This document shows positions 1 to 64,000 of a DNA stretch of 64,000 bases, in pieces (position 1 is the stretch's first letter; every line of letters begins with the position of its first letter). Under the pieces are notes generated by a model. That model saw nothing but the letters and a program-made list of their open reading frames with translations. It ran no database searches and was not told the origin of the DNA. This DNA is from Streptantibioticus ferralitis (GTDB taxonomy: Bacteria > Actinomycetota > Actinomycetes > Streptomycetales > Streptomycetaceae), in the NCBI RefSeq assembly GCF_029223525.1, contig NZ_JARHTQ010000011.1, positions 1 through 64,000 of the forward strand, given 5' to 3'. The translations under genes were made by a program, and so were the position numbers.

Positions 1-141
1 GCAGTCGACAACGCGGGCGGAGAGAGGAGACACCCCGGCGCGCCCCGACCCAAAGACAGCAGAGCGCAACGGCAAGCGAAAGGCCGACGGTAATCGGGCG
101 GGCGGGTGGGAAAAACGCCGAACCCCAGCGGGAGCGAACCC

Positions 142-585
142 TCACTCGCCGAGTACGGCCCGGAACGCCTCGATGTTGCGGCGGCGGAACGTCATGAACG
201 CCAGCCAGGAGCCGTCCGCGTAGTGGACCCGGAAGCGGGCCATGAGCTGGAGGCGGGGTCGGCGTTCCACGCGGGCGACCCAGTTCCGGGGAACCTCCCA
301 TATCGGGGTGCCGTCCAGGCTGTTCACCAGGCCCACGCGTTGGTCGGTGACCCGTAGCACGAGACCGCGTGAGACGTCCGGGCAGGAGGCGGCGATGCTG
401 CCGTGGCCGCCGCCTTGGGCGCCTACGTTCCGCATGATGGCGTTGCCGATCATGCCCCCGACATTCACGCTCACGCCGCGGGCGTTCTTCACCGGAACGA
501 CGAGAGCGTGGGAGAGCAGCCGCTCTCCGGGCGCCAACTGGCTTCCGGCGGCGCGCTCCCGCGCGGATGTGCCAGGCGTGGACAT
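142..585 (-). CDS. Hypothetical protein with a PH-like C-terminal region
   Basis: The gene encodes 147 aa. I chose the ATG at 585 over longer in-frame options because a GGGG-rich ribosome binding site precedes it and the upstream codons are only the shadow of the ECF gene. The middle is glycine-rich and the C-terminal 70 residues alternate strand-forming segments with aromatic and Arg residues (IWEVPRNWVARVERR, then a MARFRVHYADGSWLAFMTF-type stretch). That pattern resembles small bacterial PH-like or GRAM-like domains. There is no signal peptide or membrane segment. It lies 34 bp downstream of the ECF S component on the same strand and may be the last gene of that operon. Function is unknown. 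Confidence 0.6.
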   Translation of the reverse strand: MSTPGTSARERAAGSQLAPGERLLSHALVVPVKNARGVSVNVGGMIGNAIMRNVGAQGGGHGSIAASCPDVSRGLVLRVTDQRVGLVNSLDGTPIWEVPRNWVARVERRPRLQLMARFRVHYADGSWLAFMTFRRRNIEAFRAVLGE

Positions 586-619
586 GGGATTCCCCCTGCT
601 CGAATCGAACGACGAGGGA

Positions 620-1483
620 TCATAGCGTCGGCCGGTCCACCTCGGAGAACGCCACCGGCGCCGCGAACGCCGCGCGGCGGGTGGCCCGGCGCAGGGCCTT
701 GAGGATGGGGGAGCCCAGGGCCAGGGTGAGTACGGCGGTGACGGCGGCGCGCGGGAGGTCCCAGCCGAGTGACGTCGCCAGGCAGTACGCGGTGAAGTGG
801 GCGAGGTTCTCCGGCAGCGGCGCACCGGGGACGTAGCCGATCCCCGAGGACAGGCCGCCGATGTACGGCCAGCCCTGGAGGTTCATGATCGTGCCGTAGA
901 GAACGGAGGAGACGACCCCGTACCCCGCCAGCATCGTCAACTCGGCCCGGCCACGGGGCCGTTCGGGCAGCAGACCCGAGCCCATGCCGACCCAGCCCAT
1001 GCTGAGCATCTGGAACGGCATCCACGGGCCGACCCCGCCGGTCAGCAGCGCGGAGGCGAACATCGCGAGCGCGCCGAGCACGAAGCCGAAGCCGGGGCCG
1101 AGGACCCGGCCCGCCAGCACGATCAGGAAGAACATCGGCTCGATGCCCGCCGTTCCCGCACCCAGTGGGCGCAGCGCCGCGCCCGCCGCCGCGAGTACGC
1201 CGAGCATCGCTATCGCCTTGGCGTCCAGGCCGGTGTCGGCGATCGTCGCGACGACCACCGCCAGCAGCAACGGCAGCAGCCCGGCGAACAGCCACGGCGC
1301 GTCGGCGCTGTGCGCCAGCCCGGAGCCGGGGTCGGCCAGCAGCGGCCAGCCGAAGGCGGCCAGGCCGATCGCCGAGAGGAGAGCGAGGGCGGCCGTCGAC
1401 CGTGGACCGAGCCGAATCGGCCGCACCGGGCGGGTTGCCGACTCCGGCGGGGGCACGGGTCCGGTGCGCTCGGCGCCCCTCAT
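620..1483 (-). CDS. ECF transporter S component (probable cobalamin specificity)
   Basis: This 287-aa polytopic membrane protein has about six hydrophobic segments (for example LFAGLLPLLLAVVVATIAD and MFFLIVLAGRVLGPGFGFVL). The alternating helices with conserved glycine turns (GPWMPFQMLSMGWVGMGSG) are typical of ECF S components that bind a vitamin in the membrane. The start ATG at 1483 overlaps the TGA of the upstream ATPase gene in an ATGA junction; a longer in-frame start exists but would overlap the ATPase by about 50 bp. The substrate is inferred, not read from the protein: the operon sits behind a cobalamin riboswitch and contains EcfT and EcfA, so B12 or a precursor is most likely. Confidence 0.85.
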   Translation of the reverse strand: MRGAERTGPVPPPESATRPVRPIRLGPRSTAALALLSAIGLAAFGWPLLADPGSGLAHSADAPWLFAGLLPLLLAVVVATIADTGLDAKAIAMLGVLAAAGAALRPLGAGTAGIEPMFFLIVLAGRVLGPGFGFVLGALAMFASALLTGGVGPWMPFQMLSMGWVGMGSGLLPERPRGRAELTMLAGYGVVSSVLYGTIMNLQGWPYIGGLSSGIGYVPGAPLPENLAHFTAYCLATSLGWDLPRAAVTAVLTLALGSPILKALRRATRRAAFAAPVAFSEVDRPTL

Positions 1484-3099
1484 GCCCTTGCCCCTTCCCC
1501 GAGCGCCGTCGCGACCTGCGGGACCGTCAGCCACGGGCCCGGCTGGAGGATCTTCGCCACCTGCGGGGCGAAGGCGGGCGAGGAGACGACCACCTCCGCC
1601 GTGCGGCCGTCGGCGACGATCTCACCGTCGGCGAGGATGACCACCCGGTGCGCGAGCTCCGCCGCCAACTCCACGTCATGCGTGGCCAGCACGATCGCAT
1701 GGCCGTCCGCCGCGAGCGCGCGCAGATGCGCGACCAGCCGGGACTTGGCCGCGTAGTCCAGGCCGCGGGTCGGCTCGTCGAGCAGCAGGAGCGGCGGCCG
1801 GGCGGCCAGGACGACGGCCAGCGCCAGCGTCAGCCGCTGGCCCTCGGACAGATCACTCGGATGGGTATCGTCCGGTACGCCCGGCAGCAGCTCCGCGACC
1901 AGTGCCCGGCAGCTGCCCGGCGCGGCGCCCGCGTCCTCGTCGGCCGCCGCGCACTCGGCCGCGACCGTGTCCGCGTACAGCAGATCGCGCGGCTCCTGCG
2001 GTACCAGGCCCACGCAGCGCACCAGTTCGCGCGGCGGCGTCCGGTGCGGGAGCAGCCCGCCGACCCGTACGGTGCCGGAGGCGGGCTCGTGCAGACCGGT
2101 GAGCGTGCCCAACAGGGTTGACTTACCCGCCCCGTTGCGGCCCATCAGCGCGAGCGTCTCGCCAGGGCGGACGGTCAGGTCCACCGCGCGCAGCGCCTCG
2201 ATACGGCCTCGTCGGACCGACAGCCCCGATGCCTCGGCGATCGCGGCGGTCTTCTGCGGCGGGAGCGCGGGCGTCGGCCTCCTGTCCGCCAGCCGCTCGC
2301 GCAACGGGCGCGCCGCACGCCGGGCGTCCCGTACCGACAGCGGCAGCGGTGACCAGCCCGCCAGCTTGCCGAGGCCGACGACCGGTGGGAAGACCGGGGA
2401 GGCCGCCATGATCGCGGCGGGGTCGCCGACCACCGGCGGCGCGCCGGGTTCGGGCAGCAGGATGACCTGGTCCGCGTACTGCACCACCCGCTCCAGGCGG
2501 TGCTCGGCGAGCAGGACCGTCGTACCCAGGTCGTGGACCAGGCGTTGCAGTACGGCGAGCACCTCCTCGGCGGCGCCCGGGTCGAGGGCCGAGGTGGGTT
2601 CGTCGAGGACCAGCACCTTGGGGTGGACGGTGAGCACCGAGCCGATCGCGACGCGCTGCCGCTGGCCGCCGGAGAGCGTGGCGATCGGCCGGTCCCGCAG
2701 CTCCGCCAGGCCCAGCAGGTCGAGTGTCTCCTCTACTCGCCGCCGCATCACATCGGACGGGACGCCCAACGACTCCATGCCGTAGGCGAGTTCGTCCTCG
2801 ACAGTGTCGGTGACGAAGTGCGCCAGCGGGTCCTGGCCCACCGTGCCGACGACATCGGCGAGTTCACGCGGCTTGTGGACGTGGGTGTGGCGGCCCGCCA
2901 CGGTGACGCGGCCGTGCAGTGTCCCGCCGGTGAAGTGCGGTACGAGACCGCTGACCGCGCCCAGCAGAGTCGACTTGCCGACACCGGACGGGCCGACCAG
3001 CAGGCACAGCTCGCCCTCGGGGACGGTCAGGTCGACACCGCGCAGGGCGGGTGCGGCCGCGCCCGGGTAGGTGACGGAGACGTTGTCGAAGCGGATCAC
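1480..3099 (-). CDS. ECF transporter ATPase with two fused ABC domains (EcfA1-EcfA2 type)
   Basis: This 539-aa protein carries two complete ABC ATPase domains in tandem. Walker A motifs are GPSGVGKS (residues 36-43) and GRNGAGKS (320-327). Signature motifs are LSGGQ (142-146) and a variant LSEGQ (417-421). Walker B motifs are VLVLDEP and LLLLDEP. Energy-coupling-factor transporters normally use two ATPase chains; here both are one polypeptide, as in other actinobacterial ECF systems. The GTG start at 3099 overlaps the EcfT stop (GTGA) and the stop overlaps the S-component start, so translation of the three genes is coupled. Role: powers vitamin uptake on the cytoplasmic face together with EcfT and the S component. 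Confidence 0.9.
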   Translation of the reverse strand: MIRFDNVSVTYPGAAAPALRGVDLTVPEGELCLLVGPSGVGKSTLLGAVSGLVPHFTGGTLHGRVTVAGRHTHVHKPRELADVVGTVGQDPLAHFVTDTVEDELAYGMESLGVPSDVMRRRVEETLDLLGLAELRDRPIATLSGGQRQRVAIGSVLTVHPKVLVLDEPTSALDPGAAEEVLAVLQRLVHDLGTTVLLAEHRLERVVQYADQVILLPEPGAPPVVGDPAAIMAASPVFPPVVGLGKLAGWSPLPLSVRDARRAARPLRERLADRRPTPALPPQKTAAIAEASGLSVRRGRIEALRAVDLTVRPGETLALMGRNGAGKSTLLGTLTGLHEPASGTVRVGGLLPHRTPPRELVRCVGLVPQEPRDLLYADTVAAECAAADEDAGAAPGSCRALVAELLPGVPDDTHPSDLSEGQRLTLALAVVLAARPPLLLLDEPTRGLDYAAKSRLVAHLRALAADGHAIVLATHDVELAAELAHRVVILADGEIVADGRTAEVVVSSPAFAPQVAKILQPGPWLTVPQVATALGEGARA

Positions 3100-4289
3100 C
3101 GCTCGGCTCCCTTCGAGTTCCGCGGGGCACTCCGGTGGGGCGCCGGGGCTGGGCCCGGTGCTGGTGCTGGGGTGGGTGCCGGTGCCGCGAACGCGGGCAG
3201 CAGGCCGAGCAGCACCGACACCGCCGGCCACAGCGGCAGCGTCGGCGCGCGCAGCGGTACGGCGGGCGGCGTCAGCGCACCAGGGTCGCTGACCGCCGCA
3301 TGGATCATCAGCGCCGCGACCGCGACCCCCGAACCGGCGACCAGCCAGGCCCGCACCCCCCACCGGTCCGGCCGGTAGCGGGTGCGTACGCTGCGCCTGC
3401 CGCCCAGCCACAGCCCGGCGAGCGCCGCCGCGAGCCCCAACGCGAGCACCGGCAGGCCGAAGCCCGCGCCCTCGGCCGCCAGCAGCCCGTACGTCCCCGC
3501 GCACACCCCGAGCAACCCGCCGAGCGTGAGCGCGGCGGTCAACCGCCGTACGCCCGGCGGGACTTCGGCGGTACGGCCGTAGCCGCGCGCGTCCATCGCG
3601 GCCGCCAACGCCACCGACCGCTCCAACGCGCCCTCCAGCACCGGCAGTCCGACCTGGATCAGGGCGCGCACGCCCCGGTCACTGCGGCCGCGCATCCGCC
3701 GCGCGGTACGCAGCCGCTGTACATCGGCGACCAGATTCGGTGCGAACGTCATCGCCACGACCACCGCCACCCCGGCCTCGTAGAGCGCTCCGGGCAGCGA
3801 CTTGAGCAGCCGGGCCGGGTTGGCCAGCGCATTCGCCGCACCCACGCAGACGAGCAGTGCGGCCAGCTTCAACCCGTCGCACAGGGCGAACACCACTCCC
3901 TCGGCCCCGACCGGCCCGCCGAGCCGCACGCCCTGCGCCCAGTGCGGCAACGGGAGTTCAGGCAGCCGGAACAGCACATGGGTGCCCGGGATCGGCGAGC
4001 CGAGCAGCACCGCGAAGACCAGCCGGAGGGCCAGCACCAGCAGCCCGAGCTTGAGGAACGCACCGTAAGAGCGCGCCCACGGCGCCTCGGTCCGGCGGGC
4101 CGCCACCACATAGCCCGCCACCGCGACCAGCAGCAGTAGCAGCAGCGGATTGCTGGTCCGCGACGCGGCCGTCGCCAGCCCCAGCGCCCAAAGCCACCAC
4201 GCGCCCGCGTGCAGCGCGTTGGAGCGGCTGGCCGCCGGTTGCCGGATCCGGCCGCGCAGGCCGCCCCGCTCGCGCGCCCGAGCTGTCAC
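3096..4289 (-). CDS. ECF transporter transmembrane component EcfT (CbiQ family)
   Basis: The protein is 397 aa from GTG 4289. It has an N-terminal group of hydrophobic helices, a cytoplasmic section, and two more helices near the C terminus. The coupling region contains the Ala-Arg-Gly type signatures of EcfT proteins: RMRGRSDRG and AMDARGYGRTAE, which contact the ATPase grooves. An ATG at 4312 that overlaps the upstream stop is out of frame and ends after eight codons, so the GTG is preferred. The last 50 residues are a Pro/Ala-rich tail, which is unusual and may be a linker or disordered. The gene overlaps the ATPase gene by 4 bp. Confidence 0.85.
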   Translation of the reverse strand: MTARARERGGLRGRIRQPAASRSNALHAGAWWLWALGLATAASRTSNPLLLLLLVAVAGYVVAARRTEAPWARSYGAFLKLGLLVLALRLVFAVLLGSPIPGTHVLFRLPELPLPHWAQGVRLGGPVGAEGVVFALCDGLKLAALLVCVGAANALANPARLLKSLPGALYEAGVAVVVAMTFAPNLVADVQRLRTARRMRGRSDRGVRALIQVGLPVLEGALERSVALAAAMDARGYGRTAEVPPGVRRLTAALTLGGLLGVCAGTYGLLAAEGAGFGLPVLALGLAAALAGLWLGGRRSVRTRYRPDRWGVRAWLVAGSGVAVAALMIHAAVSDPGALTPPAVPLRAPTLPLWPAVSVLLGLLPAFAAPAPTPAPAPGPAPAPHRSAPRNSKGAER

Positions 4290-4311
4290 CGAGCGCCCAC
4301 CGGAAACCTCA

Positions 4312-5028
4312 TCACCGCGATCGCCGCCTGCGGGTCTGCCAAAGCGCTGCCGCGCCCAGTACGACGACCGCGGCGATGCCCGCGAACACGCCGAGCGACG
4401 GGCCGTTGCCCGACTCACTCGGCTGGGCGGAAGCGGAAGGCGCTGGTGTGCGCCGGGAGTTCCCGCCGGAGGTGACCTGCTCGCCGCAACCCGACTGCGG
4501 GTAGCCGGCGATGGCGCACACCATTCCCGCCGAGTTGTAGCGCAGCGGCTTGGCCACCGCGGCCAGCGCGTCGGCGGCGCTGGCATCCTGCGGGACCTGT
4601 GCGCACGCGGTGTGCGCGGGCGGCGGGGTGCCGCCGCTCGGAGCGTCACCCTGGGTACCGAAGTCCAGTACCAGCGCGATGCGCTTCATGCCGTCCTTGG
4701 TCTCGGTGTTGGCGCAGATCCTGCTGAACTCCGCGTCGCCACGCGGCTTCGCCGCGCTCGCCGAGTCCGCGCTGACCGCGAACCGCCAGCCCTCGATATC
4801 GCCGTCGGACGGCTTGGTCGTCGCGGGCCCGGTCTGCGCATAGGTCCACTCGCTCCCGTCGCGCCCCCAGAACGACCAGTACCGGTAGCCATCCGCCTGC
4901 GCCGGGCCCGCGGTGAGCAGGACCGTCGCCGCGAGCAACGGCACGGCGAGCAGCGCCCACGCACGGGACTGCGGTGAGCCGGAGCCGGACGATCCGGCCA
5001 CCGCCCGCCGTAGGGCGTACGCCGTCAT
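4312..5028 (-). CDS. SCO2322-family exported, membrane-anchored protein
   Basis: This 238-aa protein has an N-terminal signal segment (residues about 20-45, ending PAQA-DG), an extracellular domain beginning YRYWSFWGRDGSEWTYAQTG, a Ser/Pro-rich linker, and a C-terminal membrane helix followed by RRRRSR. I recognise the YRYWSFW domain as the SCO2322 family, which recurs in Streptomyces beside this transporter. Four cysteines (in RICAN, HTACAQ, MVCAI and SGCGE contexts) could form disulphides outside the cell. The start overlaps the stop of the toroid gene (TGATG). Context suggests a surface component that works with the toroid protein to capture or present the ECF substrate; no biochemical role is established from sequence alone. 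Confidence 0.8.
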   Translation of the reverse strand: MTAYALRRAVAGSSGSGSPQSRAWALLAVPLLAATVLLTAGPAQADGYRYWSFWGRDGSEWTYAQTGPATTKPSDGDIEGWRFAVSADSASAAKPRGDAEFSRICANTETKDGMKRIALVLDFGTQGDAPSGGTPPPAHTACAQVPQDASAADALAAVAKPLRYNSAGMVCAIAGYPQSGCGEQVTSGGNSRRTPAPSASAQPSESGNGPSLGVFAGIAAVVVLGAAALWQTRRRRSR

Positions 5029-6323
5029 CAGACCCGCTTCTTGTTGCGCATGCTGAACGCCCAGCCGATGCCGATGCCCGCGATCAGTCCGGCGCCGACG
5101 ATCCACCACACCGACATACCGCCGCCGTCGTCCTTGTGGTCGGCGGACGGTGACGGTGTCGCGGTCTCGTCCGGGCGCGGACCGGTGTTGACCAGTTGCT
5201 GGACCAGGTCGGCGCCCGCGAAGTCATGCGGGTTGGCACCGGCCGCGCCGGACGCCAGGATGAGTGAACCCAGCGCGGCCGGGTCGCCCTTGGCCCAGCC
5301 GCCGGCGTTCTTCGTCAGCCACTGGTACGGCTTCTTCGCCGCATCCGCGTGACCGCCCGCGGCCAGGGCCAGTACCGCGTCGGCTGTGGTCCCGTAGTCC
5401 GGGGTCTTCTGCGACGAGCCGGGCTGGGCGGTGGTCAGATGGTCGCCGCCAGCGGAGAGCGTGGCGGCGAGGTATGCGGAGGCCGCGGCGGCGGCCGTGG
5501 TCGGATCGTTCGCCTTCTGCGTCGCCGAGCAGTCAAACGCCTTCGGGTCGGTGTTCTTCGCGGGCGCGCCGATCACATATCCCTTGCCGAGCGCCGCGAA
5601 GGCGGCGTCCGCGGTCGCCTTGTCGTTGGCGGTGAGCGTGCCGGACTTGTCCGGTTGATAGGCGAACGCCCCGCGCTGTGCGTCCTGCACACCCTTGGTT
5701 CCGCAGCCGAGCTGGAGCGAAAGCAGGGCGTCGTAGGGCGACTTGCCGCCCCTCGTCACGCTCGCCACGTCCTCGCCGGGAGCGGCCAGTGCGCCGATCG
5801 CCACGGCCGTGGAGTTGGCGTCGCTCGGCGTGTACGGCTGGTAGCCCCAGCCGCCGTCGCTGTTCTGCACCGACTTCAGCCAGTGCACGGCCTTGCTCAC
5901 GGTGGTCCCGTGCCCGCCGACGGCCGCCAGCGCCTGGACGGCGACGGCCACCGAGTTGGTGTCCTCGGTCTTCGGCGCGCAGGCCTTGTCGGGATTGGCG
6001 CGGTAGGTGGTGAAGCCGCCGTCGGCGCACTGCTGCCCGACCAGCCAGTCCACCGCCTCCCTTGCCGGGGCGACCTTGACCGAGCTCAGCGCGAGCAGTG
6101 CGGTCGACTGCCGCCACACCCCGTTGTACGTGGGGTCCGCGGTGCCGTAGAGCCCGACGGGCAGGTTGGACGGCGACGGGGAGGGGGAGGCCGCGCTGGC
6201 GGTGGGGCCTGCGACCGCGCCGAGAAGTGTGACGGCGGCCAGCGCGGCGGCGCGTCGTGTCGCCGTGGCCGGGCGGTCGCGCAGCGGTCTTGAGGGGCGG
6301 TGGCCGAGTGGCGGGCGGGCCAT
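5028..6323 (-). CDS. Exported alpha/alpha-toroid (prenyltransferase/squalene oxidase repeat) protein, membrane-anchored
   Basis: The protein is 431 aa. It has a signal peptide (residues about 20-48, AAALAAVTLLGAVAGPTASA), then repeated helices carrying QQCADGGFTTY, SVQNSDGGWGYQ, GGHGTTVSKAVHWL and GGWAKGDPAALGS. These D/NGG(W/F) repeats define alpha/alpha-barrel proteins of the squalene-cyclase superfamily, a fold also used by the N-terminal domain of intrinsic factor and transcobalamin. No DxDD cyclase acid motif is evident. A C-terminal helix (MSVWWIVGAGLIAGIGIGW) with a short basic tail anchors it to the membrane. It is the first gene after the cobalamin riboswitch. I infer a B12-binding surface protein rather than a terpene enzyme. 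Confidence 0.8.
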   Translation of the reverse strand: MARPPLGHRPSRPLRDRPATATRRAAALAAVTLLGAVAGPTASAASPSPSPSNLPVGLYGTADPTYNGVWRQSTALLALSSVKVAPAREAVDWLVGQQCADGGFTTYRANPDKACAPKTEDTNSVAVAVQALAAVGGHGTTVSKAVHWLKSVQNSDGGWGYQPYTPSDANSTAVAIGALAAPGEDVASVTRGGKSPYDALLSLQLGCGTKGVQDAQRGAFAYQPDKSGTLTANDKATADAAFAALGKGYVIGAPAKNTDPKAFDCSATQKANDPTTAAAAASAYLAATLSAGGDHLTTAQPGSSQKTPDYGTTADAVLALAAGGHADAAKKPYQWLTKNAGGWAKGDPAALGSLILASGAAGANPHDFAGADLVQQLVNTGPRPDETATPSPSADHKDDGGGMSVWWIVGAGLIAGIGIGWAFSMRNKKRV

Positions 6324-6470
6324 GTGAGTCGGTTGCCTTTCGGTGAGCGGAGGGCAGCCGGGCGCACCGTCGCGTGCCCGGGCGTCAGGCGCGGGCACGG
6401 CACCGGGCTCCGGCTCCGTATACCTCGACGGTGCCGGTGATCGCACGGAGCGCCACCACCGGGAGCCGCT

Positions 6471-6573
6471 CGCGTACGAAAGGGTGCTCCGACTGATCCG
6501 GTGCCGTAGCGCCACCGGAATCACGGTTGCGGGTCAGTGCCGGAATTGCACCGGCTTTCCCCGTTCGTACGCG
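6471..6573 (-). promoter_or_regulatory. Cobalamin riboswitch
   Basis: Read on the minus strand, the core contains GGGAAAGCCGGTGCAATTCC followed by GGCACTGACCCGCAACCGTGA, the conserved cobalamin-aptamer core. The B12-box-like element CAGTCGGAGCACC lies 3' of it (about 6482-6495). The ends are closed by a perfect 10-bp P1 helix: CGCGTACGAA at 6564-6573 pairs with TTCGTACGCG at 6471-6480 (minus-strand reading). About 147 nt separate it from the toroid gene start at 6323. Known behaviour of this class is repression of downstream expression when adenosyl- or methylcobalamin is bound. This is the main evidence for the substrate of the operon. Confidence 0.92.
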
Positions 6574-6618
6574 GATGGAATTGTCGCGGACACTTTACGC
6601 GGTGCGCGCCAGGCCTGT

Positions 6619-7671
6619 TCAGACGGCCGTGTACGCGACCGGGCGCGAGCCGGGCAGCGGTTCCGCGAGGCCCAGTTTGACGAGATGGCGCAGATGGGCC
6701 TCGGCCTCGGAGACCGCGATGTTGCGGGAGCGGTACGGAAGGTCCGCCCACGGCCGGTTCCACTTCATGGTCTCGGCCAACTGCCAGGGGGTCAGCGGCC
6801 GGGCGGCGACCAGGGCCCGCAGATCCGCCAGCCGGTCCGCGTGGTGCGCCAGCAGCTCCCGTACCCGGCCGGGTGCGTCGGTGAAGGCGTGCTGGTGGGC
6901 GGGGAGCACCTCGGCCGGGTCCAGGCGGGCGATGCGCTCCAGCGAGTCGAGGTAGTCACCGAGGGGGTCACCCCGGTCGAGCGGGTTCAACGCCGCGGGA
7001 CCGTCGCCGGTGTTCTGCTGCTCGGGGTCCTCGTAGAGGCCGATGTGCGGGGTGATGCCGGGCAGCAGGTGGTCGCCGGAGAACAGTCGGCGGCTCTCCT
7101 CCAGGTGCAGGCAGACATGGCCCGGTGTGTGGCCCGGTGTCCAGATCGCACGCAGCCGTCGTCCTGGCACTTCGGTGAGTTCGCCGGGGACGATGTCCCG
7201 GTCCGGGAGCGCGGCGCGGGTGCCGGGGAGGACGCGTCCGCGTCCGGCGGCGCGCGCGGTGTGCAGCGGTGCGAGGTGGTCGTCGGGGGCGCCGGCCGCG
7301 GCGAGCTTGTCTATCAGGTAGTCAAGCCAGAGCTGGGGTGCGGCCTCACGGGTGCGCTGGACGACGGCGGTGTCCGCCGGATGCATCGCCAGCCATGCTC
7401 CGGACACCTCGCGCACCCGACCGGACAGCCCGTGGTGATCGGGGTGGTGGTGGGTGATCAGCACGCCGTGCACCTCGGCCGCGGAGGTGCCGCACTCGGC
7501 GAGACCGTTCACGAGTGCGTCCCAGGAGCCGGGATCGTCCCAGCCGGTGTCGATCAGCACCGGGCCGCGGTCGGTCTCCAGAACGTGGACGAGGGTGTGG
7601 CCGAGCGGGTTGTCCGGGATGGGGACGGGAATGCTCCACACTCCGCCGCCGTGAGCGGTGACTCGCGTCAT
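6619..7671 (-). CDS. MBL-fold metallo-hydrolase
   Basis: The protein is 350 aa from ATG 7671. The metallo-beta-lactamase signature THHHPDHHGL (HxHxDH) is at about residues 73-82, followed by a downstream HTPGH motif (WTPGHTPGHVCLHLE) and FSGDHLLPG. Together these supply the ligands of a binuclear metal centre. A C-terminal helical part with winged-helix character (WADLPYRSRNIAVSEAEAHLRHLVKLG) resembles the DNA-binding-like tail of LACTB2-type hydrolases. A KstR-like operator sits about 130 bp upstream, so it may hydrolyse a thioester or lactone in steroid or fatty-acid breakdown; the substrate cannot be read from sequence. It is transcribed away from the FAD oxidoreductase. Confidence 0.85.
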   Translation of the reverse strand: MTRVTAHGGGVWSIPVPIPDNPLGHTLVHVLETDRGPVLIDTGWDDPGSWDALVNGLAECGTSAAEVHGVLITHHHPDHHGLSGRVREVSGAWLAMHPADTAVVQRTREAAPQLWLDYLIDKLAAAGAPDDHLAPLHTARAAGRGRVLPGTRAALPDRDIVPGELTEVPGRRLRAIWTPGHTPGHVCLHLEESRRLFSGDHLLPGITPHIGLYEDPEQQNTGDGPAALNPLDRGDPLGDYLDSLERIARLDPAEVLPAHQHAFTDAPGRVRELLAHHADRLADLRALVAARPLTPWQLAETMKWNRPWADLPYRSRNIAVSEAEAHLRHLVKLGLAEPLPGSRPVAYTAV

Positions 7672-7801
7672 GCGTCGATCCCCTCTCCGGTTGGGGGCGC
7701 CCTTCTTCGCCTGCGGCGGGACTTGGGCGCCCCAGGGGTTCGGTGGCTGAGCCCCCGAGAACGGGCGGGCGGGTGGGCGCACCCGCATTGCTCACTATAA
7801 C

Positions 7802-7815
7802 TAGAACTGGTACTA
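7802..7815. promoter_or_regulatory. KstR-like operator upstream of the MBL-fold gene
   Basis: The sequence TAGAACTGGTACTA matches the KstR consensus TnnAACnnGTTnnA at all fixed positions except one (GTA for GTT). It lies within a larger near-palindrome (GAACTGGTACTAGTTC). On the minus strand a TATAGT element lies just downstream, suitable as a -10 box for the MBL gene. Fifteen bases (AGAACTGGTACTAGT) are identical to the site at 10390-10404 in front of the aldehyde dehydrogenase gene. Confidence 0.6.
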
Positions 7816-8565
7816 GTTCCAGCCCTCAACGTACCCCCGGCGAACCACTGTTGAGGTGGCGGCGCGGCGTTCCGGGTGCCGTTGTCGGCGCAACGGGAGC
7901 TGGACAGACGTCGTCCCGATCGAACGACGCGGCCCGACCGTTACGTGACCCCCTGCGGCGCTGTCAGCCTGGGAAGCTGCGATCGTTCTTGGCCTGTTCC
8001 GGCGCTGACGTCGTTCCTTGCAGACCTGCGTGCTGGAAGCCTGGAGAAATTCCGTCACCACAGGGTAAAAGGCACCTTCTCGCTTTCGGAGATATTATCC
8101 ACAGGCGTCAAGTTGGTGGATTCAGGCTAAAAAGATGGAAACGCTTCCGAGTTTCTGCTTAAGAGTATGCCTGGGACCGGGTGTGGAAGTGGCTGAGCGC
8201 GGACTTCACGGTCAAAACCGGGATCGAAGTGTACTGCTGCGACCCGCACTCACTCTGGCGGCGTGGCAGAGTCCAGCGCACGCATCGCGGTATCCGAAGC
8301 CACGACAGGATGACTACCACCGCTGACAACACGAATAACAAGCGCCGCTGGATCCACTCGGCTGGGCTAATTCATGCCCACCCGCATATTTCATCCTGCA
8401 GCATGTCGTCATCGTCCTCGATTGGCGTGTCGGGCAACACCGCCACGGTCGCTTCTGTTAGTCTCCGGGCCCAGTAATAGTCCACAGAGGAATGAATGCG
8501 CCAGCTGGCAAACAGAATTCGCCTCAGCTGAATACTGGCGTATCCCGGTCGAGAGGATACGGACC
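7816..8565. other. Non-coding stretch upstream of the FAD oxidoreductase
   Basis: No convincing intact gene is visible in these 750 bases. Short frames exist on both strands but lack ribosome binding sites and coherent protein composition. The only recognisable coding trace is a short IS30-like transposase piece near 8199-8270. The right end carries the ribosome binding site GAGAGGA at about 8553 for the gene that starts at 8566. Confidence 0.5.
8199..8270 (+). pseudogene. Fragment of an IS30-family transposase (integrase core)
   Basis: In one plus-strand frame the residues ADFTVKTGIEVYCCDPHS then LWRRG can be read. They resemble the segment of IS30-family transposases around the second catalytic region (FT..TG..VYFCDPHSPWQRG). 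No start, no remaining core and no inverted repeats are visible, and the reading frame degenerates after this point. I interpret it as a small relic of a past insertion. The match is short, so chance similarity is possible. Confidence 0.4.
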
Positions 8566-10062
8566 ATGAATGATTTTTCCCGTCGTGGCCTGCTCAAGGC
8601 GACGGCGGCCGCTGGCGCCAGTGCGGTCGTTGTCCCGGGCGTCACGGCCGTAGGCGCTGCGAGCGCGAGTGCGGCGAGCAATGAGCCCAAAAGCGTGGAT
8701 CACCAGCCGACGCAGCTGACCGGCCGCATCGTCCGCCCCAACGACCCCGGGTACACGGATGCGCGCCTCGGCTGGGACCAGCTCTTCTCTCACTATCCGC
8801 TGGTCATCGTCTTCGCCCAGAACACCCAGGACGTGGTCAACGCCCTCACATGGGCGCGGCAGAACAACGTCGCGCTGCGGGTGCGGAGCGGCCGCCACGC
8901 CCTTGAGGGCTGGTCGAACGTGGACAACGGCCTCGTGATCGACATCAGCGAGTTGAAGTCGGTCGACATCGACACCGCCTCTCATATCGCGACAGTCGGC
9001 TCCGGGCTCAACCAGTTGGAAGCGGTGACCACGCTCGCGAAGCAGGACCTCGCGGTGACGACGGGAACGGAGGGCAGCGTAGGCCTGGCCGGTGCGACGC
9101 TCGGCGGCGGCTTCGGCTTCCTCACCCGCTGGCTTGGCATGGCCTGCGACCGCCTTGTCGGGGCTGAGATCGTCGTCCCGTCGGGTAGCGATTGCGCCAA
9201 GGTGATCAGGGCGGACCTGAAGGACAACTCGGACCTGCTGTGGGCACTCCGCGGGGCGGGAAACGGCAATTTCGGGATCGTCACGTCACTCACCTACAAA
9301 GTGGCTCCGCTGAAGAGCGTCACTTATTTGCAAGCGACCTGGAACGGTCTCGGAGACCTGGAGGGGATCTTCGACGCATGGCAGCGTACGGCACCGTTCG
9401 CCGACGACCGGCTCGGAACCCAGCTTGAGATCCACAGAAAGCAGATCGTGCTGTTCGCGGTTCTCGCGGAAGGGACGCCGGAAGAGGCAAAGCAGATGCT
9501 GGCCCCGATCCTGTCGATCGACAGCCCCCAGGTATCGGCGCAGGTCGGCAACTGGGGCGACATTTATGCGGGATTCCAGACTCCGATCCAGAACGAACCT
9601 GCGAACTGGAAGTTCAACTCCCAGTTCACCAACAAGCCGTTCCCGAAGAAGGCGATCAGCGTGATCGCCTCGTTCATGCAAGACGCCCCCACGGATGACA
9701 GCAATTTCTTCACCCAGGCCTTCGGCGGGGCGGTCAGGAGGAGCCCCCGCGGCGGCACAGCGTTCCCGCATCGCAACGCGCTCTTCTACTCCGAGCCCGG
9801 CGCCGGCTGGGGGACTCGTGGAACACAACCAGGCGTCTGCGACCCGCTCACCTCGCAAGCCCAGGCCTGGATCGCCGAGTTCGCACAGGCGCTGCTGCCC
9901 TACGGCAACGGGGCCTACGTCAATGTGCCGAACGTCGGAATGCAGGAGTGGGAAACCGCCTACTGGGGATCCAACTTCGACCGGCTGCGCAGGATCAAGG
10001 CGAAGTACGACCCCCAGAACGTCTTCCAGTACGACCAGAGCATCCCGCCCGCGTCATGCTGA
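8566..10062 (+). CDS. Tat-exported FAD-linked oxidoreductase (BBE-like)
   Basis: The protein is 498 aa with a twin-arginine signal (FSRRGLLKATAAAGASAVVV, residues 4-23) and cleavage near ASA-A, so it is folded with FAD before export. A PCMH-type FAD domain follows: an RSGRHALEGWS motif whose His is the usual site of covalent 8-alpha attachment, then GLAGATLGGGFGFLTR. The C terminus (YWGSNFDRLRRIKAKYDPQNVF) is the berberine-bridge-enzyme (BBE) motif. Such proteins oxidise sugars, alkaloids or secondary metabolites extracellularly. The ATG at 8566 has GAGAGGA upstream; a longer frame lacks a signal peptide. It stands alone, closed by a strong terminator at 10323. Substrate unknown. Confidence 0.85.
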   Translation: MNDFSRRGLLKATAAAGASAVVVPGVTAVGAASASAASNEPKSVDHQPTQLTGRIVRPNDPGYTDARLGWDQLFSHYPLVIVFAQNTQDVVNALTWARQNNVALRVRSGRHALEGWSNVDNGLVIDISELKSVDIDTASHIATVGSGLNQLEAVTTLAKQDLAVTTGTEGSVGLAGATLGGGFGFLTRWLGMACDRLVGAEIVVPSGSDCAKVIRADLKDNSDLLWALRGAGNGNFGIVTSLTYKVAPLKSVTYLQATWNGLGDLEGIFDAWQRTAPFADDRLGTQLEIHRKQIVLFAVLAEGTPEEAKQMLAPILSIDSPQVSAQVGNWGDIYAGFQTPIQNEPANWKFNSQFTNKPFPKKAISVIASFMQDAPTDDSNFFTQAFGGAVRRSPRGGTAFPHRNALFYSEPGAGWGTRGTQPGVCDPLTSQAQAWIAEFAQALLPYGNGAYVNVPNVGMQEWETAYWGSNFDRLRRIKAKYDPQNVFQYDQSIPPASC

Positions 10063-10322
10063 CCGGCATTCACCCTCGGGAACCCGGTGCGCGTTGGGGC
10101 ACGAGCGCGCGTGACCTACGTCAGCCCGGAGGCACAGTTCTGACCTGAGCCACCGAAAGTCAGCCACGATGGCGGGTGCGCCGACTGCGCACCCGTCACG
10201 TGCGTTTCCAGCCGCACCTGATGCCCAGCGGCGAGAGCCGCACCCGGAAAGCGGTCGACGGCACGCACCAGGGGGCCGGTGAAGGGCAGGACGGCCCAGA
10301 GACGGCCCAGGCGGCATGGCAA

Positions 10323-10359
10323 GGGCCCCCACCGGCGGAAAAACCGCTGGTGGGGGCCC
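10323..10359 (+). terminator. Intrinsic terminator after the FAD oxidoreductase
   Basis: GGGCCCCCACCGGCGG pairs with CCGCTGGTGGGGGCCC around an AAAAA loop: a 16-bp stem with a single G-T position. It sits about 260 bp after the oxidoreductase stop and before the KstR-like box of the next gene. There is no strong U tract, which is common in Streptomyces. Confidence 0.75.
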
Positions 10360-10388
10360 ACTTGTGTCGATCGCTGGCTTAGTTTGAC

Positions 10389-10402
10389 CAGAACTGGTAC
10401 TA
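10389..10402. promoter_or_regulatory. KstR-like operator upstream of the aldehyde dehydrogenase
   Basis: CAGAACTGGTACTA matches TnnAACnnGTTnnA at 6 of 8 fixed positions (C for the first T, GTA for GTT) and shares 15 identical bases with the box at 7802. It lies 50 bp before the aldehyde dehydrogenase start. This is the weakest of the four boxes taken alone; the identity to the other site is the better argument. Confidence 0.5.
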
Positions 10403-10451
10403 GTCCTGAAACAGTGTCAGGAAATTGCCGACCCGCTGGAGGCATCAGGCG

Positions 10452-11909
10452 ATGACCGACCTCATCGAGCACGGACAGCTGTTCATCGGCGGCGAGTTGG
10501 TGGCACCGCTGGGCACCGCGACCATCGACGTGATATCCCCGCACACCGAACAGCTCATCGGGCGCGTGCCGCACGCCTCGCGGGGTGATGTGGACCGGGC
10601 GGTCGCCGCCGCCCGTAAGGCGTTCGACGAGGGGCCCTGGCCGCGTACCCCGCTTGACGAGCGGATCGCGGTCGTCAGCCGGATCAAGGACGCGATCGCC
10701 GCGCGGCACGAGGAGATGGCCCGCCTCATCAGTGTGCAGAACGGCTCCCCGTATTCCTGGAGCGTGCTCGCGCAGGCGCTCGGCGCGATGATGGTCTGGG
10801 ACGCGGCGATCACCGTCGCCCGCGACTTCCGCTACGAGGAGCGGCGCGCGGGTGTGCTGGGGCCGCTGCTGGTGCGCCGTGAGCCCGTTGGAGTGGTCGC
10901 CGCCGTCGTGCCGTGGAACGTTCCGCAGTTCGTGGCCGCCGCCAAGCTCGGCCCGGCGCTGCTCAGCGGCTGTACGGCCATCCTCAAGCCGTCCCCTGAA
11001 TCACCGCTGGACGCCTACCTGTTGGCCGGGATCGCGGCCGAGGCGGGACTGCCCGAAGGGGTGCTGTCCGTGCTCCCGGCCGACCGCGAGGTCAGCGAGT
11101 ACCTCGTCGGGCACCCCGGTGTCGACAAGGTCTCCTTCACCGGGTCGGTCGCCGCGGGCAAGCGGGTGATGGAGGTCGCCGCCCGCCATCTCACCCGCGT
11201 CACCCTGGAGTTGGGCGGAAAGTCGGCGGCCGTGATCCTGCCGGACGCGGATCTGGAGGCCGCCGTGGCCGGGATCGTTCCCAACGCCTGGATGAACAAC
11301 GGCCAGGCGTGTGTGGCCCAGACCCGGATCCTCGCGCCCCGCGAGCACTACGACGAGATCGCCGAGCGCCTCGCGGCCGCGGCCGGCGCGCTCGTGGTCG
11401 GTGATCCGCTCGACCCCGGCACGCAGGTCGGACCGCTGGTCGCGCGACGCCAGCAGCAGCGCTCCCTCGACTACATCGCCCTCGGCCAGCGGGAGGGCGC
11501 CAAGGTGCTGACCGGCGGCGGCCGTCCGGCGTCGCAGCAGCACGGCTGGTACGTCGAGCCGACCCTCTTCGGCGAGGTCGGCAACACCATGCGCATCGCC
11601 CGCGAGGAGATCTTCGGTCCGGTCGTCTGCCTGCTGCCGTACACGGACGAGGACGACGCGGTACGCATCGCCAACGACTCCGACTACGGCCTGTCCGGCA
11701 GCGTATGGACCTCCGACGTGGCGCACGGCATCGACATCGCCCGCCGGGTGCGCACCGGTACGTACTCGGTGAACACCTTCAGCCTCGACATGCTGGGCCC
11801 GTTCGGCGGCTACAAGGACTCCGGCCTGGGACGGGAGTTCGGGCCCGAGGGGTACTCGGAGTACCTGGAGCACAAGATGATCCACCTTCCGGCCGGCTGG
11901 GAGGGGTGA
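10452..11909 (+). CDS. NAD(P)-dependent aldehyde dehydrogenase
   Basis: This 485-aa protein has the normal length for the ALDH superfamily. Visible motifs are VVPWNVPQF, VTLELGGKSAAVILPDADLE with the general-base Glu, NNGQACVAQTRI with the catalytic Cys, and FGPVVCLLPY, ending with FGGYKDSGLGREFGPEGYSEYLE. It oxidises an aldehyde to the acid with NAD(P)+. The ATG at 10452 is preceded by GGAGG at 10438-10442. A KstR-like box lies upstream and a small ferredoxin gene directly follows, so I infer a role in oxidising a steroid- or terpenoid-derived aldehyde, possibly one produced by a P450 encoded elsewhere. No P450 lies in the window. Confidence 0.92.
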   Translation: MTDLIEHGQLFIGGELVAPLGTATIDVISPHTEQLIGRVPHASRGDVDRAVAAARKAFDEGPWPRTPLDERIAVVSRIKDAIAARHEEMARLISVQNGSPYSWSVLAQALGAMMVWDAAITVARDFRYEERRAGVLGPLLVRREPVGVVAAVVPWNVPQFVAAAKLGPALLSGCTAILKPSPESPLDAYLLAGIAAEAGLPEGVLSVLPADREVSEYLVGHPGVDKVSFTGSVAAGKRVMEVAARHLTRVTLELGGKSAAVILPDADLEAAVAGIVPNAWMNNGQACVAQTRILAPREHYDEIAERLAAAAGALVVGDPLDPGTQVGPLVARRQQQRSLDYIALGQREGAKVLTGGGRPASQQHGWYVEPTLFGEVGNTMRIAREEIFGPVVCLLPYTDEDDAVRIANDSDYGLSGSVWTSDVAHGIDIARRVRTGTYSVNTFSLDMLGPFGGYKDSGLGREFGPEGYSEYLEHKMIHLPAGWEG

Positions 11910-11914
11910 GCGCG

Positions 11915-12148
11915 ATGGGGCAGCGCTGGCACGTGGAGGTGGACCGCTCGGTGTGCATCGGCTCGGGCCTGTGCGCGGGCGCGGCGCCCGCCGGATTCGC
12001 CCTTGACGAGGCTCGGCAGTCCCATCCGGTGGCGGCCGAGACCGACGCCGACGAGTCGGTGCTGGCGGCGGCCGAGAGCTGTCCGGTGGAGGCGATCACT
12101 CTCACCCTCGCCGGGACCGGGCAGCCGGTCTTCCCACCGGAGGAGTAG
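11915..12148 (+). CDS. Small ferredoxin (P450-type)
   Basis: The protein is 77 aa. Cluster ligands are seen in CIGSGLC (residues about 13-19) and ESCPVEAI (about 52-59). The missing second cysteine of the first motif indicates a [3Fe-4S] cluster or an open-site [4Fe-4S] ferredoxin, as in electron donors of bacterial cytochrome P450s. The ATG at 11915 is 5 bp after the aldehyde dehydrogenase stop, with GAGGGG at 11901-11906 as ribosome binding site. A GTG at 11906 overlapping that stop is an alternative start. The two genes form an operon. Confidence 0.9.
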   Translation: MGQRWHVEVDRSVCIGSGLCAGAAPAGFALDEARQSHPVAAETDADESVLAAAESCPVEAITLTLAGTGQPVFPPEE

Positions 12149-12297
12149 CCCGCCGCCGGGTGCGCCGCGGGCGCAGGCGAATCGCCCCCTACCGTTGGTT
12201 ACCCGTGTATTCCTCACGGCCGCTTCATGACAGACGTGACTGTCGCGGCCCTTGGTTCGCGTGGAAATCTCAACCCCACGCGGACCAAGGGGGAGTG

Positions 12298-14889
12298 ATG
12301 GACAAGCGGTACGAGGTCTTCTGTCTCGCCGACAGACATTTCTACGAGACCACCGCCCGCCTGGCCAGCGACAGCACCGACACCGCCGCGCGCTTCGAGC
12401 CCGCCCAGCGCCCGGCACCGCGGGGCTGGCGGAGCTCCTTCCACGGAGACTGGCTCCATCTGCGCCCGGTGGACGCCGAAACCCCTGCGCAGGGATGGAA
12501 GATCCACGTCTCCGCCTGTCTGGACAACGCGGAGAAGACCGCCGCCAAGGTCTGGGAGTACTGCGTCCCCAGAGCGATCCCGTTCAAGTTCATACCGAGC
12601 AGACCGCAGCTGTTCCTGCGCAACTCCAAGTACGCCGCACGTGGCTCAAGCGGCAAGTTCGTCACCATCTACCCGGTCGACGAGGACCAACTCCGCACCG
12701 TGTTATCCGAGTTGGGCGACCTGCTGGCCGGTGAGCCGGGCCCGTACATCCTCACCGACCTGCGGTGGAACGACGGTCCGCTGTACGTGCGGTACGGAGG
12801 CTTCGCGCCCCGCTACTGTCCGGACCCGAACGGCACCCTCGTACCGGCGATCGAGAACGCCGAGGGGCAGCTCGTCCCCGACCCGAAGGACCCGGTCTTC
12901 CAGGTCCCGGAGTGGGTGACGCTCCCCGCCTTCCTGGAACCGCAGCTCGCCGCCCGATCCGCGACCACCACCACCGACCTGCCCTACCGCATCGACAGCG
13001 CCCTGCACTTCTCCAACGGCGGCGGGGTCTACCTGGGCACCGACAGCAGAACCGGCGAACAGGTAGTGCTGAAGGAGGCCCGCCCGCACGCCGGGCTCGC
13101 GGCCGACGGCGCCGACGCGGTCACCCGTCTGGAGCGTGAGAAGAAGGCACTGGAACAGGTGGCGGGACTGGGCGTCGCGCCAGAAGTACGCGACTGGTTC
13201 ACCCTCGGCGACCACCAGTTCCTGGTGATGGACTTCCTGCCGGGACGCACCCTCAACTCCTTCTTCGCCGAGCGCCATCCGCTGATCGGCGCGCAACCCG
13301 ACCCAGCCGCGCTCGCCGACTACACCCGCTGGGCGCTGCGCGTACACCGCGCCGTCGAGGAGGCGGTCGCCGCCGTACACAGCCGGGGCGTGGTCTTCAA
13401 CGACCTGCACATGTTCAACATCATGGTCGGCCCGGACGAACAGTCCGTGGCGCTGCTGGACTTCGAGGCCGCCGCCCATGTCGACGAGCACCGGCGGCAG
13501 GTCGTCGCGCACCCCGGCTTCGTCGCCCCGGCCGACCGTACCGGCTTCGACATCGACCGCTACGCACTGGCCTGTCTGCGGCTGGCCCTGTTCATCCCGT
13601 TGACCACGCTGCTGGCCGTCGACCGGGACAAGGCCGCGCACCTGGCACGGACCGCCGCCGAGCAGTTCCCCGACCTGCCGGCGGAGTTCCTCGACGAGGC
13701 GGTCGCCGAGATCGTGGGCCGCGACCGGCCATCCCCGGCCGCGCCCCGCCCTGTCCCCGTCCCCGTGACGGTGGACGACTGGCCGCGCGGCCGCGCGTCG
13801 ATGACCGCCGCCATCCTCGCCTCCGCGACCCCGGACCGCGCGGACCGGCTCTTCCCCGGCGACATCGCGCAGTTCGACGACGGCGGCGGCCTCGGCCTCG
13901 CGCACGGCGCGGCCGGTGTGCTGTACGCCCTCGCCGAGACCGGCGCCGACCGCTACGAAGAGGGCGAGCACTGGCTGCTGCGGCACGCCGCCGCACCCCC
14001 GCACGGCACACCGCCGGGCCTGTACGACGGGCTGCTGGGCGTCGCCTACGTGCTGGACCGGCTTGGACACACCGGGCCCGCGCTCGACCTCACCGGGCGG
14101 GTGCTCAGTGAGCAGTGGCAGCGCATCGGCCTCGGGCTGTACGGCGGACTCGCCGGAGTCGGCCTGGTCCTCGACCACCTCGCACACACCACCGGCGAGC
14201 GGGCGCTGCTCGCGCAGGCCATGAACGCCTCCCGGCTCGCCGCGCAGCGCCTGACCGAGCTCTCGCGCACCGTGCCACGTCGCGCCGGACTGCTGTACGG
14301 CGCCACCGGACCCGCACTGCTGTTCCTGCGGCTGTACGAGCGCACCGGCGAGACGGCGCTGCTCGATCTGGCCGCCGCCGCGCTCCGGCTCGACCTGGCG
14401 CGGTGCGTGCAGCGGGCGGACGGCACGCTGGCGGTCGACGACGGCCCCCGCACCCTGCCGTACGTCGGTGCCGGAAGCGTGGGCATCGCCATGGTGCTCG
14501 ACGACTACCTCGCGCACCGCGCGGACCCGGAGTTCGAACGGGCCAGGGCCGCCATCCTGCCCGCCGCGCACTCCCGCTTCTACGCGCAGCCCGGCCTGTT
14601 CCGCGGGCGCGCGGGCATGCTGCTGCACCTCAGCCGCACCACGGCGCCGCAGGCCGATGCCGCGCAGCTGACCGCCCAGATCGCCGGCCTCGACTGGTAC
14701 GCGATGGCCTACCGTGGTCAACTCGCCTTCCCCGGCGAGCAGATGATGCGGCTGTCCATGGACCTGGCCACCGGCACCGCGGGCTGTCTGCTGGCGCTCG
14801 GCGCGGCCCTGCACACCGAGCCCGTCGGGCTCCCCTTCCTGCCGCCGACGCGGCGGGACCACAAGCCGGCCCCGATCCAGGGGCCGTAG
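12298..14889 (+). CDS. ramC: Class III lanthionine synthetase LanKC (RamC/AmfT-like)
   Basis: The protein is 863 aa with the three-part layout of class III synthetases. There is an N-terminal lyase region; a Ser/Thr kinase-like domain (YLGTDSRTGEQVVLKEARP at about residue 243, catalytic-loop VVFNDLHMFNIMV at about 365, LLDFEAA after it); and a C-terminal LanC-like toroid (GLAHGAAGVLYALAETG, then GLYGGLAGVGLVLDHLA) from about residue 520. No Cys-His zinc ligands of true LanC are visible in the toroid, as expected for class III. It phosphorylates and eliminates Ser residues of the precursor and forms (labi)lanthionine rings. A TTA codon (12703-12705, codon 136) makes translation dependent on bldA tRNA. 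The precursor gene follows after 65 bp. Confidence 0.93.
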   Translation: MDKRYEVFCLADRHFYETTARLASDSTDTAARFEPAQRPAPRGWRSSFHGDWLHLRPVDAETPAQGWKIHVSACLDNAEKTAAKVWEYCVPRAIPFKFIPSRPQLFLRNSKYAARGSSGKFVTIYPVDEDQLRTVLSELGDLLAGEPGPYILTDLRWNDGPLYVRYGGFAPRYCPDPNGTLVPAIENAEGQLVPDPKDPVFQVPEWVTLPAFLEPQLAARSATTTTDLPYRIDSALHFSNGGGVYLGTDSRTGEQVVLKEARPHAGLAADGADAVTRLEREKKALEQVAGLGVAPEVRDWFTLGDHQFLVMDFLPGRTLNSFFAERHPLIGAQPDPAALADYTRWALRVHRAVEEAVAAVHSRGVVFNDLHMFNIMVGPDEQSVALLDFEAAAHVDEHRRQVVAHPGFVAPADRTGFDIDRYALACLRLALFIPLTTLLAVDRDKAAHLARTAAEQFPDLPAEFLDEAVAEIVGRDRPSPAAPRPVPVPVTVDDWPRGRASMTAAILASATPDRADRLFPGDIAQFDDGGGLGLAHGAAGVLYALAETGADRYEEGEHWLLRHAAAPPHGTPPGLYDGLLGVAYVLDRLGHTGPALDLTGRVLSEQWQRIGLGLYGGLAGVGLVLDHLAHTTGERALLAQAMNASRLAAQRLTELSRTVPRRAGLLYGATGPALLFLRLYERTGETALLDLAAAALRLDLARCVQRADGTLAVDDGPRTLPYVGAGSVGIAMVLDDYLAHRADPEFERARAAILPAAHSRFYAQPGLFRGRAGMLLHLSRTTAPQADAAQLTAQIAGLDWYAMAYRGQLAFPGEQMMRLSMDLATGTAGCLLALGAALHTEPVGLPFLPPTRRDHKPAPIQGP

Positions 14890-14954
14890 CGAGATATCTC
14901 GTGAATCCCGTCCCCACGGATGTTGCGGACGACTCTGAAGGAAAGGACATCACC

Positions 14955-15071
14955 ATGGCACTGCTTGACCTGCAGAAGATGGAGACCCCCGAGCACGAGA
15001 ACCACGGCGGCGGCAGCGAGGCCAGCCTGCTGCTGTGCGACAGCACGGCCAGCGTTCTGCTCTGCCTCTGA
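14955..15071 (+). CDS. ramS: Class III lanthipeptide precursor (SapB/AmfS-like)
   Basis: The precursor is 38 aa. The leader begins MALLDLQKMETPEHEN, containing the LLDLQ helix recognised by LanKC enzymes. The core SEASLLLCDSTASVLLCL contains two consecutive S-x2-S-x3-C motifs (SEASLLLC and STASVLLC), the pattern that becomes labionin or lanthionine rings in SapB and AmfS. A GGG stretch separates leader and core. The ribosome binding site GAAGGAAAGG lies upstream. By homology the mature product is a hydrophobic surface-active peptide that helps aerial hyphae emerge. The core differs from SapB and AmfS in having Asp between the rings and a single Leu after the last Cys. Confidence 0.95.
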   Translation: MALLDLQKMETPEHENHGGGSEASLLLCDSTASVLLCL

Positions 15072-15087
15072 CGATACGTCAGGTATT

Positions 15088-15126
15088 GGTGGCCCCGGGA
15101 CGGCGTCGACTCGTCCCGGGGCCACC
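15088..15126 (+). terminator. Hairpin between precursor and transporter genes
   Basis: GGTGGCCCCGGGACG (15088-15102) pairs perfectly with CGTCCCGGGGCCACC (15112-15126) over a 9-nt loop. It lies 17 nt after the precursor stop and 21 nt before the transporter start. Such partial terminators in lanthipeptide operons keep precursor mRNA more abundant than downstream mRNA; that role is inferred here. Confidence 0.8.
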
Positions 15127-15147
15127 CCCTACCGGGAGGCCGTGAGC

Positions 15148-16881
15148 GTGCGCACCGACACCGCCCGTACCGCCAACCGGCTGCTGCTGGCCGCCGTACG
15201 GCACAGCGCTCCGCGTACCGCGGTCCTGTGTCTCACCAGCGCCGCCGGCTCCGCCGCCGCGCTGCTGCTGCCCACCGCCCTCGGCCGCGCACTCGACCTG
15301 CTCCTGAGGCACGGCACCGCAGCCCAGGCGGCCCGCTGGACGCTGCTGTGCGCGGCGCTGCTCGCCGCGTCCGTCGCTCTCGACGCGGCGCAGACACTGC
15401 TGTCCGGCACCACCGACGCCAGGACCACGGCATGGCTGCGCGACCGCCTGCTGCACCGCATCCTCGGCATCGGGCCGGACGCCGCCGCCCGGTTCACCCC
15501 CGGCGACCTGGTCGCCCGCTGCACCGGCAACGCCGCGACCGCGGGCACCGCGGCCACCGCGGTCGCCTCGCTGGTCGCCACGCTGATCACGCCGGTCGGC
15601 GCGCTGGTCGCGCTCACCCTCATCGACCCCTGGCTGTCCGCCGTCTTCCTCGCCGGAGGCCCGCTCCTCGCCCTGCTGCTGCGGACCTTCGCCCATGCCT
15701 CGTCCGACTGCGTCGCCCGCTACCAGCGCGCCCAAGGTGCGATGGCCGGACGGCTGGTGGAGGCGCTGACCGGCGCCCGGACCATCGCCGCGGCCGGTAC
15801 CGCCGAATGGGAGGCCGCGCGGGTGCTGGAACCGCTGCCGGAGCTGAGCCGCCAGGGCCACCGGATGTGGCAGGTGCAGGGCCGGGCGACCGGACAGGCG
15901 GCAGTCCTCGTTCCGCTGCTGCAGACGGCCGTGCTCGCGGTCGGCGGCGTACGGCTGGGCACCGGGCACCTGAGCGTCGGAGAGCTGCTGGCCGCGTCGC
16001 GGTACGCGGTGCTGGCGACCGGCGTCGGCGTGTTCGTCGGCCGCCTGGCCGCCCTGGTGAGTGCCAGGGCCGCTGTCGCGCGGGCCGCGGAGGTGCTGGC
16101 CGTCCCGGCCATGCCGTACGGAGACCGAAAACCGCCGGGCGGGGACGGCGAGTTGGAACTGCGCGGGGTGACCGTGGTACGGGGTGGCGTGCCGGTGCTG
16201 GACGGGCTCGACCTAAGAGTCCCGGGCGGCAGCTCGGTCGCCGTGGTGGGCCGCTCCGGCGCGGGCAAGTCCGTACTGGCCGCGGTGGCCGGGCGGTTGA
16301 CCGACCCGGACGCGGGAACGGTGCTGCTGGACGGTGTGCCGCTGCCGCGGATCGCCCGGCAGGAACTGCGGCGCGAGGTCGGCTACGCCTTCGAACGCCC
16401 GGCACTGTTCGGCACCACCATCGCCGACGCCATCGGCTACGGCGTCGACCGGCCCGCGCCCGAGCGGTGCGTGGCGGCGGCCCGGGCGGCGCACGCCGAC
16501 GACTTCGTGCGGCTGCTGCCGGGCGCCTACCAGACCGAGCGCGCGCGGGCGCCGCTGTCCGGTGGCGAGATCCAACGCCTCGGCCTGGCCCGGGCGTTCG
16601 CCCACTGCGGACGGCTGCTGATCCTGGACGACGCCACCTCAAGCCTCGACTCGGTCACCGAGCTGCGGATCAGCGAGGCACTGGCACACCACGTGCCCGC
16701 CCGCACCCGGCTGCTGATCGCGCATCGCGCCTCCACCGCGGCCCGCGCGGACCTCGTCGTGTGGCTGGAGGACGGCAGGGTACGGGCGGTTGGACCGCAT
16801 GGGCGGCTGTGGAAACTGGCCGAATACCGAGCCGTGTTCGGCGGTTCGCGGTCGGAGGGAGCGGCCGATGACGGGAGTTGA
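15148..16881 (+). CDS. ramA: ABC exporter, first half-transporter of the lanthipeptide cluster (RamA-like)
   Basis: The protein is 577 aa from GTG 15148; an earlier GTG at 15142 is too close to the GGGAGG ribosome binding site. Six membrane helices make up roughly residues 15-310. The nucleotide-binding domain follows: Walker A GRSGAGKS (about residue 367), an ABC signature variant LSGGE, Walker B LLILDDATS and the switch His in LLIAHRAS. It probably pairs with the next gene product to export or process the lanthipeptide. Its stop overlaps the next start by 14 bp, so the two halves are translationally coupled. Confidence 0.9.
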   Translation: MRTDTARTANRLLLAAVRHSAPRTAVLCLTSAAGSAAALLLPTALGRALDLLLRHGTAAQAARWTLLCAALLAASVALDAAQTLLSGTTDARTTAWLRDRLLHRILGIGPDAAARFTPGDLVARCTGNAATAGTAATAVASLVATLITPVGALVALTLIDPWLSAVFLAGGPLLALLLRTFAHASSDCVARYQRAQGAMAGRLVEALTGARTIAAAGTAEWEAARVLEPLPELSRQGHRMWQVQGRATGQAAVLVPLLQTAVLAVGGVRLGTGHLSVGELLAASRYAVLATGVGVFVGRLAALVSARAAVARAAEVLAVPAMPYGDRKPPGGDGELELRGVTVVRGGVPVLDGLDLRVPGGSSVAVVGRSGAGKSVLAAVAGRLTDPDAGTVLLDGVPLPRIARQELRREVGYAFERPALFGTTIADAIGYGVDRPAPERCVAAARAAHADDFVRLLPGAYQTERARAPLSGGEIQRLGLARAFAHCGRLLILDDATSSLDSVTELRISEALAHHVPARTRLLIAHRASTAARADLVVWLEDGRVRAVGPHGRLWKLAEYRAVFGGSRSEGAADDGS

Positions 16882-18769
16882 ACTCGCCGCCCAGGGGCTG
16901 CGGTTCCTGCGGCGCCGGGTCCGGGTGCTGATCGCGCTCACCGGATGGTCGCTGCTGGAGGCCGGGCAGACCTTCCTCGGCGGGTACGCCTTCGCGCGGG
17001 CGCTGGACGACGGGTTCCTCGCGCACCGCACCGCGGTGGGCCTGTGGTGGCTGGCCGCTGGCGCCGTCGGCATCGCGGTCGGCGCGATCGGCACCGGCCG
17101 GTCCTTCCGGGGCGTCGCCGGGCTCGCCGAGCCACTACGGGACGCGCTGGTCAGACGGGTGGTGGTGGGCAGCCTGCGGGATGCCGTGGCGCATCCGCAC
17201 CGGGCGGACACCGCGGTCGTCTCCCGGCTCACCCAGCAGGTGGAGATCGCCAGGGACAGTTTCGCGGGCCTGGTGATGGTCGCTCGGTCCTTCGCCTTCA
17301 CGGCGTTGGGCGCGCTGGCCGGACTGCTCTCCCTCTCCGGTGCGCTGCTGCTCGTCGTCGGCCCGCCGCTCCTGCTGGGGCTGGCCGTCTTCGCGCTGTC
17401 GCTGCGCCCGCTGGCACGTGGGCAGCGGGCGTTCCTCGCCGCCGACGAGGCGTTCGCCGAGACGGTGGGGCAGACCGCGGCAGGACTGCGGGACGTTGTC
17501 GCGTGCGGCGCAGAGGATTACGCGGGCCGGCGGGTGCGGGCGCGCATCGATGCCGAGTACGCGGCGGCCCGGGTGCTGGCCCGCTGGGGCATGGTGCGCG
17601 TCGCGGCACTGGGCGTGGGCGGACGGCTGCCGGTCCTGCTGCTGCTGGTGCTGGCGCCCTGGCTGCTGGACCACGGGGTGACCGCGGGCGCGCTGGTGGG
17701 CGCGATGACGTATGTGACGCAGTCGCTGCTGCCCGCGCTGCAGAGCCTGGTGCAGGGCTTCGGCGGCGCCGGGACGCGCCTGACGGTGGTCATGCGGCGC
17801 CTGGCGGGAGACGGCGACGGGCAGGGGAGCGGGAAGCGGGCCGTTGACGGCCGCGCTGACAGCCTCGTGCGCGGCGAACCGACCACACCGGCCGTGGAAC
17901 TGCGCGCGGTCACCTTCGGATACGGGGAGACCAGCCGCCCCGTCGTGCACGACCTCGACCTGGTGCTGCCCATGGGGTCCCACCTGGCCGTGGTGGGCCC
18001 GAGCGGCATCGGCAAGTCCACGCTGGCAGGGCTGATCTGCGGTCTGCTGAAGCCGCGCTCCGGCGAGGTACGGGTAGGCGGTGAGCCCGTGTCCGAGCGG
18101 GAACCCGGGCAACTGAACCGGCTGCGGGTACTCATCCCGCAGGAGGCGTACGTCTTCTCCGGCACCGTTGGCGACAACCTGCGCTATCTGTGTGCGGAGC
18201 CGGTGCCGGACGACGAGGTGTGGCGGGCGGCCGACGCGGTGGGGGCGGCCCAACTCGTCGGCCGGATCGGCGGGTTGGACGCGGTGGTCGACCCGGCCGC
18301 GCTGTCCGCGGGCGAGCGGCAGTTGCTGGCGCTGGCCCGCGCGTATGTGTCCCCGGCGCGGGTCGTACTGCTGGACGAGGCGACCTGCCACCTGGACGCG
18401 GCGGCCGAGGCCCGCGCCGAGCGGGCCTTCGCGGCACGGCCCGGCGGCACACTGGTGGTGATCGCACACCGCATCAGCTCGGCCCGCCGGGCGGAGCGGG
18501 TGCTGGTGATGGACGGTGCGCGGGCGCTGTGCGGCCGCCACGAGGAACTGCTGGAGCACTCCGGGCTCTACCGCGACCTGGTGGGCCACTGGGAGGCCGT
18601 CGGGCCCTCGTCACAGCCAGCCCGCGCCCTGCGATATCCGGATGGCGTCAACGCGGTTGCGGGCCCCGGTCTTGCGGTTGATCGCGGCCATGTAGTTGCG
18701 CACCGTGCCGTGACACAGATGCAGCCGGCGGGCGATCTCGGGCACCGAGGCGCCCTCGGCGGCGAGTGA
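16868..18769 (+). CDS. ramB: ABC exporter, second half-transporter of the lanthipeptide cluster (RamB-like)
   Basis: The protein is 633 aa from ATG 16868. A membrane domain is followed by a nucleotide-binding domain with Walker A GPSGIGKST, signature LSAGE (degenerate LSGGQ), Walker B VVLLDEAT and switch LVVIAHRISS. The core ends near GLYRDLVGHWE, but the frame stays open for a further 55-60 residues and stops at 18769. The last 159 bp are therefore antisense to the 3' end of ramR. The tail is Arg/Ala/Gly-rich and unlike a domain, which suggests loss of an earlier stop. Expected partner is the preceding ABC protein. Confidence 0.9.
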   Translation: MTGVELAAQGLRFLRRRVRVLIALTGWSLLEAGQTFLGGYAFARALDDGFLAHRTAVGLWWLAAGAVGIAVGAIGTGRSFRGVAGLAEPLRDALVRRVVVGSLRDAVAHPHRADTAVVSRLTQQVEIARDSFAGLVMVARSFAFTALGALAGLLSLSGALLLVVGPPLLLGLAVFALSLRPLARGQRAFLAADEAFAETVGQTAAGLRDVVACGAEDYAGRRVRARIDAEYAAARVLARWGMVRVAALGVGGRLPVLLLLVLAPWLLDHGVTAGALVGAMTYVTQSLLPALQSLVQGFGGAGTRLTVVMRRLAGDGDGQGSGKRAVDGRADSLVRGEPTTPAVELRAVTFGYGETSRPVVHDLDLVLPMGSHLAVVGPSGIGKSTLAGLICGLLKPRSGEVRVGGEPVSEREPGQLNRLRVLIPQEAYVFSGTVGDNLRYLCAEPVPDDEVWRAADAVGAAQLVGRIGGLDAVVDPAALSAGERQLLALARAYVSPARVVLLDEATCHLDAAAEARAERAFAARPGGTLVVIAHRISSARRAERVLVMDGARALCGRHEELLEHSGLYRDLVGHWEAVGPSSQPARALRYPDGVNAVAGPGLAVDRGHVVAHRAVTQMQPAGDLGHRGALGGE

Positions 18770-19228
18770 CAGCACGCTCAACTCCCGCCCGGTCAGTGGG
18801 ATGTCGGCGGCCTGGAGGAAGTCCAGGGCGAGCGTGCTGTCGACGAAACGTTCCCCCTGAGCGACCTGCCGGATCGCCCGCAGCAGACTCTCCGGCGAGC
18901 CGTCCTTGTTGACGTACCCCCGGGCGCGGGCCTGCGACGCCCGGCGCAGCAGACCCGGCTTGCTGGCGGTGGCCAGCACCACTAACGCCGACAGGTCCGG
19001 CAGGCCGGGCCCGGTACACGAGCGGGCGGTACCGGCCGTCGTGGTGAGCGCGGCGGAGCCGGGGCAGTCCACGTCGACCACGCACACCTGTGGCAACGAG
19101 GTGCGGGCCACGGTTCTGAAGTCCGACCAACTCGTCGTCGTGACATCCAGATCGCCGTCCCGGCTGAGCAGTGCGGCGAGCGCCGACCGGAACAGGTGAG
19201 TGTCGTGCACCAGAAGAACGCGAATCAC
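18611..19228 (-). CDS. ramR: LuxR-family response-regulator-like activator (RamR/AmfR-like)
   Basis: The protein is 205 aa from GTG 19228, with GGGAGGGG just upstream. The N-terminal receiver-like domain starts IRVLLVHDTHLFRSALAALL and has an Asp in VCVVDVDCPG, but the first acidic pocket is HD rather than DD. The C-terminal LuxR HTH is clear: LTGRELSVLSLAAEGASVPE followed by IARRLHLCHGTVRNYM. RamR and AmfR activate the ramCSAB/amfTSBA operon for aerial growth, and I infer the same here. It is convergent to ramB and the two 3' ends overlap by 159 bp. No cognate kinase is nearby, in line with an orphan regulator. Confidence 0.9.
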   Translation of the reverse strand: MIRVLLVHDTHLFRSALAALLSRDGDLDVTTTSWSDFRTVARTSLPQVCVVDVDCPGSAALTTTAGTARSCTGPGLPDLSALVVLATASKPGLLRRASQARARGYVNKDGSPESLLRAIRQVAQGERFVDSTLALDFLQAADIPLTGRELSVLSLAAEGASVPEIARRLHLCHGTVRNYMAAINRKTGARNRVDAIRISQGAGWL

Positions 19229-19619
19229 GGATTCCCCTCCCAAACGCCCGCGTCGGTACCCGCCCGGAAGCAACACCCGTCACCGAGCTCCGGGGCAGCC
19301 CCGGGATCCGGTCACCGTGCTGTCCGGGGGCAACGCCTGGTCCCCCGGCCACTGTGTGTCCCCGGGGGACACCCGCCGGGCCCCCGTGTCGAACGTGTGC
19401 GCCTCCCTCACGGCCGAACTTCTGCCCCCCAGCCGAAGCAGCACCCATTAGTACCGGGCATGGCTGCCGGCTTGGGTATGCGATTCGGCCAAGGCGAAGC
19501 GCCCCCGGCGCACGCTGCGCGCGCGAGCGCTCCCGCTGCGCTCCGCGCGGCTTCAGCGCGGGCTTCCCGCGTCGAGGAAACCGGGCTTCAGACGGTTGCC
19601 CCAGACTCGCCGGACGGGC
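19229..19619. other. Intergenic region between ramR and kstR
   Basis: I see no gene in these 390 bases. The right part (about 19495-19560) is very rich in GCGC and short inverted repeats and could form structured RNA at the end of the kstR transcript. The left part should hold the ramR promoter. No operator could be assigned. Confidence 0.4.
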
Positions 19620-20225
19620 TCAGGCGCGGCCGGTCAGGTCGATCAGACGGCAGACCATCTCGATGTCGATCTTCACCTGGGCGATGGACGCCCGCCCCGA
19701 CAGCCAGGTGACCAGCGCCGAGTGCCAGGTGTGCTCGATGACCCGTACCGCCGAGAGTTGCTCGGCCGTCGCCGGACCCGGCAGCCGCATCGCGTCGAGG
19801 ATGATCGCGGTGGTGAGCCGTGAGACGGTGTCCACCTCGGGGCTCACCGAGCGGTCGGCGAAGGTCAGCGCCCTGAGCATGGCGTCGGCCAACTGGGGCT
19901 CGCGCTGCAGTGCGCGGAAGGCCCGCATCAGCGTCTCGGCGACCCGTGCGGACGGGGCTTCCGCGGCGGGCGGGCGCTTGCGCAGCGTCTCGTGCATCTG
20001 CTGCAACTGGTCCTGCATGGTCGCGACCAGCAGGTGAACCTTGGACGGGAAGTAGCGGTACAGCGTGCCAAGTGCCACCTGGGAGTTCTCGGCGACCTCC
20101 CGCATCTGTACGGCGTCGAAGCCGCCCCGGCTGGCGAGTTGGGCGCTGGCGTGCAGTATGCGGCGACGGCGGGCTTCCTGACGTTCGGTCAGGGGCGGAG
20201 AGGCCGGCTTCGGTTCTGTGGCCAT
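19620..20225 (-). CDS. kstR: TetR-family repressor, KstR-like (steroid catabolism)
   Basis: The protein is 201 aa. The HTH region RRRRILHASAQLASRGGFDA, then VQMREVAENSQVALGTLYRY and FPSKVHLLV, is very close to mycobacterial KstR, including the GTLYRYFPSKVHLLV stretch. The C-terminal ligand domain (MLRALTFADRSVSPEVDTV, then RVIEHTWHSALVTWLSGRAS) also follows KstR order. KstR represses cholesterol-degradation genes and is released by a CoA-thioester steroid intermediate. Starts at 20225 or 20234 are both possible; 20225 gives MATEPKP with GGGAC upstream. It is divergent from the glycosyltransferase operon, with a KstR box in the shared gap, so autoregulation is likely. Confidence 0.85.
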   Translation of the reverse strand: MATEPKPASPPLTERQEARRRRILHASAQLASRGGFDAVQMREVAENSQVALGTLYRYFPSKVHLLVATMQDQLQQMHETLRKRPPAAEAPSARVAETLMRAFRALQREPQLADAMLRALTFADRSVSPEVDTVSRLTTAIILDAMRLPGPATAEQLSAVRVIEHTWHSALVTWLSGRASIAQVKIDIEMVCRLIDLTGRA

Positions 20226-20380
20226 TTGTCCCATTCCGTGGAATCCGTCCGCGAGGCGCGGTGCACTGGGGTGGTGTGCGCATGATGGCAGCAGGCCGAG
20301 CCGTGGCGCGAATCACCTGATCCGCCCCTGGCGGTCGTACATGCTGCCGGTAGATTCGGGGTTCGTTGGACGAGTGGGTC

Positions 20381-20394
20381 TGAAACTTGTTCTA
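20381..20394. promoter_or_regulatory. KstR operator between kstR and the glycosyltransferase operon
   Basis: TGAAACTTGTTCTA fits TnnAACnnGTTnnA at every fixed position, inside a longer near-palindrome TCTGAAACTTGTTCTAGA. It lies 55 bp before the glycosyltransferase start and about 155 bp from the kstR start. It could control both directions. Confidence 0.8.
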
Positions 20395-20448
20395 GATTAG
20401 CGCGACCGGTTACGCTCCGGCTGAACTGCAGTGAGAAGGGGGCCGTGA

Positions 20449-21846
20449 GTGACGACTGAGGCCACTCGGATAGTCGGGCCTGCGCCGCTTGCACCTCTCG
20501 CGCGGACCGCTGTCGAGGTCCCGCCCGCCACCCGCCACCGCCCTTCCACGGAAGCGCCGCACGCCCCAGACACCCTGCGGATCGCGCTGCTCACCTACAA
20601 GGGCAACCCCTTCTGCGGCGGCCAGGGCGTCTACGTACGCCATCTGTCCCGTGAGCTCGCCCGCCTCGGCCACACCGTCGAGGTCATCGGCGCGCAGCCG
20701 TACCCCGTACTCGACGAGGGCGTCACCCTCACCGAGCTCCCCAGCCTGGACCTCTACCGGCAGCCGGACCCGTTCCGCACCCCCAAGCGCGACGAGATGC
20801 GCGACTGGATCGACGCCCTTGAGGTCGGCACCATGTGGACCGGCGGGTTCCCCGAGCCGCTGACCTTCTCGCTGCGGGCGCGGCGTCATCTGGCCGCCCG
20901 CCGCGGCGATTTCGACGTCGTCCACGACAACCAGACGCTGGGTTACGGCCTGTTGGGCATGGAGCGGATCGGCGTTCCGCTGGTCACCACCATCCACCAC
21001 CCGATCACCGTCGACCGCCGTCTGGAGCTGGCCGCCGCACAGACCTGGAAGCGGCGGCTGTCGGTCAGACGCTGGTACGGGTTCACCCAGATGCAGAAAC
21101 GTGTCGCCCGGCGGCTGCCGTCCGTGGTCACCGTCTCCGGCTCCTCCCGCCGGGAGATCATCGACGACCTCGGGGTCGGCGAGGACCGCATCCATGTGGT
21201 GCCCATCGGCGCCGACACCCGGCTGTTCTCGCCGGATCCGTCCGTGCCCGAGATCCCCGGCCGCATCGTCACCACCTCCAGCGCCGACGTGCCGCTCAAG
21301 GGCCTGGTCCACCTCGTCGAGGCGCTCGCCACCGTCCGCCGCGAGCACCAGCACGCCCACCTCGTCGTCGTCGGCAAGCGCCCGGAGAAGGGCCCGGTGG
21401 CCGCCGCCATCGAGCGGCACGGGCTGGGCGGCGCCGTGGAGTTCGTCAAGGGCATCAGCGACGCCGAGCTGGTCGACCTGGTGCGCGGAGCGCAGGTGTC
21501 CTGTGTGCCCTCGCTCTACGAGGGGTTCTCGCTACCCGCCGCCGAGGCGATGGCCACCGGCACCCCGCTGGTCGCCACCACCGGCGGCGCGATCCCCGAG
21601 GTGGCCGGTACCGACGGAGAGACCTGCCTCGCCGTACCGCCCGGCGACGCGGACGCGCTGGCCGGTGCGCTGGCCAGACTGCTGGGCGACGCGCAACTGC
21701 GCGCACGTCTCGGCGCGGCCGGGCGAGAACGCGTGCTCGCCCGGTTCACCTGGGAACAGGCGGCGCGCGGCACGGTGGAGCGCTACCGCGCGGCGATCTC
21801 CCAAAGCAGGAGTTTTTCGGGGGCAAGTCCCCGTACCCCCAAGTGA
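20449..21846 (+). CDS. Family 4 glycosyltransferase
   Basis: The protein is 465 aa from GTG 20449, with AAGGGGG upstream. Two Rossmann (GT-B) domains are visible: N-terminal LRIALLTYKGNPFCGGQGVY with a glycine-rich loop after strand 1, and C-terminal HVVPIGADTRLFSP, VPSLYEGFSLPAAEAMATG (the E-x7-E signature of GT4) and TTGGAIPEVAG. It should transfer a sugar from a nucleotide-sugar to an acceptor, with retention. It is the first gene of a three-gene operon behind a KstR box. The last dozen residues (SFSGASPRTPK) look like a read-through extension. Acceptor unknown; the operon suggests a lipid or steroid-like acceptor. Confidence 0.88.
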   Translation: MTTEATRIVGPAPLAPLARTAVEVPPATRHRPSTEAPHAPDTLRIALLTYKGNPFCGGQGVYVRHLSRELARLGHTVEVIGAQPYPVLDEGVTLTELPSLDLYRQPDPFRTPKRDEMRDWIDALEVGTMWTGGFPEPLTFSLRARRHLAARRGDFDVVHDNQTLGYGLLGMERIGVPLVTTIHHPITVDRRLELAAAQTWKRRLSVRRWYGFTQMQKRVARRLPSVVTVSGSSRREIIDDLGVGEDRIHVVPIGADTRLFSPDPSVPEIPGRIVTTSSADVPLKGLVHLVEALATVRREHQHAHLVVVGKRPEKGPVAAAIERHGLGGAVEFVKGISDAELVDLVRGAQVSCVPSLYEGFSLPAAEAMATGTPLVATTGGAIPEVAGTDGETCLAVPPGDADALAGALARLLGDAQLRARLGAAGRERVLARFTWEQAARGTVERYRAAISQSRSFSGASPRTPK

Positions 21847-21859
21847 AAGCAGAGTCCTC

Positions 21860-22717
21860 GTGCTGACCGTCGACTTCTCCCGCTTCCCGCTCGCCCCTGG
21901 CGACCGGGTACTCGATCTCGGATGCGGCGCGGGACGCCATGCCTTCGAGTGCTATCGGCGTGGCGCCGATGTCGTCGCCCTCGACCGCAACGGCGAGGAG
22001 ATCCGCGAGGTCGCCAAGTGGTTCGCGGCCATGAAGGAGGCCGGAGAGGCACCGGCCGGCGCCTCGGCCGTCGCCATGGAGGGCGACGCGCTGCAACTGC
22101 CGTTCCCCGACGACAGTTTCGACGTCGTGATCATCTCCGAGGTCATGGAGCACATCCCGGACGACAAGGGCGTGCTCGCCGAGATGGTCCGGGTGCTGCG
22201 CCCCGGCGGCCGGATAGCCGTCACGGTGCCGCGCTGGCTGCCGGAGAAGATCTGCTGGGCGCTGTCCGACGCCTACCACGAGGTGGAGGGCGGACACATC
22301 CGCATCTACCGAGGCGACGAACTGCTGGACAAGATGCGCGAGGCCGGTCTCAAGCCGTACGGCACCCACCACGCGCACGGCCTGCACAGCCCGTACTGGT
22401 GGCTCAAGTGCGCGTTCGGCGTGGACAACGACCAGGCGCTGCCGGTCAAGGCGTACCACAAGCTGCTGGTCTGGGACATCATGAAGAAGCCGCTGGCCAC
22501 CCGGCTCGCCGAACAGGCGCTCAACCCGCTGATCGGCAAGAGCTTCGTGGCCTACGCGACCAAGCCGCAGGCGCCGCGCGGTGCGTTGACCGATGACGGT
22601 GTGGTCCCGGCCGCCGGATCCCAAGCGGACGCGGTGGACGCCGAGGGCGTGAGCGGTGCCCAAAGCCGCCGCGCCAAGACCCGCTCCCGTACCGCTCCCC
22701 GCGAGGGGCAGGCGTGA
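21860..22717 (+). CDS. Class I SAM-dependent methyltransferase
   Basis: The protein is 285 aa from GTG 21860. Motif I is VLDLGCGAGRHAFECYRRGA, motif II is VVALDRNGEEI, and the post-I region has LPFPDDSFDVVIISEVMEHI, typical of Methyltransf_11 enzymes. A long C-terminal region (HHAHGLHSPYWWLKCAFGVD) shared by lipid- and sterol-type methyltransferases follows. The last 40 residues are Ala/Arg-rich and low complexity. The stop overlaps the GTG of the next gene, so the two are co-translated. It probably methylates the product or intermediate made with its neighbours; substrate not identifiable. Confidence 0.85.
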   Translation: MLTVDFSRFPLAPGDRVLDLGCGAGRHAFECYRRGADVVALDRNGEEIREVAKWFAAMKEAGEAPAGASAVAMEGDALQLPFPDDSFDVVIISEVMEHIPDDKGVLAEMVRVLRPGGRIAVTVPRWLPEKICWALSDAYHEVEGGHIRIYRGDELLDKMREAGLKPYGTHHAHGLHSPYWWLKCAFGVDNDQALPVKAYHKLLVWDIMKKPLATRLAEQALNPLIGKSFVAYATKPQAPRGALTDDGVVPAAGSQADAVDAEGVSGAQSRRAKTRSRTAPREGQA

Positions 22718-23781
22718 CGAGCCCTGGGCGCACCGAGCACCTGGTCCTGCCGGGTGTGCTCTCCGCCGAACAGGCTGCGCAGACGGTGGCCGGGATCCTC
22801 GCGGTCCAACGGCCGGACGGTTCCATACCGTGGTTCACCGGGGGACATCTGGACCCCTGGGACCACGTCGAGGCCGCCATGGCCCTGGACGCGGCAGGGG
22901 AACACACCAGCGCCGCCGCCGCGTACCGCTGGCTGGCCGACAACCAGAACTCCGACGGCTCCTGGTACGCCGCCTACGTCGACGGCAGTCCCACGGACCG
23001 CGGCCGGGAGACGAACTTCTGCGCCTACCTGGCGGTGGGCGTCTGGCACCACTACCTGACCACCGGCGACGAGGCGTTCCTCGACGAGATATGGCCGAAC
23101 CTGTTCGCGGCTGTCGAGTTCGTGCTGGCGCTGCAGCTTCCCGGCGGCCAGATCGCGTGGCGGCGCGACGAGGACGGCAGCCATCCGCACGAGGCGCTGC
23201 TCACCGGCTGCTCGTCCATCTACCAGGCGTTGCGCTGCGCCCTCGCGGTGGCCGAACTACGCGAAGACCCGCAGCCCGACTGGGAGTTGGCGACCGGGCG
23301 GCTGGCGCACGCGATCCAGCACCACCCCGAGCGGTTCTTGGACAAGAACCACTACTCGATGGACTGGTACTACCCCATCCTGGGCGGCGCGGTGCGCGGC
23401 CCGGCCGCCAAGGAGCGGATCGAGGCCCGCTGGGACGACTTCGTGGTCCCGGGCCTCGGCGTGCGCTGCGTACTGCCCAATCCGTGGGTGACCGGTGGCG
23501 AGAGCGCCGAACTTGCCCTGGCCCTGTGGGCGATGGGGGAGTCCGACCGGGCGGTGGAGATCCTCAGGTCCATCCAGCATCTGCGCGCCGAGGACGGTAT
23601 GTACTGGACCGGCTACGTCTTCCAGGACTCGGCGGTCTGGCCGGAGGAGAAGACCGCCTGGACCGCCGGGGCGCTGCTGCTCGCGGTGGCCGCGCTCGGC
23701 GGGGACGAGGCCACCACCGCGGTCTTCGACGGAGAAAGGCTTCCGGCCGGCTTCACCGAGCCCTCGGACGGCTGCTGCTGA
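22714..23781 (+). CDS. Cytoplasmic alpha/alpha-toroid protein (prenyltransferase/GH15-like)
   Basis: The protein is 355 aa from a GTG overlapping the methyltransferase stop. Helical repeats with QRPDGSIPWFTGGHLDPWDH, LADNQNSDGSWYAAYVDG and EDGMYWTGYVF carry conserved Asp-Gly-(S/T)-W turns and aromatic pockets of the six-hairpin toroid class. There is no signal peptide, so it acts inside the cell, unlike the exported toroid at 5028. Annotators often call this family prenyltransferase, but no DxDD motif or isoprenoid diphosphate site is evident. It ends with a GCC tail. With a GT4 and a methyltransferase it could process a glycosylated lipid. Confidence 0.75.
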   Translation: MTSPGRTEHLVLPGVLSAEQAAQTVAGILAVQRPDGSIPWFTGGHLDPWDHVEAAMALDAAGEHTSAAAAYRWLADNQNSDGSWYAAYVDGSPTDRGRETNFCAYLAVGVWHHYLTTGDEAFLDEIWPNLFAAVEFVLALQLPGGQIAWRRDEDGSHPHEALLTGCSSIYQALRCALAVAELREDPQPDWELATGRLAHAIQHHPERFLDKNHYSMDWYYPILGGAVRGPAAKERIEARWDDFVVPGLGVRCVLPNPWVTGGESAELALALWAMGESDRAVEILRSIQHLRAEDGMYWTGYVFQDSAVWPEEKTAWTAGALLLAVAALGGDEATTAVFDGERLPAGFTEPSDGCC

Positions 23782-23843
23782 CGGGTCGATAGGCTGGTAC
23801 CGCACTTGAGAACTCCGCGGACCTTCGAGAACGGGGCAGGCGC

Positions 23844-24629
23844 ATGGCCGTACTGGACCACGAGACCTACTGTTCGCACATCATCGGCGAGACCGACCGG
23901 CTGCGGCAGACGCTGCACGGTGCCGATCTGGACGCCAACGTGCCGACGTGTCCTGAGTGGACGCTGCGGAAGCTGGTCGAACACCTCAGCGGCGCGCACC
24001 GCCTCGCGGAGGAGGTGGTGCGCACCCGGGTCGTCGAGCGCGACATCCAGCAGGTGATGTCCCGCAGCCACTCCGCTCCGGAGAGCGCCGAGGAGTTGGG
24101 CGACTGGCTCGGCGAGGGCGCCGAGCTGCTGGTGGCGGCGCTGCGAGAGGCGGGTGCCGACACCAAGGTGTGGACCTGGACCGCGCACCAGCGGTCCGGC
24201 TTCTGGGCCCGGCGGATGGCGTGCGAGACCCTGGTACACCGCGCGGACGCCTCGATCGCCGTCGGCGGTCCGTACCAGGCGTCGCCGGAACTGGCCGCCG
24301 ACGCCGTCGACGAGTTCCTGGAAATCATCACCTCACCGGCGGCCATCGCCTTCCGCCCGGAGCTGGCCAAACTGCGCGGCAACGGTCAGACGATCCATCT
24401 GCACGCCACCGACACCCCTGCCGAGGTGGCCGCCGAGTGGCTGATCGAGCGGAAGCCGGACGGCGTCGTCTGGCGGCGCGAGCACGGCAAGGGCGATGTC
24501 GCGCTGCGCGGCCCGCTCACCGAGGTGCTGCTCGCGTACTACCGGCGGCTGCCGCTGGACGACGAGCGGCTTGAGGTGGTCGGCGACAGGGCGCTGCTCA
24601 CCGACTGGCTGGAGTACACCGCCATCTGA
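23844..24629 (+). CDS. Maleylpyruvate isomerase family mycothiol-dependent enzyme
   Basis: The protein is 261 aa. The N-terminal DinB-like four-helix domain is marked by VPTCPEWTLRKLVEHLSGAH (residues about 33-52, with one metal-ligand His) and RMACETLVHRADASIAVGG (second metal site His plus Asp). This is the MDMPI_N layout, followed by a small C-terminal alpha/beta domain. Family members use mycothiol, the actinobacterial thiol, for isomerisation or conjugation. It lies 62 bp after the toroid gene in the same direction and may be an extra operon member. Substrate unknown. Confidence 0.82.
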   Translation: MAVLDHETYCSHIIGETDRLRQTLHGADLDANVPTCPEWTLRKLVEHLSGAHRLAEEVVRTRVVERDIQQVMSRSHSAPESAEELGDWLGEGAELLVAALREAGADTKVWTWTAHQRSGFWARRMACETLVHRADASIAVGGPYQASPELAADAVDEFLEIITSPAAIAFRPELAKLRGNGQTIHLHATDTPAEVAAEWLIERKPDGVVWRREHGKGDVALRGPLTEVLLAYYRRLPLDDERLEVVGDRALLTDWLEYTAI

Positions 24630-24646
24630 GTCCGGAGCCTGCGGGC

Positions 24647-25657
24647 TCAGGAGTTCAACTCCGCGAGCACTTCGAGCGTCATGGGGTCCGGCGCCGTCAC
24701 CAGCAGGTCGGTGACCGGACCCTTGCGCCACAACTCCAGCCGTTCGGCGATCCGTTGCCTCGGCCCGATGAGCGAGATCTCGTCGGCGAACACGTCCGGC
24801 ACGGCCGCCACCGCTTCCTCGCGCCGCCCGGCGAGGAACAGCTCCTGGATCCGGCGGGCCTCCTCCTCGAAGCCCATGCGCGCCATCAAGTCGGCGTGGA
24901 AGTTGCGGGACTTGGCGCCCATGCCGCCGATGTAGAAGCCGAGCGCCAGCTTGACGGCGGCCAGTGCCTCCGCCGGGTCGTCGCAGACCTGGGCCCGCAC
25001 CATCGGGGCGATCAGGAACCCCTCGGGTGCGTCCGCCAGCGAGCCCTGGTAGACGTCCGTACGCAGCGGCGACCAGTACAGCGGCAGCCAACCGTCCGCG
25101 ATCCGTGCGGTCTGCGCGATGTTCTTCGGGCCCTCGGCGCCGAGCAGTACGGGCAGATCCGCGCGCAGCGGATGGGTGATGGACCGCAGCGGTCTCCCGA
25201 GACCGGTACCGTCCGGACCGCCGTAGGGGTGGCTGTGGTAGTCGCCGGCCAGTTCAACGGGGGCTTCGCGGCGCAGCACTTGGCGGATGACGTCGACGTA
25301 CTCCCGGGTCGCGGTCAGTGGACTGCGCGGAAACGGGCGCCCGTACCATCCCTCGACCACCTGCGGACCGGACAGTCCGAGCCCCAGCATCATCCGGCCG
25401 CCCGACAGATGGTCCAGGGTGAGCGCGTGCATCGCGGTCGCGGTGGGGGAGCGGGCGGCCATCTGCGCCACCGCCGTGCCCAGTTTGATACGCGTGGTGC
25501 GGGCGGCTATCCAGGTGAGCGGGGTGAAGGCGTCCGAGCCCCAGGACTCCGCGGTCCACACCGAGTGGTAGCCGAGCCGCTCGGCCGCCACGGCGAGGTC
25601 CACATGCTGCGGGTTGGGGCCGCGCCCCCAGTAGCCGAGCGCCAGGCCGAGCCGCAT
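24647..25657 (-). CDS. LLM-class F420-dependent oxidoreductase
   Basis: The protein is 336 aa from ATG 25657, with AAAGGGAGA upstream. Luciferase-like TIM-barrel features are LGLALGYWGRGPNPQHVDLA, GYHSVWTAESWGSDAFTP, TTRIKLGTAVAQMAARSP, HLSGGRMMLGLGLSGPQVVE and ADGWLPLYWSP. These match F420-dependent LLM hydride transferases of actinobacteria. It is convergent to the MDMPI gene with a 17-bp gap. Many such enzymes reduce steroid, lipid or polyketide intermediates. No KstR box is visible in front of it, so its link to the neighbouring regulon is unproven. Confidence 0.88.
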   Translation of the reverse strand: MRLGLALGYWGRGPNPQHVDLAVAAERLGYHSVWTAESWGSDAFTPLTWIAARTTRIKLGTAVAQMAARSPTATAMHALTLDHLSGGRMMLGLGLSGPQVVEGWYGRPFPRSPLTATREYVDVIRQVLRREAPVELAGDYHSHPYGGPDGTGLGRPLRSITHPLRADLPVLLGAEGPKNIAQTARIADGWLPLYWSPLRTDVYQGSLADAPEGFLIAPMVRAQVCDDPAEALAAVKLALGFYIGGMGAKSRNFHADLMARMGFEEEARRIQELFLAGRREEAVAAVPDVFADEISLIGPRQRIAERLELWRKGPVTDLLVTAPDPMTLEVLAELNS

Positions 25658-25725
25658 CGCGGATTCTCCCTTTCCCGTATCTGACGTGGAGTCAGCCACG
25701 GTAAGGGCCGGGCACCGGACAGCGC

Positions 25726-25764
25726 AACGGCCCCTGCCGAACCGGAAGTTCGGCAGGGGCCGTT
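25726..25764 (-). terminator. Intrinsic terminator
   Basis: AACGGCCCCTGCCGAA (25726-25741) and TTCGGCAGGGGCCGTT (25749-25764) form a perfect 16-bp stem over a 7-nt loop. It lies 17 bp downstream of the stop of the minus-strand membrane-protein gene and separates it from the LLM gene promoter. Confidence 0.85.
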
Positions 25765-25780
25765 CGCTCGCGGAAGCGTT

Positions 25781-26632
25781 TCAGCCGCGCTGGATGCCCG
25801 TGGTGTCCTGGAGCACCCCGCGCCGGCCGTCCTGGGTCTGCGCGACCAGCGACGAACCGCGCTGGTCCACCGCGAGATACCAGGTGCCCGGCGTCAGTTC
25901 GGCGATCGGGTTCGGCGAACCGTCCTCCGGGTAGATCGGGCGCGGCACCGGCACCGCGAACCAGAACGGAGCGAAGTCCGCGGCACCGCCGACCGGCGCC
26001 TGCGCGGCGGCCGGGCCGGACGCCGCGGGGTGCGTGGCGCCACCGAGCGGAGCGCCCGGCTGCTGCGGCTGCGCGCCGTACGGCTGCTGTCCGCCGGGGT
26101 AGCCGTAACCGCTCCCGGGCTGCTCCGTGCCGTACGGCTGGGCGCCGTACGGCTGACCGCCGTAGGGCTGGGCCTGCACCGGCTTGGGGGCGCTGACCAG
26201 GGCGGCCTTCAGAGCCGGGACGCGGGGGGTGAGGATCGCGACGGCGGCCATCGCCACGGTGGCGACGAAGCCGAGGATGGCGCCGATGCCCGGGCTCACG
26301 CCCTGGCCGCCACCCATCAACGACCACAGCGAGCTCCACGCGGCGAACACCGCGAGAGCGGTCCCCCACTGGTCCAGGGTGAGCCCGGCGGCCTTACGGC
26401 CCTCGGGCAGGAAGCGCGCGCCGACGGTCAGGCCCGCGGCGATGATTCCGGCCAGGAAGATCGAAGGAAGCACGGGGAACAGTGACGACTTCCATGCGCT
26501 CGGCATGGTGACCTGGCCACAGAAGTTGCCGCAGTCGCTGGCCGAGTGGAAATCGAGGAATGACGCGATGAGCAGCAGCACCGCTGCACCGATCACCGCG
26601 CCGTCGCCTCGGGTGAGGGAGCGGATGTTCAC
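25781..26632 (-). CDS. Membrane protein with Gln/Pro/Tyr-rich linker (DUF5336-like)
   Basis: The protein is 283 aa from GTG 26632, with AAAGGA upstream. Four hydrophobic helices occur in the first 140 residues (GAVIGAAVLLLIASFLDF, VLPSIFLAGIIAAGLTVG, WGTALAVFAAWSSLWSL and AILGFVATVAMAAVAIL). A linker of YGGQPYGAQPYGTEQPG-type repeats follows, then a C-terminal beta-rich domain that includes ELTPGTWYLAVDQRG. The arrangement matches DUF5336-type actinobacterial membrane proteins, whose function is unknown. The last section could be cytoplasmic and bind a ligand. It is a single-gene unit closed by a terminator. Confidence 0.75.
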   Translation of the reverse strand: MNIRSLTRGDGAVIGAAVLLLIASFLDFHSASDCGNFCGQVTMPSAWKSSLFPVLPSIFLAGIIAAGLTVGARFLPEGRKAAGLTLDQWGTALAVFAAWSSLWSLMGGGQGVSPGIGAILGFVATVAMAAVAILTPRVPALKAALVSAPKPVQAQPYGGQPYGAQPYGTEQPGSGYGYPGGQQPYGAQPQQPGAPLGGATHPAASGPAAAQAPVGGAADFAPFWFAVPVPRPIYPEDGSPNPIAELTPGTWYLAVDQRGSSLVAQTQDGRRGVLQDTTGIQRG

Positions 26633-26841
26633 GTAGTGGTCCTTTGTCAGTTCGGTGGACGTCGTCGCTGTCGCCGGTACGCGCAGCGCGCTCCGCTCAG
26701 CGGGGCGGAGTGCGGGGGTGGGCACCCATCGTACGGGTGTGAACGGCGGCGGGTGAGCCGGGTGGGACGGAATCCCTACCCTCCGGAACCCTCCGGGTAT
26801 GTGCGGATGCCGTCCTGGATGCCCTGGCCCGCGACGTGTTG

Positions 26842-27585
<744 letters not shown>

Positions 27586-27846
27586 CTATCGCCTGCGGCG
27601 GGCTTTGGGTGGGGGCTTGTCCTTCGCCTGCGGCGGGCGGGGGTTTTTGTCTTTCCACCCGCCCACCCTTTTTGTTCGCATCTGCATCCGTCTCGGTATC
27701 GTCCGCCGGTTCCGTGCGCGGATTCTTTGCCGATAAATTCTCGTGAGTTCACGGTGTGCTCTTCTCACGCGTGCTGGGTGTCTTCTCTGCGCGCCATCGC
27801 TACGGCATCGCTACACCTTGAAACAACCTTCGGGCCGCCCGGGTAA

Positions 27847-28740
27847 TTCGGAGCACTCCCTACCCCTGACGCTCGGATCGTGCGCGCACAGGCCCTGTGC
27901 GGCGAAGGCAAGCCCCGCGAAGAGACCGGACTCGCCATCACCAAAACGTTGTTGGCTGTCAAGCTGTCTGGGCAGGCCGACATCGCCGAAACCCTCCTCC
28001 ACCAGCCGACCCGCGCCGCCGCCATCCGCGCATGCGCCACCGCCGTGAACGCCGCCGACACCATCGCCACCGCCCGGGGATTCGAGGGCAAGGCGGCTGA
28101 GGAGTACTGGACCGCGTGGACCGGAACCGTCGAGATGGAATTCACCGGGAAGCGCGCCGCCACGCTCCCGGCCGAGTGGTCAGTGTTCATCGGCAGAGAA
28201 TCCCGCATCGGCCGATCCCCGCGCCGCGCCACCGAACCGATCAACGCCCTGCTGAACTACGCCTACCGCGTCGCGGAATCCGCATGCGTCAGCGCCTGCC
28301 GCGCCTACGGCATCGATCCCGGCATGGGCATCTCCCACGCTGATAAGGACGGCCGCGACTCCTTCGCCCTGGACCTGTTGAAGGCCGTCCGCCCGACCGT
28401 GGACCCCCGCCGACGACTTCACCCAGACCCGCGACGGCATGTGCCGAGTGCTGGCGCCCCTCACCCACGAGATCGCCGAGCGGCTCTCCGACTGGTTCGC
28501 CGACGCAGCCCAGCACGCTGCCCACGTGCGCCGTACGCTGGCCGCCATCGCAACCGGCGACGTACCCGCCACACCCCGCCCGACCGGTCCCATCGGCCGC
28601 AGCCTGCCCACCGCAGCGCGAGGCCCCCGCCGCACCACCGCACCGCATCCCGCACGGCCCGCCAGCACGAGCAAGCCCGTGCGTGCGACGGTCGCGGCAA
28701 CGTGCCCAACCGAGGGGTTGCCAGGGGGACTTGAACGGGC
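27847..28740 (+). pseudogene. cas1: Truncated, frameshifted CRISPR-associated endonuclease Cas1
   Basis: From 27880 the frame reads the Cas1 catalytic domain: TGLAITKTLLAVKLSGQADI, AAEEYWTAWTG (first catalytic Glu), PRRATEPINALLNYAYRVAE, GISHADKDGRDSFALDLLKA (catalytic His and Asp) and VRPTVD. Near 28405 the frame shifts; the other frame continues DDFTQTRDGMCRVLAPLTHE, the normal Cas1 C terminus. A TAA about 33 bp before the first codon closes the frame upstream and the N-terminal beta domain is missing. No cas2, other cas gene or repeat array is visible. The gene is therefore a relic with its active-site residues preserved. Its end abuts the truncated end of the opposite XRE gene. Confidence 0.8.
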
Positions 28741-28759
28741 ATCACGGCCCGCCTGCCTA

Positions 28760-29523
28760 CCCGAGCACGCCAACAGGGCGTCAGCGCTTAGCCGGTCGTA
28801 CGCCGCTCGTGCCTCGGCAACGGCTTCCGTCGAGTCGTGCACCTGCCCTTGCTCGTAAGTCTCCTCGTACAGGACTTCGGTTCCGTCCTGCCGTCTGATT
28901 ACGATAAACGGAGTTGCACGCGCCTGGGATCCACTGAACGGGAACACCTGAACCGTGACGCGCGGATGCTCGGCTACCGCCACAAGGTGCCGAAGCTGGC
29001 TACGCATGATGTCCGGACCACCCACGCCGGACCATAGCGCCGCCTCATGCAGGATCACCCACAGCGATGGGGGGTTTGGTCCGTCGAGCAGTTCCCGGCG
29101 CGTCATGCGCTCTTCCACATGGGCCTTGATCTCGTCCGCTGAGTCTTGCGGGCGGGCGGACTGGTAGACGGCCGCAGCGTACGAGGGGGTTTGCAGGATG
29201 CCCGCAACCAAGGCGGGCGAGTAGTCACAGATGGCCGCTGCCTCGCGCTCCAACTGGAGGTACGGGATCATCCACGCGGGATTGCCCGCATCGGCGGCCC
29301 GCTGGCGCATGCGTGCGTAGACCCCCGGCGTACCAAACACCCGGTCGCAGCCTTCGGCAAACTGGGCGCTCGGTAGCTGCTGCCCCGTCTCCACCTTGCT
29401 GACGTAAGGCTGCTGACAACACAGCTAGTCCGCCAGCTCTGTTTGCGACCAGCCACGCGACTCCCGGGCGCGCTTGATCTCGTGGCCGAACTGAGCGGCG
29501 GGGGACTGCGGTTCCTCGCTCAT
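28760..29523 (-). pseudogene. XRE/DUF5753 regulator interrupted by an in-frame TAG
   Basis: From ATG 29523 the frame reads MSEEPQSPAAQFGHEIKRAR then ESRGWSQTELAD, a stop TAG, and LCCQQPYVSKVETGQQLPSA, a standard XRE HTH split by the stop. After it the DUF5753 domain is intact: YARMRQRAADAGNPAWMIPY, YLQLEREAAAICDYSPALVA, GILQTPSYAAAVYQ, LHEAALWSGVGGPDIMRSQL and VLYEETYEQGQVHDS. The C terminus runs out near AYDRLSADAL where DUF5753 proteins normally have about 15 more residues, and the frame then becomes antisense to cas1. This family usually pairs with a DUF397 gene; none is adjacent. Translation could restart downstream, but without the full HTH. Confidence 0.8.
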
Positions 29524-29686
29524 GCGTTCAACTCCCCATATTCCAATGAGGTTTGGAATGGCCTAGCACCTGTTCAGCGTACGCGCGGAGGGCAACGCTG
29601 TGGAGACGCGCAGTAACAACGCGCAGACCCCGGCGACCGCCTGACACGGCCCCGGGGCATGGTCAACGCTGGTTAGGAGCGTCAAC

Positions 29687-29920
29687 GTGGCACACACTAT
29701 CGCCCGTTGGGGGCTTACCGGAGCCCGTCCACCAGGGCGTCACTCACGCAAGTACTTCGAACTGCCCGCCCATGTCCGGGCAGCCATGGGAGCACGCATC
29801 ACCCCGCTTCACGATCTCCGCGCCATGAGCGACGCGGAACAGCACGTCCGCTTGCGCACCGTCCTGCAGGGGCTCATCGCGGTAGATCCCAGCATCAACG
29901 GGCACGGGGCGATCTGGTGA
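29687..29920 (+). CDS. Small hypothetical protein (77 aa)
   Basis: It starts at GTG 29687 with GGAG about 12 bases upstream. The sequence (ARWGLTGARPPGRHSRKYFE, LPAHVRAAMGARITPLHDLR, SDAEQHVRLRTVLQGLIAVD) is soluble, mixed charge and has no membrane segment or cysteines. Its stop overlaps the next GTG by 4 bases, giving the first of three consecutive start/stop overlaps, which is good evidence that this set is expressed as one unit. I do not recognise the family. Similar tiny genes often sit next to XRE/DUF5753 regulators in Streptomyces accessory regions. Confidence 0.6.
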   Translation: MAHTIARWGLTGARPPGRHSRKYFELPAHVRAAMGARITPLHDLRAMSDAEQHVRLRTVLQGLIAVDPSINGHGAIW

Positions 29921-30105
29921 GCACCCCAGAGGTACGCGTCCCTGCCCTTGAGCCGGTGCCCGTCGAGGGCTGCCGGATCTGTGCTGCGGCGGCTCGACGG
30001 CGCGAAACGGCGCGCAAGACGGCCAGCGTGATCAGCGTTCGGGCGTGCGGCATCACCATCAGCCAGCACCCGCACGAGAACGCGCCGGAAAAGGGGGCCG
30101 CATGA
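29917..30105 (+). CDS. Small hypothetical protein with a CRIC motif (62 aa)
   Basis: GTG 29917 overlaps the preceding stop (GTGA). The peptide has EGCRICAAAARRRETARKTA, a single CxxC-type pair that could bind metal with partners, followed by a basic helix and a polar tail. Its stop overlaps the next ATG (ATGA). Not recognised; assignment rests on coupling with its neighbours. Confidence 0.55.
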   Translation: MSTPEVRVPALEPVPVEGCRICAAAARRRETARKTASVISVRACGITISQHPHENAPEKGAA

Positions 30106-30293
30106 CTGCGGAACTCCCTGAAGGTGCTGACCCTGCGCCCTGCTCAGGGCTCACCTACCCGCCGTGTGAGTGCCCCGAGCACAGCCGGGCGGGCGACGCG
30201 GACGACAGCCCGATCCTTGCGCGACTTCGTGAGCGCGTACGGAAAGAGTCCTCAAAGCGGCGCGAGTTCGGCCAGTTGGGAAGGCTGCTATGA
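30102..30293 (+). CDS. Small hypothetical protein (63 aa)
   Basis: ATG 30102 overlaps the previous stop. The sequence includes CSGLTYPPCECPEHSRAGDA (three Cys and one His, possible metal site) and a C-terminal charged helix RLRERVRKESSKRREFGQLG. The stop overlaps the next ATG. Family not recognised. Confidence 0.55.
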   Translation: MTAELPEGADPAPCSGLTYPPCECPEHSRAGDADDSPILARLRERVRKESSKRREFGQLGRLL

Positions 30294-30541
30294 GCGCGTG
30301 GACGACCGTCCAATACCCAACTTCACGCATTTACGAGGCGGAATGCACCACCGATGGCCTTGATTGCACGGCTGCATCCGGCTCAATGCGCAGCATTGGC
30401 GACGTGGGGGCATGGACGAAGGCACACTGCCAAGAGACCGGCCACACCCGCTTTCTGAGGATCTTCTCTGATCACGCAATCGTGCAGTGCGAGGGTCACC
30501 CCTTGAGCCCGCGAAGCGCCGCCCGCACCTTACAGCAGTGA
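30290..30541 (+). CDS. Small DUF7848-like protein (83 aa)
   Basis: ATG 30290 overlaps the preceding stop. The order of motifs YPTSRIYEAECTTDGLDC, DVGAWTKAHCQETGHTRFLR and IFSDHAIVQCEGHPLSPRSA gives paired cysteines, a W-x-x-x-H, and a T-G-H-x-x-F motif. This matches the actinobacterial family I know as DUF7848: small proteins of unknown function in mobile or regulatory clusters, possibly zinc-binding. One normally paired Cys appears replaced (TTDG instead of TTCG), which may weaken a metal site. It ends the four-gene coupled set. Confidence 0.6.
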   Translation: MSAWTTVQYPTSRIYEAECTTDGLDCTAASGSMRSIGDVGAWTKAHCQETGHTRFLRIFSDHAIVQCEGHPLSPRSAARTLQQ

Positions 30542-30553
30542 AGGACAACTGAC

Positions 30554-30652
30554 ATGCACTTACTCGGTCGCTTCGCGGACCCGCTGATGCTGGGTGTCAT
30601 CTGGTTTGCTTGCGGCGTGATTGTCACGCTTGGTGCAACCGGCCATCTCTGA
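30554..30652 (+). CDS. 32-residue single-pass membrane peptide
   Basis: ATG 30554 begins 13 bases after the previous stop, with AAGGACAACTGAC upstream as a ribosome binding site. The peptide is MHLLGRFADPLMLGVIWFAC then GVIVTLGATGHL: one hydrophobic helix of about 20 residues with few charges. Its position after four coupled genes and before an RNA-structured region suggests it is real. Function unknown; size and composition resemble small membrane regulators, holin-like or type I toxin peptides. Confidence 0.5.
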   Translation: MHLLGRFADPLMLGVIWFACGVIVTLGATGHL

Positions 30653-30661
30653 GGCTCCCGT

Positions 30662-30804
30662 CCCTGCCGGACAGAGTCAAACGGGCGTCCCACTGTTCGA
30701 GATCCCGGCAGGGGCAGGGTTGAACGCCCGTTCGTCTCACGTCCGCGAGTCGGACGGGTAAGCCCGCCCCGGTTGTTGGTACGGGATTCACGGGCCGGGG
30801 CGGG
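30662..30804 (+). ncRNA. Possible structured RNA with an interleaved (pseudoknot) stem pair
   Basis: Two perfect 9-bp pairings are interleaved: CCCTGCCGG (30662-30670) with CCGGCAGGG (30705-30713), and AACGGGCGT (30680-30688) with ACGCCCGTT (30724-30732). Their order A-B-A'-B' is that of an H-type pseudoknot. A third stem, CCCGCCCCGG (30763-30772) with CCGGGGCGGG (30795-30804), follows. The region has no supported gene and lies between two short genes. It could be a terminator complex, a leader element for the next gene, or a small RNA. Sequence alone does not separate these. Confidence 0.45.
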
Positions 30805-30844
30805 TCCTGCAAGGTTCATCAACTACATGAAGGGAAGTGCGGCC

Positions 30845-30967
30845 ATGCGACCCAAGATCACGGCGCACATTGTGGGGAACGGCACTTGCCCAGCGGGCGG
30901 AGACCACCAGTACCAGATGTGGAGTTCCAAGGTGCGCTGCGTCAAGTGCGGTGCCACGCAGGGCTGA
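30845..30967 (+). CDS. Small zinc-ribbon-like protein (40 aa)
   Basis: ATG 30845, with GAAGGGAAG about ten bases upstream; an in-frame ATG at 30827 is an alternative. The peptide contains GNGTCPAGGDHQYQMWSSKV then RCVKCGATQG. The CVKC knuckle plus C and H upstream make a plausible single zinc site. It lies 60 bp before the phosphotransferase gene. Function unknown. Confidence 0.5.
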   Translation: MRPKITAHIVGNGTCPAGGDHQYQMWSSKVRCVKCGATQG

Positions 30968-31027
30968 TCACGTGAGTCTGGGGGGAACTCGGACGGGTTC
31001 CCTCCCTTTCGCCGAAGGGATCGAGGC

Positions 31028-31807
31028 ATGGAACCTCACGTCAGCTGGAACGAACTTCCCGAAACCCTACGGACGGTAGTTGAGAAACGCGTGGGCAAGG
31101 TGCTCTCTGCCAGGACCGTACCGGAAGGGATCACCTGCCGAACGGCACTGGTCCTCTCAACAGCGACCGCAACGCTGTTTCTGAAAGGTGCGCCCGTCGC
31201 CGACCGCAGCAGCATGGAGGCACAGCGCACCGAAGCGGAGATCAATGAAGCGGTTCGTAAGGTCAGCCCGGCAATGCGCTGGGAAGCCGTCGCCGACGGG
31301 TGGCACCTAATCGCATTCGATTATGTGGACGGCCGACACGCTGATCTCACGCCCCAGTCGCGAGACGCGGCGATCGTTGCCGACGCGCTCAAACGCGCTC
31401 GTTCTTGCCGTGTGCCTACAGGCGGACTTGTCCCGCCACTGGCCGAACGGTACCGCCAGGTTCTTCGCCCCGGGGACTCCGAAACGCTCGAAGGCTCATC
31501 GCTGTTGCACACTGACACCAACCCTCACAACCTCTTGATTGCGTCTAAGCGCGGCTACCTTGTCGATTGGGCTATGCCCGCCACCGGCCCAGCGTGGGTG
31601 GACGCTGCACAGACGGCAGTTCGGCTCATGGGGTACGGCTGGAAGCCTCGGGACGCCCGTGCGTGGCTCAGCAGCTTTCCAGAGTGGGAGCATGCCAACG
31701 GGGCCGCCAAGGCTGTGTTCGTACGCGTGGTTAGCGATGACGCCACGGCCCATTTCGGCTCGTACGCCGAGGAAGAAAACGCCCGCTTCCACGCACTTTT
31801 GGAGTGA
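31028..31807 (+). CDS. Aminoglycoside-phosphotransferase-family kinase
   Basis: The protein is 259 aa. The catalytic loop is SLLHTDTNPHNLLI (residues about 157-170; Asp and Asn of the HxDxxxxN motif) and the metal-binding DFG equivalent is YLVDWAMPA (about 176-184). The N-lobe contains TATLFLKGAP with a candidate ATP-binding Lys. This is the APH/choline-kinase fold. It resembles the APH family genes common beside XRE/DUF5753 regulators in Streptomyces. Substrate could be an antibiotic, a sugar or a protein; resistance cannot be claimed from sequence. ATG 31028 is preceded by GAAGGGATCG. Confidence 0.8.
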   Translation: MEPHVSWNELPETLRTVVEKRVGKVLSARTVPEGITCRTALVLSTATATLFLKGAPVADRSSMEAQRTEAEINEAVRKVSPAMRWEAVADGWHLIAFDYVDGRHADLTPQSRDAAIVADALKRARSCRVPTGGLVPPLAERYRQVLRPGDSETLEGSSLLHTDTNPHNLLIASKRGYLVDWAMPATGPAWVDAAQTAVRLMGYGWKPRDARAWLSSFPEWEHANGAAKAVFVRVVSDDATAHFGSYAEEENARFHALLE

Positions 31808-32090
31808 TCGTCTTCTTTGAACGGCTCGGCCCCTACAGTCCACCAAAGCGGGCCCCGACTCCTGTGGGACGACCTGGCGCGTGTCCGTCGGCGTTGGGAG
31901 AGCGCAGGCAGGTTCCGCTACACCGGTTGGCCGTAAAGCTCACGCCAGGCAGCAGTACGCTCACTGCCCCGAACGGTTGGACGTTCAGAATCTGAGCAGC
32001 GCAGGCGGGGTGTTCGGTCTGTGGGCCTACCCGTGATGCAATACGGAGTCACCGCGTCCGTGCGCCAAACACCGAGGGTGCACGGGCGAT

Positions 32091-32144
32091 AGCGGAAGCC
32101 CCGTTCGCATACCCACGCCGGGCGCGCGGACGGGGCTTTCCGCT
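32091..32144 (+). terminator. Terminator-like hairpin
   Basis: AGCGGAAGCCCCGT (32091-32104) pairs with ACGGGGCTTTCCGCT (32130-32144), leaving one bulged T and a 25-nt loop. It may terminate transcripts from the phosphotransferase side. Confidence 0.5.
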
Positions 32145-32379
32145 GTCTAAGTCCTATCTTGGGCACGCTGCGCAGAGCTTCCCGAAGCGCCTCAAAAGCT
32201 GGTTGCTGGGCGCGCGAGAAAACCACCGCGTACGGATCGGTGTGTGCAGCCTGAGCACGTCTACGGTGCACGCGTGGCGGAGGAGTGCCAGGCCCCACAA
32301 ACCGGATCCACCCGACGGCCAGCAGCCCCGCACCCGCCACCGCACAGACGCCCCGCACCCGACACCACCCGAAGACACC

Positions 32380-32408
32380 GAACCCCCGACACACAGCGTC
32401 GGGGGTTC
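32380..32408. terminator. Perfect 11-bp hairpin, terminator-like
   Basis: GAACCCCCGAC (32380-32390) and GTCGGGGGTTC (32398-32408) form a perfect stem around a 7-nt loop (ACACAGC). There is no U tract. It lies in the non-coding stretch between the phosphotransferase and the broken response regulator. Confidence 0.55.
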
Positions 32409-32614
32409 CGTGCATCCAGCACACCACCGCCCCAGGCAGCAGAACAGCGCAACCGAACGAGAAAGACCACCGACACCCCCGCTCCCAGACCACCAGCCAA
32501 CCCAGGGGCAACCACCCAGACCAGTCACCCCGAGTAGCGAGGACGCACGGACAGCATTTCTGAGTGTGCGTCAGGTCGGCTTGGATCAGTAATCGGGGCC
32601 TTCTCTCTTTACCC

Positions 32615-32684
32615 GCTGCGCCCCGGGCCCCCGTTTGGGGCTGCGCCCCGGGCCCCCGTTCGGGGCTGCGCCCCGGGCCCCCCG
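32615..32684. repeat. Tandem 25-bp GC-rich repeat, 2.8 copies
   Basis: The unit GCTGCGCCCCGGGCCCCCGT then T(T/C)GGG begins at 32615, 32640 and 32665, so the period is exactly 25 bp; the third copy is partial. The repeat abuts the point where the response-regulator gene loses similarity. It may mark the recombination scar or have helped cause it. Confidence 0.85.
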
Positions 32685-32866
32685 AGCAGGGCGACATCGG
32701 GCTGCGCCTCCTTCGCGGCGGGCACGATCGCGTCGCCGTCCGAGACCTGCGCGACGACCTCCATGTCGTCCTCACGTCCCAGCAGCAGCGCCAACGCACC
32801 ACGCATCATGCGCTGATCCTCGGTGAGGAGGACTCTGGTCAGCTGGGCGTCCCGCGCCGCGGTCAT
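32685..32866 (-). pseudogene. Response regulator truncated inside the receiver domain
   Basis: From ATG 32866 the frame reads MTAARDAQLTRVLLTEDQRM, MRGALALLLGREDDMEVVAQ and VSDGDAIVPAAKEAQPDVAL, the first 60 residues of a LuxR-type (NarL) receiver. It breaks at DVALL, just before the phospho-acceptor Asp expected in DVALLDIEMPG, and then runs into the 25-bp repeats. The rest of the receiver and the HTH are absent. The start is 1 base from the kinase stop, so it was once the second gene of a kinase-regulator operon. Confidence 0.8.
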
Positions 32867-32867
32867 G

Positions 32868-34148
32868 TCACCGCTCCTCTTCCACCGGCAGTTCAGCCGT
32901 CAGCTGGAACCCGCGCCGGGGTGCGGGACCGGCGGTCAGTGAGCCGCCCGCCATGGACATCCGCTCGGCCAGCCCCTTCAGACCGGTGCCCCCCGCCCGC
33001 CATCCGCCGCCCTGGGCGCAGGCGCCGGAACCCGCGCCGCTGCCGTCCCCGTCATCGGTGATCCGCAGAACGGCCCGGTCGCCATCGGTGTCCAGCTCTA
33101 TCCGGCAGGACGATGCCCCGCTGTGCCGTACCACGTTCGTCACGCCTTCCCGTACCACCCATCCCACCAGGGCCTCGGTCTGCGACGCCAACGGCGGACC
33201 TGACTCCTGGACGGTCACCGCTATGCCGGAGGCGTCCAGCACGGAACGGGCGCGCTCCAACTCGGCCGTCAGGCTGCCGTTCCGGTAGCCGGAGACGGCC
33301 TCCCGTATCTCGGTGAGCGCCTGGCGGCTGACCGACTCGATGTCGGACGCGTGGCTCAGCGCGGCATCCAGGTCGCGGGGGGCCAGGCGGCGTACCGCCT
33401 CCGCTTTCACGGCCACGACGGACATGGTGTGCCCGAGGAGGTCATGAAGATCACGTGAGAAGCGTAGCCGTTCCTGGCTGACCGGGGCGCGGGCCAACTT
33501 CTGCCGGGTGGGCCGTAGTTGGCTGATGAGCTGGTGCAACGAAAGGATCGCGGCGGTCACCAGGCCGGACAGGAAGGTTCCGTACGCGGTGGCGGCCGAG
33601 GCCCAGACGCCTCCGCCGTGGAACCCGGAGATCGCCCCGTCCGATGAGGACAGCAGCAACAGGACGATGGCCAGCTGCTTGCCGCCGAGCAGTGCCCCGC
33701 AGGCCAGCGAGAGCAGGATGAACAGCAGGATCCAACTGTGGCCGAACGCGATGTTGGTCGCGTAGGTGAGCGCGGCGAGCGCCAGCAGCAGGTAGCGCGG
33801 TTGTCGGCCGTCCCTGAGGCTCTCGTCGAACTCCGCCCTGACCGTCATCACATAGATCACGCCGAAGGCGGCGAGCGCGGAACAGGCCAGCCATGCCGGT
33901 CCGACCCGGCCATGCGCCACATCGGCGCCCGGCGCCATCAGCATCGACAGTCAGGGCATCATCGCCTTGGCGGTGGGCGCCTTGAGCTTCTCTATGTACG
34001 TGTCCAGTTCGGCGCCGCGCAACTGTCGCATCTCATGCGCGTCGAGCAACCCCCGCTCGCGGCGGGCCTTGCCGCAGCGCCGTCGTTCCATGGCGGCCTG
34101 AAACCCTTCGGTGCCCCATGTCTCCTGCATCCCCCGTGCCCCCGTCAT
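32868..34148 (-). pseudogene. DesK/NarX-type sensor histidine kinase with an in-frame TGA
   Basis: An open frame from 33944 gives a kinase with membrane helices and a HisKA_3 domain (RLRFSRDLHDLLGHTMSVVA with the phospho-His; ATPase region VVREGVTNVVRHSGASSCRI, GTGLKGLAERM). Its first helix begins abruptly at MLMAPGADVAHG. In the same frame, across a TGA at 33951-33953, the upstream codons run from ATG 34148 and end LDTYIEKLKAPTAKAMMP. Reading the TGA as Trp gives AMMPWLSMLMAPGADVA, a natural first helix. I therefore read 34148-32868 as one kinase gene with a nonsense codon at about position 66. A restart at 33944 lacks a ribosome binding site. Its regulator partner is truncated. Confidence 0.72.
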
Positions 34149-34350
34149 GCCTCTCGTCCGTTCGATCGTGCTGGTCGTGGTCCATCATGCGGTGCGCGGG
34201 GGCGGGCGGCCATCGAGGGATCGGCGGCCGATGGGCGCCGGTTGGCTGATCCGCGTCTCATCCGCGGAGCCGTCGAGGATCCACCGATCAGCTGACTATG
34301 CGTCAGCTATTCCCTGTGGCAGGGTGATGCGTTATACAAGGCCCATCGAC

Positions 34351-34364
34351 TAGAACGCGTTCTA
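34351..34364. promoter_or_regulatory. KstR operator upstream of the steroid operon
   Basis: TAGAACGCGTTCTA is a perfect palindrome and matches the KstR consensus TnnAACnnGTTnnA exactly. It is the best of the four sites in the window and lies 135 bp before the MaoC gene. The rest of 34149-34498 holds no visible gene; GACAAGGAG at about 34481 is the ribosome binding site for 34499. Confidence 0.88.
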
Positions 34365-34498
34365 CGTGCCGCTAGCGATTGCCCTGATCGACCCCGGCGC
34401 GGCCGACGGTGCGGACGGTCGCGTCGGGGTCCCGGCGTGACCGTCCGCGTTTCCTCCCGGAGGCGCTGCCCCCGGACCACCGACAAGGAGCCGTGCAG

Positions 34499-35353
34499 AT
34501 GCCGATCGACGTCGCCAGGGCCATCGCCGCCGAAGCCCGCAGCACCGAACTGAGTTGGGGGCACAAGGACATCCAGCTCTACCACCTGGGAATCGGCGCG
34601 GGCGTCCCCGCCACGGACTCCGACGAACTGCGCTACACCCTGGAGAGCAGGCTGCACGTACTGCCCAGCTTCGCGACCGTCGCGGGCGGCGGAATGGCGG
34701 TCGCCGGAGGCATGTCCGCACCCGGTATCGACGTCGATCTGGCCGCCGTGCTGCACGGCGGCCAGCGCGTAGAGCTGCACCGGCCCATCCCGGTGACCGG
34801 CCGGGCCACCCAGAGCTCGAAGGTCGCCGCGGTGTACGACAAGGGGAAGGCCGCGATCATCGTGCTGCGCTCCGACGTGGCGGACCAGGACGGTCCGCTG
34901 TGGACGTGCGACACCCAGATCTTCGTCCGCGGCGAGGGCGGCTTCGGCGGCGACCGCGGCCCGTCCCCCCGCCTTGACCTGCCGCAACGTGCACCTGACC
35001 GGGTCGTCGAGCGTGCCACCAGAGAGGAGCAGGCGCTGCTCTACCGGCTGTCCGGCGACTGGAACCCGCTGCACGCCGACCCGGAGTTCGCCAAGCCGGC
35101 GGGCTTCGACCGGCCGATCCTGCACGGGCTGTGCTCCTACGGCATCGTGCTCAAGGCCGTCGTGGACACCGTGCTCGGCGGAGAGGTGGCCCGGGTGAAC
35201 GCCTACTCCACCCGGTTCGCCGGGATCTTCTTCCCCGGCGAGACGCTGCGCATCCAGATGTGGACCGATGACGGACACGTCCAGGTCTCGGCCACCGCCG
35301 TGGAGCGGGACGACGCCCCGGTACTCGCCGACACCGTCATCCAGCACTCGTAG
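34499..35353 (+). CDS. hsd4B: MaoC-family enoyl-CoA hydratase (Hsd4B-like)
   Basis: The protein is 284 aa with two hot-dog domains. The active-site hydratase motif is in the C-terminal half: LYRLSGDWNPLHADPEFAKP followed by AGFDRPILHGLCSYGI (Asp and His of the Y-x-L-S-G-D-x-N-P-x-H motif). The N-terminal hot-dog (residues about 1-150) is non-catalytic, as in MFE-2 type hydratase 2. Mycobacterial Hsd4B (Rv3538) has this layout and hydrates the enoyl-CoA in steroid side-chain beta-oxidation. It is first in an operon with an alcohol dehydrogenase and an Hsd4A-like SDR behind a perfect KstR box. ATG 34499 follows GACAAGGAG. Confidence 0.88.
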   Translation: MPIDVARAIAAEARSTELSWGHKDIQLYHLGIGAGVPATDSDELRYTLESRLHVLPSFATVAGGGMAVAGGMSAPGIDVDLAAVLHGGQRVELHRPIPVTGRATQSSKVAAVYDKGKAAIIVLRSDVADQDGPLWTCDTQIFVRGEGGFGGDRGPSPRLDLPQRAPDRVVERATREEQALLYRLSGDWNPLHADPEFAKPAGFDRPILHGLCSYGIVLKAVVDTVLGGEVARVNAYSTRFAGIFFPGETLRIQMWTDDGHVQVSATAVERDDAPVLADTVIQHS

Positions 35354-35367
35354 CGAAGGGACGCGTC

Positions 35368-36444
35368 ATGCGCGCAGCCGTACAGCGGGAGATCGGGCAG
35401 GACAAGCTCGAAGTCGTGGACGACGCCCAGGCGGTGGGGTTCGGCCCGGGCAAGGTACGGCTGCGGATCAAGGCCACCGGGCTGTGCCACTCCGACCTGT
35501 CGGCGATGAACGGGGTGCTGCCGCAGCCCGCCCCGTTCGTCCCCGGACATGAGGGAGCGGGCGAGGTCGTGGAGGTCGGTGCGGAGGTCGGCCGACTCAA
35601 GTCCGGGGACCGGGTGCTGGTGTGCTGGCTGCCCGCCTGCGGCCAGTGTCCGTCCTGCAAGCGCGGTCAGACCCACCTGTGCCTGACCGGATTCCTGAAC
35701 GCCGGAACCCCCAACTACCGCTGTGCCTCCGGCGATGTGTTCGGCTTCGCCGGGACCGGTACCTTCGCCGAGGAACTCGTGGTCGACGCCGCGTGCGCGG
35801 TGCCGATCCCGGACGACGTGCCGTACGAGATCGCCGCGCTGATCGGCTGCGGTGTCACCACCGGCATCGGCGCCGCGCTGAACACTGCGAAGGTGGCGGC
35901 CGGTTCGTCGGTCGCGGTGATCGGCTGTGGCGGCGTCGGCATCTCCGTCATCCAGGGCGCGCGGGCCGCCGGCGCCGCCGAGATCGTCGCCGTCGACCCG
36001 GTCGAGTCGCGCCGCGAGGCCGCTACGCGGTTCGGTGCCAGCGACGCGGTGTCCCCCGAGGAGCTGGCCGACGCCAAGAACCGGCTCACCGGTGGCGAGG
36101 GCTTCGACTACGTCTTCGAGGTCGTGGGCCGCTCGGACACCGCCCGTACCGCCTATGAGGCCACCCGGCGCGGCGGCACGCTGTGCGTTGTCGGGGCCGG
36201 TGCGATGGACGACTTCCTGAAGATCAACATGTTTGAGCTGTTCTTCGACGAGAAGCGGGTGCTGCCGTCGCTGTACGGGGGCGGCGATGTGCTGCGCTCC
36301 TACGAGCGGGTGATCAAGCTCTGGAGGGCCGGGCGCATCGATCTGGAGGGGCTGATCACCCATCGGGTGCGGCTGGAGGAGATCAACGACGCGGTGCACC
36401 AGATGCGCAGCGGCGAGGCACTCAGGACGTCCATCACCGTGTGA
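35368..36444 (+). CDS. Zn-dependent alcohol dehydrogenase (MDR family)
   Basis: The protein is 358 aa. The catalytic zinc site is GLCHSDLSAM plus GHEGAGEV, and the structural zinc loop has four cysteines in PACGQCPSCKRGQTHLC. NAD-binding motif: VAVIGCGGVGISVIQGARAA with VAVDP after it. The layout is that of mycothiol/formaldehyde- and AdhE-type MDR dehydrogenases; KstR-regulated homologues occur in mycobacteria. It lies 14 bp after the MaoC gene. I infer oxidation of a side-chain alcohol, or of the hydroxyacyl product, in steroid breakdown; the exact step is unproven. Confidence 0.88.
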   Translation: MRAAVQREIGQDKLEVVDDAQAVGFGPGKVRLRIKATGLCHSDLSAMNGVLPQPAPFVPGHEGAGEVVEVGAEVGRLKSGDRVLVCWLPACGQCPSCKRGQTHLCLTGFLNAGTPNYRCASGDVFGFAGTGTFAEELVVDAACAVPIPDDVPYEIAALIGCGVTTGIGAALNTAKVAAGSSVAVIGCGGVGISVIQGARAAGAAEIVAVDPVESRREAATRFGASDAVSPEELADAKNRLTGGEGFDYVFEVVGRSDTARTAYEATRRGGTLCVVGAGAMDDFLKINMFELFFDEKRVLPSLYGGGDVLRSYERVIKLWRAGRIDLEGLITHRVRLEEINDAVHQMRSGEALRTSITV

Positions 36445-36501
36445 GCGGGACCGTCCCGCCCAACCGCCCCATTCGTTCAGCGCACATCGGAGGGTAGAGG
36501 T

Positions 36502-37446
36502 ATGTCCGCGTTGCACGGCAGGACCGCGATCGTCACCGGTGCCGGGCGTGGTCTCGGCCGCGTCGAAGCGCTGGAGTTGGCCAGGCTCGGCGCCAGTGTC
36601 GTGGTCAACGACTTCGGCCAGCCCGGCCGGGACGGCACGGGCGAGGCCTCGCCGACCCCCGCGGAGGAGGTCGCCGCCGAGATCGTCGCGGCGGGCGGCG
36701 CGGCGGTGGCGCACCATGGCGATGTGGCCGACTTCGAGCAGGCCCGCGGACTGGTCCAACTCGCGCTCGACACCTATGGATCGCTGGACATCCTCGTCAA
36801 CAACGCGGGCATTCTGCGGGACCGCATGGTCTTCTCGATGTCCGAGGACGAGTGGGACTCCGTGCTCAGGGTCCACCTCAAGGGCCACTTCAACACCACC
36901 CGCTTCGCGGCAGCGCACTGGCGGGAGCGCGCCAAGTCATCGGGCGGCCCGGTGTACGGGCGGATCGTGAACACCTCGTCGGAGGCCTTCGTGGCGGGGT
37001 CGGCCGGACAGCCCAACTACGCGGCCGCCAAGGGCGGCATCGTCGGGCTGACGACGTCGACCGCGCTCGCCCTGCGCAAGTACGGGGTGACGGCCAACGC
37101 GATCTGCCCGCGCGCCCGTACCCGGATGACGCGGGACGTGTTCGAGGGGTTCGCCGCCCCGGCCGAGGGGCTGGATCCGCTGGCACCGGAGCATGTCGCT
37201 CCGCTGGTCGGCTATCTGGCCGCCCCCGCCGCCGCACAGGTCAACGGCCAGGTGCTGGTGGTGCACGGCGGCATGGTCGCGGTCCTCGACCGGCCGCGGA
37301 TCGCCGCGCAGTTCGACACCGCCAAGGAGGCCTTCGGCTACGAGGAGTTGGACGAGTTGCTCACCCCGTACTTCGCGGGGCGGGGCCCGAACGAGACGTT
37401 CGCCGCGACGGAGGTCCTCGGCCTCAAGCGCGCCCACCGGCCCTGA
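36502..37446 (+). CDS. hsd4A: Short-chain dehydrogenase, Hsd4A-like (MFE-2 type 3-hydroxyacyl-CoA dehydrogenase)
   Basis: The protein is 314 aa. Cofactor motif TGAGRGLGRVEALELARLGA, then VVVNDFGQPGRDGTGEASPT, the insert typical of peroxisomal multifunctional enzyme type 2. Catalytic Ser and YxxxK are in VNTSSEAFVAGSAGQPNYAA followed by AK; NNAG is present. Mycobacterial Hsd4A oxidises 3-hydroxyacyl-CoA (and 17-beta-hydroxysteroid) intermediates after the Hsd4B hydratase. The gene completes a hydratase-dehydrogenase pair. ATG 36502 has GGAGGGTAGAGGT before it, and a strong terminator follows 16 bp after the stop. Confidence 0.88.
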   Translation: MSALHGRTAIVTGAGRGLGRVEALELARLGASVVVNDFGQPGRDGTGEASPTPAEEVAAEIVAAGGAAVAHHGDVADFEQARGLVQLALDTYGSLDILVNNAGILRDRMVFSMSEDEWDSVLRVHLKGHFNTTRFAAAHWRERAKSSGGPVYGRIVNTSSEAFVAGSAGQPNYAAAKGGIVGLTTSTALALRKYGVTANAICPRARTRMTRDVFEGFAAPAEGLDPLAPEHVAPLVGYLAAPAAAQVNGQVLVVHGGMVAVLDRPRIAAQFDTAKEAFGYEELDELLTPYFAGRGPNETFAATEVLGLKRAHRP

Positions 37447-37461
37447 CGGTCGACAAAGCGA

Positions 37462-37496
37462 ACGGCGGCCACGGGGACGATTCCCGTGGCCGCCGT
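37462..37496 (+). terminator. Terminator of the steroid operon
   Basis: ACGGCGGCCACGGG (37462-37475) pairs perfectly with CCCGTGGCCGCCGT (37483-37496) over a 7-nt loop. It ends the hsd4B-adh-hsd4A operon and also lies 3' of the small convergent gene at 37512, so it may work both ways. Confidence 0.88.
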
Positions 37497-37511
37497 CGTA
37501 CGCGGTGCCGC

Positions 37512-37670
37512 TCAGCGGTTGTCCTGCTCCGGTCGGCGGTGCTTGCCGTGCGCCGGAGTTCCGTCGTCTTCGAAGGCGGAGGCGGAACCGCGGTGCTTTC
37601 CCACCTCGGCGCCCAGGGCGGCCGCTTGCTGGGCGCGGTCGTCAGTGGTGTCGGTACGGGTCTCGGGCAT
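37512..37670 (-). CDS. Small hydrophilic protein (52 aa)
   Basis: ATG 37670 with GAGAGACC upstream. Sequence MPETRTDTTDDRAQQAAALG then AEVGKHRGSASAFEDDGTPA is highly charged and probably disordered. I recall similar short proteins (DRAQQAA...EVGKHRG) as common in Streptomyces genomes, without known function. Convergent to the steroid operon. Confidence 0.6.
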   Translation of the reverse strand: MPETRTDTTDDRAQQAAALGAEVGKHRGSASAFEDDGTPAHGKHRRPEQDNR

Positions 37671-37844
37671 CACAGGTCTCTCCGTCGGGATCGCTTGTGG
37701 GGATGGCGAATCGGGGCGGAGCGCGCATAACACGCCAATCGCGGCCGCCCGTTCACCTCCTGCTACCCATAGGTGGCCGGGTCGTCACGGCCGCGTGGCC
37801 CCTGATCAAGTCTAACGGCGAACAAGATCCGTGGGCCAAGGCCC

Positions 37845-39008
37845 CTACCGCACGCCCGCGAGCGGCGCCTGCCGTAGCGGGAGCACCCGGCTGACAGGTG
37901 TCATCGGCCGCGGCACGGACGGCGCGCCGACTGCTGGCCCCGGTGTACGCGTCGCCCGCGGGACCGGGTCGCTCAGCGCCGCGGATGTGATGTCACGCAC
38001 CCCGTACGGCTGTTCAGGACGCGCGTACGGCAACCGCAGCGTGCCGTCCGCCGACCACCATGCGCTGCCGACCAGCCAGCCGGGCGGGGTGGGCAGCGGC
38101 CACAGTCCCCGGGCCGACGGCCGCCACAGCACCGCACGGCGGCCGATCCGCAGCACCACCGCGCAGGACTCCGGCATCAGCAACTGCCCCGGCTGGATGG
38201 CCAGCGGTTCGATCTGCGGTGCGGACGGTGTGGCGGCGTCGCTGCCGCCCGGCTCTCGCAGGCAGTCGGGGAACCGCACCGGCCGCCTGCTGTCCAGTAC
38301 GCCCCAGCCCAGCCGGTGGGTGCCCGGTGCGTTGCTGCGGACCAGCAGCAGTTTGCTGTCCGGATCGGCGAGCAGCAGCCGGTCGTCGCTCTCCTCGGTG
38401 ATCTGCAGCAGCGGGCTCGTCGCCCCCGTGCACAGGTCCACCGCGATGGTCTTGGTGCGTCCTTCGTGTTCGCGGTCGAGGGCGAGGAGCCGACCGGCGC
38501 GGTCCAGCCACACTCCGCCCGTGCAGCGGCCGTCGATCTCGGCGCGCTGCTCCAGGCCGGGTCCGCCGTGCACCAGCCAGACGGTGGATCTGCCGTTCGC
38601 GTAGCCCAGCGCGTAGGCGGTACCGCAGGGCAGCGCGGGCAGCAGCCGTACGGACTCGCCGTGCAGGAAGCCCACCGGCAGTTCGCCGGTGCCGGGGCCG
38701 GTCGGGTAGAGCAGCGCCAGATCATGGCGGTCGGCGGACCGGCGGCGGATCAGGACCCGGCCGTCCGGCAGCGGCAGGACCTGGGCGTCCACTGCCTCGG
38801 GCTGCCGCCCGGGCAGCGGCACCGTGTAGGGCTCGGGGCCGCTCAGCGTCCAGCGCTCCGGGTACCAGCCGGTGTCGTGCACGCTCCCGGTCGGCGGGCT
38901 TGCGCCCTGGGTGAGACAGGCGGCGTAGGAGCCGTCCGCCGCGATGCTGAATCCCGAGCGCCGTGCGGTACCGGACGCTGCTGCGGTCTTCGTGGCGCAG
39001 GCCGTCAT
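37845..39008 (-). CDS. Hypothetical beta-propeller-like protein
   Basis: The protein is 387 aa from ATG 39008, with GGAGG ten bases upstream (GTG 39020 is an alternative). No signal peptide or membrane segment. Regular short beta segments with Asp/Gly turns (YPERWTLSGPEPYTVPLPG, VLPLPDGRVLIRRRSADRHD, VWLDRAGRLLALDREHEGRT, DDRLLLADPDSKLLLVRSNA, GSAWWSADGTLRLPYARPE) suggest a seven-bladed propeller. I do not recognise a function. It is divergent from the Nif3-like gene and an iron-box-like sequence lies in the shared gap. Confidence 0.65.
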   Translation of the reverse strand: MTACATKTAAASGTARRSGFSIAADGSYAACLTQGASPPTGSVHDTGWYPERWTLSGPEPYTVPLPGRQPEAVDAQVLPLPDGRVLIRRRSADRHDLALLYPTGPGTGELPVGFLHGESVRLLPALPCGTAYALGYANGRSTVWLVHGGPGLEQRAEIDGRCTGGVWLDRAGRLLALDREHEGRTKTIAVDLCTGATSPLLQITEESDDRLLLADPDSKLLLVRSNAPGTHRLGWGVLDSRRPVRFPDCLREPGGSDAATPSAPQIEPLAIQPGQLLMPESCAVVLRIGRRAVLWRPSARGLWPLPTPPGWLVGSAWWSADGTLRLPYARPEQPYGVRDITSAALSDPVPRATRTPGPAVGAPSVPRPMTPVSRVLPLRQAPLAGVR

Positions 39009-39151
39009 GTTCCGCGTCACCTCCGGCTCAGAAGCTAGTTTTCGTACTTCCAGCCGAACAACGCGAGTTGAAATGCTTCACACGTAAGGGTGGCCGTCTT
39101 CCGGTTTGCTGGAGATCGTGGACTGTTGTGTGCTGCGTCCCGCGATGGCGT

Positions 39152-39170
39152 TAAGGTTAGGTTCCCCTTA
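39152..39170. promoter_or_regulatory. Possible iron box (DmdR1/IdeR-type operator)
   Basis: TAAGGTTAGGTTCCCCTTA agrees at 15 of 19 positions with the DmdR1 box TTAGGTTAGGCTCACCTAA as I remember it from Streptomyces siderophore promoters. It is 90 bp before the Nif3-like gene and 144 bp before the divergent hypothetical gene. Neither is a standard iron-regulated gene, so the call is tentative. Confidence 0.45.
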
Positions 39171-39259
39171 TTTCGTCGTGGGTCAGCCCCGGCGAAGCAG
39201 CAGATGAACGGACCCCTCGGGGGATCCGGGGAGCACGAGCGGGAGGTAACCTTCCACCC

Positions 39260-40126
39260 GTGCCCAAACTGTCCGATGTGATCGACGCCCTCGACGCCCT
39301 CTGGCCCCCGCAGCGGGCCGAGCAGTGGGACGCCGTGGGCCTGGTCTGCGGGGACCCGGACGCCGAGATACGACGGGTGCTGTTCGCCGTCGACCCGGTC
39401 CAGGAGGTCGCCGACGAGGCGGTACGCATCGGCGCCGACCTGCTGGTCACCCACCACCCGCTCTATCTGCGCGGCACCACGACGGTCGCCGCCACCGGGT
39501 TCAAGGGGCGTGTGGTACACGGCCTGATCAAGAACGACATCGCGCTGCACGTCGCGCACACCAACGCCGACCGGGCCGACCCCGGCGTCTCCGACGCGCT
39601 CGCCGCGGCCATCGGGCTGCACATCACCGGGCCGCTGGTCCCCGACCCCGAGGACCCGGCAGGCCGCCGGGGTCTCGGCCGGATCGGCGAGCTGCCGGGA
39701 CCGCTGCCGCTGGCAGAATTCGCCGAACAGGCCGCCCGCGCGCTGCCCGGCACCGCCACCGGACTGCGGGTGGCCGGTGACCCGAAACGGGAGATCCGCA
39801 CCGTCGCGGTCTGCGGCGGTTCCGGCGACAGCCTCTTCGACGAGGTCCGGCGCGCCGGAGTCGACGCCTACCTCACCGCCGACCTGCGTCACCACCCCGC
39901 CTCCGAAGCCCAACAGCACGGCGGGCCGGCGCTGTTGGACGCCGCGCACTGGGCCACCGAGTGGCCCTGGTGCGAGCAGGCCGCCGCGGAGCTCGACGAG
40001 ATCTCCGACCGGCACGGCTGGGCGCTGCGTACGCATGTATCGCGCCAGGTCACCGACCCGTGGACGCTCCACGCGCCAAGCACTGACCCGACGTCCCCTA
40101 TCACTAGCCCAGGAGCTTCCGCTTGA
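39260..40126 (+). CDS. Nif3-like dinuclear metal centre hexameric protein
   Basis: The protein is 288 aa from GTG 39260. The Nif3/YbgI signature is present: EQWDAVGLVCGDPDAEIRRV, GADLLVTHHPLYLRGT (metal-binding HHP), LIKNDIALHVAHTNADRADP, and near the C terminus VDAYLTADLRHHPASEAQQH with the second metal ligands. These proteins form a toroidal hexamer with a di-metal site in each subunit. Precise reaction unknown; often annotated GTP cyclohydrolase I type 2. It is first of three coupled genes (Nif3, zinc ribbon, RNase H), an arrangement conserved in actinobacteria. Confidence 0.9.
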   Translation: MPKLSDVIDALDALWPPQRAEQWDAVGLVCGDPDAEIRRVLFAVDPVQEVADEAVRIGADLLVTHHPLYLRGTTTVAATGFKGRVVHGLIKNDIALHVAHTNADRADPGVSDALAAAIGLHITGPLVPDPEDPAGRRGLGRIGELPGPLPLAEFAEQAARALPGTATGLRVAGDPKREIRTVAVCGGSGDSLFDEVRRAGVDAYLTADLRHHPASEAQQHGGPALLDAAHWATEWPWCEQAAAELDEISDRHGWALRTHVSRQVTDPWTLHAPSTDPTSPITSPGASA

Positions 40127-40866
40127 AAGCCGCGCCCGCCGACCAGATTCGACTTCTCGAAGTCCAGGCCCTCGACGCACGTCTCGGGCGGCTGGACCAC
40201 AAGCGCAAGAACCTCCCAGAGCACGCCGAGATCGAGCGGCTGAGCGCCGACGCCGCGCAGGTACGCGACCTGCTCGTCGCCGCTCGGACCGAGGAGAGCG
40301 ACACCGCACGCGAACAGGTCAAGGCCGAGCAGGACGTGGACCAGGTACGCCAGCGCGCCACCCGCGACCAGCAGCGCCTGGACTCCGGCGCGGTCACCTC
40401 GCCCAAGGACCTGGAGAACCTCCAGCGCGAGATCGCCTCGCTGGCCAAGCGCCAGGGCGACCTGGAGGACGTGGTGCTGGAGGTCATGGAGCGCCGCGAG
40501 GGTGCGCAGGCGCGGGCCGCCGAACTGGAGCAGCGACTGGCGGCCGTGCAGACCAAGGTCACCGAGGCGGAGGCGCGCCGCAACAGCACGCTGGAGGAGA
40601 TCGACGCCGAGGGCTTCACGGCCGCCAAGGAGCGCGAGATCCTGGCCGGTTCCGTCCCCGGCGAGCTGCTGAAGCTCTACGACAAGCTGCGGGGCCAGTT
40701 CGCCGGCGTCGGTGCGGCCAAGCTCTACCAGAAGCGCTGCGAGGGCTGCCGCTTGGAGCTCAACATCACCGAGTTGAACGAGGTGCGGTCCGCCCCGGCC
40801 GACGAGGTCGTACGGTGCGAGAACTGCCGCCGGATCCTGGTGCGTACCCCGGATTCCGGTCTGTGA
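40123..40866 (+). CDS. Coiled-coil protein with C-terminal C4 zinc ribbon
   Basis: The protein is 247 aa. Start is TTG 40123, overlapping the Nif3 stop (TTGA); no better start is near, and the N terminus KAAPADQIRLLEVQALDARL fits the family. Residues about 20-170 are heptad-rich helices (LENLQREIASLAKRQGDLED). The C terminus has two CxxC knuckles (RCEGCRLELNITELNEVR and RCENCRRILVR). This is the DUF164/zf-RING_7 family found next to Nif3 in actinobacteria and related to CsgA-like and nucleic-acid-associated proteins. Function not established. Stop overlaps the next GTG. Confidence 0.88.
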   Translation: MKAAPADQIRLLEVQALDARLGRLDHKRKNLPEHAEIERLSADAAQVRDLLVAARTEESDTAREQVKAEQDVDQVRQRATRDQQRLDSGAVTSPKDLENLQREIASLAKRQGDLEDVVLEVMERREGAQARAAELEQRLAAVQTKVTEAEARRNSTLEEIDAEGFTAAKEREILAGSVPGELLKLYDKLRGQFAGVGAAKLYQKRCEGCRLELNITELNEVRSAPADEVVRCENCRRILVRTPDSGL

Positions 40867-42062
40867 CGGCCGAGATGGCCACGTTCATCGTCGAGGCCGA
40901 CGGCGGGTCGCGGGGCAACCCGGGGCCCGCGGGCTACGGGGCGGTGGTCATCGACGCGGCCACCGGCGAGACGCTGGCCGAGCGGGCCGAGTACCTGGGC
41001 ACCGCCACCAACAACGTCGCCGAGTACCGCGGTCTGATCGCGGGGCTGCGCGCCGCACGGGAGTTGGACCCCGAGGCGACGGTACGGGTACGGATGGACT
41101 CCAAGCTCGTCGTCGAGCAGATGTCGGGCCGCTGGCAGGTCAAGCACCCCGACATGCGCCCGCTCGCGGCGGAGGCCCGGACGATCTTCCCGCCCGACCG
41201 GGTGGCCTACGAGTGGATCCCCCGCTCGCAGAACAAGCGCGCGGACCGGCTCGCCAACGAGGCGATGGACGCGGGCAAGTCGGGCAGGCAGTGGGAGCCG
41301 AAGCCCTCGGCCGTGGGCACGCCCGCCCCGGTGGCGGGCACGTCCGCCGCTGCCGTGGGCGCCGCCGTGTCGGACGGGGAGCGTGCCGAAACCGCGGCGG
41401 CGGCCAAGCCGACGGTCGGCTGGTCCGCTGATCTCGGTACACCCACCACCTTCGTCCTGCTGCGGCACGGGGAGACCCCGCTCACCCCGGAGAAGCGGTT
41501 CTCCGGCAGCGGCGGCGCGGACCCGGAGCTGTCGGACAAGGGCCGCTGGCAGGCGGAGCGCTGCGCCGAGGCGCTGGCCGCGCGCGGCAGCATCCAGGCC
41601 GTCGTCACCTCGCCGTTGACCCGCGCCCGGCAGACCGCCGAGGTGGTGGCGGGCACGCTCGGTCTCGACGTACGGGTCGAGGAGGGGCTGCGCGAGGCCG
41701 ACTTCGGGGCGTGGGAGGGCCTGACGTTCGGCGAGGCGCAGGAGCGCTATCCGGACGACCTCAACGCCTGGTTGGCCTCCACCAAGGCCCAACCGACCGG
41801 CGGCGGTGAGAGTTTCGCGACCGTGGCCCGCCGGGTGTCGGCCACCCGTGACCGGCTGATCGCCCGTTACCCGGGACGGACCGTACTGCTCGTCACCCAT
41901 GTCACGCCGGTCAAGACGCTGGTGCGGCTGGCCCTCGGCGCCCCGCCGGAATCGCTGTTCCGGATGGAGCTGTCAGCGGCGTCGCTGTCCGCCGTGGCGT
42001 ACTACTCGGACGGCAACGCCTCGGTGCGACTCCTCAACGACACGGGGCACCTGCGCGGTTAG
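40863..42062 (+). CDS. Bifunctional RNase H / acid phosphatase
   Basis: The protein is 399 aa from GTG 40863 (GTGA overlap). N-terminal RNase HI domain: FIVEADGGSRGNPGPAGYGA, NNVAEYRGLIAGL, RMDSKLVVEQMSGRW and EWIPRSQNKRADRLANEAMD supply the acidic catalytic residues (D, E, D, D). An Ala/Pro-rich linker leads to a C-terminal histidine-phosphatase domain: FVLLRHGETPLTPEKRFSG (RHG), TSPLTRARQTAEV, LREADFGAWEGLTFGE and LLVTHVTPVKTLV. The fusion matches mycobacterial Rv2228c, which cleaves RNA-DNA hybrids and has alpha-ribazole phosphatase-like activity, a possible tie to B12 synthesis. Its stop overlaps that of the broken KDPG aldolase gene. Confidence 0.92.
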   Translation: MTAEMATFIVEADGGSRGNPGPAGYGAVVIDAATGETLAERAEYLGTATNNVAEYRGLIAGLRAARELDPEATVRVRMDSKLVVEQMSGRWQVKHPDMRPLAAEARTIFPPDRVAYEWIPRSQNKRADRLANEAMDAGKSGRQWEPKPSAVGTPAPVAGTSAAAVGAAVSDGERAETAAAAKPTVGWSADLGTPTTFVLLRHGETPLTPEKRFSGSGGADPELSDKGRWQAERCAEALAARGSIQAVVTSPLTRARQTAEVVAGTLGLDVRVEEGLREADFGAWEGLTFGEAQERYPDDLNAWLASTKAQPTGGGESFATVARRVSATRDRLIARYPGRTVLLVTHVTPVKTLVRLALGAPPESLFRMELSAASLSAVAYYSDGNASVRLLNDTGHLRG

Positions 42063-42590
42063 GTGTTCCCGGCGCCACCCGGCACCTCGGTGCCCTGGAG
42101 GCGCACCGCCTCCAGGGCCAGACGCTCGATGCGTGCCCAGTCCTTCATCCGCAGAGCATCCGGCGGAATCATCCCAGTGCCGCCCGCACAGCCGACGTTG
42201 GGCAGCGCGAGATAGCGCGGGGCACGCTCGGCGTCGATACCCCCGGTCGGGCAGAAGCGGGCCCCGGGAAACGGTCGGCCAGCGACTTCAGATACGCGGC
42301 GCCCCCGGCCACCTCCGCGGGGAAGAACTTCATCTCGGTCACCCCGCGCTCCAGCAGCGCCACCACCTCTGACGTGGTGGACACCCCCGGCAGACACGGC
42401 ACCCCCGGCTCCCGCAGGGCGGTCAGCAGCAGGTCGGTCCAGCCCGGGCTGACCAGAAAGCGTGCTCCGGCGGCCACCGCCGCTATGACGTGTTCCGGGG
42501 TGACAACGGTCCCCGCGCCGACCGTGGCCTCCGGCACCTCGGCGGCGATGTGCCGAATGGCCCGCAGCGCGGCGGTGCTCGCGGAGACCA
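42059..42590 (-). pseudogene. eda: Broken KDPG/KHG aldolase gene (5' deletion and frameshift)
   Basis: The minus strand reads ASTAALRAIRHIAAEVPEAT, VGAGTVVTPEHVIAAVAAGA, FLVSPGWTDLLLTALREPGV, GVSTTSEVVALLERGVTEMK and FFPAEVAGGAAYLKSLADRF (active-site Lys in EMKFFPAE). After RFPG the frame is wrong; a shift by one base in the G/C run at about 42264 restores RFCPTGGIDAERAPRYLALP and VGCAGGTGM, the normal C terminus. The first 45-50 residues, with the Arg/Glu entry strands, are missing at about 42590. The gene is thus deleted at the 5' end and frameshifted; the shift alone could be a sequencing error, the deletion not. Confidence 0.8.
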
Positions 42591-42745
42591 TCGAACGCGA
42601 GGACGCCGAGGTCGCGACCAGGATCGCGGAGATCCCCGGCGGCCTGGAGCGCATCAACATCGTGGAGTACGACTACCTGCGGACCATGCGCGCCGCCGAA
42701 CTGGCCTGGCTACCGGACCTGATCGACGAACTCACACCTCGGTGA
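42590..42745 (+). pseudogene. C-terminal fragment of an unidentified protein, possibly a PadR-type regulator
   Basis: The plus strand reads EREDAEVATRIAEIPGGLER then INIVEYDYLRTMRAAELAWL and PDLIDELTPR, stop at 42743-42745. It has real-protein composition (long amphipathic helices with a final AELAWL-x-x-LI, as in PadR C-terminal helices), no start, and begins exactly where the opposite eda gene is cut. It seems to be the 3' end of a gene once divergent from eda; the region between was deleted. The family call is weak. Confidence 0.45.
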
Positions 42746-43511
42746 CCAGCACGTCCAGCTTGCCCGGGGCCGGAGTCTCCACCGTGAACCCCAAATCCCG
42801 CAGCGCGACAGCGAGTTCCGCGGGATCGCGCGGCACCCCGCCGTCGGTGAGCAGCGCCCGGACCAGCCGCCCCTTCGTCGCCTTGTTGAAGTGGCTCACC
42901 ACGCTTCGCTTCTCCACCCCGTCCACGGTGCGTACCTGAAGCACCCGGACGGTCGCCGTTCGCTTGGCCACCTCGCCCTTCGGCTTCCACGCGGCCGCGT
43001 ACGCGGCGGAGCGCAGGTCGAGCACCAGCCCGTCGCCCGCCGCCTCCGGCATCACCTCGGCCATCGGGCCACGCCAGTACGCGCCCAGCGCACCGAGCGC
43101 GGGCAACTTCACGCCCATGGAGCAGCGGTATGACGGGATCCGGTCATCGAGCCGCACCGCACCCCACAGCCCAGAGGAGATCAACAACGTGCCGCGCGCC
43201 CGCAGCGCCGCGTCCGCGTCCAGAGTGGCCAGCCCCAGGGCGTCGTAGAGCACCCCGGTGTACAACTTCCCGGCGGGCAGCGTCGGGGCGGACCACAGCC
43301 CCGCGTTCTTCCCCACCTCACCGCGCAGCGTCTCGCCGAGACCCAGCACGTCCAGCGCCTTCTGCGGACTCCCCGAGCAGAGCCCGACCAGCTCGTCGAG
43401 CACCGTCCGCCGCGCCTCGCTCAGCCCCGGCAGCGACAACGACCCCAGCTCCAGCGCGGCTCCGGAGCCGTCCTGGGCCTTCCCCTCGGACGGCGGCAGC
43501 AGGACGAGCAC
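42732..43511 (-). CDS. yaaA: Peroxide stress protein YaaA
   Basis: The protein is 259 aa from GTG 43511, with GAGGGAG upstream. Family features: N-terminal MLVLLPPSEGKA, central LYTGVLYDALGLATLD, LLISSGLWGAVRLDDRIPSY and RCSMGVKLPALGALGAYWRG, and C-terminal VSHFNKATKGRLVRALL. YaaA (DUF328) proteins bind DNA and limit iron-driven oxidative damage after peroxide. Length is normal and no key motif is missing. The 3' end overlaps the plus-strand gene fragment by 14 bp. Confidence 0.92.
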   Translation of the reverse strand: MLVLLPPSEGKAQDGSGAALELGSLSLPGLSEARRTVLDELVGLCSGSPQKALDVLGLGETLRGEVGKNAGLWSAPTLPAGKLYTGVLYDALGLATLDADAALRARGTLLISSGLWGAVRLDDRIPSYRCSMGVKLPALGALGAYWRGPMAEVMPEAAGDGLVLDLRSAAYAAAWKPKGEVAKRTATVRVLQVRTVDGVEKRSVVSHFNKATKGRLVRALLTDGGVPRDPAELAVALRDLGFTVETPAPGKLDVLVTEV

Positions 43512-43606
43512 GGTATTTCTCCCTCGTACGTCACGACGTCACATCCCGGTGCAGCATAAGCGCCCCTGGTCGGCGGCCCGGCCGTGCTCGACTACCATGT
43601 GGGTAC

Positions 43607-44023
43607 GGCAGACGAGCCGAGCGGGCGGTCGCGTCGGAACCCCTTGGGGTTCCGCCGAGGAACGTCCGGGCTCCACAGGGCAAGGTGGTGGGTAACGCCC
43701 ACCCGGGGTGACCCGCGGGACAGTGCCACAGAAAACAGACCGCCGGGAGCCGAAAGGCACCTGGTAAGGGTGAAACGGTGGTGTAAGAGACCACCAGCGT
43801 CCAGGGTGACCTGGACGGCTAGGTAAACCCCACCTGGAGCAAGGTCAAGATGGAGCCGCCGCCAGGCGGCTCTGCGCGGATGTTCGAGGGCGGCCCGCCC
43901 GAGTCCGCGGGTAGACCGCACGAGGCCGACGGCAACGCCGGCCCTAGATGGATGACCGCCTCCCGGCGGGCCGCGAGGCCCACCGGAGACAGAACCCGGC
44001 GTACAGCTCGACTCGTCTGCCGC
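43607..44023 (+). ncRNA. rnpB: RNase P RNA (rnpB), type A
   Basis: Ends are paired by the P1 helix: GGCAGACGAG (from 43607) with CTCGTCTGCC (to about 44022). Inside are the universally conserved elements GAGGAACGTCCGGGCTCCAC (P4 5' strand region), ACAGTGCCACAGAAAACAGA and GGTAAGGGTGAAACGGTGGT, then GTAAGAGACCACCAGC and the 3' P4 partner near GGAGACAGAACCCGGCGTAC. The RNA is the catalytic subunit that trims tRNA 5' leaders. Exact ends are estimated from pairing; the 3' end may extend a few bases. Confidence 0.95.
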
Positions 44024-44868
44024 TCGGGCCCTGACCTGGGCGTTTGGCCTGGTCTGGGCCCTTGGTCGTCTCGGCGGGGTCCCCACGTTTTCCTGCGGGT
44101 TCTCGGGAGTTCCGGCGCGGGTGTGCACTGGGTGTGCACGCGGTGCACGGGTGGGGACGGCGTTGGAGGCGCGGTAGGGGCGACGTCCGGAGCCTTGGTG
44201 GCTGGGGTCACCTGGCCGGGAGCTGCTGTATTCGAAGGACAGTGGACGGGCTGGCCTAGCACGACGCTCCCCGCTGCGCCGTAGCCGCAGGTTCGTGCCC
44301 CCGGCAGGAGCAGCAGAACATGGGAAGCCGGATCATCACGTGTCTACGCGGGGGCGCTGGTTGTCACTACGACCGTGTCGTCTTGAACTCAGAGTCCGTC
44401 GGGTGGTCGGGGGCGCTGCGCAGGTTCGAGCCCTCGGCGGAAGCAGCAAAGCATGGCTGGTTGTGCCGACGACGCTGAACTGGTCATTCGTGGCCGTGTG
44501 GCGGTGAAGGGGCGGGCGCGTCTGGTGCCGCTTCCTCATTGCGGGTGATGCGTGCCGCGGTGCGCAGGTTCGAATGTCCGACCGGGGCCCTTCGGCTCCG
44601 GCGGTGCGCTGATATGTGTGGACGATCGCGTGGTCGACCACGAGCGCTCAGTCTAGGTCGTCTTCGGTGCCCGCTTGGCCGAGCAGAGCGATGAAGACCC
44701 GCCCCGACGTGCGATCGATTGCCTAGCTCCTCAGCCGGTTGCAGGCGAATGCGCTGTCCTGGGCGCTGGCGCATCTCCTCGAGAGGTTCTAGGGTGTTTG
44801 GTACGGATTACCTGCACGAAAATGCCTAAGGCGGCGGTCCGCTAGCCCGCCTCATTGGGAGGTCGGTC
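44024..44868. other. Non-coding region between rnpB and the defence island
   Basis: I see no gene with start, ribosome binding site and coherent protein in these 845 bases. It contains an imperfect repeated segment (44287 and 44420) and a third copy of its GCAGGTTCG core at 44564. GGGAGGTC about 10 bases before 44869 is the ribosome binding site of the RloA-like gene. The left boundary at rnpB and loss of coding density suggest the edge of an accessory island. Confidence 0.5.
44287..44457. repeat. Imperfect direct repeat, two copies 133 bp apart
   Basis: The 38-base segments starting at 44287 and 44420 both read GCAGGTTCG(T/A)GCCC(C/T)CGGC then (A/G)G(G/A)AGCAGCA(G/A)A(A/G)CATGG, with six differences. 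The core GCAGGTTCG recurs at 44564-44572. The motif resembles a tRNA T-arm (GGTTCGA) but flanking bases do not form tRNA stems. It may be an old attachment-site or mobile-element trace. Confidence 0.6.
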
Positions 44869-46206
44869 ATGCTGCTCAGTTTCCGGGTGGCCAATCACAG
44901 GTCGATCCGTGATGAGCAAGAGCTTTCGCTTGTGGCCACCGAGTTCAACGAGGGAACAGGGCGAGAGACCGGCACCCGCTCGGAAGGCAAGCCGGTACGT
45001 GTACTTCCGGCAATCGGCATCTTCGGTGCCAACGCTTCCGGCAAATCCAATGTTCTGTCGGCCATGCGCTTCATGCGCGAGGCGGTCATCGAGTCCCTTG
45101 CGACATGGGGAAAGGGCCAGGGCGTGCCCCGGCAGCCCTTCGAGCTCGCCGACGAGGCATCGGCGGACACCAGCCTGTTCGAGGTTGAGCTGCTGCTCGG
45201 CCGGGCGGATAACAAGACCAGGTACACGTACGGCTTCGAACTGTCAGACGACAGGGTCGAGAGCGAGTGGCTCCACGCCTATCCGTCTGGCCGCCGACAG
45301 GTGTGGTTCGAGAGGGAAGCCAACCGGCCGGAGACGGAAGGAGGCGAATTCCGATTCCCCGGCACAGGACTCAGTGGCCGCAAGGACCTCAAAGACCTCT
45401 TGGTCACCACTACCCGCTCCAACGCTCTCTTTTTGACGGTCGGGGCTGCCCTCAACCACCCCCAGCTCTCCGCCATTCACCGTTGGTTCCAGGACAACCT
45501 GTGGCTGGTCACCAGCGGCAGCGACGTGGAGGCCCGGACGGCTTGGACCCGAGAGCTACTGACCCGCAAAGAGGCGAAGGAGATGCGGGATCGGCTCGTC
45601 ACCATGCTCGCTTCGGCCGACCTCGGCGTCACGGACGTCGACGTGGACGCGGAGAGCGGAGAGGTCCAGCTCTTGCACCGAGGCGCGGACGGCTCCTCCC
45701 GCCGGCTGGACTTCTGGGAGCAGGAGTCTCTAGGCACTCACGCTTGGTTTGCCTTCCTTGGCCCGTTGCTCCACCTGTTGGGCAGGAGGGGCGGCGGCGT
45801 GCTGCTCGCCGACGAGCTCGACTCCAGCCTGCATCCGGTCCTGGCGGCCGAGGTCGTGCGTTTCTTCCAGGACGCAGAAGCCAACCCCGAGCTCGCCCAA
45901 CTGATCTTCACCACTCACGATGCCACGCTGCTCGGACCCTCCGTTGTGGAGCGTCCACTTGACCGTGACCAGGTGTGGCTCACGGTCAAGCAGAGAGAAG
46001 GGGAGTCGGCTCTCTATCCCCTCCTCGCGGCCCGCAAGGCCCGCAACGACGAGAACCTGGAGCGGCGGTACCTGCGGGGCTACTACGGCGGCGTGCCGCG
46101 CCTAACCACCGGGGAGGTGGCCCGCCAGCTCGCCGCGCTGGAACGGCGCCTGGAGGCGCAGCGGACGGAATCGGACCCGGAGCCGAAGGCAACGACGACA
46201 GCGTGA
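44869..46206 (+). CDS. rloA: RloA-like AAA ATPase (OLD/ABC-type, restriction-linked)
   Basis: The protein is 445 aa. N-terminal half of an ABC-type ATPase: FRVANHRSIRDEQELSLVA, then Walker A GIFGANASGKSNVLSAM (about residues 50-66). The Walker B/D-loop is GGGVLLADELDSSLHPVLAA (about 308-327) and the sensor His is in FTTHDATLL. This is the AAA_21/COG1106 family, with helical middle as in OLD-type proteins. The GTGA junction couples it to an RloB gene. RloA and RloB were named as restriction-linked ORFs and often sit in type I R-M loci, exactly as here. Probably a phage-defence sensor ATPase; mechanism not known from sequence. Confidence 0.88.
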   Translation: MLLSFRVANHRSIRDEQELSLVATEFNEGTGRETGTRSEGKPVRVLPAIGIFGANASGKSNVLSAMRFMREAVIESLATWGKGQGVPRQPFELADEASADTSLFEVELLLGRADNKTRYTYGFELSDDRVESEWLHAYPSGRRQVWFEREANRPETEGGEFRFPGTGLSGRKDLKDLLVTTTRSNALFLTVGAALNHPQLSAIHRWFQDNLWLVTSGSDVEARTAWTRELLTRKEAKEMRDRLVTMLASADLGVTDVDVDAESGEVQLLHRGADGSSRRLDFWEQESLGTHAWFAFLGPLLHLLGRRGGGVLLADELDSSLHPVLAAEVVRFFQDAEANPELAQLIFTTHDATLLGPSVVERPLDRDQVWLTVKQREGESALYPLLAARKARNDENLERRYLRGYYGGVPRLTTGEVARQLAALERRLEAQRTESDPEPKATTTA

Positions 46207-47042
46207 GTAGACCACCCGCGGAGAGCCGGCGCGTTAACCGGCGCAAGAACCGGCACGACACGCCCCGGCCCCTGCGGCGCGGCCTCGACTCGTACCCGGA
46301 CGAGTCGTGCCGGGTCGTCTACATCGCGGCAGAAGGCGAGAAGACTGAGCCCGACTACGTCAATCTCCTCAACGACACCTACGGCCAGCGCCCCGGGCGG
46401 AAGTTCTTCCTGCACTTCTGCCATGCGGGCGAGGGGCTGCGGCCCAGCGAGGTGGTCAGCCATGTGATCGCCGCCGCGCCAAGCCCGAAGGACGAGAAGT
46501 GGGCTCTATTCGACCGGGACACAGCAGACAACCGTGATGACGACATCCGCGCCGCCATGCGTAAGGCGGCCAGGGAGGGGGTGCAAGTCGCCCTCTCACA
46601 CCCCTCCTTCGAGCTGTGGCTGCTCCTCCATTTCCAGCCGTTCACCAGCCAGGAGGACGGCCTCAGCGACATGATCAAGGATCGGCTGCGCAAGCATCCA
46701 GGGGCCAAGGGCTTCGCCGAGTACGACAAGAAGTCGGGCGACCGGGGCAAGGGGCTGGTCGGTCAGCGAGGCCAGTCCCTGTTGGGCAAGGAGAAAGCCG
46801 CGGTCGATCACGCGCGCAACCTTGTTGCGAACTGCCCGTACGGCGGATGCTCGACGAAGGAGCTCAGCTTCGACAAGATCCCCGGGCCACGCACCGAGTC
46901 GTACGAGGAGTGGAACCGCCGGTCCGGGCACGTAGACGGCTGTGATCCGCTGAAGCGAGACCCGTCCACCGACGTGTGGCGGCTGCTCTACATGCTGGAG
47001 ATCGGCACGGAACCATCCGGCTCGTCTGGCCACCGCCCCTGA
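46203..47042 (+). CDS. rloB: RloB-family protein
   Basis: The protein is 279 aa from GTG 46203, overlapping the RloA stop. The RloB domain begins [20 protein letters not shown] (Glu-rich strand-turn typical of TOPRIM-like folds), then [20 protein letters not shown] (DxD-type acidic motif) and [20 protein letters not shown] ([13 protein letters not shown] is the strongest family signature). The acidic residues could bind Mg2+ as in TOPRIM nucleases. With RloA it forms an ATPase-effector pair, comparable in logic to AriA-AriB; identity with that system is not implied. Likely acts on nucleic acid when the host is infected. Confidence 0.85.
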
Positions 47043-47125
47043 CCCGACGGTTTCCGTCAGGAGTGCCTCCCCGACTACGCTGCCGGAGTTCTCTCAAAAC
47101 TCCATGGCGTACGAAGGACCGGTGC

Positions 47126-49726
47126 GTGGCCCGTCTCACACTGCCCCAGCTAGAGCGGCATCTCTTCTCGGCCGCCGACATCCTGCGTGGTCGGATGGAC
47201 GCCTCGGAGTACCGTGACTACATCTTTGGAATGCTGTTCCTGAAGCGGTCCTCCGATGAGTTTCAGCCTGAATGGGAGCGCGTTCACAAGGATGCCCTGG
47301 AGCGGACCGGTGATCCGGCCAAGGCCTTGGCGCGAGCCAACGACCCGGACAAGTACCCCCGGATCTTCTACGTCCCGCCGCGCGCCCGCTGGTGGAAGGG
47401 CCCCCATGAGAACCTGGAGCAGCCGGACCATCCGCTCCCGGGACTGTCCATGCTCGTAGACCGCGTGGGTGAGAGCCTGGACCAGGCCCTCATGGCCCTC
47501 CAAGGAAGCCACAGCCGCCTCGCGGGTGTCGCCTCGCACATCTCCTTCAACGAGATCGTCGGCACCAAGCCCCGATTCACTAACGCCGAGTTGCGCTCGC
47601 TCATCCGCCATTTCAGTCTCTACCGGCTGCGCAACGAGGACTTCGAGTTCCCCGACATGCTGGGGGCGGCGTACGAATACTTGCTGGCCCGATTCGCCGA
47701 CTCGGCAGGCCAGCGAGGCGGCGAGTTCTACACCCCGCGCGAGGTGGTCCGAATGATGGTCCGCCTCGTCGACCCGCAGCCCGGGGACAGCGTCTACGAC
47801 CCCTGCGCCGGCTCCGGTGGCATGCTGATCGCAGCCCACGAGTACGTGGAGGAGCACGGCGGATCGCCTGACGACCTTTCCATCAACGGCCAGGACAAGA
47901 ATGGCCCCTCCTGGTCCATGGCCAGCATGAACATGGTCCTTCACGGCATCCGCGAGTTCGATCTCCATCACGGCGACACGCTCACCGAGCCTCTGCATCT
48001 CACCCCGGCCGGCCGGCTGCGCACCTTTACCAAGGTCCTGTCGAACCCACCCTTCTCGCTGAACTACGACGCCGAGTTGGTCGAACTCGCCGATGGGAAA
48101 CACGGCTGGCGCATGAAGTGGGGCGCCACTCCCGAGAATGGCAAAAAGGCGGACCTGATGTTCGTCCAGCACATGATCTCCGTGCTGGAGGCGCGGGGTG
48201 TGGCGGCCACAGTCATGCCGCACGGTGTGCTCTTCCGTAGCGGCAAGGAGCGCGACATCCGCTTCAAGCTGCTGGAGGACGATTGCATCGAGGCCGTGAT
48301 CGGCCTAGGCCCCAATCTCTTCTACGGGACGGGCATCCCGGCCTGCATCCTGGTGCTGCGGCCGCCGCACCGCAAGCGAGGGCCGCGGGAAAAGTACGTC
48401 CTCTTCATCAACGCGGATCGAGACTTCCGGGCTGCCCGCAACCAGAACGAACTTGGCCCCGAGCACGTCGAGAAGATCGCCACGGTCTTTCGGCACTGGA
48501 GGCAGCAGCCGGGCTACTCGCGCGCGGTGAGTGTCAAGGAGCTTCTGGCCGCCGACGCCAACCTGAACATCCGCCGCTGGGTGGACAACTCGCCGCCAGC
48601 CGAACCGCAGGACGTACGGGCGCACCTGTACGGCGGAGTACCGAAGGCCGAGATCGAAGCGAAGGCAAAGCTGTTCGAGGCGTACGGCGTTGACGCCTCG
48701 GCTCTCTTCGCGCCGCGTGACGGAGACCCGGAGTACGTGGACTTCCTCCCGGAGGGCCCCGAGACGATGGCCGCCCGCGTGCCGGAGCTGGCGGCCGCGA
48801 AGGAAGCGGAGCTGCGTGAGACGTACGAGAAATGGTGGGCCGACCAGGCCGCCCACTTCACGGCACTCGCCGACAATCACCGTTTGATGGATCTGCGCGA
48901 GCACCTTGTGTCCGGTTTCACGGAGGCCGTGGGCTCGACAGGAGTCCTGGACGAATACACGAGTGCCGGGATCATGGCCGACTGGTGGACGGTGACGAGG
49001 TACGACCTCAAGGCCCTCGCGGCGGGCGGGTACGAGCGGGTTCTCGAAGGCTGGGTCGACTCGGTCGAGACGATGGTCGAACCGGTGGTCCCGGACACGG
49101 ACGAGCCGGGTACCGGCTCAGGCTCCGAGCGTGGCAGGACTCGGACGAAGTCCTCCACAACGGCCGCCGACCGCCGCCGCGCGATGGACCAGCCGGTAGT
49201 CCGGGCGCTGATCCCGGACTTCGTGGCGGAGGTCGCCCGCGCAGACGAGGCGTATGCGGCGGCCGACGCCGCGTACAAGGCGGCCGTGGAGGAACTGGCC
49301 GCCGCGCAGCCGACCGCGCCAGGCGCGGTCGGGGACTCCGAGGAGGACTCCGAGGAGCGAACGCCTGTTGCGCCGGAGGACCTGGCCCGTCTGGAAGCGA
49401 AGGTCACTCGCCGCCGCAAGGAGCGCACGGCAGTATCGAAGAAGCGCTCGGCCTTGGACGCGCGTTTCCTACCGGAGCTGCACGCCTACTCCGAGCTGGC
49501 GAAGGCGGCGGATGGCGGTGCGCAGCGTGTTGTGCTGACCGTCCTGGACGAGGCTCTGTCCACCCGCCTGGACGCTGCGGTCGCTGCGGGGTGCCGCGAA
49601 CTGGTGGCGTCCGTGCAGCGCTGGGCCGAGAAGTACGCGGTCTCGCTGGAGGAGCTGGAGGCGGAAGGTGCGGACGCGGCAGGGGAGTTCCGGGACTGGC
49701 TGAAGGAGCTCGGCTATGCACGGTGA
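47126..49726 (+). CDS. hsdM: Type I restriction-modification methyltransferase subunit HsdM (extended)
   Basis: The protein is 866 aa from GTG 47126, with AAGGA upstream. The N-terminal HsdM helical domain starts [21 protein letters not shown]6-adenine methyltransferase motifs follow: [39 protein letters not shown] (motif I, about residue 228) and [12 protein letters not shown] (NPPF, motif IV, about 306). Beyond residue 500 there is a long helical and coiled-coil extension, so it is much longer than classical HsdM (about 500-550 aa). The stop overlaps hsdS. It methylates adenines in the host recognition sequence set by HsdS. Confidence 0.93.
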
Positions 49727-51044
49727 GGCTCTGATGGCGCACCGGTCATCCTGGCCGACCGACTGGCGCAGGGTGGCGCTGTCGGATGTCGGTAAATGGC
49801 TGTCCGGTGGCACGCCCAGCACGTCCAACGATGCGTATTGGGACGGCGATATCCCGTGGATCAGCGCGGCAAGCCTGAAGACTTTTCGTCTCGCCGAGTC
49901 AGATCGGCGCGTAACAGCGCTCGGCGCGGAGAACGGATCACGTCTCGTTGGAGCGGGAACGGTGCTATTCGTTGTCCGAGGCATGAGTCTGAAGTCGGAG
50001 TTCCGGATCGGCGTCACCCAGCGGACAGTCGCCTTTGGCCAGGACTGCAAGGCTGTGCTTCCTGCCGAGGACATTGACCCGTACTTCTTGGCCTACGCGA
50101 TCCAGACGAAGACACCAGAGATCCTGGCCATGGTCGAGGAAACCAGCCATGGGACGGGCCGTCTCGATACGATCCGGCTACAAGAGTTGGAGATCGGCGT
50201 GCCGCCGCTGCCTGAGCAGCGTCGAATCGTGGCCGCCTGCGAGGCGATCGAGCGTCGTATCGCCGCCATCAAGCGTGTGCGAGCCAAGCTTGCAGTGTTG
50301 AGGCGCACCGTGGTTGACGACTTGGTGACAGGCCCGCCGCTGGCACTGGGTACCCTGCTCGAACATCGGCCACGGAATGGCTTCTCACCGCTTGAGGTGC
50401 CTGAATGGACCGGATTGCTGACGCTCGGTCTCGGCTGTCTGACAACAGACGGATTTCGCCCGCGTCAGATGAAGCGCATTCCGGACAGTGACTCGGCACG
50501 ACGCTTTCTGCTCGCGGACGGTGACCTTCTGATGAGCCGGGCCAATACCCGGGAACTCGTCGGGCTGGTAGGCATGTACAGGGACGTAGGCTACCCATGC
50601 ATCTATCCGGATCTGATGATGAGGTTGCGTCCTGACCCCGGAAAGTGCCTACCGGAGTACCTGGCGCTGGTGCTCAGCACCCCCAGCGTTCGGCGCGCCA
50701 TTCAGGCGGGTGCGCGTGGGACGAGCGAGTCCATGGTGAAGATCAGCGCAGAGTTCGCAGAGTCGCTTGATGTACCCCTACCGTCGGTCGAAGCGCAACG
50801 GCGTGCGGTGCTGGCAGTTGCCGCCGTCGACTCACGCATCGCCCAGCAGGGGGCGGTGATTGACAAACTCCGGTTGGTTCAGCGGGCGGTGACCGAAGAC
50901 CTACTGGTGGGAAAAGCAGGCGTGGATGTCCTCCGCCATACGGTCCGTCAGCGGAGCGTGCCGCCGAGCGTAACTGTCCTTACCCCGGAGAGGAATGCTG
51001 CCAACGCGGCGGGGCTCCGACCCTCACCACTCAGTGAGGGATGA
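49716..51044 (+). CDS. hsdS: Type I restriction specificity subunit HsdS
   Basis: The protein is 442 aa; ATG 49716 lies 11 bp inside the hsdM end and has AAGGAG well placed. Two target-recognition domains: TRD1 from [20 protein letters not shown] to the spacer helix [20 protein letters not shown], and TRD2 to the second helix [20 protein letters not shown]. The repeated central helices (PLPEQRRIV... and [11 protein letters not shown]...) are the HsdS coiled-coil spacers. The first TRD opens with the frequent SGGTPS-x-x-x-x-YW-x-G-x-IPW motif. The C-terminal 45 residues are low complexity. The recognition site cannot be derived from sequence. Confidence 0.92.
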
Positions 51045-51650
51045 AGCTGTCTCGGATGCCTACGCCGTCAGGCTGTACGGGGACTTCCACACAGTCGTTG
51101 CCGCCCTCCTCCGTGTAGGACGCCTTCACCCATCACTTCGGGCAGCACTCAGCGCCTCTACAGATCTCGGGCGATGCGATAGGGCAGAACATGGCTCGCG
51201 CGTAGCCCTCCGTCAGAAACAGGCCCAGCGCGCCCCGGCAGGATGCGCCGTCTGTACCGTGCGCAACCACGGGGCGTCGTTTTTGAGCACGGAGACCGCG
51301 AGGAAGCTTGGCGGGGTCTTCCCCTGGTACTCATCCCACCAATGGGCTTTGCGCCCGCTGGCTATCCTCGGCCAGAGCATCGATGGGCGCCGTGTCCTCG
51401 CACTCGTAAATGCTCTTCAGGCGACTTTGCCGCTCCTCCTAATCCTGAAGCGTCCAGCTTCGATGTTCGAGATAGCCGTCTGGTCGGCGCCGAGCAAGGT
51501 TGCGGCGGTAGGTGCGGACATGCCTGCCGATTCAAGGAATCGGCGAAGCTCGGTGCCAAACCGGCGCTTACGGGTTGTCTGTGCGAACCTCGGGGCTCGT
51601 GCCACGAGCGGCTGTTCGAGACTGACGGCGAGCCCAGCGGCTTCGAACTG
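51025..51650 (-). pseudogene. Remnant of an XRE/DUF5753 regulator and DUF397 pair
   Basis: The minus strand reads RRFGTELRRFLESAGMSAPT then AATLLGADQTAISNIEAGRF (XRE HTH) with ISNIEAGRF intact, then a frame change. In other frames LKSIYECEDTAPIDALAEDS and RKAHWWDEYQGKTPPSFL resemble the start of DUF5753. Further down, about 51055-51130, WVKASYTEEGGNDCVEVPVQ then DGVGIRDSF resembles DUF397. Stops interrupt each frame. I read a decayed regulator pair embedded between hsdS and hsdR. The 51045-51813 gap otherwise holds no gene. Confidence 0.65.
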
Positions 51651-51813
51651 AAAGCGACCTGCGGCGGGCCGAGACACCTCCTCTAGCCCCCGGCCGACGC
51701 TCGCCGCCTGACTCCGCAGACCGGCCCCCTCCACGCCCGTGGGTAGAGTTGCCCTCACCTCTGTTCGATGGGGGGACGGGCGCGACGTACGGCTACGGGC
51801 GGGGAGTTCGGGG

Positions 51814-54800
51814 ATGGGGCAGCCGGAATACGAGAAGGTCGAGAGGCCGCTCATCGACCAGCTGGTCGCCATGGGATGGCGACACCACGTCGGTGCGCCT
51901 CCCGCAGAGCCCGCAACTGACTCCGCGAAGCAGCACGGCGATGATCCGGCTCATGCTGGCCAGACAGCAGTTGCGGCTGTGTTCGCGGACCGGTTCCGTA
52001 CTGCCGTTGCCCGTATCAACCCCGGTGCCGATGGCAATCCCTGGCTCACTGGCGATCAGCTGGAGTATCTCCTCGCGCTGCTTCTCGGCACCGTGGCGGG
52101 CCGAGGCCCGGCCGACCGCGGGGTCGCCGAGAATCTCCGCGTCACCAAGCTCCTGCGCGATGGGGTCAACGCGCGCACGCTCCCGGGATGGGCCAAGGGG
52201 GATCCCGAACACGTCCGGTTGGTCGACTGGGAAGTGGCGGATGGGCCGTTCGCCGAGCTCGGTGAGGCCGGGACCGGCAACGATCTGCTCGCCGTATCCC
52301 AGTTCAAGGCGGAACGCAGCAGTGGCGGTACTGCGATCCCCGACCTGGTGCTGTTCGTCAACGGCCTGCCCTGGGTGGTCATCGAGTGCAAGGCGCCCTT
52401 GTCGCGAGGTGGCGAGAAGCGATTCGCCATCGACTGGGCGGTCGAGGACGTCATCGGCTATACCGGCGCCGAAGCCGACGACCCGGTCCCCGAGTTAGTA
52501 CGGTTCGCGCAGCTGCTCGTGGCCACTGACAGGGACCACGCGGAGCTCGGCACGGTTAGCTCGGAGGCCGAGCACTTCGCGCCCTGGCGTACCGTCTACC
52601 CGGCAGCCCGGGACAAGGTCCGGGGAGAGGCCGGGGTCCCCGAGCACCGGCAAGAACTTTACGCCCAGGAGACCTTGGTCGGCGGTGTACTCCGGCCCGC
52701 GCATCTGCTGACGCTCGTACGGGACTTCACCACCGCGGCCGGACGCGGCCCCCGTACGGTCAAGGTGGTCGGGCGGTACCAGCAGTTTAGGGCCGTACAC
52801 AAGATCGCCAAGCGCCTGCGCGACCGCCGCGAGACGCAGGCCGCGGGCCAGGACGTCGATCAGCGCGGCGGTGTCACCTGGCACACCCAGGGTTCTGGCA
52901 AGTCCCTGACCATGGCCTTCCTCGTCCGCCACCTGCGCAGCAGCAGGGACCTGAAGGGACATAAGGTCGTCGTCGTAACCGACCGCAAGGATCTGGAGAG
53001 GCAGATCCGCACCAGCATGGCGGCGGCCGACGAGACGATCCACCGGGCGCCGTCGGTGCGCCACGCCCGCCGATTTCTGGGCCTGGACGTCCCGGACGTC
53101 GTGCTGGTCATGCTCCAGAAGGCCCGCCGGGACGACGCGGCGGACGATGGCCGTGACGAGCTGCTCGCGACCTCTCCCGACCATCGGGACCACGTCCATA
53201 ACCGTGTGGCGAACGCGAGTTCCGACATCGTCGTCCTCGTCGACGAAGCGCACCGGGGGCAGAGCGCCTGGCAGCACGCCCGCCTGCGCGCCATGCTGCC
53301 CAATTCTGCCATGGTGGGCTTCACCGGCACCCCCATCCTCAGTGGGGCCCGCAAGACCACCGAGGATATCTTCGGCTCATACGCCGACACCTACACGCTG
53401 AAGGACGCCGAGCGCGACGGCTCTGTCGTCCCCGTGCGGTACGAGGCCCACCAGGCGGACCTGGAGATCATCGAAAAGGCGCATCTCGATGCCGGATTCG
53501 ACGAGAAGGTACCCAGCGACCCCGAGAAGCGGACGCGTGTCCTCCGCAAGTTCGGGCGCAAGAAGGAAGTCCTCGAATCGCCGTCGGTGATCGCCTGGAA
53601 AGCCGATCACATGGTGCGCCACTGGGCACAGACCGCTCTACCGGACGGATTCGGCGCCCAAGTCGTCGCGGTCTCACGACGCGCCGCCGTGGCGTATCGC
53701 GACGCCCTGCGGAAGGCCCTGGCCGGGCTGGTGGCGGAACTGGACGCGCTCGGCGGCGACGCGCACGACCCGGCCGCGGGTCCCGCCCCCGACGGGCAGG
53801 TCGACCTGGTGAGCCTGCTGCGTTACCGCGATGTCCTCGCCTCGGTCGACGCGGCCGTGGTCATCTCGAAGTCTCAGAAGAAGGGGGAGAGCAAGGGGGC
53901 TAAAACTAACGATCCTAAGGAGTGGGATGCGTGGACTCGCCCGGGGAGCCAGATGGCGCACATCGAACGATTCCGGCGCGGCGTGCCCGTCCCCGATCCC
54001 TTCGAGGTGAGTGAGGATCCCTCGTGGGCCGCCCGGATCCACGGTCGGCCGCAAGGTGGTCCCCAGCCAGGGACAGAGGTCTCGGTTCATGATCCCTGGC
54101 ACCGGGAGACCGCAGCCCAGCGCCACAAGGCTGCAGACCGGCCGGATGCCAAGAAGAACGAGCGCCCGCTCGGGTTCCTCGTCGTCACCAACATGCTGCT
54201 CACCGGTTTCGACGCCCCCGTCGAACAGGTCATGTACCTCGACCGTCCGATGTTCGGCGCCGGCCTGCTCCAGGCTATCGCCCGCACCAACCGCCCGTAC
54301 CACAAGAAGCAGTGGGGGCAGGTGGTCGACTACGTGGGGATCGGCCCCGACCTGGCCAAGTCGATGAACGCGTACGAGGACGCGCACCTGCGCGCCGTAC
54401 TTGGCTATGAGGACGTCTCCTTCGACCACCTTGACCCCGAAAGCGGAGCACCGCGGCCCGTCCGGGACCGGATGTGGCTCCAGACTGACGCGGCGGCCGA
54501 CGCCCTCCTCGCCGACCTTTACAAGCGGCTTGGCGACTTCCTGGCGGAGCAGGGGATCAGTACGCTCACTGAGGAGTCGCAGCGGGAGGATCTGCTCGCC
54601 GCACTGGAGGATCCGCTGCTGCGGGGCGAGTTCGACGAACTGGCGCGGGATTTCCTCAACGCGCTCAACGCGGTCCTGCCCCGCCCAGGCGCACTCGTGT
54701 ACGAGACGTTCGCCGCTCTGCTCGGCGAGGTGCAGTACCTGGCACGGGTGCGCTATCTCGACGGCCGGGATCAGTTCAGCCCGCGCCGCTACGGGGCCAA

Positions 54801-55452
54801 GGTGCGCGCGCTGATCGCCGCGCATCTGCGGGTGATCGACATCGTGGAACGGGTGCCGGGGATCGAGCTCGGTGCCCCCGACTTCATGGACCGGGTCAAT
54901 GCCAACGCCGATGCGCGCGCCCGGATCTCATACCTCACCAGCCGTATCCATACGCACATCACGACGCGGCTGGATGGCGACCGCGATCGGTACGGGACGT
55001 TCAGCGAGCGCCTGGAGGCGGTCATCCAGCGGATGAACGCGGACTTCGACGCGGCTGCCGCAGCACTCGCGCGCCTTGCCGCCGACATCGTCGCCGCGGA
55101 GCGCGACGGGGGCCCGGAGGCCGAGGCCGGGCTGGAACCGTGGACCGAACGACCGGTGTACGCGGTGCTCGCCGGCCGGGTGACCGGAGCCGGCCCCGTT
55201 GTTCCCGCGGGAGTCGACCTGCACCAGGCGGCGCGCGACCTCACGTGGACTATCTCCGGACTCGTGCGTTCCCCGAACTTCACCACGTTGCCTGACGCCC
55301 GGGAGCGCGTGCGTAGGGAGCTGCGGAACCACTTGGAGGCTGAGCTGTTCATCGACTGGGGTGAGACGGGGCCGATCGCCAGCGTGCTGGTCGACCTCGC
55401 GTTTCACCGGCATAGCGACTTCCTGCACTATGCCGAACGTGGTGAACCCTGA
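51814..55452 (+). CDS. hsdR: Type I restriction endonuclease/translocase subunit HsdR
   Basis: The protein is 1212 aa from ATG 51814. N-terminal PD-(D/E)XK nuclease: IPDLVLFVNGLPWVVIECKA (D at about 176, E-x-K at about 190). Superfamily 2 motor: Walker A WHTQGSGKSLTMAFLV (about 357), DEAHRGQSAW (DEAH box, about 478) and MVGFTGTP (motif III), then later LLTGFDAPVEQVMYLDRPM and QAIARTNRP (motifs V and VI). The C terminus is helical and binds the HsdM/HsdS core. It cuts unmethylated DNA after translocation. It is separated from hsdS by a 770-bp gap holding decayed genes, so it needs its own promoter. A TTA codon at 52495-52497 (codon 228) makes it potentially bldA-dependent. Confidence 0.93.
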   Translation: MGQPEYEKVERPLIDQLVAMGWRHHVGAPPAEPATDSAKQHGDDPAHAGQTAVAAVFADRFRTAVARINPGADGNPWLTGDQLEYLLALLLGTVAGRGPADRGVAENLRVTKLLRDGVNARTLPGWAKGDPEHVRLVDWEVADGPFAELGEAGTGNDLLAVSQFKAERSSGGTAIPDLVLFVNGLPWVVIECKAPLSRGGEKRFAIDWAVEDVIGYTGAEADDPVPELVRFAQLLVATDRDHAELGTVSSEAEHFAPWRTVYPAARDKVRGEAGVPEHRQELYAQETLVGGVLRPAHLLTLVRDFTTAAGRGPRTVKVVGRYQQFRAVHKIAKRLRDRRETQAAGQDVDQRGGVTWHTQGSGKSLTMAFLVRHLRSSRDLKGHKVVVVTDRKDLERQIRTSMAAADETIHRAPSVRHARRFLGLDVPDVVLVMLQKARRDDAADDGRDELLATSPDHRDHVHNRVANASSDIVVLVDEAHRGQSAWQHARLRAMLPNSAMVGFTGTPILSGARKTTEDIFGSYADTYTLKDAERDGSVVPVRYEAHQADLEIIEKAHLDAGFDEKVPSDPEKRTRVLRKFGRKKEVLESPSVIAWKADHMVRHWAQTALPDGFGAQVVAVSRRAAVAYRDALRKALAGLVAELDALGGDAHDPAAGPAPDGQVDLVSLLRYRDVLASVDAAVVISKSQKKGESKGAKTNDPKEWDAWTRPGSQMAHIERFRRGVPVPDPFEVSEDPSWAARIHGRPQGGPQPGTEVSVHDPWHRETAAQRHKAADRPDAKKNERPLGFLVVTNMLLTGFDAPVEQVMYLDRPMFGAGLLQAIARTNRPYHKKQWGQVVDYVGIGPDLAKSMNAYEDAHLRAVLGYEDVSFDHLDPESGAPRPVRDRMWLQTDAAADALLADLYKRLGDFLAEQGISTLTEESQREDLLAALEDPLLRGEFDELARDFLNALNAVLPRPGALVYETFAALLGEVQYLARVRYLDGRDQFSPRRYGAKVRALIAAHLRVIDIVERVPGIELGAPDFMDRVNANADARARISYLTSRIHTHITTRLDGDRDRYGTFSERLEAVIQRMNADFDAAAAALARLAADIVAAERDGGPEAEAGLEPWTERPVYAVLAGRVTGAGPVVPAGVDLHQAARDLTWTISGLVRSPNFTTLPDARERVRRELRNHLEAELFIDWGETGPIASVLVDLAFHRHSDFLHYAERGEP

Positions 55453-55495
55453 GCTGTTCCGCCGGGCTGTCCGAGCCGGGTGGTAGGAATGCCGG

Positions 55496-56230
55496 GTGAG
55501 TACCACGGTTCAGCAGGCGATCGCCGCGCTGCCCCTTCCTGAGGGTTGGCGATGGCGCGTCGACTGTCGGCCCCGGCGCCGGACCCTGGGCATCGAGGTG
55601 ACACCGGACGGTGAAGTGGTGTTCGCGGTCCCCATGAACGCCGATCCCGGGACGGTCGCCGCTGCGGTCCGCCGTAGGCTTCCTCGGCTCGGGGCCGTAG
55701 TGCGCCGTCGTACCACTCGGCCTGGAGAGCCGGTCAAGGAGCTCGTCGTTGGGAGCAGCTTTGCCTATCTCGGCCGACGGTACCGGCTCCGGCTGGTAGA
55801 GGCCGGCCCCCACTCCCGGGTCCGGCTGCGGGCTGGATGGCTGGAACTCCCCGAGCCCTCCTCACCGGTCGCTGGGGTGGCCAGCCTCGTGGGCTGGTAT
55901 ACCGAACGGGGGCGGCGTTGGCTTGCCGCCCGTACAGACTCTGTCGAAACGCGCATAGGCGTGCGATCCGAAGGAGTCACCGTGGGTGATCTGGGAGTGC
56001 GCTGGGGATCCTGCACCGCTGACGGCTCCATCTCCCTTCACTGGGCCGTCATGCAGCTCCCCCCCGACTTGATTGAATATGTTCTGGTTCACGAGCTCTG
56101 CCACTTGAAGGAGCCCGGGCATGGCCCTGCGTTCCGTCGGGAAATGACGCTAGCCCTCCCTGACTTCGCCCGGCGCGAGACGTGGTTCGAGCAAGAAGAA
56201 CCATTCATGTGGCGCGGAAGCGTCAGGTAG
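55496..56230 (+). CDS. M48/YgjP-like metallopeptidase (DUF45)
   Basis: The protein is 244 aa from GTG 55496. The zinc site HELCHLKEPGHGPAFR (HExxH at about residue 199, third His in the HGPAF part) is near the C terminus, preceded by LGVRWGSCTADGSISLHWAV, the typical WGSC-x-x-x-G motif of the YgjP/DUF45 family. It starts 44 bp after hsdR. Such genes are frequent companions of type I R-M operons. It may regulate the HsdR subunit by proteolysis, as ClpXP does in Escherichia coli; that is inference. Confidence 0.85.
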   Translation: MSTTVQQAIAALPLPEGWRWRVDCRPRRRTLGIEVTPDGEVVFAVPMNADPGTVAAAVRRRLPRLGAVVRRRTTRPGEPVKELVVGSSFAYLGRRYRLRLVEAGPHSRVRLRAGWLELPEPSSPVAGVASLVGWYTERGRRWLAARTDSVETRIGVRSEGVTVGDLGVRWGSCTADGSISLHWAVMQLPPDLIEYVLVHELCHLKEPGHGPAFRREMTLALPDFARRETWFEQEEPFMWRGSVR

Positions 56231-56428
56231 CAATGGAGGGATGCCGTGCTCGCGCAGCGAAACCCGCAGGCCGGAATGATGTGCATCGAGAGACTGGCGT
56301 CTGGCCCTGGGAAGGTTTGCTGTGTGAGGGAGCGGGGTACCGTCGCAGCAATTGACGCTATACCGCACGGGGTGCGCCGGACGCAAATGCGTAGCCATTG
56401 ATCCGCTGTCAGGGGAAAATCCCTGTGC

Positions 56429-57517
56429 ATGAGCGAAGAAGCATCACCCGGCCGCCGCTTCGGCACGGAGTTCGTCCGTGCGCAGCGGGCTCAGCATGGA
56501 AAGAAGACTCCGGAACAGCGCGAGCTGTCGTACGACATCGCCGTCAATGACGAGTATGCGCCGTGGCGAGACTGGCTGGACGAGCAGCTTGCTCTTCTGT
56601 CGAAAGCCGAAGCGGACGCCTTGGCCGGAAAGCTTTGGTACGACGAGCACTTCTGGGCTGTCATCAACGAGCTTGCGGTCGGCTGCGGGCTTCGAGCCGC
56701 AGGCCTGGAGATCGTCTACGAGCAGCGTTGGGGGACCCAGACGCCGGATTGGACAGTGCTGGCACCGGATGGCCAACCGGCATGCCTAGTTGAGGTCCAC
56801 ACGGACAGCCCGACAAAAGAGACGTACGGTCAGATGCGGGCGTGGTCCGGTCTGGCGATGCGGCTGCGGACGATCCCGGTGCCGATAGTGTTGACGCTCG
56901 CCCCCATGGACACGCCGCCAGTGCCGCCGAGCCCACAGGAGGCAAAGAAGATAGCCCAGTACGTACGCCGGGAGATCATGCAGCCGTGGCGCCGGAATTA
57001 CTTCACCTGCCTCAGCTACACCTTCCTGGTCATGGGCGACCGGCGGACCGGCAGCCTGGCGCAGTCCCCGCTGGGGATGGCGGCATGCTTCGAGCCGCCG
57101 AGTTGCCTGGCTGGCGAGGTGAGTGCGCATCGGGCTGCAGAGAAGGCCGAGGAGAAGGCCAAGAAGTACCGAACGCTTCAACAGGAGACAGGCCTGCCGC
57201 TGGTTGCCGCGATTGGTGCCCACCGCTTCACTGGCCTGGGTCTAGAGCAGCTCGATAACCTGCTGGCAGGTAATCCCACGATGACGCTCCAGTTCAATGC
57301 AGGAGATGCCTACCTCGGCAAGCCGATCCAGATTGACCTGAACAAGCCGCGGAAATGGCAGATGCCGTCGGATCTTGCGGGGGTGCTATGGGTTGGTAAC
57401 CAGTTCCCGTTCGGCGACCTGGCCTGGCGCCCTAACCCGCGCGCTGTGCAGCGGGTGCCCGAGGCGATGAGCCAGCTATGGTTGTCGCGCGAGCGGCAGG
57501 CACCGAAGACTCCGTAA
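56429..57517 (+). CDS. Uncharacterised protein, possible PD-(D/E)XK-like nuclease
   Basis: The protein is 362 aa from ATG 56429. I do not recognise a named family. The central part reads LEIVYEQRWGTQTPDWTVLA then DGQPACLVEVHTDSPTKETY: a strand with an Asp in PDW, a turn of about 12 residues, and a hydrophobic strand ending in E-V-H, the shape of a PD-(D/E)XK nuclease site with His in place of Lys. A coiled region (AAEKAEEKAKKYRTLQQETG) and a later IQIDLNKPRKWQMPSDLAGV segment follow. No membrane helix. It is the last gene of the defence island. Nuclease activity is a hypothesis only. Confidence 0.7.
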   Translation: MSEEASPGRRFGTEFVRAQRAQHGKKTPEQRELSYDIAVNDEYAPWRDWLDEQLALLSKAEADALAGKLWYDEHFWAVINELAVGCGLRAAGLEIVYEQRWGTQTPDWTVLAPDGQPACLVEVHTDSPTKETYGQMRAWSGLAMRLRTIPVPIVLTLAPMDTPPVPPSPQEAKKIAQYVRREIMQPWRRNYFTCLSYTFLVMGDRRTGSLAQSPLGMAACFEPPSCLAGEVSAHRAAEKAEEKAKKYRTLQQETGLPLVAAIGAHRFTGLGLEQLDNLLAGNPTMTLQFNAGDAYLGKPIQIDLNKPRKWQMPSDLAGVLWVGNQFPFGDLAWRPNPRAVQRVPEAMSQLWLSRERQAPKTP

Positions 57518-58009
57518 GGCAGCTCCAGTGTCCGCCCTGTTGGAGTCGACCTCGCATTGCTAGGCGTCGTCGTCGGGCAGAGGCGGAACCTGGTGGCGCT
57601 GCCGAGGGAATTCAAGTTCTTGTGAGACCTCGGGGCTTGCATCACCCCGACAACGTCGCCTGGCCCTCCTCGCACCGTCGTGTCGCCTGCCTTGCGGTGT
57701 TGCCTTCTACGACGATGGCTGTGTAGTTGTTACTCAGGCGGGTCCCAGAGCCCGGGCGGCGGGTCAGGTATCCAGCCCCAACGCGGGGCCCTCACGAACT
57801 CTTCGGTCACGCGGGTACAAGCCCCTGGTACGTGCGCGTACCGCGTGGGTGAGATCAGGGTCGTGTCTGCGGGGAAGCGCTGCCATTCCCGCCTCGGCCG
57901 TGACGTACGAAGTGCCTTCGACGTGGAGCCGTCGGTTGGGCGGTTACACCCGAGTCCAACGATGCGGCTGCATCTTGCGCAGCGCTCTTCTTCGCTACCG
58001 CGTTCATCA
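57518..58009. other. Non-coding gap after the defence island
   Basis: No supported gene in these 490 bases. Short frames lack ribosome binding sites. A CCTCGGGGCTTGCATCACCCCGA hairpin-like segment near 57630 could act as a weak terminator for the upstream gene. Confidence 0.4.
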
Positions 58010-58483
58010 TCATGCCGTATTGGTGTCGATGCGGTAGACGATCTTTCCGTCGAACTCGGCGAATCCGAGGGATCGGTAGAAGGATCGTGCGTCTGGGTTG
58101 TCGTGGTCGGTCATCCACTCGATACGGCTGCAGCCGGGGCGTGCGGCGGCGAGGGTGCGGAGTTGGTTCATGAGTTGGGCGCCGATGCCTTGTCGGCGGA
58201 GGGTGTCGCGGACGTAGAGCTCTTTGAGGAAGAGGGAGTGGGAGGAGCCTGCTGCTGGCCAGAGGAAGGAGTAGGCGGCGAGGCCGACGAGGTCGCCGGC
58301 TTCGTCTTCGACCAGGAGAGCGGATGCGAGCGGCGGTGATCCGAAGAGGGCTTCTTCCACTTGGGGCCGGCGTTCTTCGAGTGGCTGGATTTCGGTCGAT
58401 CCGTAGAACCGTTCGATCTCCTCGATCAGTTCGGCCACGGCGAGGATGTCCCGCTTGTCGGCGGGGCGGATCGTCACGGTCAT
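58010..58483 (-). CDS. GNAT-family N-acetyltransferase
   Basis: The protein is 157 aa from ATG 58483, with GGAGACGACG upstream. The GNAT fold is shown by VTIRPADKRDILAVAELIEE at the N terminus, SLFLKELYVRDTLRRQGIGA followed by QLMNQLRTLA (acetyl-CoA loop R-R-x-x-G-I-G-A) and NPDARSFYRSLGFAEFDG at the C terminus. It transfers an acetyl group from acetyl-CoA to an amine; the substrate is not indicated. It lies 75 bp downstream of the radical SAM gene on the same strand and could be part of that operon, which would make the peptide a candidate substrate. Confidence 0.85.
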   Translation of the reverse strand: MTVTIRPADKRDILAVAELIEEIERFYGSTEIQPLEERRPQVEEALFGSPPLASALLVEDEAGDLVGLAAYSFLWPAAGSSHSLFLKELYVRDTLRRQGIGAQLMNQLRTLAAARPGCSRIEWMTDHDNPDARSFYRSLGFAEFDGKIVYRIDTNTA

Positions 58484-58558
58484 CGTCGTCTCCTGTCGTT
58501 CTCCGGTCGCTTTACTCGCTTGCTCCAACGCGTGATCCCCTGTGGGGGTGCGGCGTGG

Positions 58559-59719
58559 CTAGGGGGACGGTGCGGAGGGTGCGTGCGGATTCCAGCCGTG
58601 CTGCCGCAGGGAGTTGTGGACGTGGCGTATGAGGTGCTCGAGGTCACGGCAGTAGACGGAGGGATTCTGGTAGCCGCGGGTGGTGCTGAAGCGATGGGGG
58701 AGGTAGCCGCCGCCGCACACGTCCACGAGCGCGCAGCGCTGACATTTCTCGGCCAGCGCGGTAATGCCGTGTTCCCGGTGCTGAAGCTTGGGATGGCGAA
58801 GGGCGTCGTCGAAGGGGTGGTTGGCGACGTTGAGGCCTAGCCAGGAGGCGCCTTCCTCGACGGATCGCAGGGTGTCCACGCCTTCGATTGTTCCGTCGGA
58901 CTCGATTACGACGCTGGTTGGCGGGGCGAGGCCGAGGGTTTCCACTGAGCCGTGTACGCCGGAGCTGAGCGCGACGATGTCTTCCAGCATTCGGACGCTG
59001 TGCCGGTGGTCGGGCCGGGCGAGCCAGGTGTCGTAGACGCGGCTCATCCACAGCCCGTATTCGGGCACGGTTGGGTCGTTGCGGTGGGGCGGTTGGTCGT
59101 GCGTTCCGTGTGGCAGGTTGAAGTCGATCACTGGGGGGTCGAATGATCCCAGGTAGTCGTGGACCTGCACCGGGTCGTTGGCCAGGTCTACGACGGCGAG
59201 CAGTCCGGCGAACAGGTGCGGTCGGGACCGCAGGAGTTCGATGCCGTGTACGGCTGAGGCGGCGCTCGATCGCGAGGCGTGAGTGAGCCGGTGTCGGTCG
59301 TTCGCGGCTGGTGGCCCGTCGAGGCTGACGCCCACGGCCACCTCGTACTGCTCGAAGAGGTTGAGCCACGCCGTCGTGAGGAGCGTCCCGTTGGTCTGGA
59401 GCTCGAAGCGGACTGCCGTATCCGCGGGTATCCCGTGACGGACAGTGCTGAGCAGGTTGGCCATGTGGCGGGGACCGGCGAGCAGTGGTTCGCCACCGTG
59501 CAGCACGATATGCACCGTAGGCAGGGCGTGCGCCGTGATGTGCTCACTGATCCGTCGACCTGCCGCTCGGGCTACGTCCAGGCTCATGCGGGCGGGAAGG
59601 TGCCGCCACGCCTGGTCCGTGGAGTTGAAGACGTAGCAGTAGTCGCAATCGATGTTGCAGCGGTTCGCGACCTTGAGGATGAACGTCTGAAAGGGTGCGG
59701 TGTCTTCCAGCGGTGTCAT
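58559..59719 (-). CDS. fxsB: FxsB-type radical SAM/SPASM peptide maturase
   Basis: The protein is 386 aa. Radical SAM CxxxCxxC is CNIDCDYCYVF (Cys21, Cys25, Cys28), followed by HIVLHGGEPLLAGP and FELQTNGTLLTTAWLNLFEQ, VAVGVSLDGPPAANDRHR. The C-terminal SPASM domain has EKCQRCALVDVCGGGYLPHR then FSTTRGYQNPSVYCRDLEHL, the FxsB arrangement. FxsB-type enzymes join an aromatic residue to a nearby side chain in a precursor peptide, forming three-residue cyclophanes. The gene starts 13 bp after the small precursor-like gene, on the same strand. It lacks the C-terminal extension found in some longer FxsB proteins. Confidence 0.9.
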   Translation of the reverse strand: MTPLEDTAPFQTFILKVANRCNIDCDYCYVFNSTDQAWRHLPARMSLDVARAAGRRISEHITAHALPTVHIVLHGGEPLLAGPRHMANLLSTVRHGIPADTAVRFELQTNGTLLTTAWLNLFEQYEVAVGVSLDGPPAANDRHRLTHASRSSAASAVHGIELLRSRPHLFAGLLAVVDLANDPVQVHDYLGSFDPPVIDFNLPHGTHDQPPHRNDPTVPEYGLWMSRVYDTWLARPDHRHSVRMLEDIVALSSGVHGSVETLGLAPPTSVVIESDGTIEGVDTLRSVEEGASWLGLNVANHPFDDALRHPKLQHREHGITALAEKCQRCALVDVCGGGYLPHRFSTTRGYQNPSVYCRDLEHLIRHVHNSLRQHGWNPHAPSAPSP

Positions 59720-59732
59720 CGAGCGGTAGCGC

Positions 59733-59933
59733 TCACAGTGGCCAGGGCAAGATGATCGAGGCTGCGTGGGAGCCGTCGCCGACGCGGTTCGTCGCGGCCT
59801 GCTCGGCCGCTAGCCGCTGCCGGACACGGGCAGCGACACGGTCCAAGACCGCCGTGCCCTGTGCCGCCTGCGCGGGCTCGGGGCCGACGGTAGCCGAGGC
59901 CTGTGGCGCGGGAGCAGACGTGGGTGACGGCAT
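59733..59933 (-). CDS. Putative RiPP precursor peptide (66 aa)
   Basis: ATG 59933 has AGGAG seven bases upstream. The peptide is MPSPTSAPAPQASATVGPEP, AQAAQGTAVLDRVAARVRQR, LAAEQAATNRVGDGSHAASI, ILPWPL. An Ala/Pro-rich start, an amphipathic helix (VLDRVAARVRQRLAAEQ) suited to leader binding, then a Gly hinge and a short hydrophobic, aromatic tail. Position next to an FxsB-type maturase and a strong ribosome binding site argue for a substrate peptide. The tail lacks the canonical FxSxx terminus; candidate three-residue crosslink motifs are H-A-A and W-P-L. It may therefore belong to a new subclass. Product unknown. Confidence 0.72.
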   Translation of the reverse strand: MPSPTSAPAPQASATVGPEPAQAAQGTAVLDRVAARVRQRLAAEQAATNRVGDGSHAASIILPWPL

Positions 59934-60063
59934 TCAGCGCTCCTCGTGATGGGCACACCGTGGCAGACCGGCACAGTGCGACGGCGGTGGAGACGACAGC
60001 TGAGCTGGCAACGTAACAGCCGTACCGCCCGCGGCGGCATACGGAAACCGGTCACATGCCTGG

Positions 60064-62844
60064 CTATCCGGGCTGCGATGCCAGCAGTCGCTCGATGCCC
60101 TCGGCCGCCGGGCCTGCGCCCAACCTCCGGTATGTGGCCAGTGCTTCACGCAGCGAGCCTGCGGCCTGAATGGGCCTGTCGACCGCCCAGTCGCAGCGGC
60201 CGATGCCTTCCAGCGCCCGTGCTTCCTCCAGCGGGCAGCGGATGTCGCGGGCCACAGTCAGCGCTCGCTCGAAGTGTTCGCGGGCGGCGGTCTGGTCACC
60301 GCAGGTGCGCAGCAGCGATCCCCAGTGGTTCAACACCTCAGCTTCGCCGTACCGGTCACCCAACTCGCTGAGGATCTCCAGGCTGCGCTGGAACGCCTCC
60401 ACAGCGCCGTCGCGCTCTCCGATGTTTCCGAGAGCCGCTCCAAGCTCGCTCAGCGAGGCGGCCTCGCCCCCGCGACTGCCCAGATCGCGATACGCGTCCA
60501 GGGCTTCTTCCAGCAGCCGGATCGCCTCCGTGGCGTTATGGGAGACGCGCTCCAGTGCCCCGAGATGACGGATGCTGTTCGTCCGCCCGAACCGGTCGCC
60601 GAACTCGGTGAAGAGCTCGAGTGCCTGGGCGTGGGCGTCCCGGGCACCGGCGAGATCACCGGTCAGTCGCCGCACCACGCCCAACTCGTTGAGGGCGTAG
60701 GCCTGGTGGTGCCGGTCGTCGAGCTCCCGGTAGATGTCGAGCGCTTCGCGGTGTTGTCGGGCGGCTCGGTCGTACTCGCCCAAGAAGCAGTGCACCGCGC
60801 CGAGGTCCCGCAGCGAGTTGGCCTCCCCGTAGCGGTCGTTCAGCTCGCGGTAGATTGACAGGGCTTCGCTTTGCGCCTCCACGGCTGCGTCGAACTGACT
60901 TGTTTGTCGGCGCACCATGCCGAGGTCCGCGAGGGCGTTGGCTTGGCCGAGCCGGTCGCCGAGCTCGCGGTAGATGGCGAGGGCCTCGCTCTGGGCTCGG
61001 GCCGCGGCCTCGTTGTCCGCGGTCAGGTACCAGACAATGCCCGCCTGGTTCAGGGCGTCCGCCTTTCCGCGCCGGTCGCCGACCGTCTCGTACTGTGTCA
61101 CTGCCTCGTTTAGGGCTTCGGTCGCTTCGGGGTAGGCGGCCATGCAGCGTCGTACGACTCCGAGTTCGGCCAGCGCGCCGGCGAGGGCCCGCCGGTCGCC
61201 GGTGTGCCGAGCGGCTTCGGCTGCCGTCCGGTGCAGGCCGACGGCTTGGTCCCAGGGGCCGGCCTGCCGCAGGAAGGGAGCCATGGCCGCGGCCAGGCGG
61301 ATCACCAGGTCGTGCAGGGCGAGGCTGTTCGCCCGCCGGATGCAGGACAGAATGTTGGGTCGCTCGTTCTCCAGCCAATTCAGCGCCGCTGTACGCGTCT
61401 GGATGGGTGGGGTCTCTACCGGCGAGGCGTTGTCTAGCGCGGGCGGAGTGACCGCGTCGCCGCGGGCGATGTGGTTGTTCGCTGCGGCGAGCGCGGCCAG
61501 GTAGTAGGTGCACACACGCTGGACGGCCTGAACGTGGTCCATGCTGGCTCCCTCGTCGGCGAAACCGCGGGCGTAGTCGCGTAAGAGATCATGAAGCCGG
61601 TAGCGGCTCCCTGGGTGTTCGTCGATCAGGTGGGCGTCGTAGAGCGCGTCGAGGTGGCTACGGGCCGCTGCCACCGGAACCAAGCCGAGCGCGGCCCCGA
61701 CGTACGCGTCGAGGTCCGTACCAGGGTAGAAGCCGAGAGACTGGAAGAAACGTTGACGCTCTGGCGTGAGATCCCGAAAGGACAGATCGAACGTCGCGGT
61801 GACCGCGCGCTCCCCGGCGCGCAGTTCCCCCAGCCGATCCCGGGCCGCCACCAGCCGCTCCCGTAGGTCCTCGGCACTCCAGGACGGATGGTGCCGCAGT
61901 CGTGCCGCGAGCAGCGACACCCCCAGCGGCAGGTATCCGCACAGCCGCACCAACTCTTCCAGCACGCCCCGGTCGAGGGTGTCGGCCGACCGCCCGCTGA
62001 GCCGTACGAACAGGTTGACCGCGTCGTCCGGCGGCAGCGCATCCACCGGCAAGACCACCTCCTCGTGCGCCGCCAGCCGTTTACGACTGGTCACCAGCAC
62101 CAGACAGCCACCGCCACCTGGAAGCAGGGGCTCCAGCTGCCGGTAGCTGGCCGCGTTGTCGAGGATGAGCAGCGCCTTCTTGTCCGCGAGCCGACTCCGC
62201 CATATGGCGGCCCGCGCCTCCGTGACCGCGTCCACGTCATCGCCGACCGGGATCTGCTGAGTCGGCACACCGGCAGCCGCCAGCAGCGAGGCCAGCGCTT
62301 CGACAGCCTGCACTGGGCTGCGCCCCGGCGTGTGCCCGTTGAGGTTCACAAAGAGCTGACCATCTGGAAACCGCTCCGAGAGCACATGCCCGGCGTGGAC
62401 CGCGAAGCTGGTCTTCCCAACCCCTGCCATCCCGTCGATCACATGAACGGGCAGCGCCTCGCCCCTCTCCTGCGACGCCCGCACCGACACCTCCAGCCGC
62501 TCCAGCTCGGCGGACCGATCAGTGAACGCCGCAGAGTCGCGCGGCAGCGACCGCAGCACCAGCGCGGCACCTGGAGGACCCGAGTCATCCTTCGGTCGAG
62601 GCAACTGCTCGGGGCTCAGCGTCGGCCCACGGCTCTCGGACAACGCGGCGAGCAACGCGGTTAACCCGACTGTCGCCACGCCCAGCATGACGAACGAGAG
62701 CCAAGGGTGCCGCTGTATCCATCCCAGCCATCCGGGCCAACGCGACTGGCTGGACACCGCGTTCGTGACGAGCCCTACGAGCATTGTCGTCAGCGCGCCA
62801 CCACCGGCGACGACGGCGATAGTGATGCCCTGGCGGAGCCTCAT
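60064..62844 (-). CDS. fxsT: Membrane-anchored NB-ARC/TPR protein (FxsT-like STAND ATPase)
   Basis: The protein is 926 aa. Two N-terminal membrane helices (GITIAVVAGGGALTTMLVGL and WLSFVMLGVATVGLTALLAA), then an NB-ARC ATPase: Walker A VIDGMAGVGKTSFAVHAGH (about residue 142), Walker B KKALLILDNAAS, sensor CLVLVTSRKRL and GYLPLGVSLLAARL (GxP). After a winged-helix part (RYRLHDLLRDYARGF) there are about ten TPR units of 40 residues with the repeating A-x-x-x-x-x-x-A-x-x-I/L-Y/F-R-E-L-G-D pattern. This is the STAND/NLR-like layout of FxSxx-COOH-system TPR proteins. It could sense the peptide or act as regulator. Its start overlaps a short upstream frame (ATGA). Confidence 0.88.
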   Translation of the reverse strand: MRLRQGITIAVVAGGGALTTMLVGLVTNAVSSQSRWPGWLGWIQRHPWLSFVMLGVATVGLTALLAALSESRGPTLSPEQLPRPKDDSGPPGAALVLRSLPRDSAAFTDRSAELERLEVSVRASQERGEALPVHVIDGMAGVGKTSFAVHAGHVLSERFPDGQLFVNLNGHTPGRSPVQAVEALASLLAAAGVPTQQIPVGDDVDAVTEARAAIWRSRLADKKALLILDNAASYRQLEPLLPGGGGCLVLVTSRKRLAAHEEVVLPVDALPPDDAVNLFVRLSGRSADTLDRGVLEELVRLCGYLPLGVSLLAARLRHHPSWSAEDLRERLVAARDRLGELRAGERAVTATFDLSFRDLTPERQRFFQSLGFYPGTDLDAYVGAALGLVPVAAARSHLDALYDAHLIDEHPGSRYRLHDLLRDYARGFADEGASMDHVQAVQRVCTYYLAALAAANNHIARGDAVTPPALDNASPVETPPIQTRTAALNWLENERPNILSCIRRANSLALHDLVIRLAAAMAPFLRQAGPWDQAVGLHRTAAEAARHTGDRRALAGALAELGVVRRCMAAYPEATEALNEAVTQYETVGDRRGKADALNQAGIVWYLTADNEAAARAQSEALAIYRELGDRLGQANALADLGMVRRQTSQFDAAVEAQSEALSIYRELNDRYGEANSLRDLGAVHCFLGEYDRAARQHREALDIYRELDDRHHQAYALNELGVVRRLTGDLAGARDAHAQALELFTEFGDRFGRTNSIRHLGALERVSHNATEAIRLLEEALDAYRDLGSRGGEAASLSELGAALGNIGERDGAVEAFQRSLEILSELGDRYGEAEVLNHWGSLLRTCGDQTAAREHFERALTVARDIRCPLEEARALEGIGRCDWAVDRPIQAAGSLREALATYRRLGAGPAAEGIERLLASQPG

Positions 62845-63032
62845 GCGCGCGCCGCCACGATGGTCACGAGCCTGTACATGTCCGCCTGGCCGCCGTCTGC
62901 CCGAAACAGCGCACGCAGATCCGATTTGATCACGAAGGCCACCCCCCAGTCCGACAAGTCGACTCCCAAGCGGAGCAGCATTCGCGGACCGTGGTCAAGG
63001 TCGACACCCAGGCAGGCCGCCGCTCGACACAC
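62841..63032 (-). CDS. Small frame coupled to the NB-ARC/TPR gene (63 aa)
   Basis: GTG 63032 opens a frame that reads MCRAAACLGVDLDHGPRMLL, RLGVDLSDWGVAFVIKSDLR, ALFRADGGQADMYRLVTIVA, ARA; its stop overlaps the next ATG (ATGA). The ribosome binding site is weak. The sequence has ordinary protein composition and might be the tail of a larger lost gene or a coupling leader. No family recognised. Confidence 0.35.
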   Translation of the reverse strand: MCRAAACLGVDLDHGPRMLLRLGVDLSDWGVAFVIKSDLRALFRADGGQADMYRLVTIVAARA

Positions 63033-63088
63033 CGTTCTGCACCAAGGGCCACGGCGCCAACAACAGGATGCTGCGTCGGATCAGCAGA

Positions 63089-64000
63089 TCATCGGCCTTG
63101 CGTTTCGTTTGCGGGACGAAGATGGCGCATGAGCTGTTGCAGTGCTGTCCAGCTGGAGACGGACGGGCTCTCGCTGAGCGGGTAGTACAGGCCGGGGAGC
63201 TCGGCGCAGCCGAGCACCTGCACGGCGACCGGCACGGGCGCGTGGCGGGCGTGGTGGAAGCCGACTTCCTGGACTGGCTTGGGGCCGATGGCGAAGGCGA
63301 GGGGGATGGGAAGGTCTTCGAAGTGTCCGGGGGCAGTGAGGTCCCGGCGAGCTGCGCGGCGTTGCGCGAGCAGGGAGTGCAAGTTGTGCTCGGTGGCCAG
63401 TTGGGCAGCCAGGTCTGGTAGTCGGTCGAAGGGCGGCTGTTCTCCTTCGGCGTAGCCGAGGGCGATGGTGACGTCTTCTTCGACGCCTGCGGTGGTGCGG
63501 GCGATGCGCATGGTGGCGATGGCAGGGCGGTCGGGCGTTCCGACGGCGACGATCCAGGTGCCGTCGGGGACGCGCCTGCGGGCGAGGCGGGTGATGTCGG
63601 GGCGGGACCAGGGCAGGTTGGCGGGTTCAGCGGTGGCCCAACCCGATGGGGGCGTACCAGTCAGGGTGCGCCAAGCGGTCTCTAGTCCACCGCCGAGCAG
63701 GAGTTGTTCGTCGGCCGGGTGGCAGGTGCGGAGCGAGAGGAGGAGTTGGCTGTCCGCTGTGACGTCGACGTCGCAGAAGGCACGAGCTACTGGCACCTCT
63801 CCCGGTGGGTTCCCAACGGGTGTGAAGGCGCCATCGTGCCAGTGGAGTTCGGTTCCGAACAGTCCGTCGTAGTAGCCGCCCGCAGGGTTGCGTACCACCC
63901 AGCGGTTCGGTGGGCCCATGAGGGCGGTCCGGGTCGGCAGGCTGAGCCGTGTGCTCGGTGGGGTGACGATCTGCAGGGCGCGGTTGCTGACCAGGCAGGA
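63089..64000 (-). CDS. DUF6177-like protein, 5' end beyond the window
   Basis: The frame stays open to the right edge with SCLVSNRALQIVTPPSTRLS then LPTRTALMGPPNRWVVRNPA, so the ATG at 63919 is internal and the start lies outside. Visible parts: GGYYDGLFGTELHWHDGAFT, DSQLLLSLRTCHPADEQLLL, GWATAEPANLPWSRPDITRL and VQEVGFHHARHAPVPVAVQV. It agrees in my reading with DUF6177, a family of large actinomycetes with unknown function. No membrane segment in the visible 304 residues. Same strand as the FxsT gene, 56 bp upstream of the small frame. Confidence 0.6.
   Translation of the reverse strand, partial: SCLVSNRALQIVTPPSTRLSLPTRTALMGPPNRWVVRNPAGGYYDGLFGTELHWHDGAFTPVGNPPGEVPVARAFCDVDVTADSQLLLSLRTCHPADEQLLLGGGLETAWRTLTGTPPSGWATAEPANLPWSRPDITRLARRRVPDGTWIVAVGTPDRPAIATMRIARTTAGVEEDVTIALGYAEGEQPPFDRLPDLAAQLATEHNLHSLLAQRRAARRDLTAPGHFEDLPIPLAFAIGPKPVQEVGFHHARHAPVPVAVQVLGCAELPGLYYPLSESPSVSSWTALQQLMRHLRPANETQGR

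Follow-up and report, generated by a model that had tools for sequence, protein, structure and literature searches.

Taking gene identity and predicted crosslink chemistry together, it is very probable that four genes on the minus strand of the stretch of Streptantibioticus ferralitis DNA analysed here (the window; 64,000 nucleotides) form a haa operon. They are arranged haaT-haaA-haaB-haaN and followed by a decayed fifth gene. The locus adds one more copy of an operon that already has a name and is not a new subclass, both the gene set and the chemistry being known. In itself it is ordinary, and its purpose would be what matters; less expected is the tendency of haa operons to lie amid genes for defence against viruses. 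The features of the operon are:

60064..62844, minus strand: haaT, membrane-anchored NB-ARC/TPR STAND protein, 926 aa (NF041717, Pfam)
59934..60063, minus strand: haaT-haaA intergenic stretch with a conserved CTACGTT (MAFFT alignment of 16 loci)
59733..59933, minus strand: haaA, RiPP precursor, 66 aa (NF041708)
59757..59768, minus strand: predicted crosslink motif His56-Ala57-Ala58-Ser59 in haaA (H-x-A-S conservation and reviewed chemistry)
58559..59719, minus strand: haaB, FxsB-family radical SAM/SPASM peptide maturase, 386 aa (TIGR04269)
58010..58483, minus strand: haaN, GNAT N-acetyltransferase, 157 aa from ATG (NF041716; alignment of 19)
57648..57993, minus strand: decayed copy of ORF5 (two profile pieces in different frames)

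A tblastn search recovered all four haa genes at 46 of the 53 related loci, so the arrangement is more than chance, and one relative (L052) is annotated in the order haaT-haaA-FxsB-haaN. Reading of the open reading frames confirmed the genes given in the preliminary description, all of them on the minus strand. The GNAT gene lies in the ORF at 58010-58528, but its likelier start is the ATG at 58483, because the resulting 157 residues equal the length annotated in L052. That description was right to place an FxsB-type enzyme, a precursor with a non-FxSxx tail, a GNAT protein and an NLR-like protein in one operon. Its proposal of a new subclass is not supported, since HaaA, HaaN and HaaT score above the cut-offs of their NCBIfam models and the His-Ala crosslink is listed in a review. 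The window locus has the same four genes, order and H-x-A-S core as the HaaA/HaaB/HaaN/HaaT system, and nothing excludes it as a member; it differs in a precursor tail of ILPWPL, instead of the commoner IWPWPL, and in the decayed ORF5 downstream.

The ATG of haaA is preceded by gaggag, and HaaA scores 104.3 bits against NF041708 (cut-off 55; query without its first residue); genome-wide it was recovered at 107.8 bits. It is a short sequence, which counts against firm assignment. The peptide ends in SIILPWPL, without a C-terminal FxSxx, and carries HAAS at residues 56-59, near the C-terminus. Aligning the precursor tails of homologues, a check put forward in the preliminary description, shows that all 46 distinct Streptomycetaceae precursors contain H-x-A-S. 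The motif is also found in those of four out of four Micromonosporaceae loci, which end AQS, AQS, EHP or PAR and have relatives of HaaT, HaaB and HaaN alongside. According to the review, HaaB (WP_133931326.1) joins C2 of His to C-beta of Ala, and ScaB, which works on His-Ala-Ala, also gives a His-Ala crosslink. By analogy with these relatives, the crosslink in window HaaA is predicted from its sequence to be His56-Ala58. The cyclophane chemistry originally suggested, with H-A-A as a candidate site, agrees with both the alignment and the reviewed crosslinks. W-P-L had been offered as the alternative, and Trp is indeed frequent near the precursor end (residue -3 in 15/20). A crosslink there, or a second ring, is nevertheless highly improbable, because only 30 of the 46 distinct precursors end in WPL, whereas H-x-A-S is in all of them and extends to Micromonosporaceae precursors that do without W-P-L.

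The haaB gene starts 13 bp after haaA. Its product scores 420.6 bits against the FxsB model TIGR04269 (cut-off 370), and is thus over the subfamily cut-off as in the FxSxx-COOH (Fxs) systems, from which the window locus differs in having a precursor without the FxSxx end. No Haa-specific enzyme model is among the matches listed for NCBIfam (25 of 69 families). The radical SAM motif CNIDCDYC and the auxiliary-cluster cysteines (Cys326, 329, 335 and 357) are invariant in 19 aligned HaaB sequences. The closest solved relative is the radical SAM domain of ChlB (PDB 9gm3; E 2.2e-86, residues 10-373).

In the course that we propose, HaaB would bind the HaaA leader via the conserved VLDRVAARVRQRL stretch, and its radical SAM chemistry would link C-beta of Ala58 with the imidazole C2 of His56, closing a cyclophane that spans three residues. 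The C-terminal core may then be released by a host protease; among the conserved operon genes none was recognised as a protease or exporter. HaaN, at 316.1 bits against NF041716 (cut-off 250), may acetylate the peptide, probably at an N-terminus, since window HaaA contains no lysine. The designation of HaaN as a peptide acetyltransferase comes from the NCBIfam name only. HaaT, as a STAND ATPase anchored in the membrane and resembling AfsR's NB-ARC/TPR half, would either control the product or respond to it.

HaaT scores 1591.8 bits against NF041717 (cut-off 1125) and matches the Pfam families NB-ARC (1.6e-7) and TPR_12 (1.3e-39). The P-loop GVGKT and the motifs LILDN and LHD are invariant across 20 aligned HaaT sequences, and two hydrophobic stretches lie at the N-terminus (approximately residues 5-30 and 46-71). 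An AP-ATPase/NB-ARC-TPR partner is also described at FxSxx loci by Kaur et al., whose paper covers MoxR-vWA ternary genes as well; against the TPR protein of those systems (NF040586), however, HaaT reaches 116.2 bits, under the cut-off of 300. The best solved relative of HaaT is AfsR, of which residues 268-977, covering the NB-ARC and TPR halves, align with HaaT 79-790 (E 2.3e-78). This likeness argues for a regulatory system in which HaaT, with the cyclophane peptide for a ligand, would control secondary metabolism or development in the manner of AfsR. We consider such a role unlikely. HaaT gives 358.1 bits on the AfsR model NF053617, far under its cut-off of 1430, and the match is limited to the region already given. 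The N-terminus of AfsR is its DNA-binding part, and HaaT carries its hydrophobic, presumably membrane, stretches at that place. The distribution of haa is also patchy, the operon being found above cut-off in 19 of the 391 genomes of the order.

The neighbours of the operon in the window include a type I restriction-modification system:

46976-49726, plus strand: hsdM, context, outside the operon (PADLOC MTase_I, 6.2e-237)
49716-51044, plus strand: hsdS, context, outside the operon (PADLOC Specificity_I, 1.1e-58)
51739-55452, plus strand: hsdR, context, outside the operon (PADLOC REase_I, 2e-82)
63089..64000 (3′ part), minus strand: DUF6177 gene, 476 aa, running past the window end (PF19674, 4e-125)

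Such proximity recurs. A restriction-type marker lies within 16 kb of 10/19 haa loci, against 0/18 other FxsB loci and 1/19 LanC loci, a comparison weakened by shared ancestry and by cut-offs that were set by eye; at 9/19 haa loci there is no counted marker. PADLOC 2023 has no Haa system: HaaT matches TPR models only, HaaB matches pVip weakly (6.2e-12), and HaaA and HaaN match none of its profiles, so that the locus does not register as a known anti-phage system. Our leading guess, held tentatively and at rather less than an even chance, is that haa serves conflict or immunity. It is common for accessory clusters to occupy the same islands as defence genes, which counts against such a role. 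The fuller version is slightly more doubtful. It would make haa an immunity or conflict module, traded among defence islands, in which the membrane-anchored NLR-like HaaT is paired with a His-Ala cyclophane as alarm, effector or guarded ligand, with ORF5 added in most Streptomyces copies. Should the placement in defence islands have a functional basis, the pairing of an NLR-like ATPase with a crosslinked peptide would add a novel type of component to bacterial immunity. As far as we have searched, the open literature ascribes no role to Haa peptides.

The product may instead be an exported antimicrobial or signal, haa being mere cargo in defence-gene islands with no functional link to them, and we put this only a little below even. 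Lanthipeptide clusters co-localise with defence systems (published odds ratio 4.90). When 22 related loci were clustered, the neighbours of haa proved very variable, which is what one expects at hot spots, and the patchy occurrence (19/391 genomes over cut-off) fits as well. Yet the other peptide-cluster anchors of the same genomes, the non-haa FxsB and LanC loci counted above, are not near the same markers, and the conserved genes include no recognised exporter.

The DUF6177-like gene of the preliminary description is present but is a neighbour, its protein being without a homologue at the other loci in that clustering; roughly 350 bp at its 3′ end fall in a block common to the window copy and the second haa copy. 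A link to type VII secretion was dropped as local, although both copies in the genome are close to T7SS-like genes, because a 967-aa protein on the window side clustered with one locus (L032) only and the DUF6177 protein with none.

At loci where haa lies next to Dnd genes, their histories differ. The idea that haa was swapped there as a unit was dropped, movement of Dnd or faster evolution of haa being equally allowed. Viral contigs scanned with HaaN yielded no relative; a plasmid search with HaaB matched 166 records, one at 80% identity and 165 below 60%.

After haaN in 27/51 loci comes ORF5, encoding an undescribed Cys/His-rich protein of approximately 116 residues that would be an overlooked operon member. 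It is not haa-specific, as its profile matches 44 of the 391 genomes against 20 for HaaA, and it has relatives away from haa. The window remnant sits beyond haaN, outside the interval covered by the preliminary description. A profile search found its pieces in different frames (57742-57993, 8.7e-38; 57648-57755, 1.4e-5); the frame is broken, and the first frame has no start codon after the haaN stop.

The same genome holds a sister haa operon on C17 and a haa remnant. The broken ORF5, the presence of the sister and the Leu for Trp in the precursor tail would suit a redundant or decaying window copy (on C13), with C17 as the working one. We regard this as quite improbable, given that all four named genes are open with good model matches, that C17 is likewise without ORF5, and that Leu stands at residue -5 in 2/20 precursors. 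Within the haaT-haaA gap, CTACGTT is conserved across the 16 aligned loci, one having CTACCTT, and this stretch is a possible promoter of haaABN.

The window carries a haa operon of four genes, all on the minus strand and given here in 5′ to 3′ order:

60064-62844, minus strand: haaT, the first gene of the operon, NB-ARC/TPR protein; NCBIfam HaaT, 1591.8 bits (cut-off 1125)
59733-59933, minus strand: haaA, peptide precursor; NCBIfam HaaA, 104.3 bits (cut-off 55; query without its first residue)
58559-59719, minus strand: haaB, radical SAM/SPASM maturase; NCBIfam FxsB, 420.6 bits (cut-off 370)
58010-58483, or to 58528 with a TTG start, minus strand: haaN, GNAT acetyltransferase; NCBIfam HaaN, 316.1 bits (cut-off 250)

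The sequence gaggag lies 5′ of the haaA ATG, and 13 bp separate the haaA stop codon from the start of haaB. An identical order (haaT, haaA, an FxsB-family maturase gene and haaN) is annotated on a Streptomyces plasmid. Together with the family matches, this makes the window genes a member of the named system. The preliminary description had proposed a new cyclophane subclass; the locus is a new member of a known system, and its interest lies in its unexplained role. Between haaT and haaA (59934-60063) the heptamer CTACGTT, possibly a promoter element, is kept in 15 of 16 loci, the sixteenth having CTACCTT; TTGACC upstream of haaT is conserved in most of the 16. The interval between hsdR and haa (55496-57517) contains a YgjP-like metallopeptidase gene (PF01863, 1.2e-43) and a 362-aa ORF with no Pfam or NCBIfam match.

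His-Ala crosslink chemistry has already been reported for relatives, according to a review. In the window HaaA the corresponding motif is His56-Ala57-Ala58-Ser59. Scanning the genome_contigs set with a HaaB alignment gave 199 related stretches, from which 78 loci were kept; the first 45 of these (L053-L097) and eight from other searches make up 53 haa-type candidates. With tblastn, the complete set of four genes was recovered at 46 loci; the remaining seven are a remnant (L047), L089-L092, whose precursors are too diverged for BLAST, L093 and L097. No two of the 46 precursors are alike and every one has H-x-A-S; the variable position is Ala in 36 and Gln in seven, with single cases of Ser, His and Met. 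At L089-L092 (Micromonospora, Dactylosporangium and Actinoplanes) the ORF before haaB ends in AHAASLPAQS, AHAASIPAQS, AHSASIPEHP and THSASIPAR, lying inside a longer frame at L091. These Micromonosporaceae precursors are short, 51-58 aa in three, with H-x-A-S present and the aromatic tail absent. W-P-L, the other crosslink site initially offered, is disfavoured, because WPL ends only 30 of the 46 precursors and is missing from the L089-L092 tails, which retain H-x-A-S. The predicted crosslink favoured by these tails is from His to Ala(+2). In an Acidobacteriia MAG, a 64-aa ORF (L106:9645-9839) that precedes an FxsB-like enzyme has a repeated His/Tyr/Ser-rich tail and is possibly an unrelated precursor.

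In HaaB the cysteines of CNIDCDYC and Cys326, 329, 335 and 357 are invariant among 19 aligned sequences, and the P-loop, LILDN and LHD of HaaT are kept in 20. The best solved relative of HaaT is AfsR, aligned over residues 79-790; two hydrophobic stretches lie within residues 1-71. Lysine is absent from the window HaaA and present in six of 46 relatives, in one of these within the last 20 residues, from which we infer that HaaN would acetylate the peptide at an N-terminus.

A second haa operon of this genome is located on another contig (C17:124202-129626). The block common to both copies (window 58017-63438; 93% over 5428 bp) includes about 350 bp of the 3′-end of the DUF6177 gene, and in the HaaT tree the two are sisters (99/97), adjacent to Streptomyces sp. 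RPT161. A 116-bp match to the 3′-end of haaN (C53:36689-36804), followed by ORF5-like sequence, is the remnant of a further copy. Against the last 20 kb of the window, the genus-mate G002 matches over the haa block (5.2 kb, 91%) and short or weaker pieces, and genome G001 over short pieces only; the type I genes were seen in neither. Among 391 genomes of the order, 20 match HaaA, 19 of them over the cut-off. T7SS-like genes lie beside both copies: WXG100-like and large WXG-type proteins at the window copy (L005:6825-11072), and an EccC-like FtsK/SpoIIIE gene (4.5e-61) left of haaT at the C17 copy (L011/L006).

ORF5, downstream of haaN, encodes a roughly 116-residue protein that has invariant Cys and His. 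It aligns over at least 100 residues at 27 of 51 loci, at most 70 bp from the haaN stop in 26 of these, with a median dN/dS of 0.25 (119 pairs, 16 sequences). Five members queried gave no convincing NCBIfam or Pfam family match. The window copy is decayed, and none was found at C17 or L053. ORF5 profile matches occur in 44 of the 391 genomes, many without HaaA; of five such places, one has a haaN-like fragment alongside (G130), one an AfsR-like protein nearby (G363), and three neither.

Two papers bear on role: AP-ATPase/TPR proteins are tied to FxSxx peptides in conflict systems (Kaur et al., PMC7159879), and lanthipeptide clusters are reported to lie near defence systems (Hourigan et al., PMC12715929, who for radical SAM peptides refer to Gao et al.). 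We recognised no immune role for Haa or radical SAM peptides in the open literature, a scope outside which most subscription journals fall.

The window operon adjoins type I hsdM, hsdS and hsdR, and the plasmid copy DncV-like cyclase, SAVED and ThiF genes. At three loci (L060, L062, L072) the same Dnd block adjoins haaT, and their HaaT proteins fall in three separate clades; L062 groups with the plasmid copy L052 (95/86) and matches it at 87.6% across the operon. L072 shares 86-87% DNA identity with L060 and L062 on the Dnd side versus 76-79% on the haa side; L060 and L062 give one match (84%), with the same drop when read by windows. The haa and Dnd parts have different histories. DndA-D labels of single L044 proteins are an interpretation of order and sequence.

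PADLOC models (1e-20) were run on 157 proteins (≥220 aa) neighbouring 20 haa loci and on 221 proteins of 20 control stretches. The controls were hand-picked, not random draws, and sit at round coordinates on contigs already known from 13 of these genomes; matches are per protein set, the individual protein not being identified. Among haa neighbours, the best 25 of 35 families listed include DndA, B, C and D and a type II methylase (two members each), and the best 25 of 85 a type IV enzyme (three), methylases (two) and PbeA (four). Candidate defence models matched in controls too, namely PD-T4-6, Cas12f/u, mad6 and others with one member each (best 25 of 39), and further IetA, mad2, mad3 (three members), C3a206 and AriA; the control matches listed contain no restriction, methylase or Dnd name. 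When ten proteins were scanned one at a time, L051, L048, L040, L041 and L006 gave type I, type IV, C5-methylase and helicase matches; the matches at L045 and L032 were weaker, and L041:14876, L055 and L046 had none.

For counting we used 18 genomes with 19 haa loci, dropping G379 (short contig) and G390 (below the HaaA cut-off). Markers were PF02384 rows listed below 1e-21 (47), PF00145 rows with E under 1e-20 (13) and, for PF04851, the top 26 rows listed, cut by eye at the onset of one-per-genome helicases. A marker lay within 16 kb of 10/19 haa loci, versus 0/18 non-haa FxsB-family loci over the cut-off and 1/19 LanC-like loci (21 rows below 1e-10, two dropped as neighbours of listed rows); Fisher P was 0.0004 and 0.003, respectively. 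Merging look-alike contexts (haa 6/15) weakened this to 0.005 and 0.03. One of the ten, in G273 (L047, C7), is a remnant with only the haaA tail and first part of haaB, beside a C5 methylase. Near haa were 4/13 PF00145 (0.053 expected), 5/26 PF04851 among rows listed (0.105) and 2/47 PF02384 (0.19; P 0.016), Poisson values that presuppose an independence that does not hold.

Sixteen defence proteins of these loci, used as queries, matched at 14 of 51 haa loci, most of them query sources or their duplicates, versus 0 of 20 controls. Additional loci were L060 (Dnd), L079 (HsdR and HsdM) and L080 (HsdR); at L061 a DndA-like match, with 37% identity, is possibly a housekeeping desulfurase. In two species a LanC-like domain lies 4-6 kb from haaA (L034, G062:C16; L035, G145:C16).
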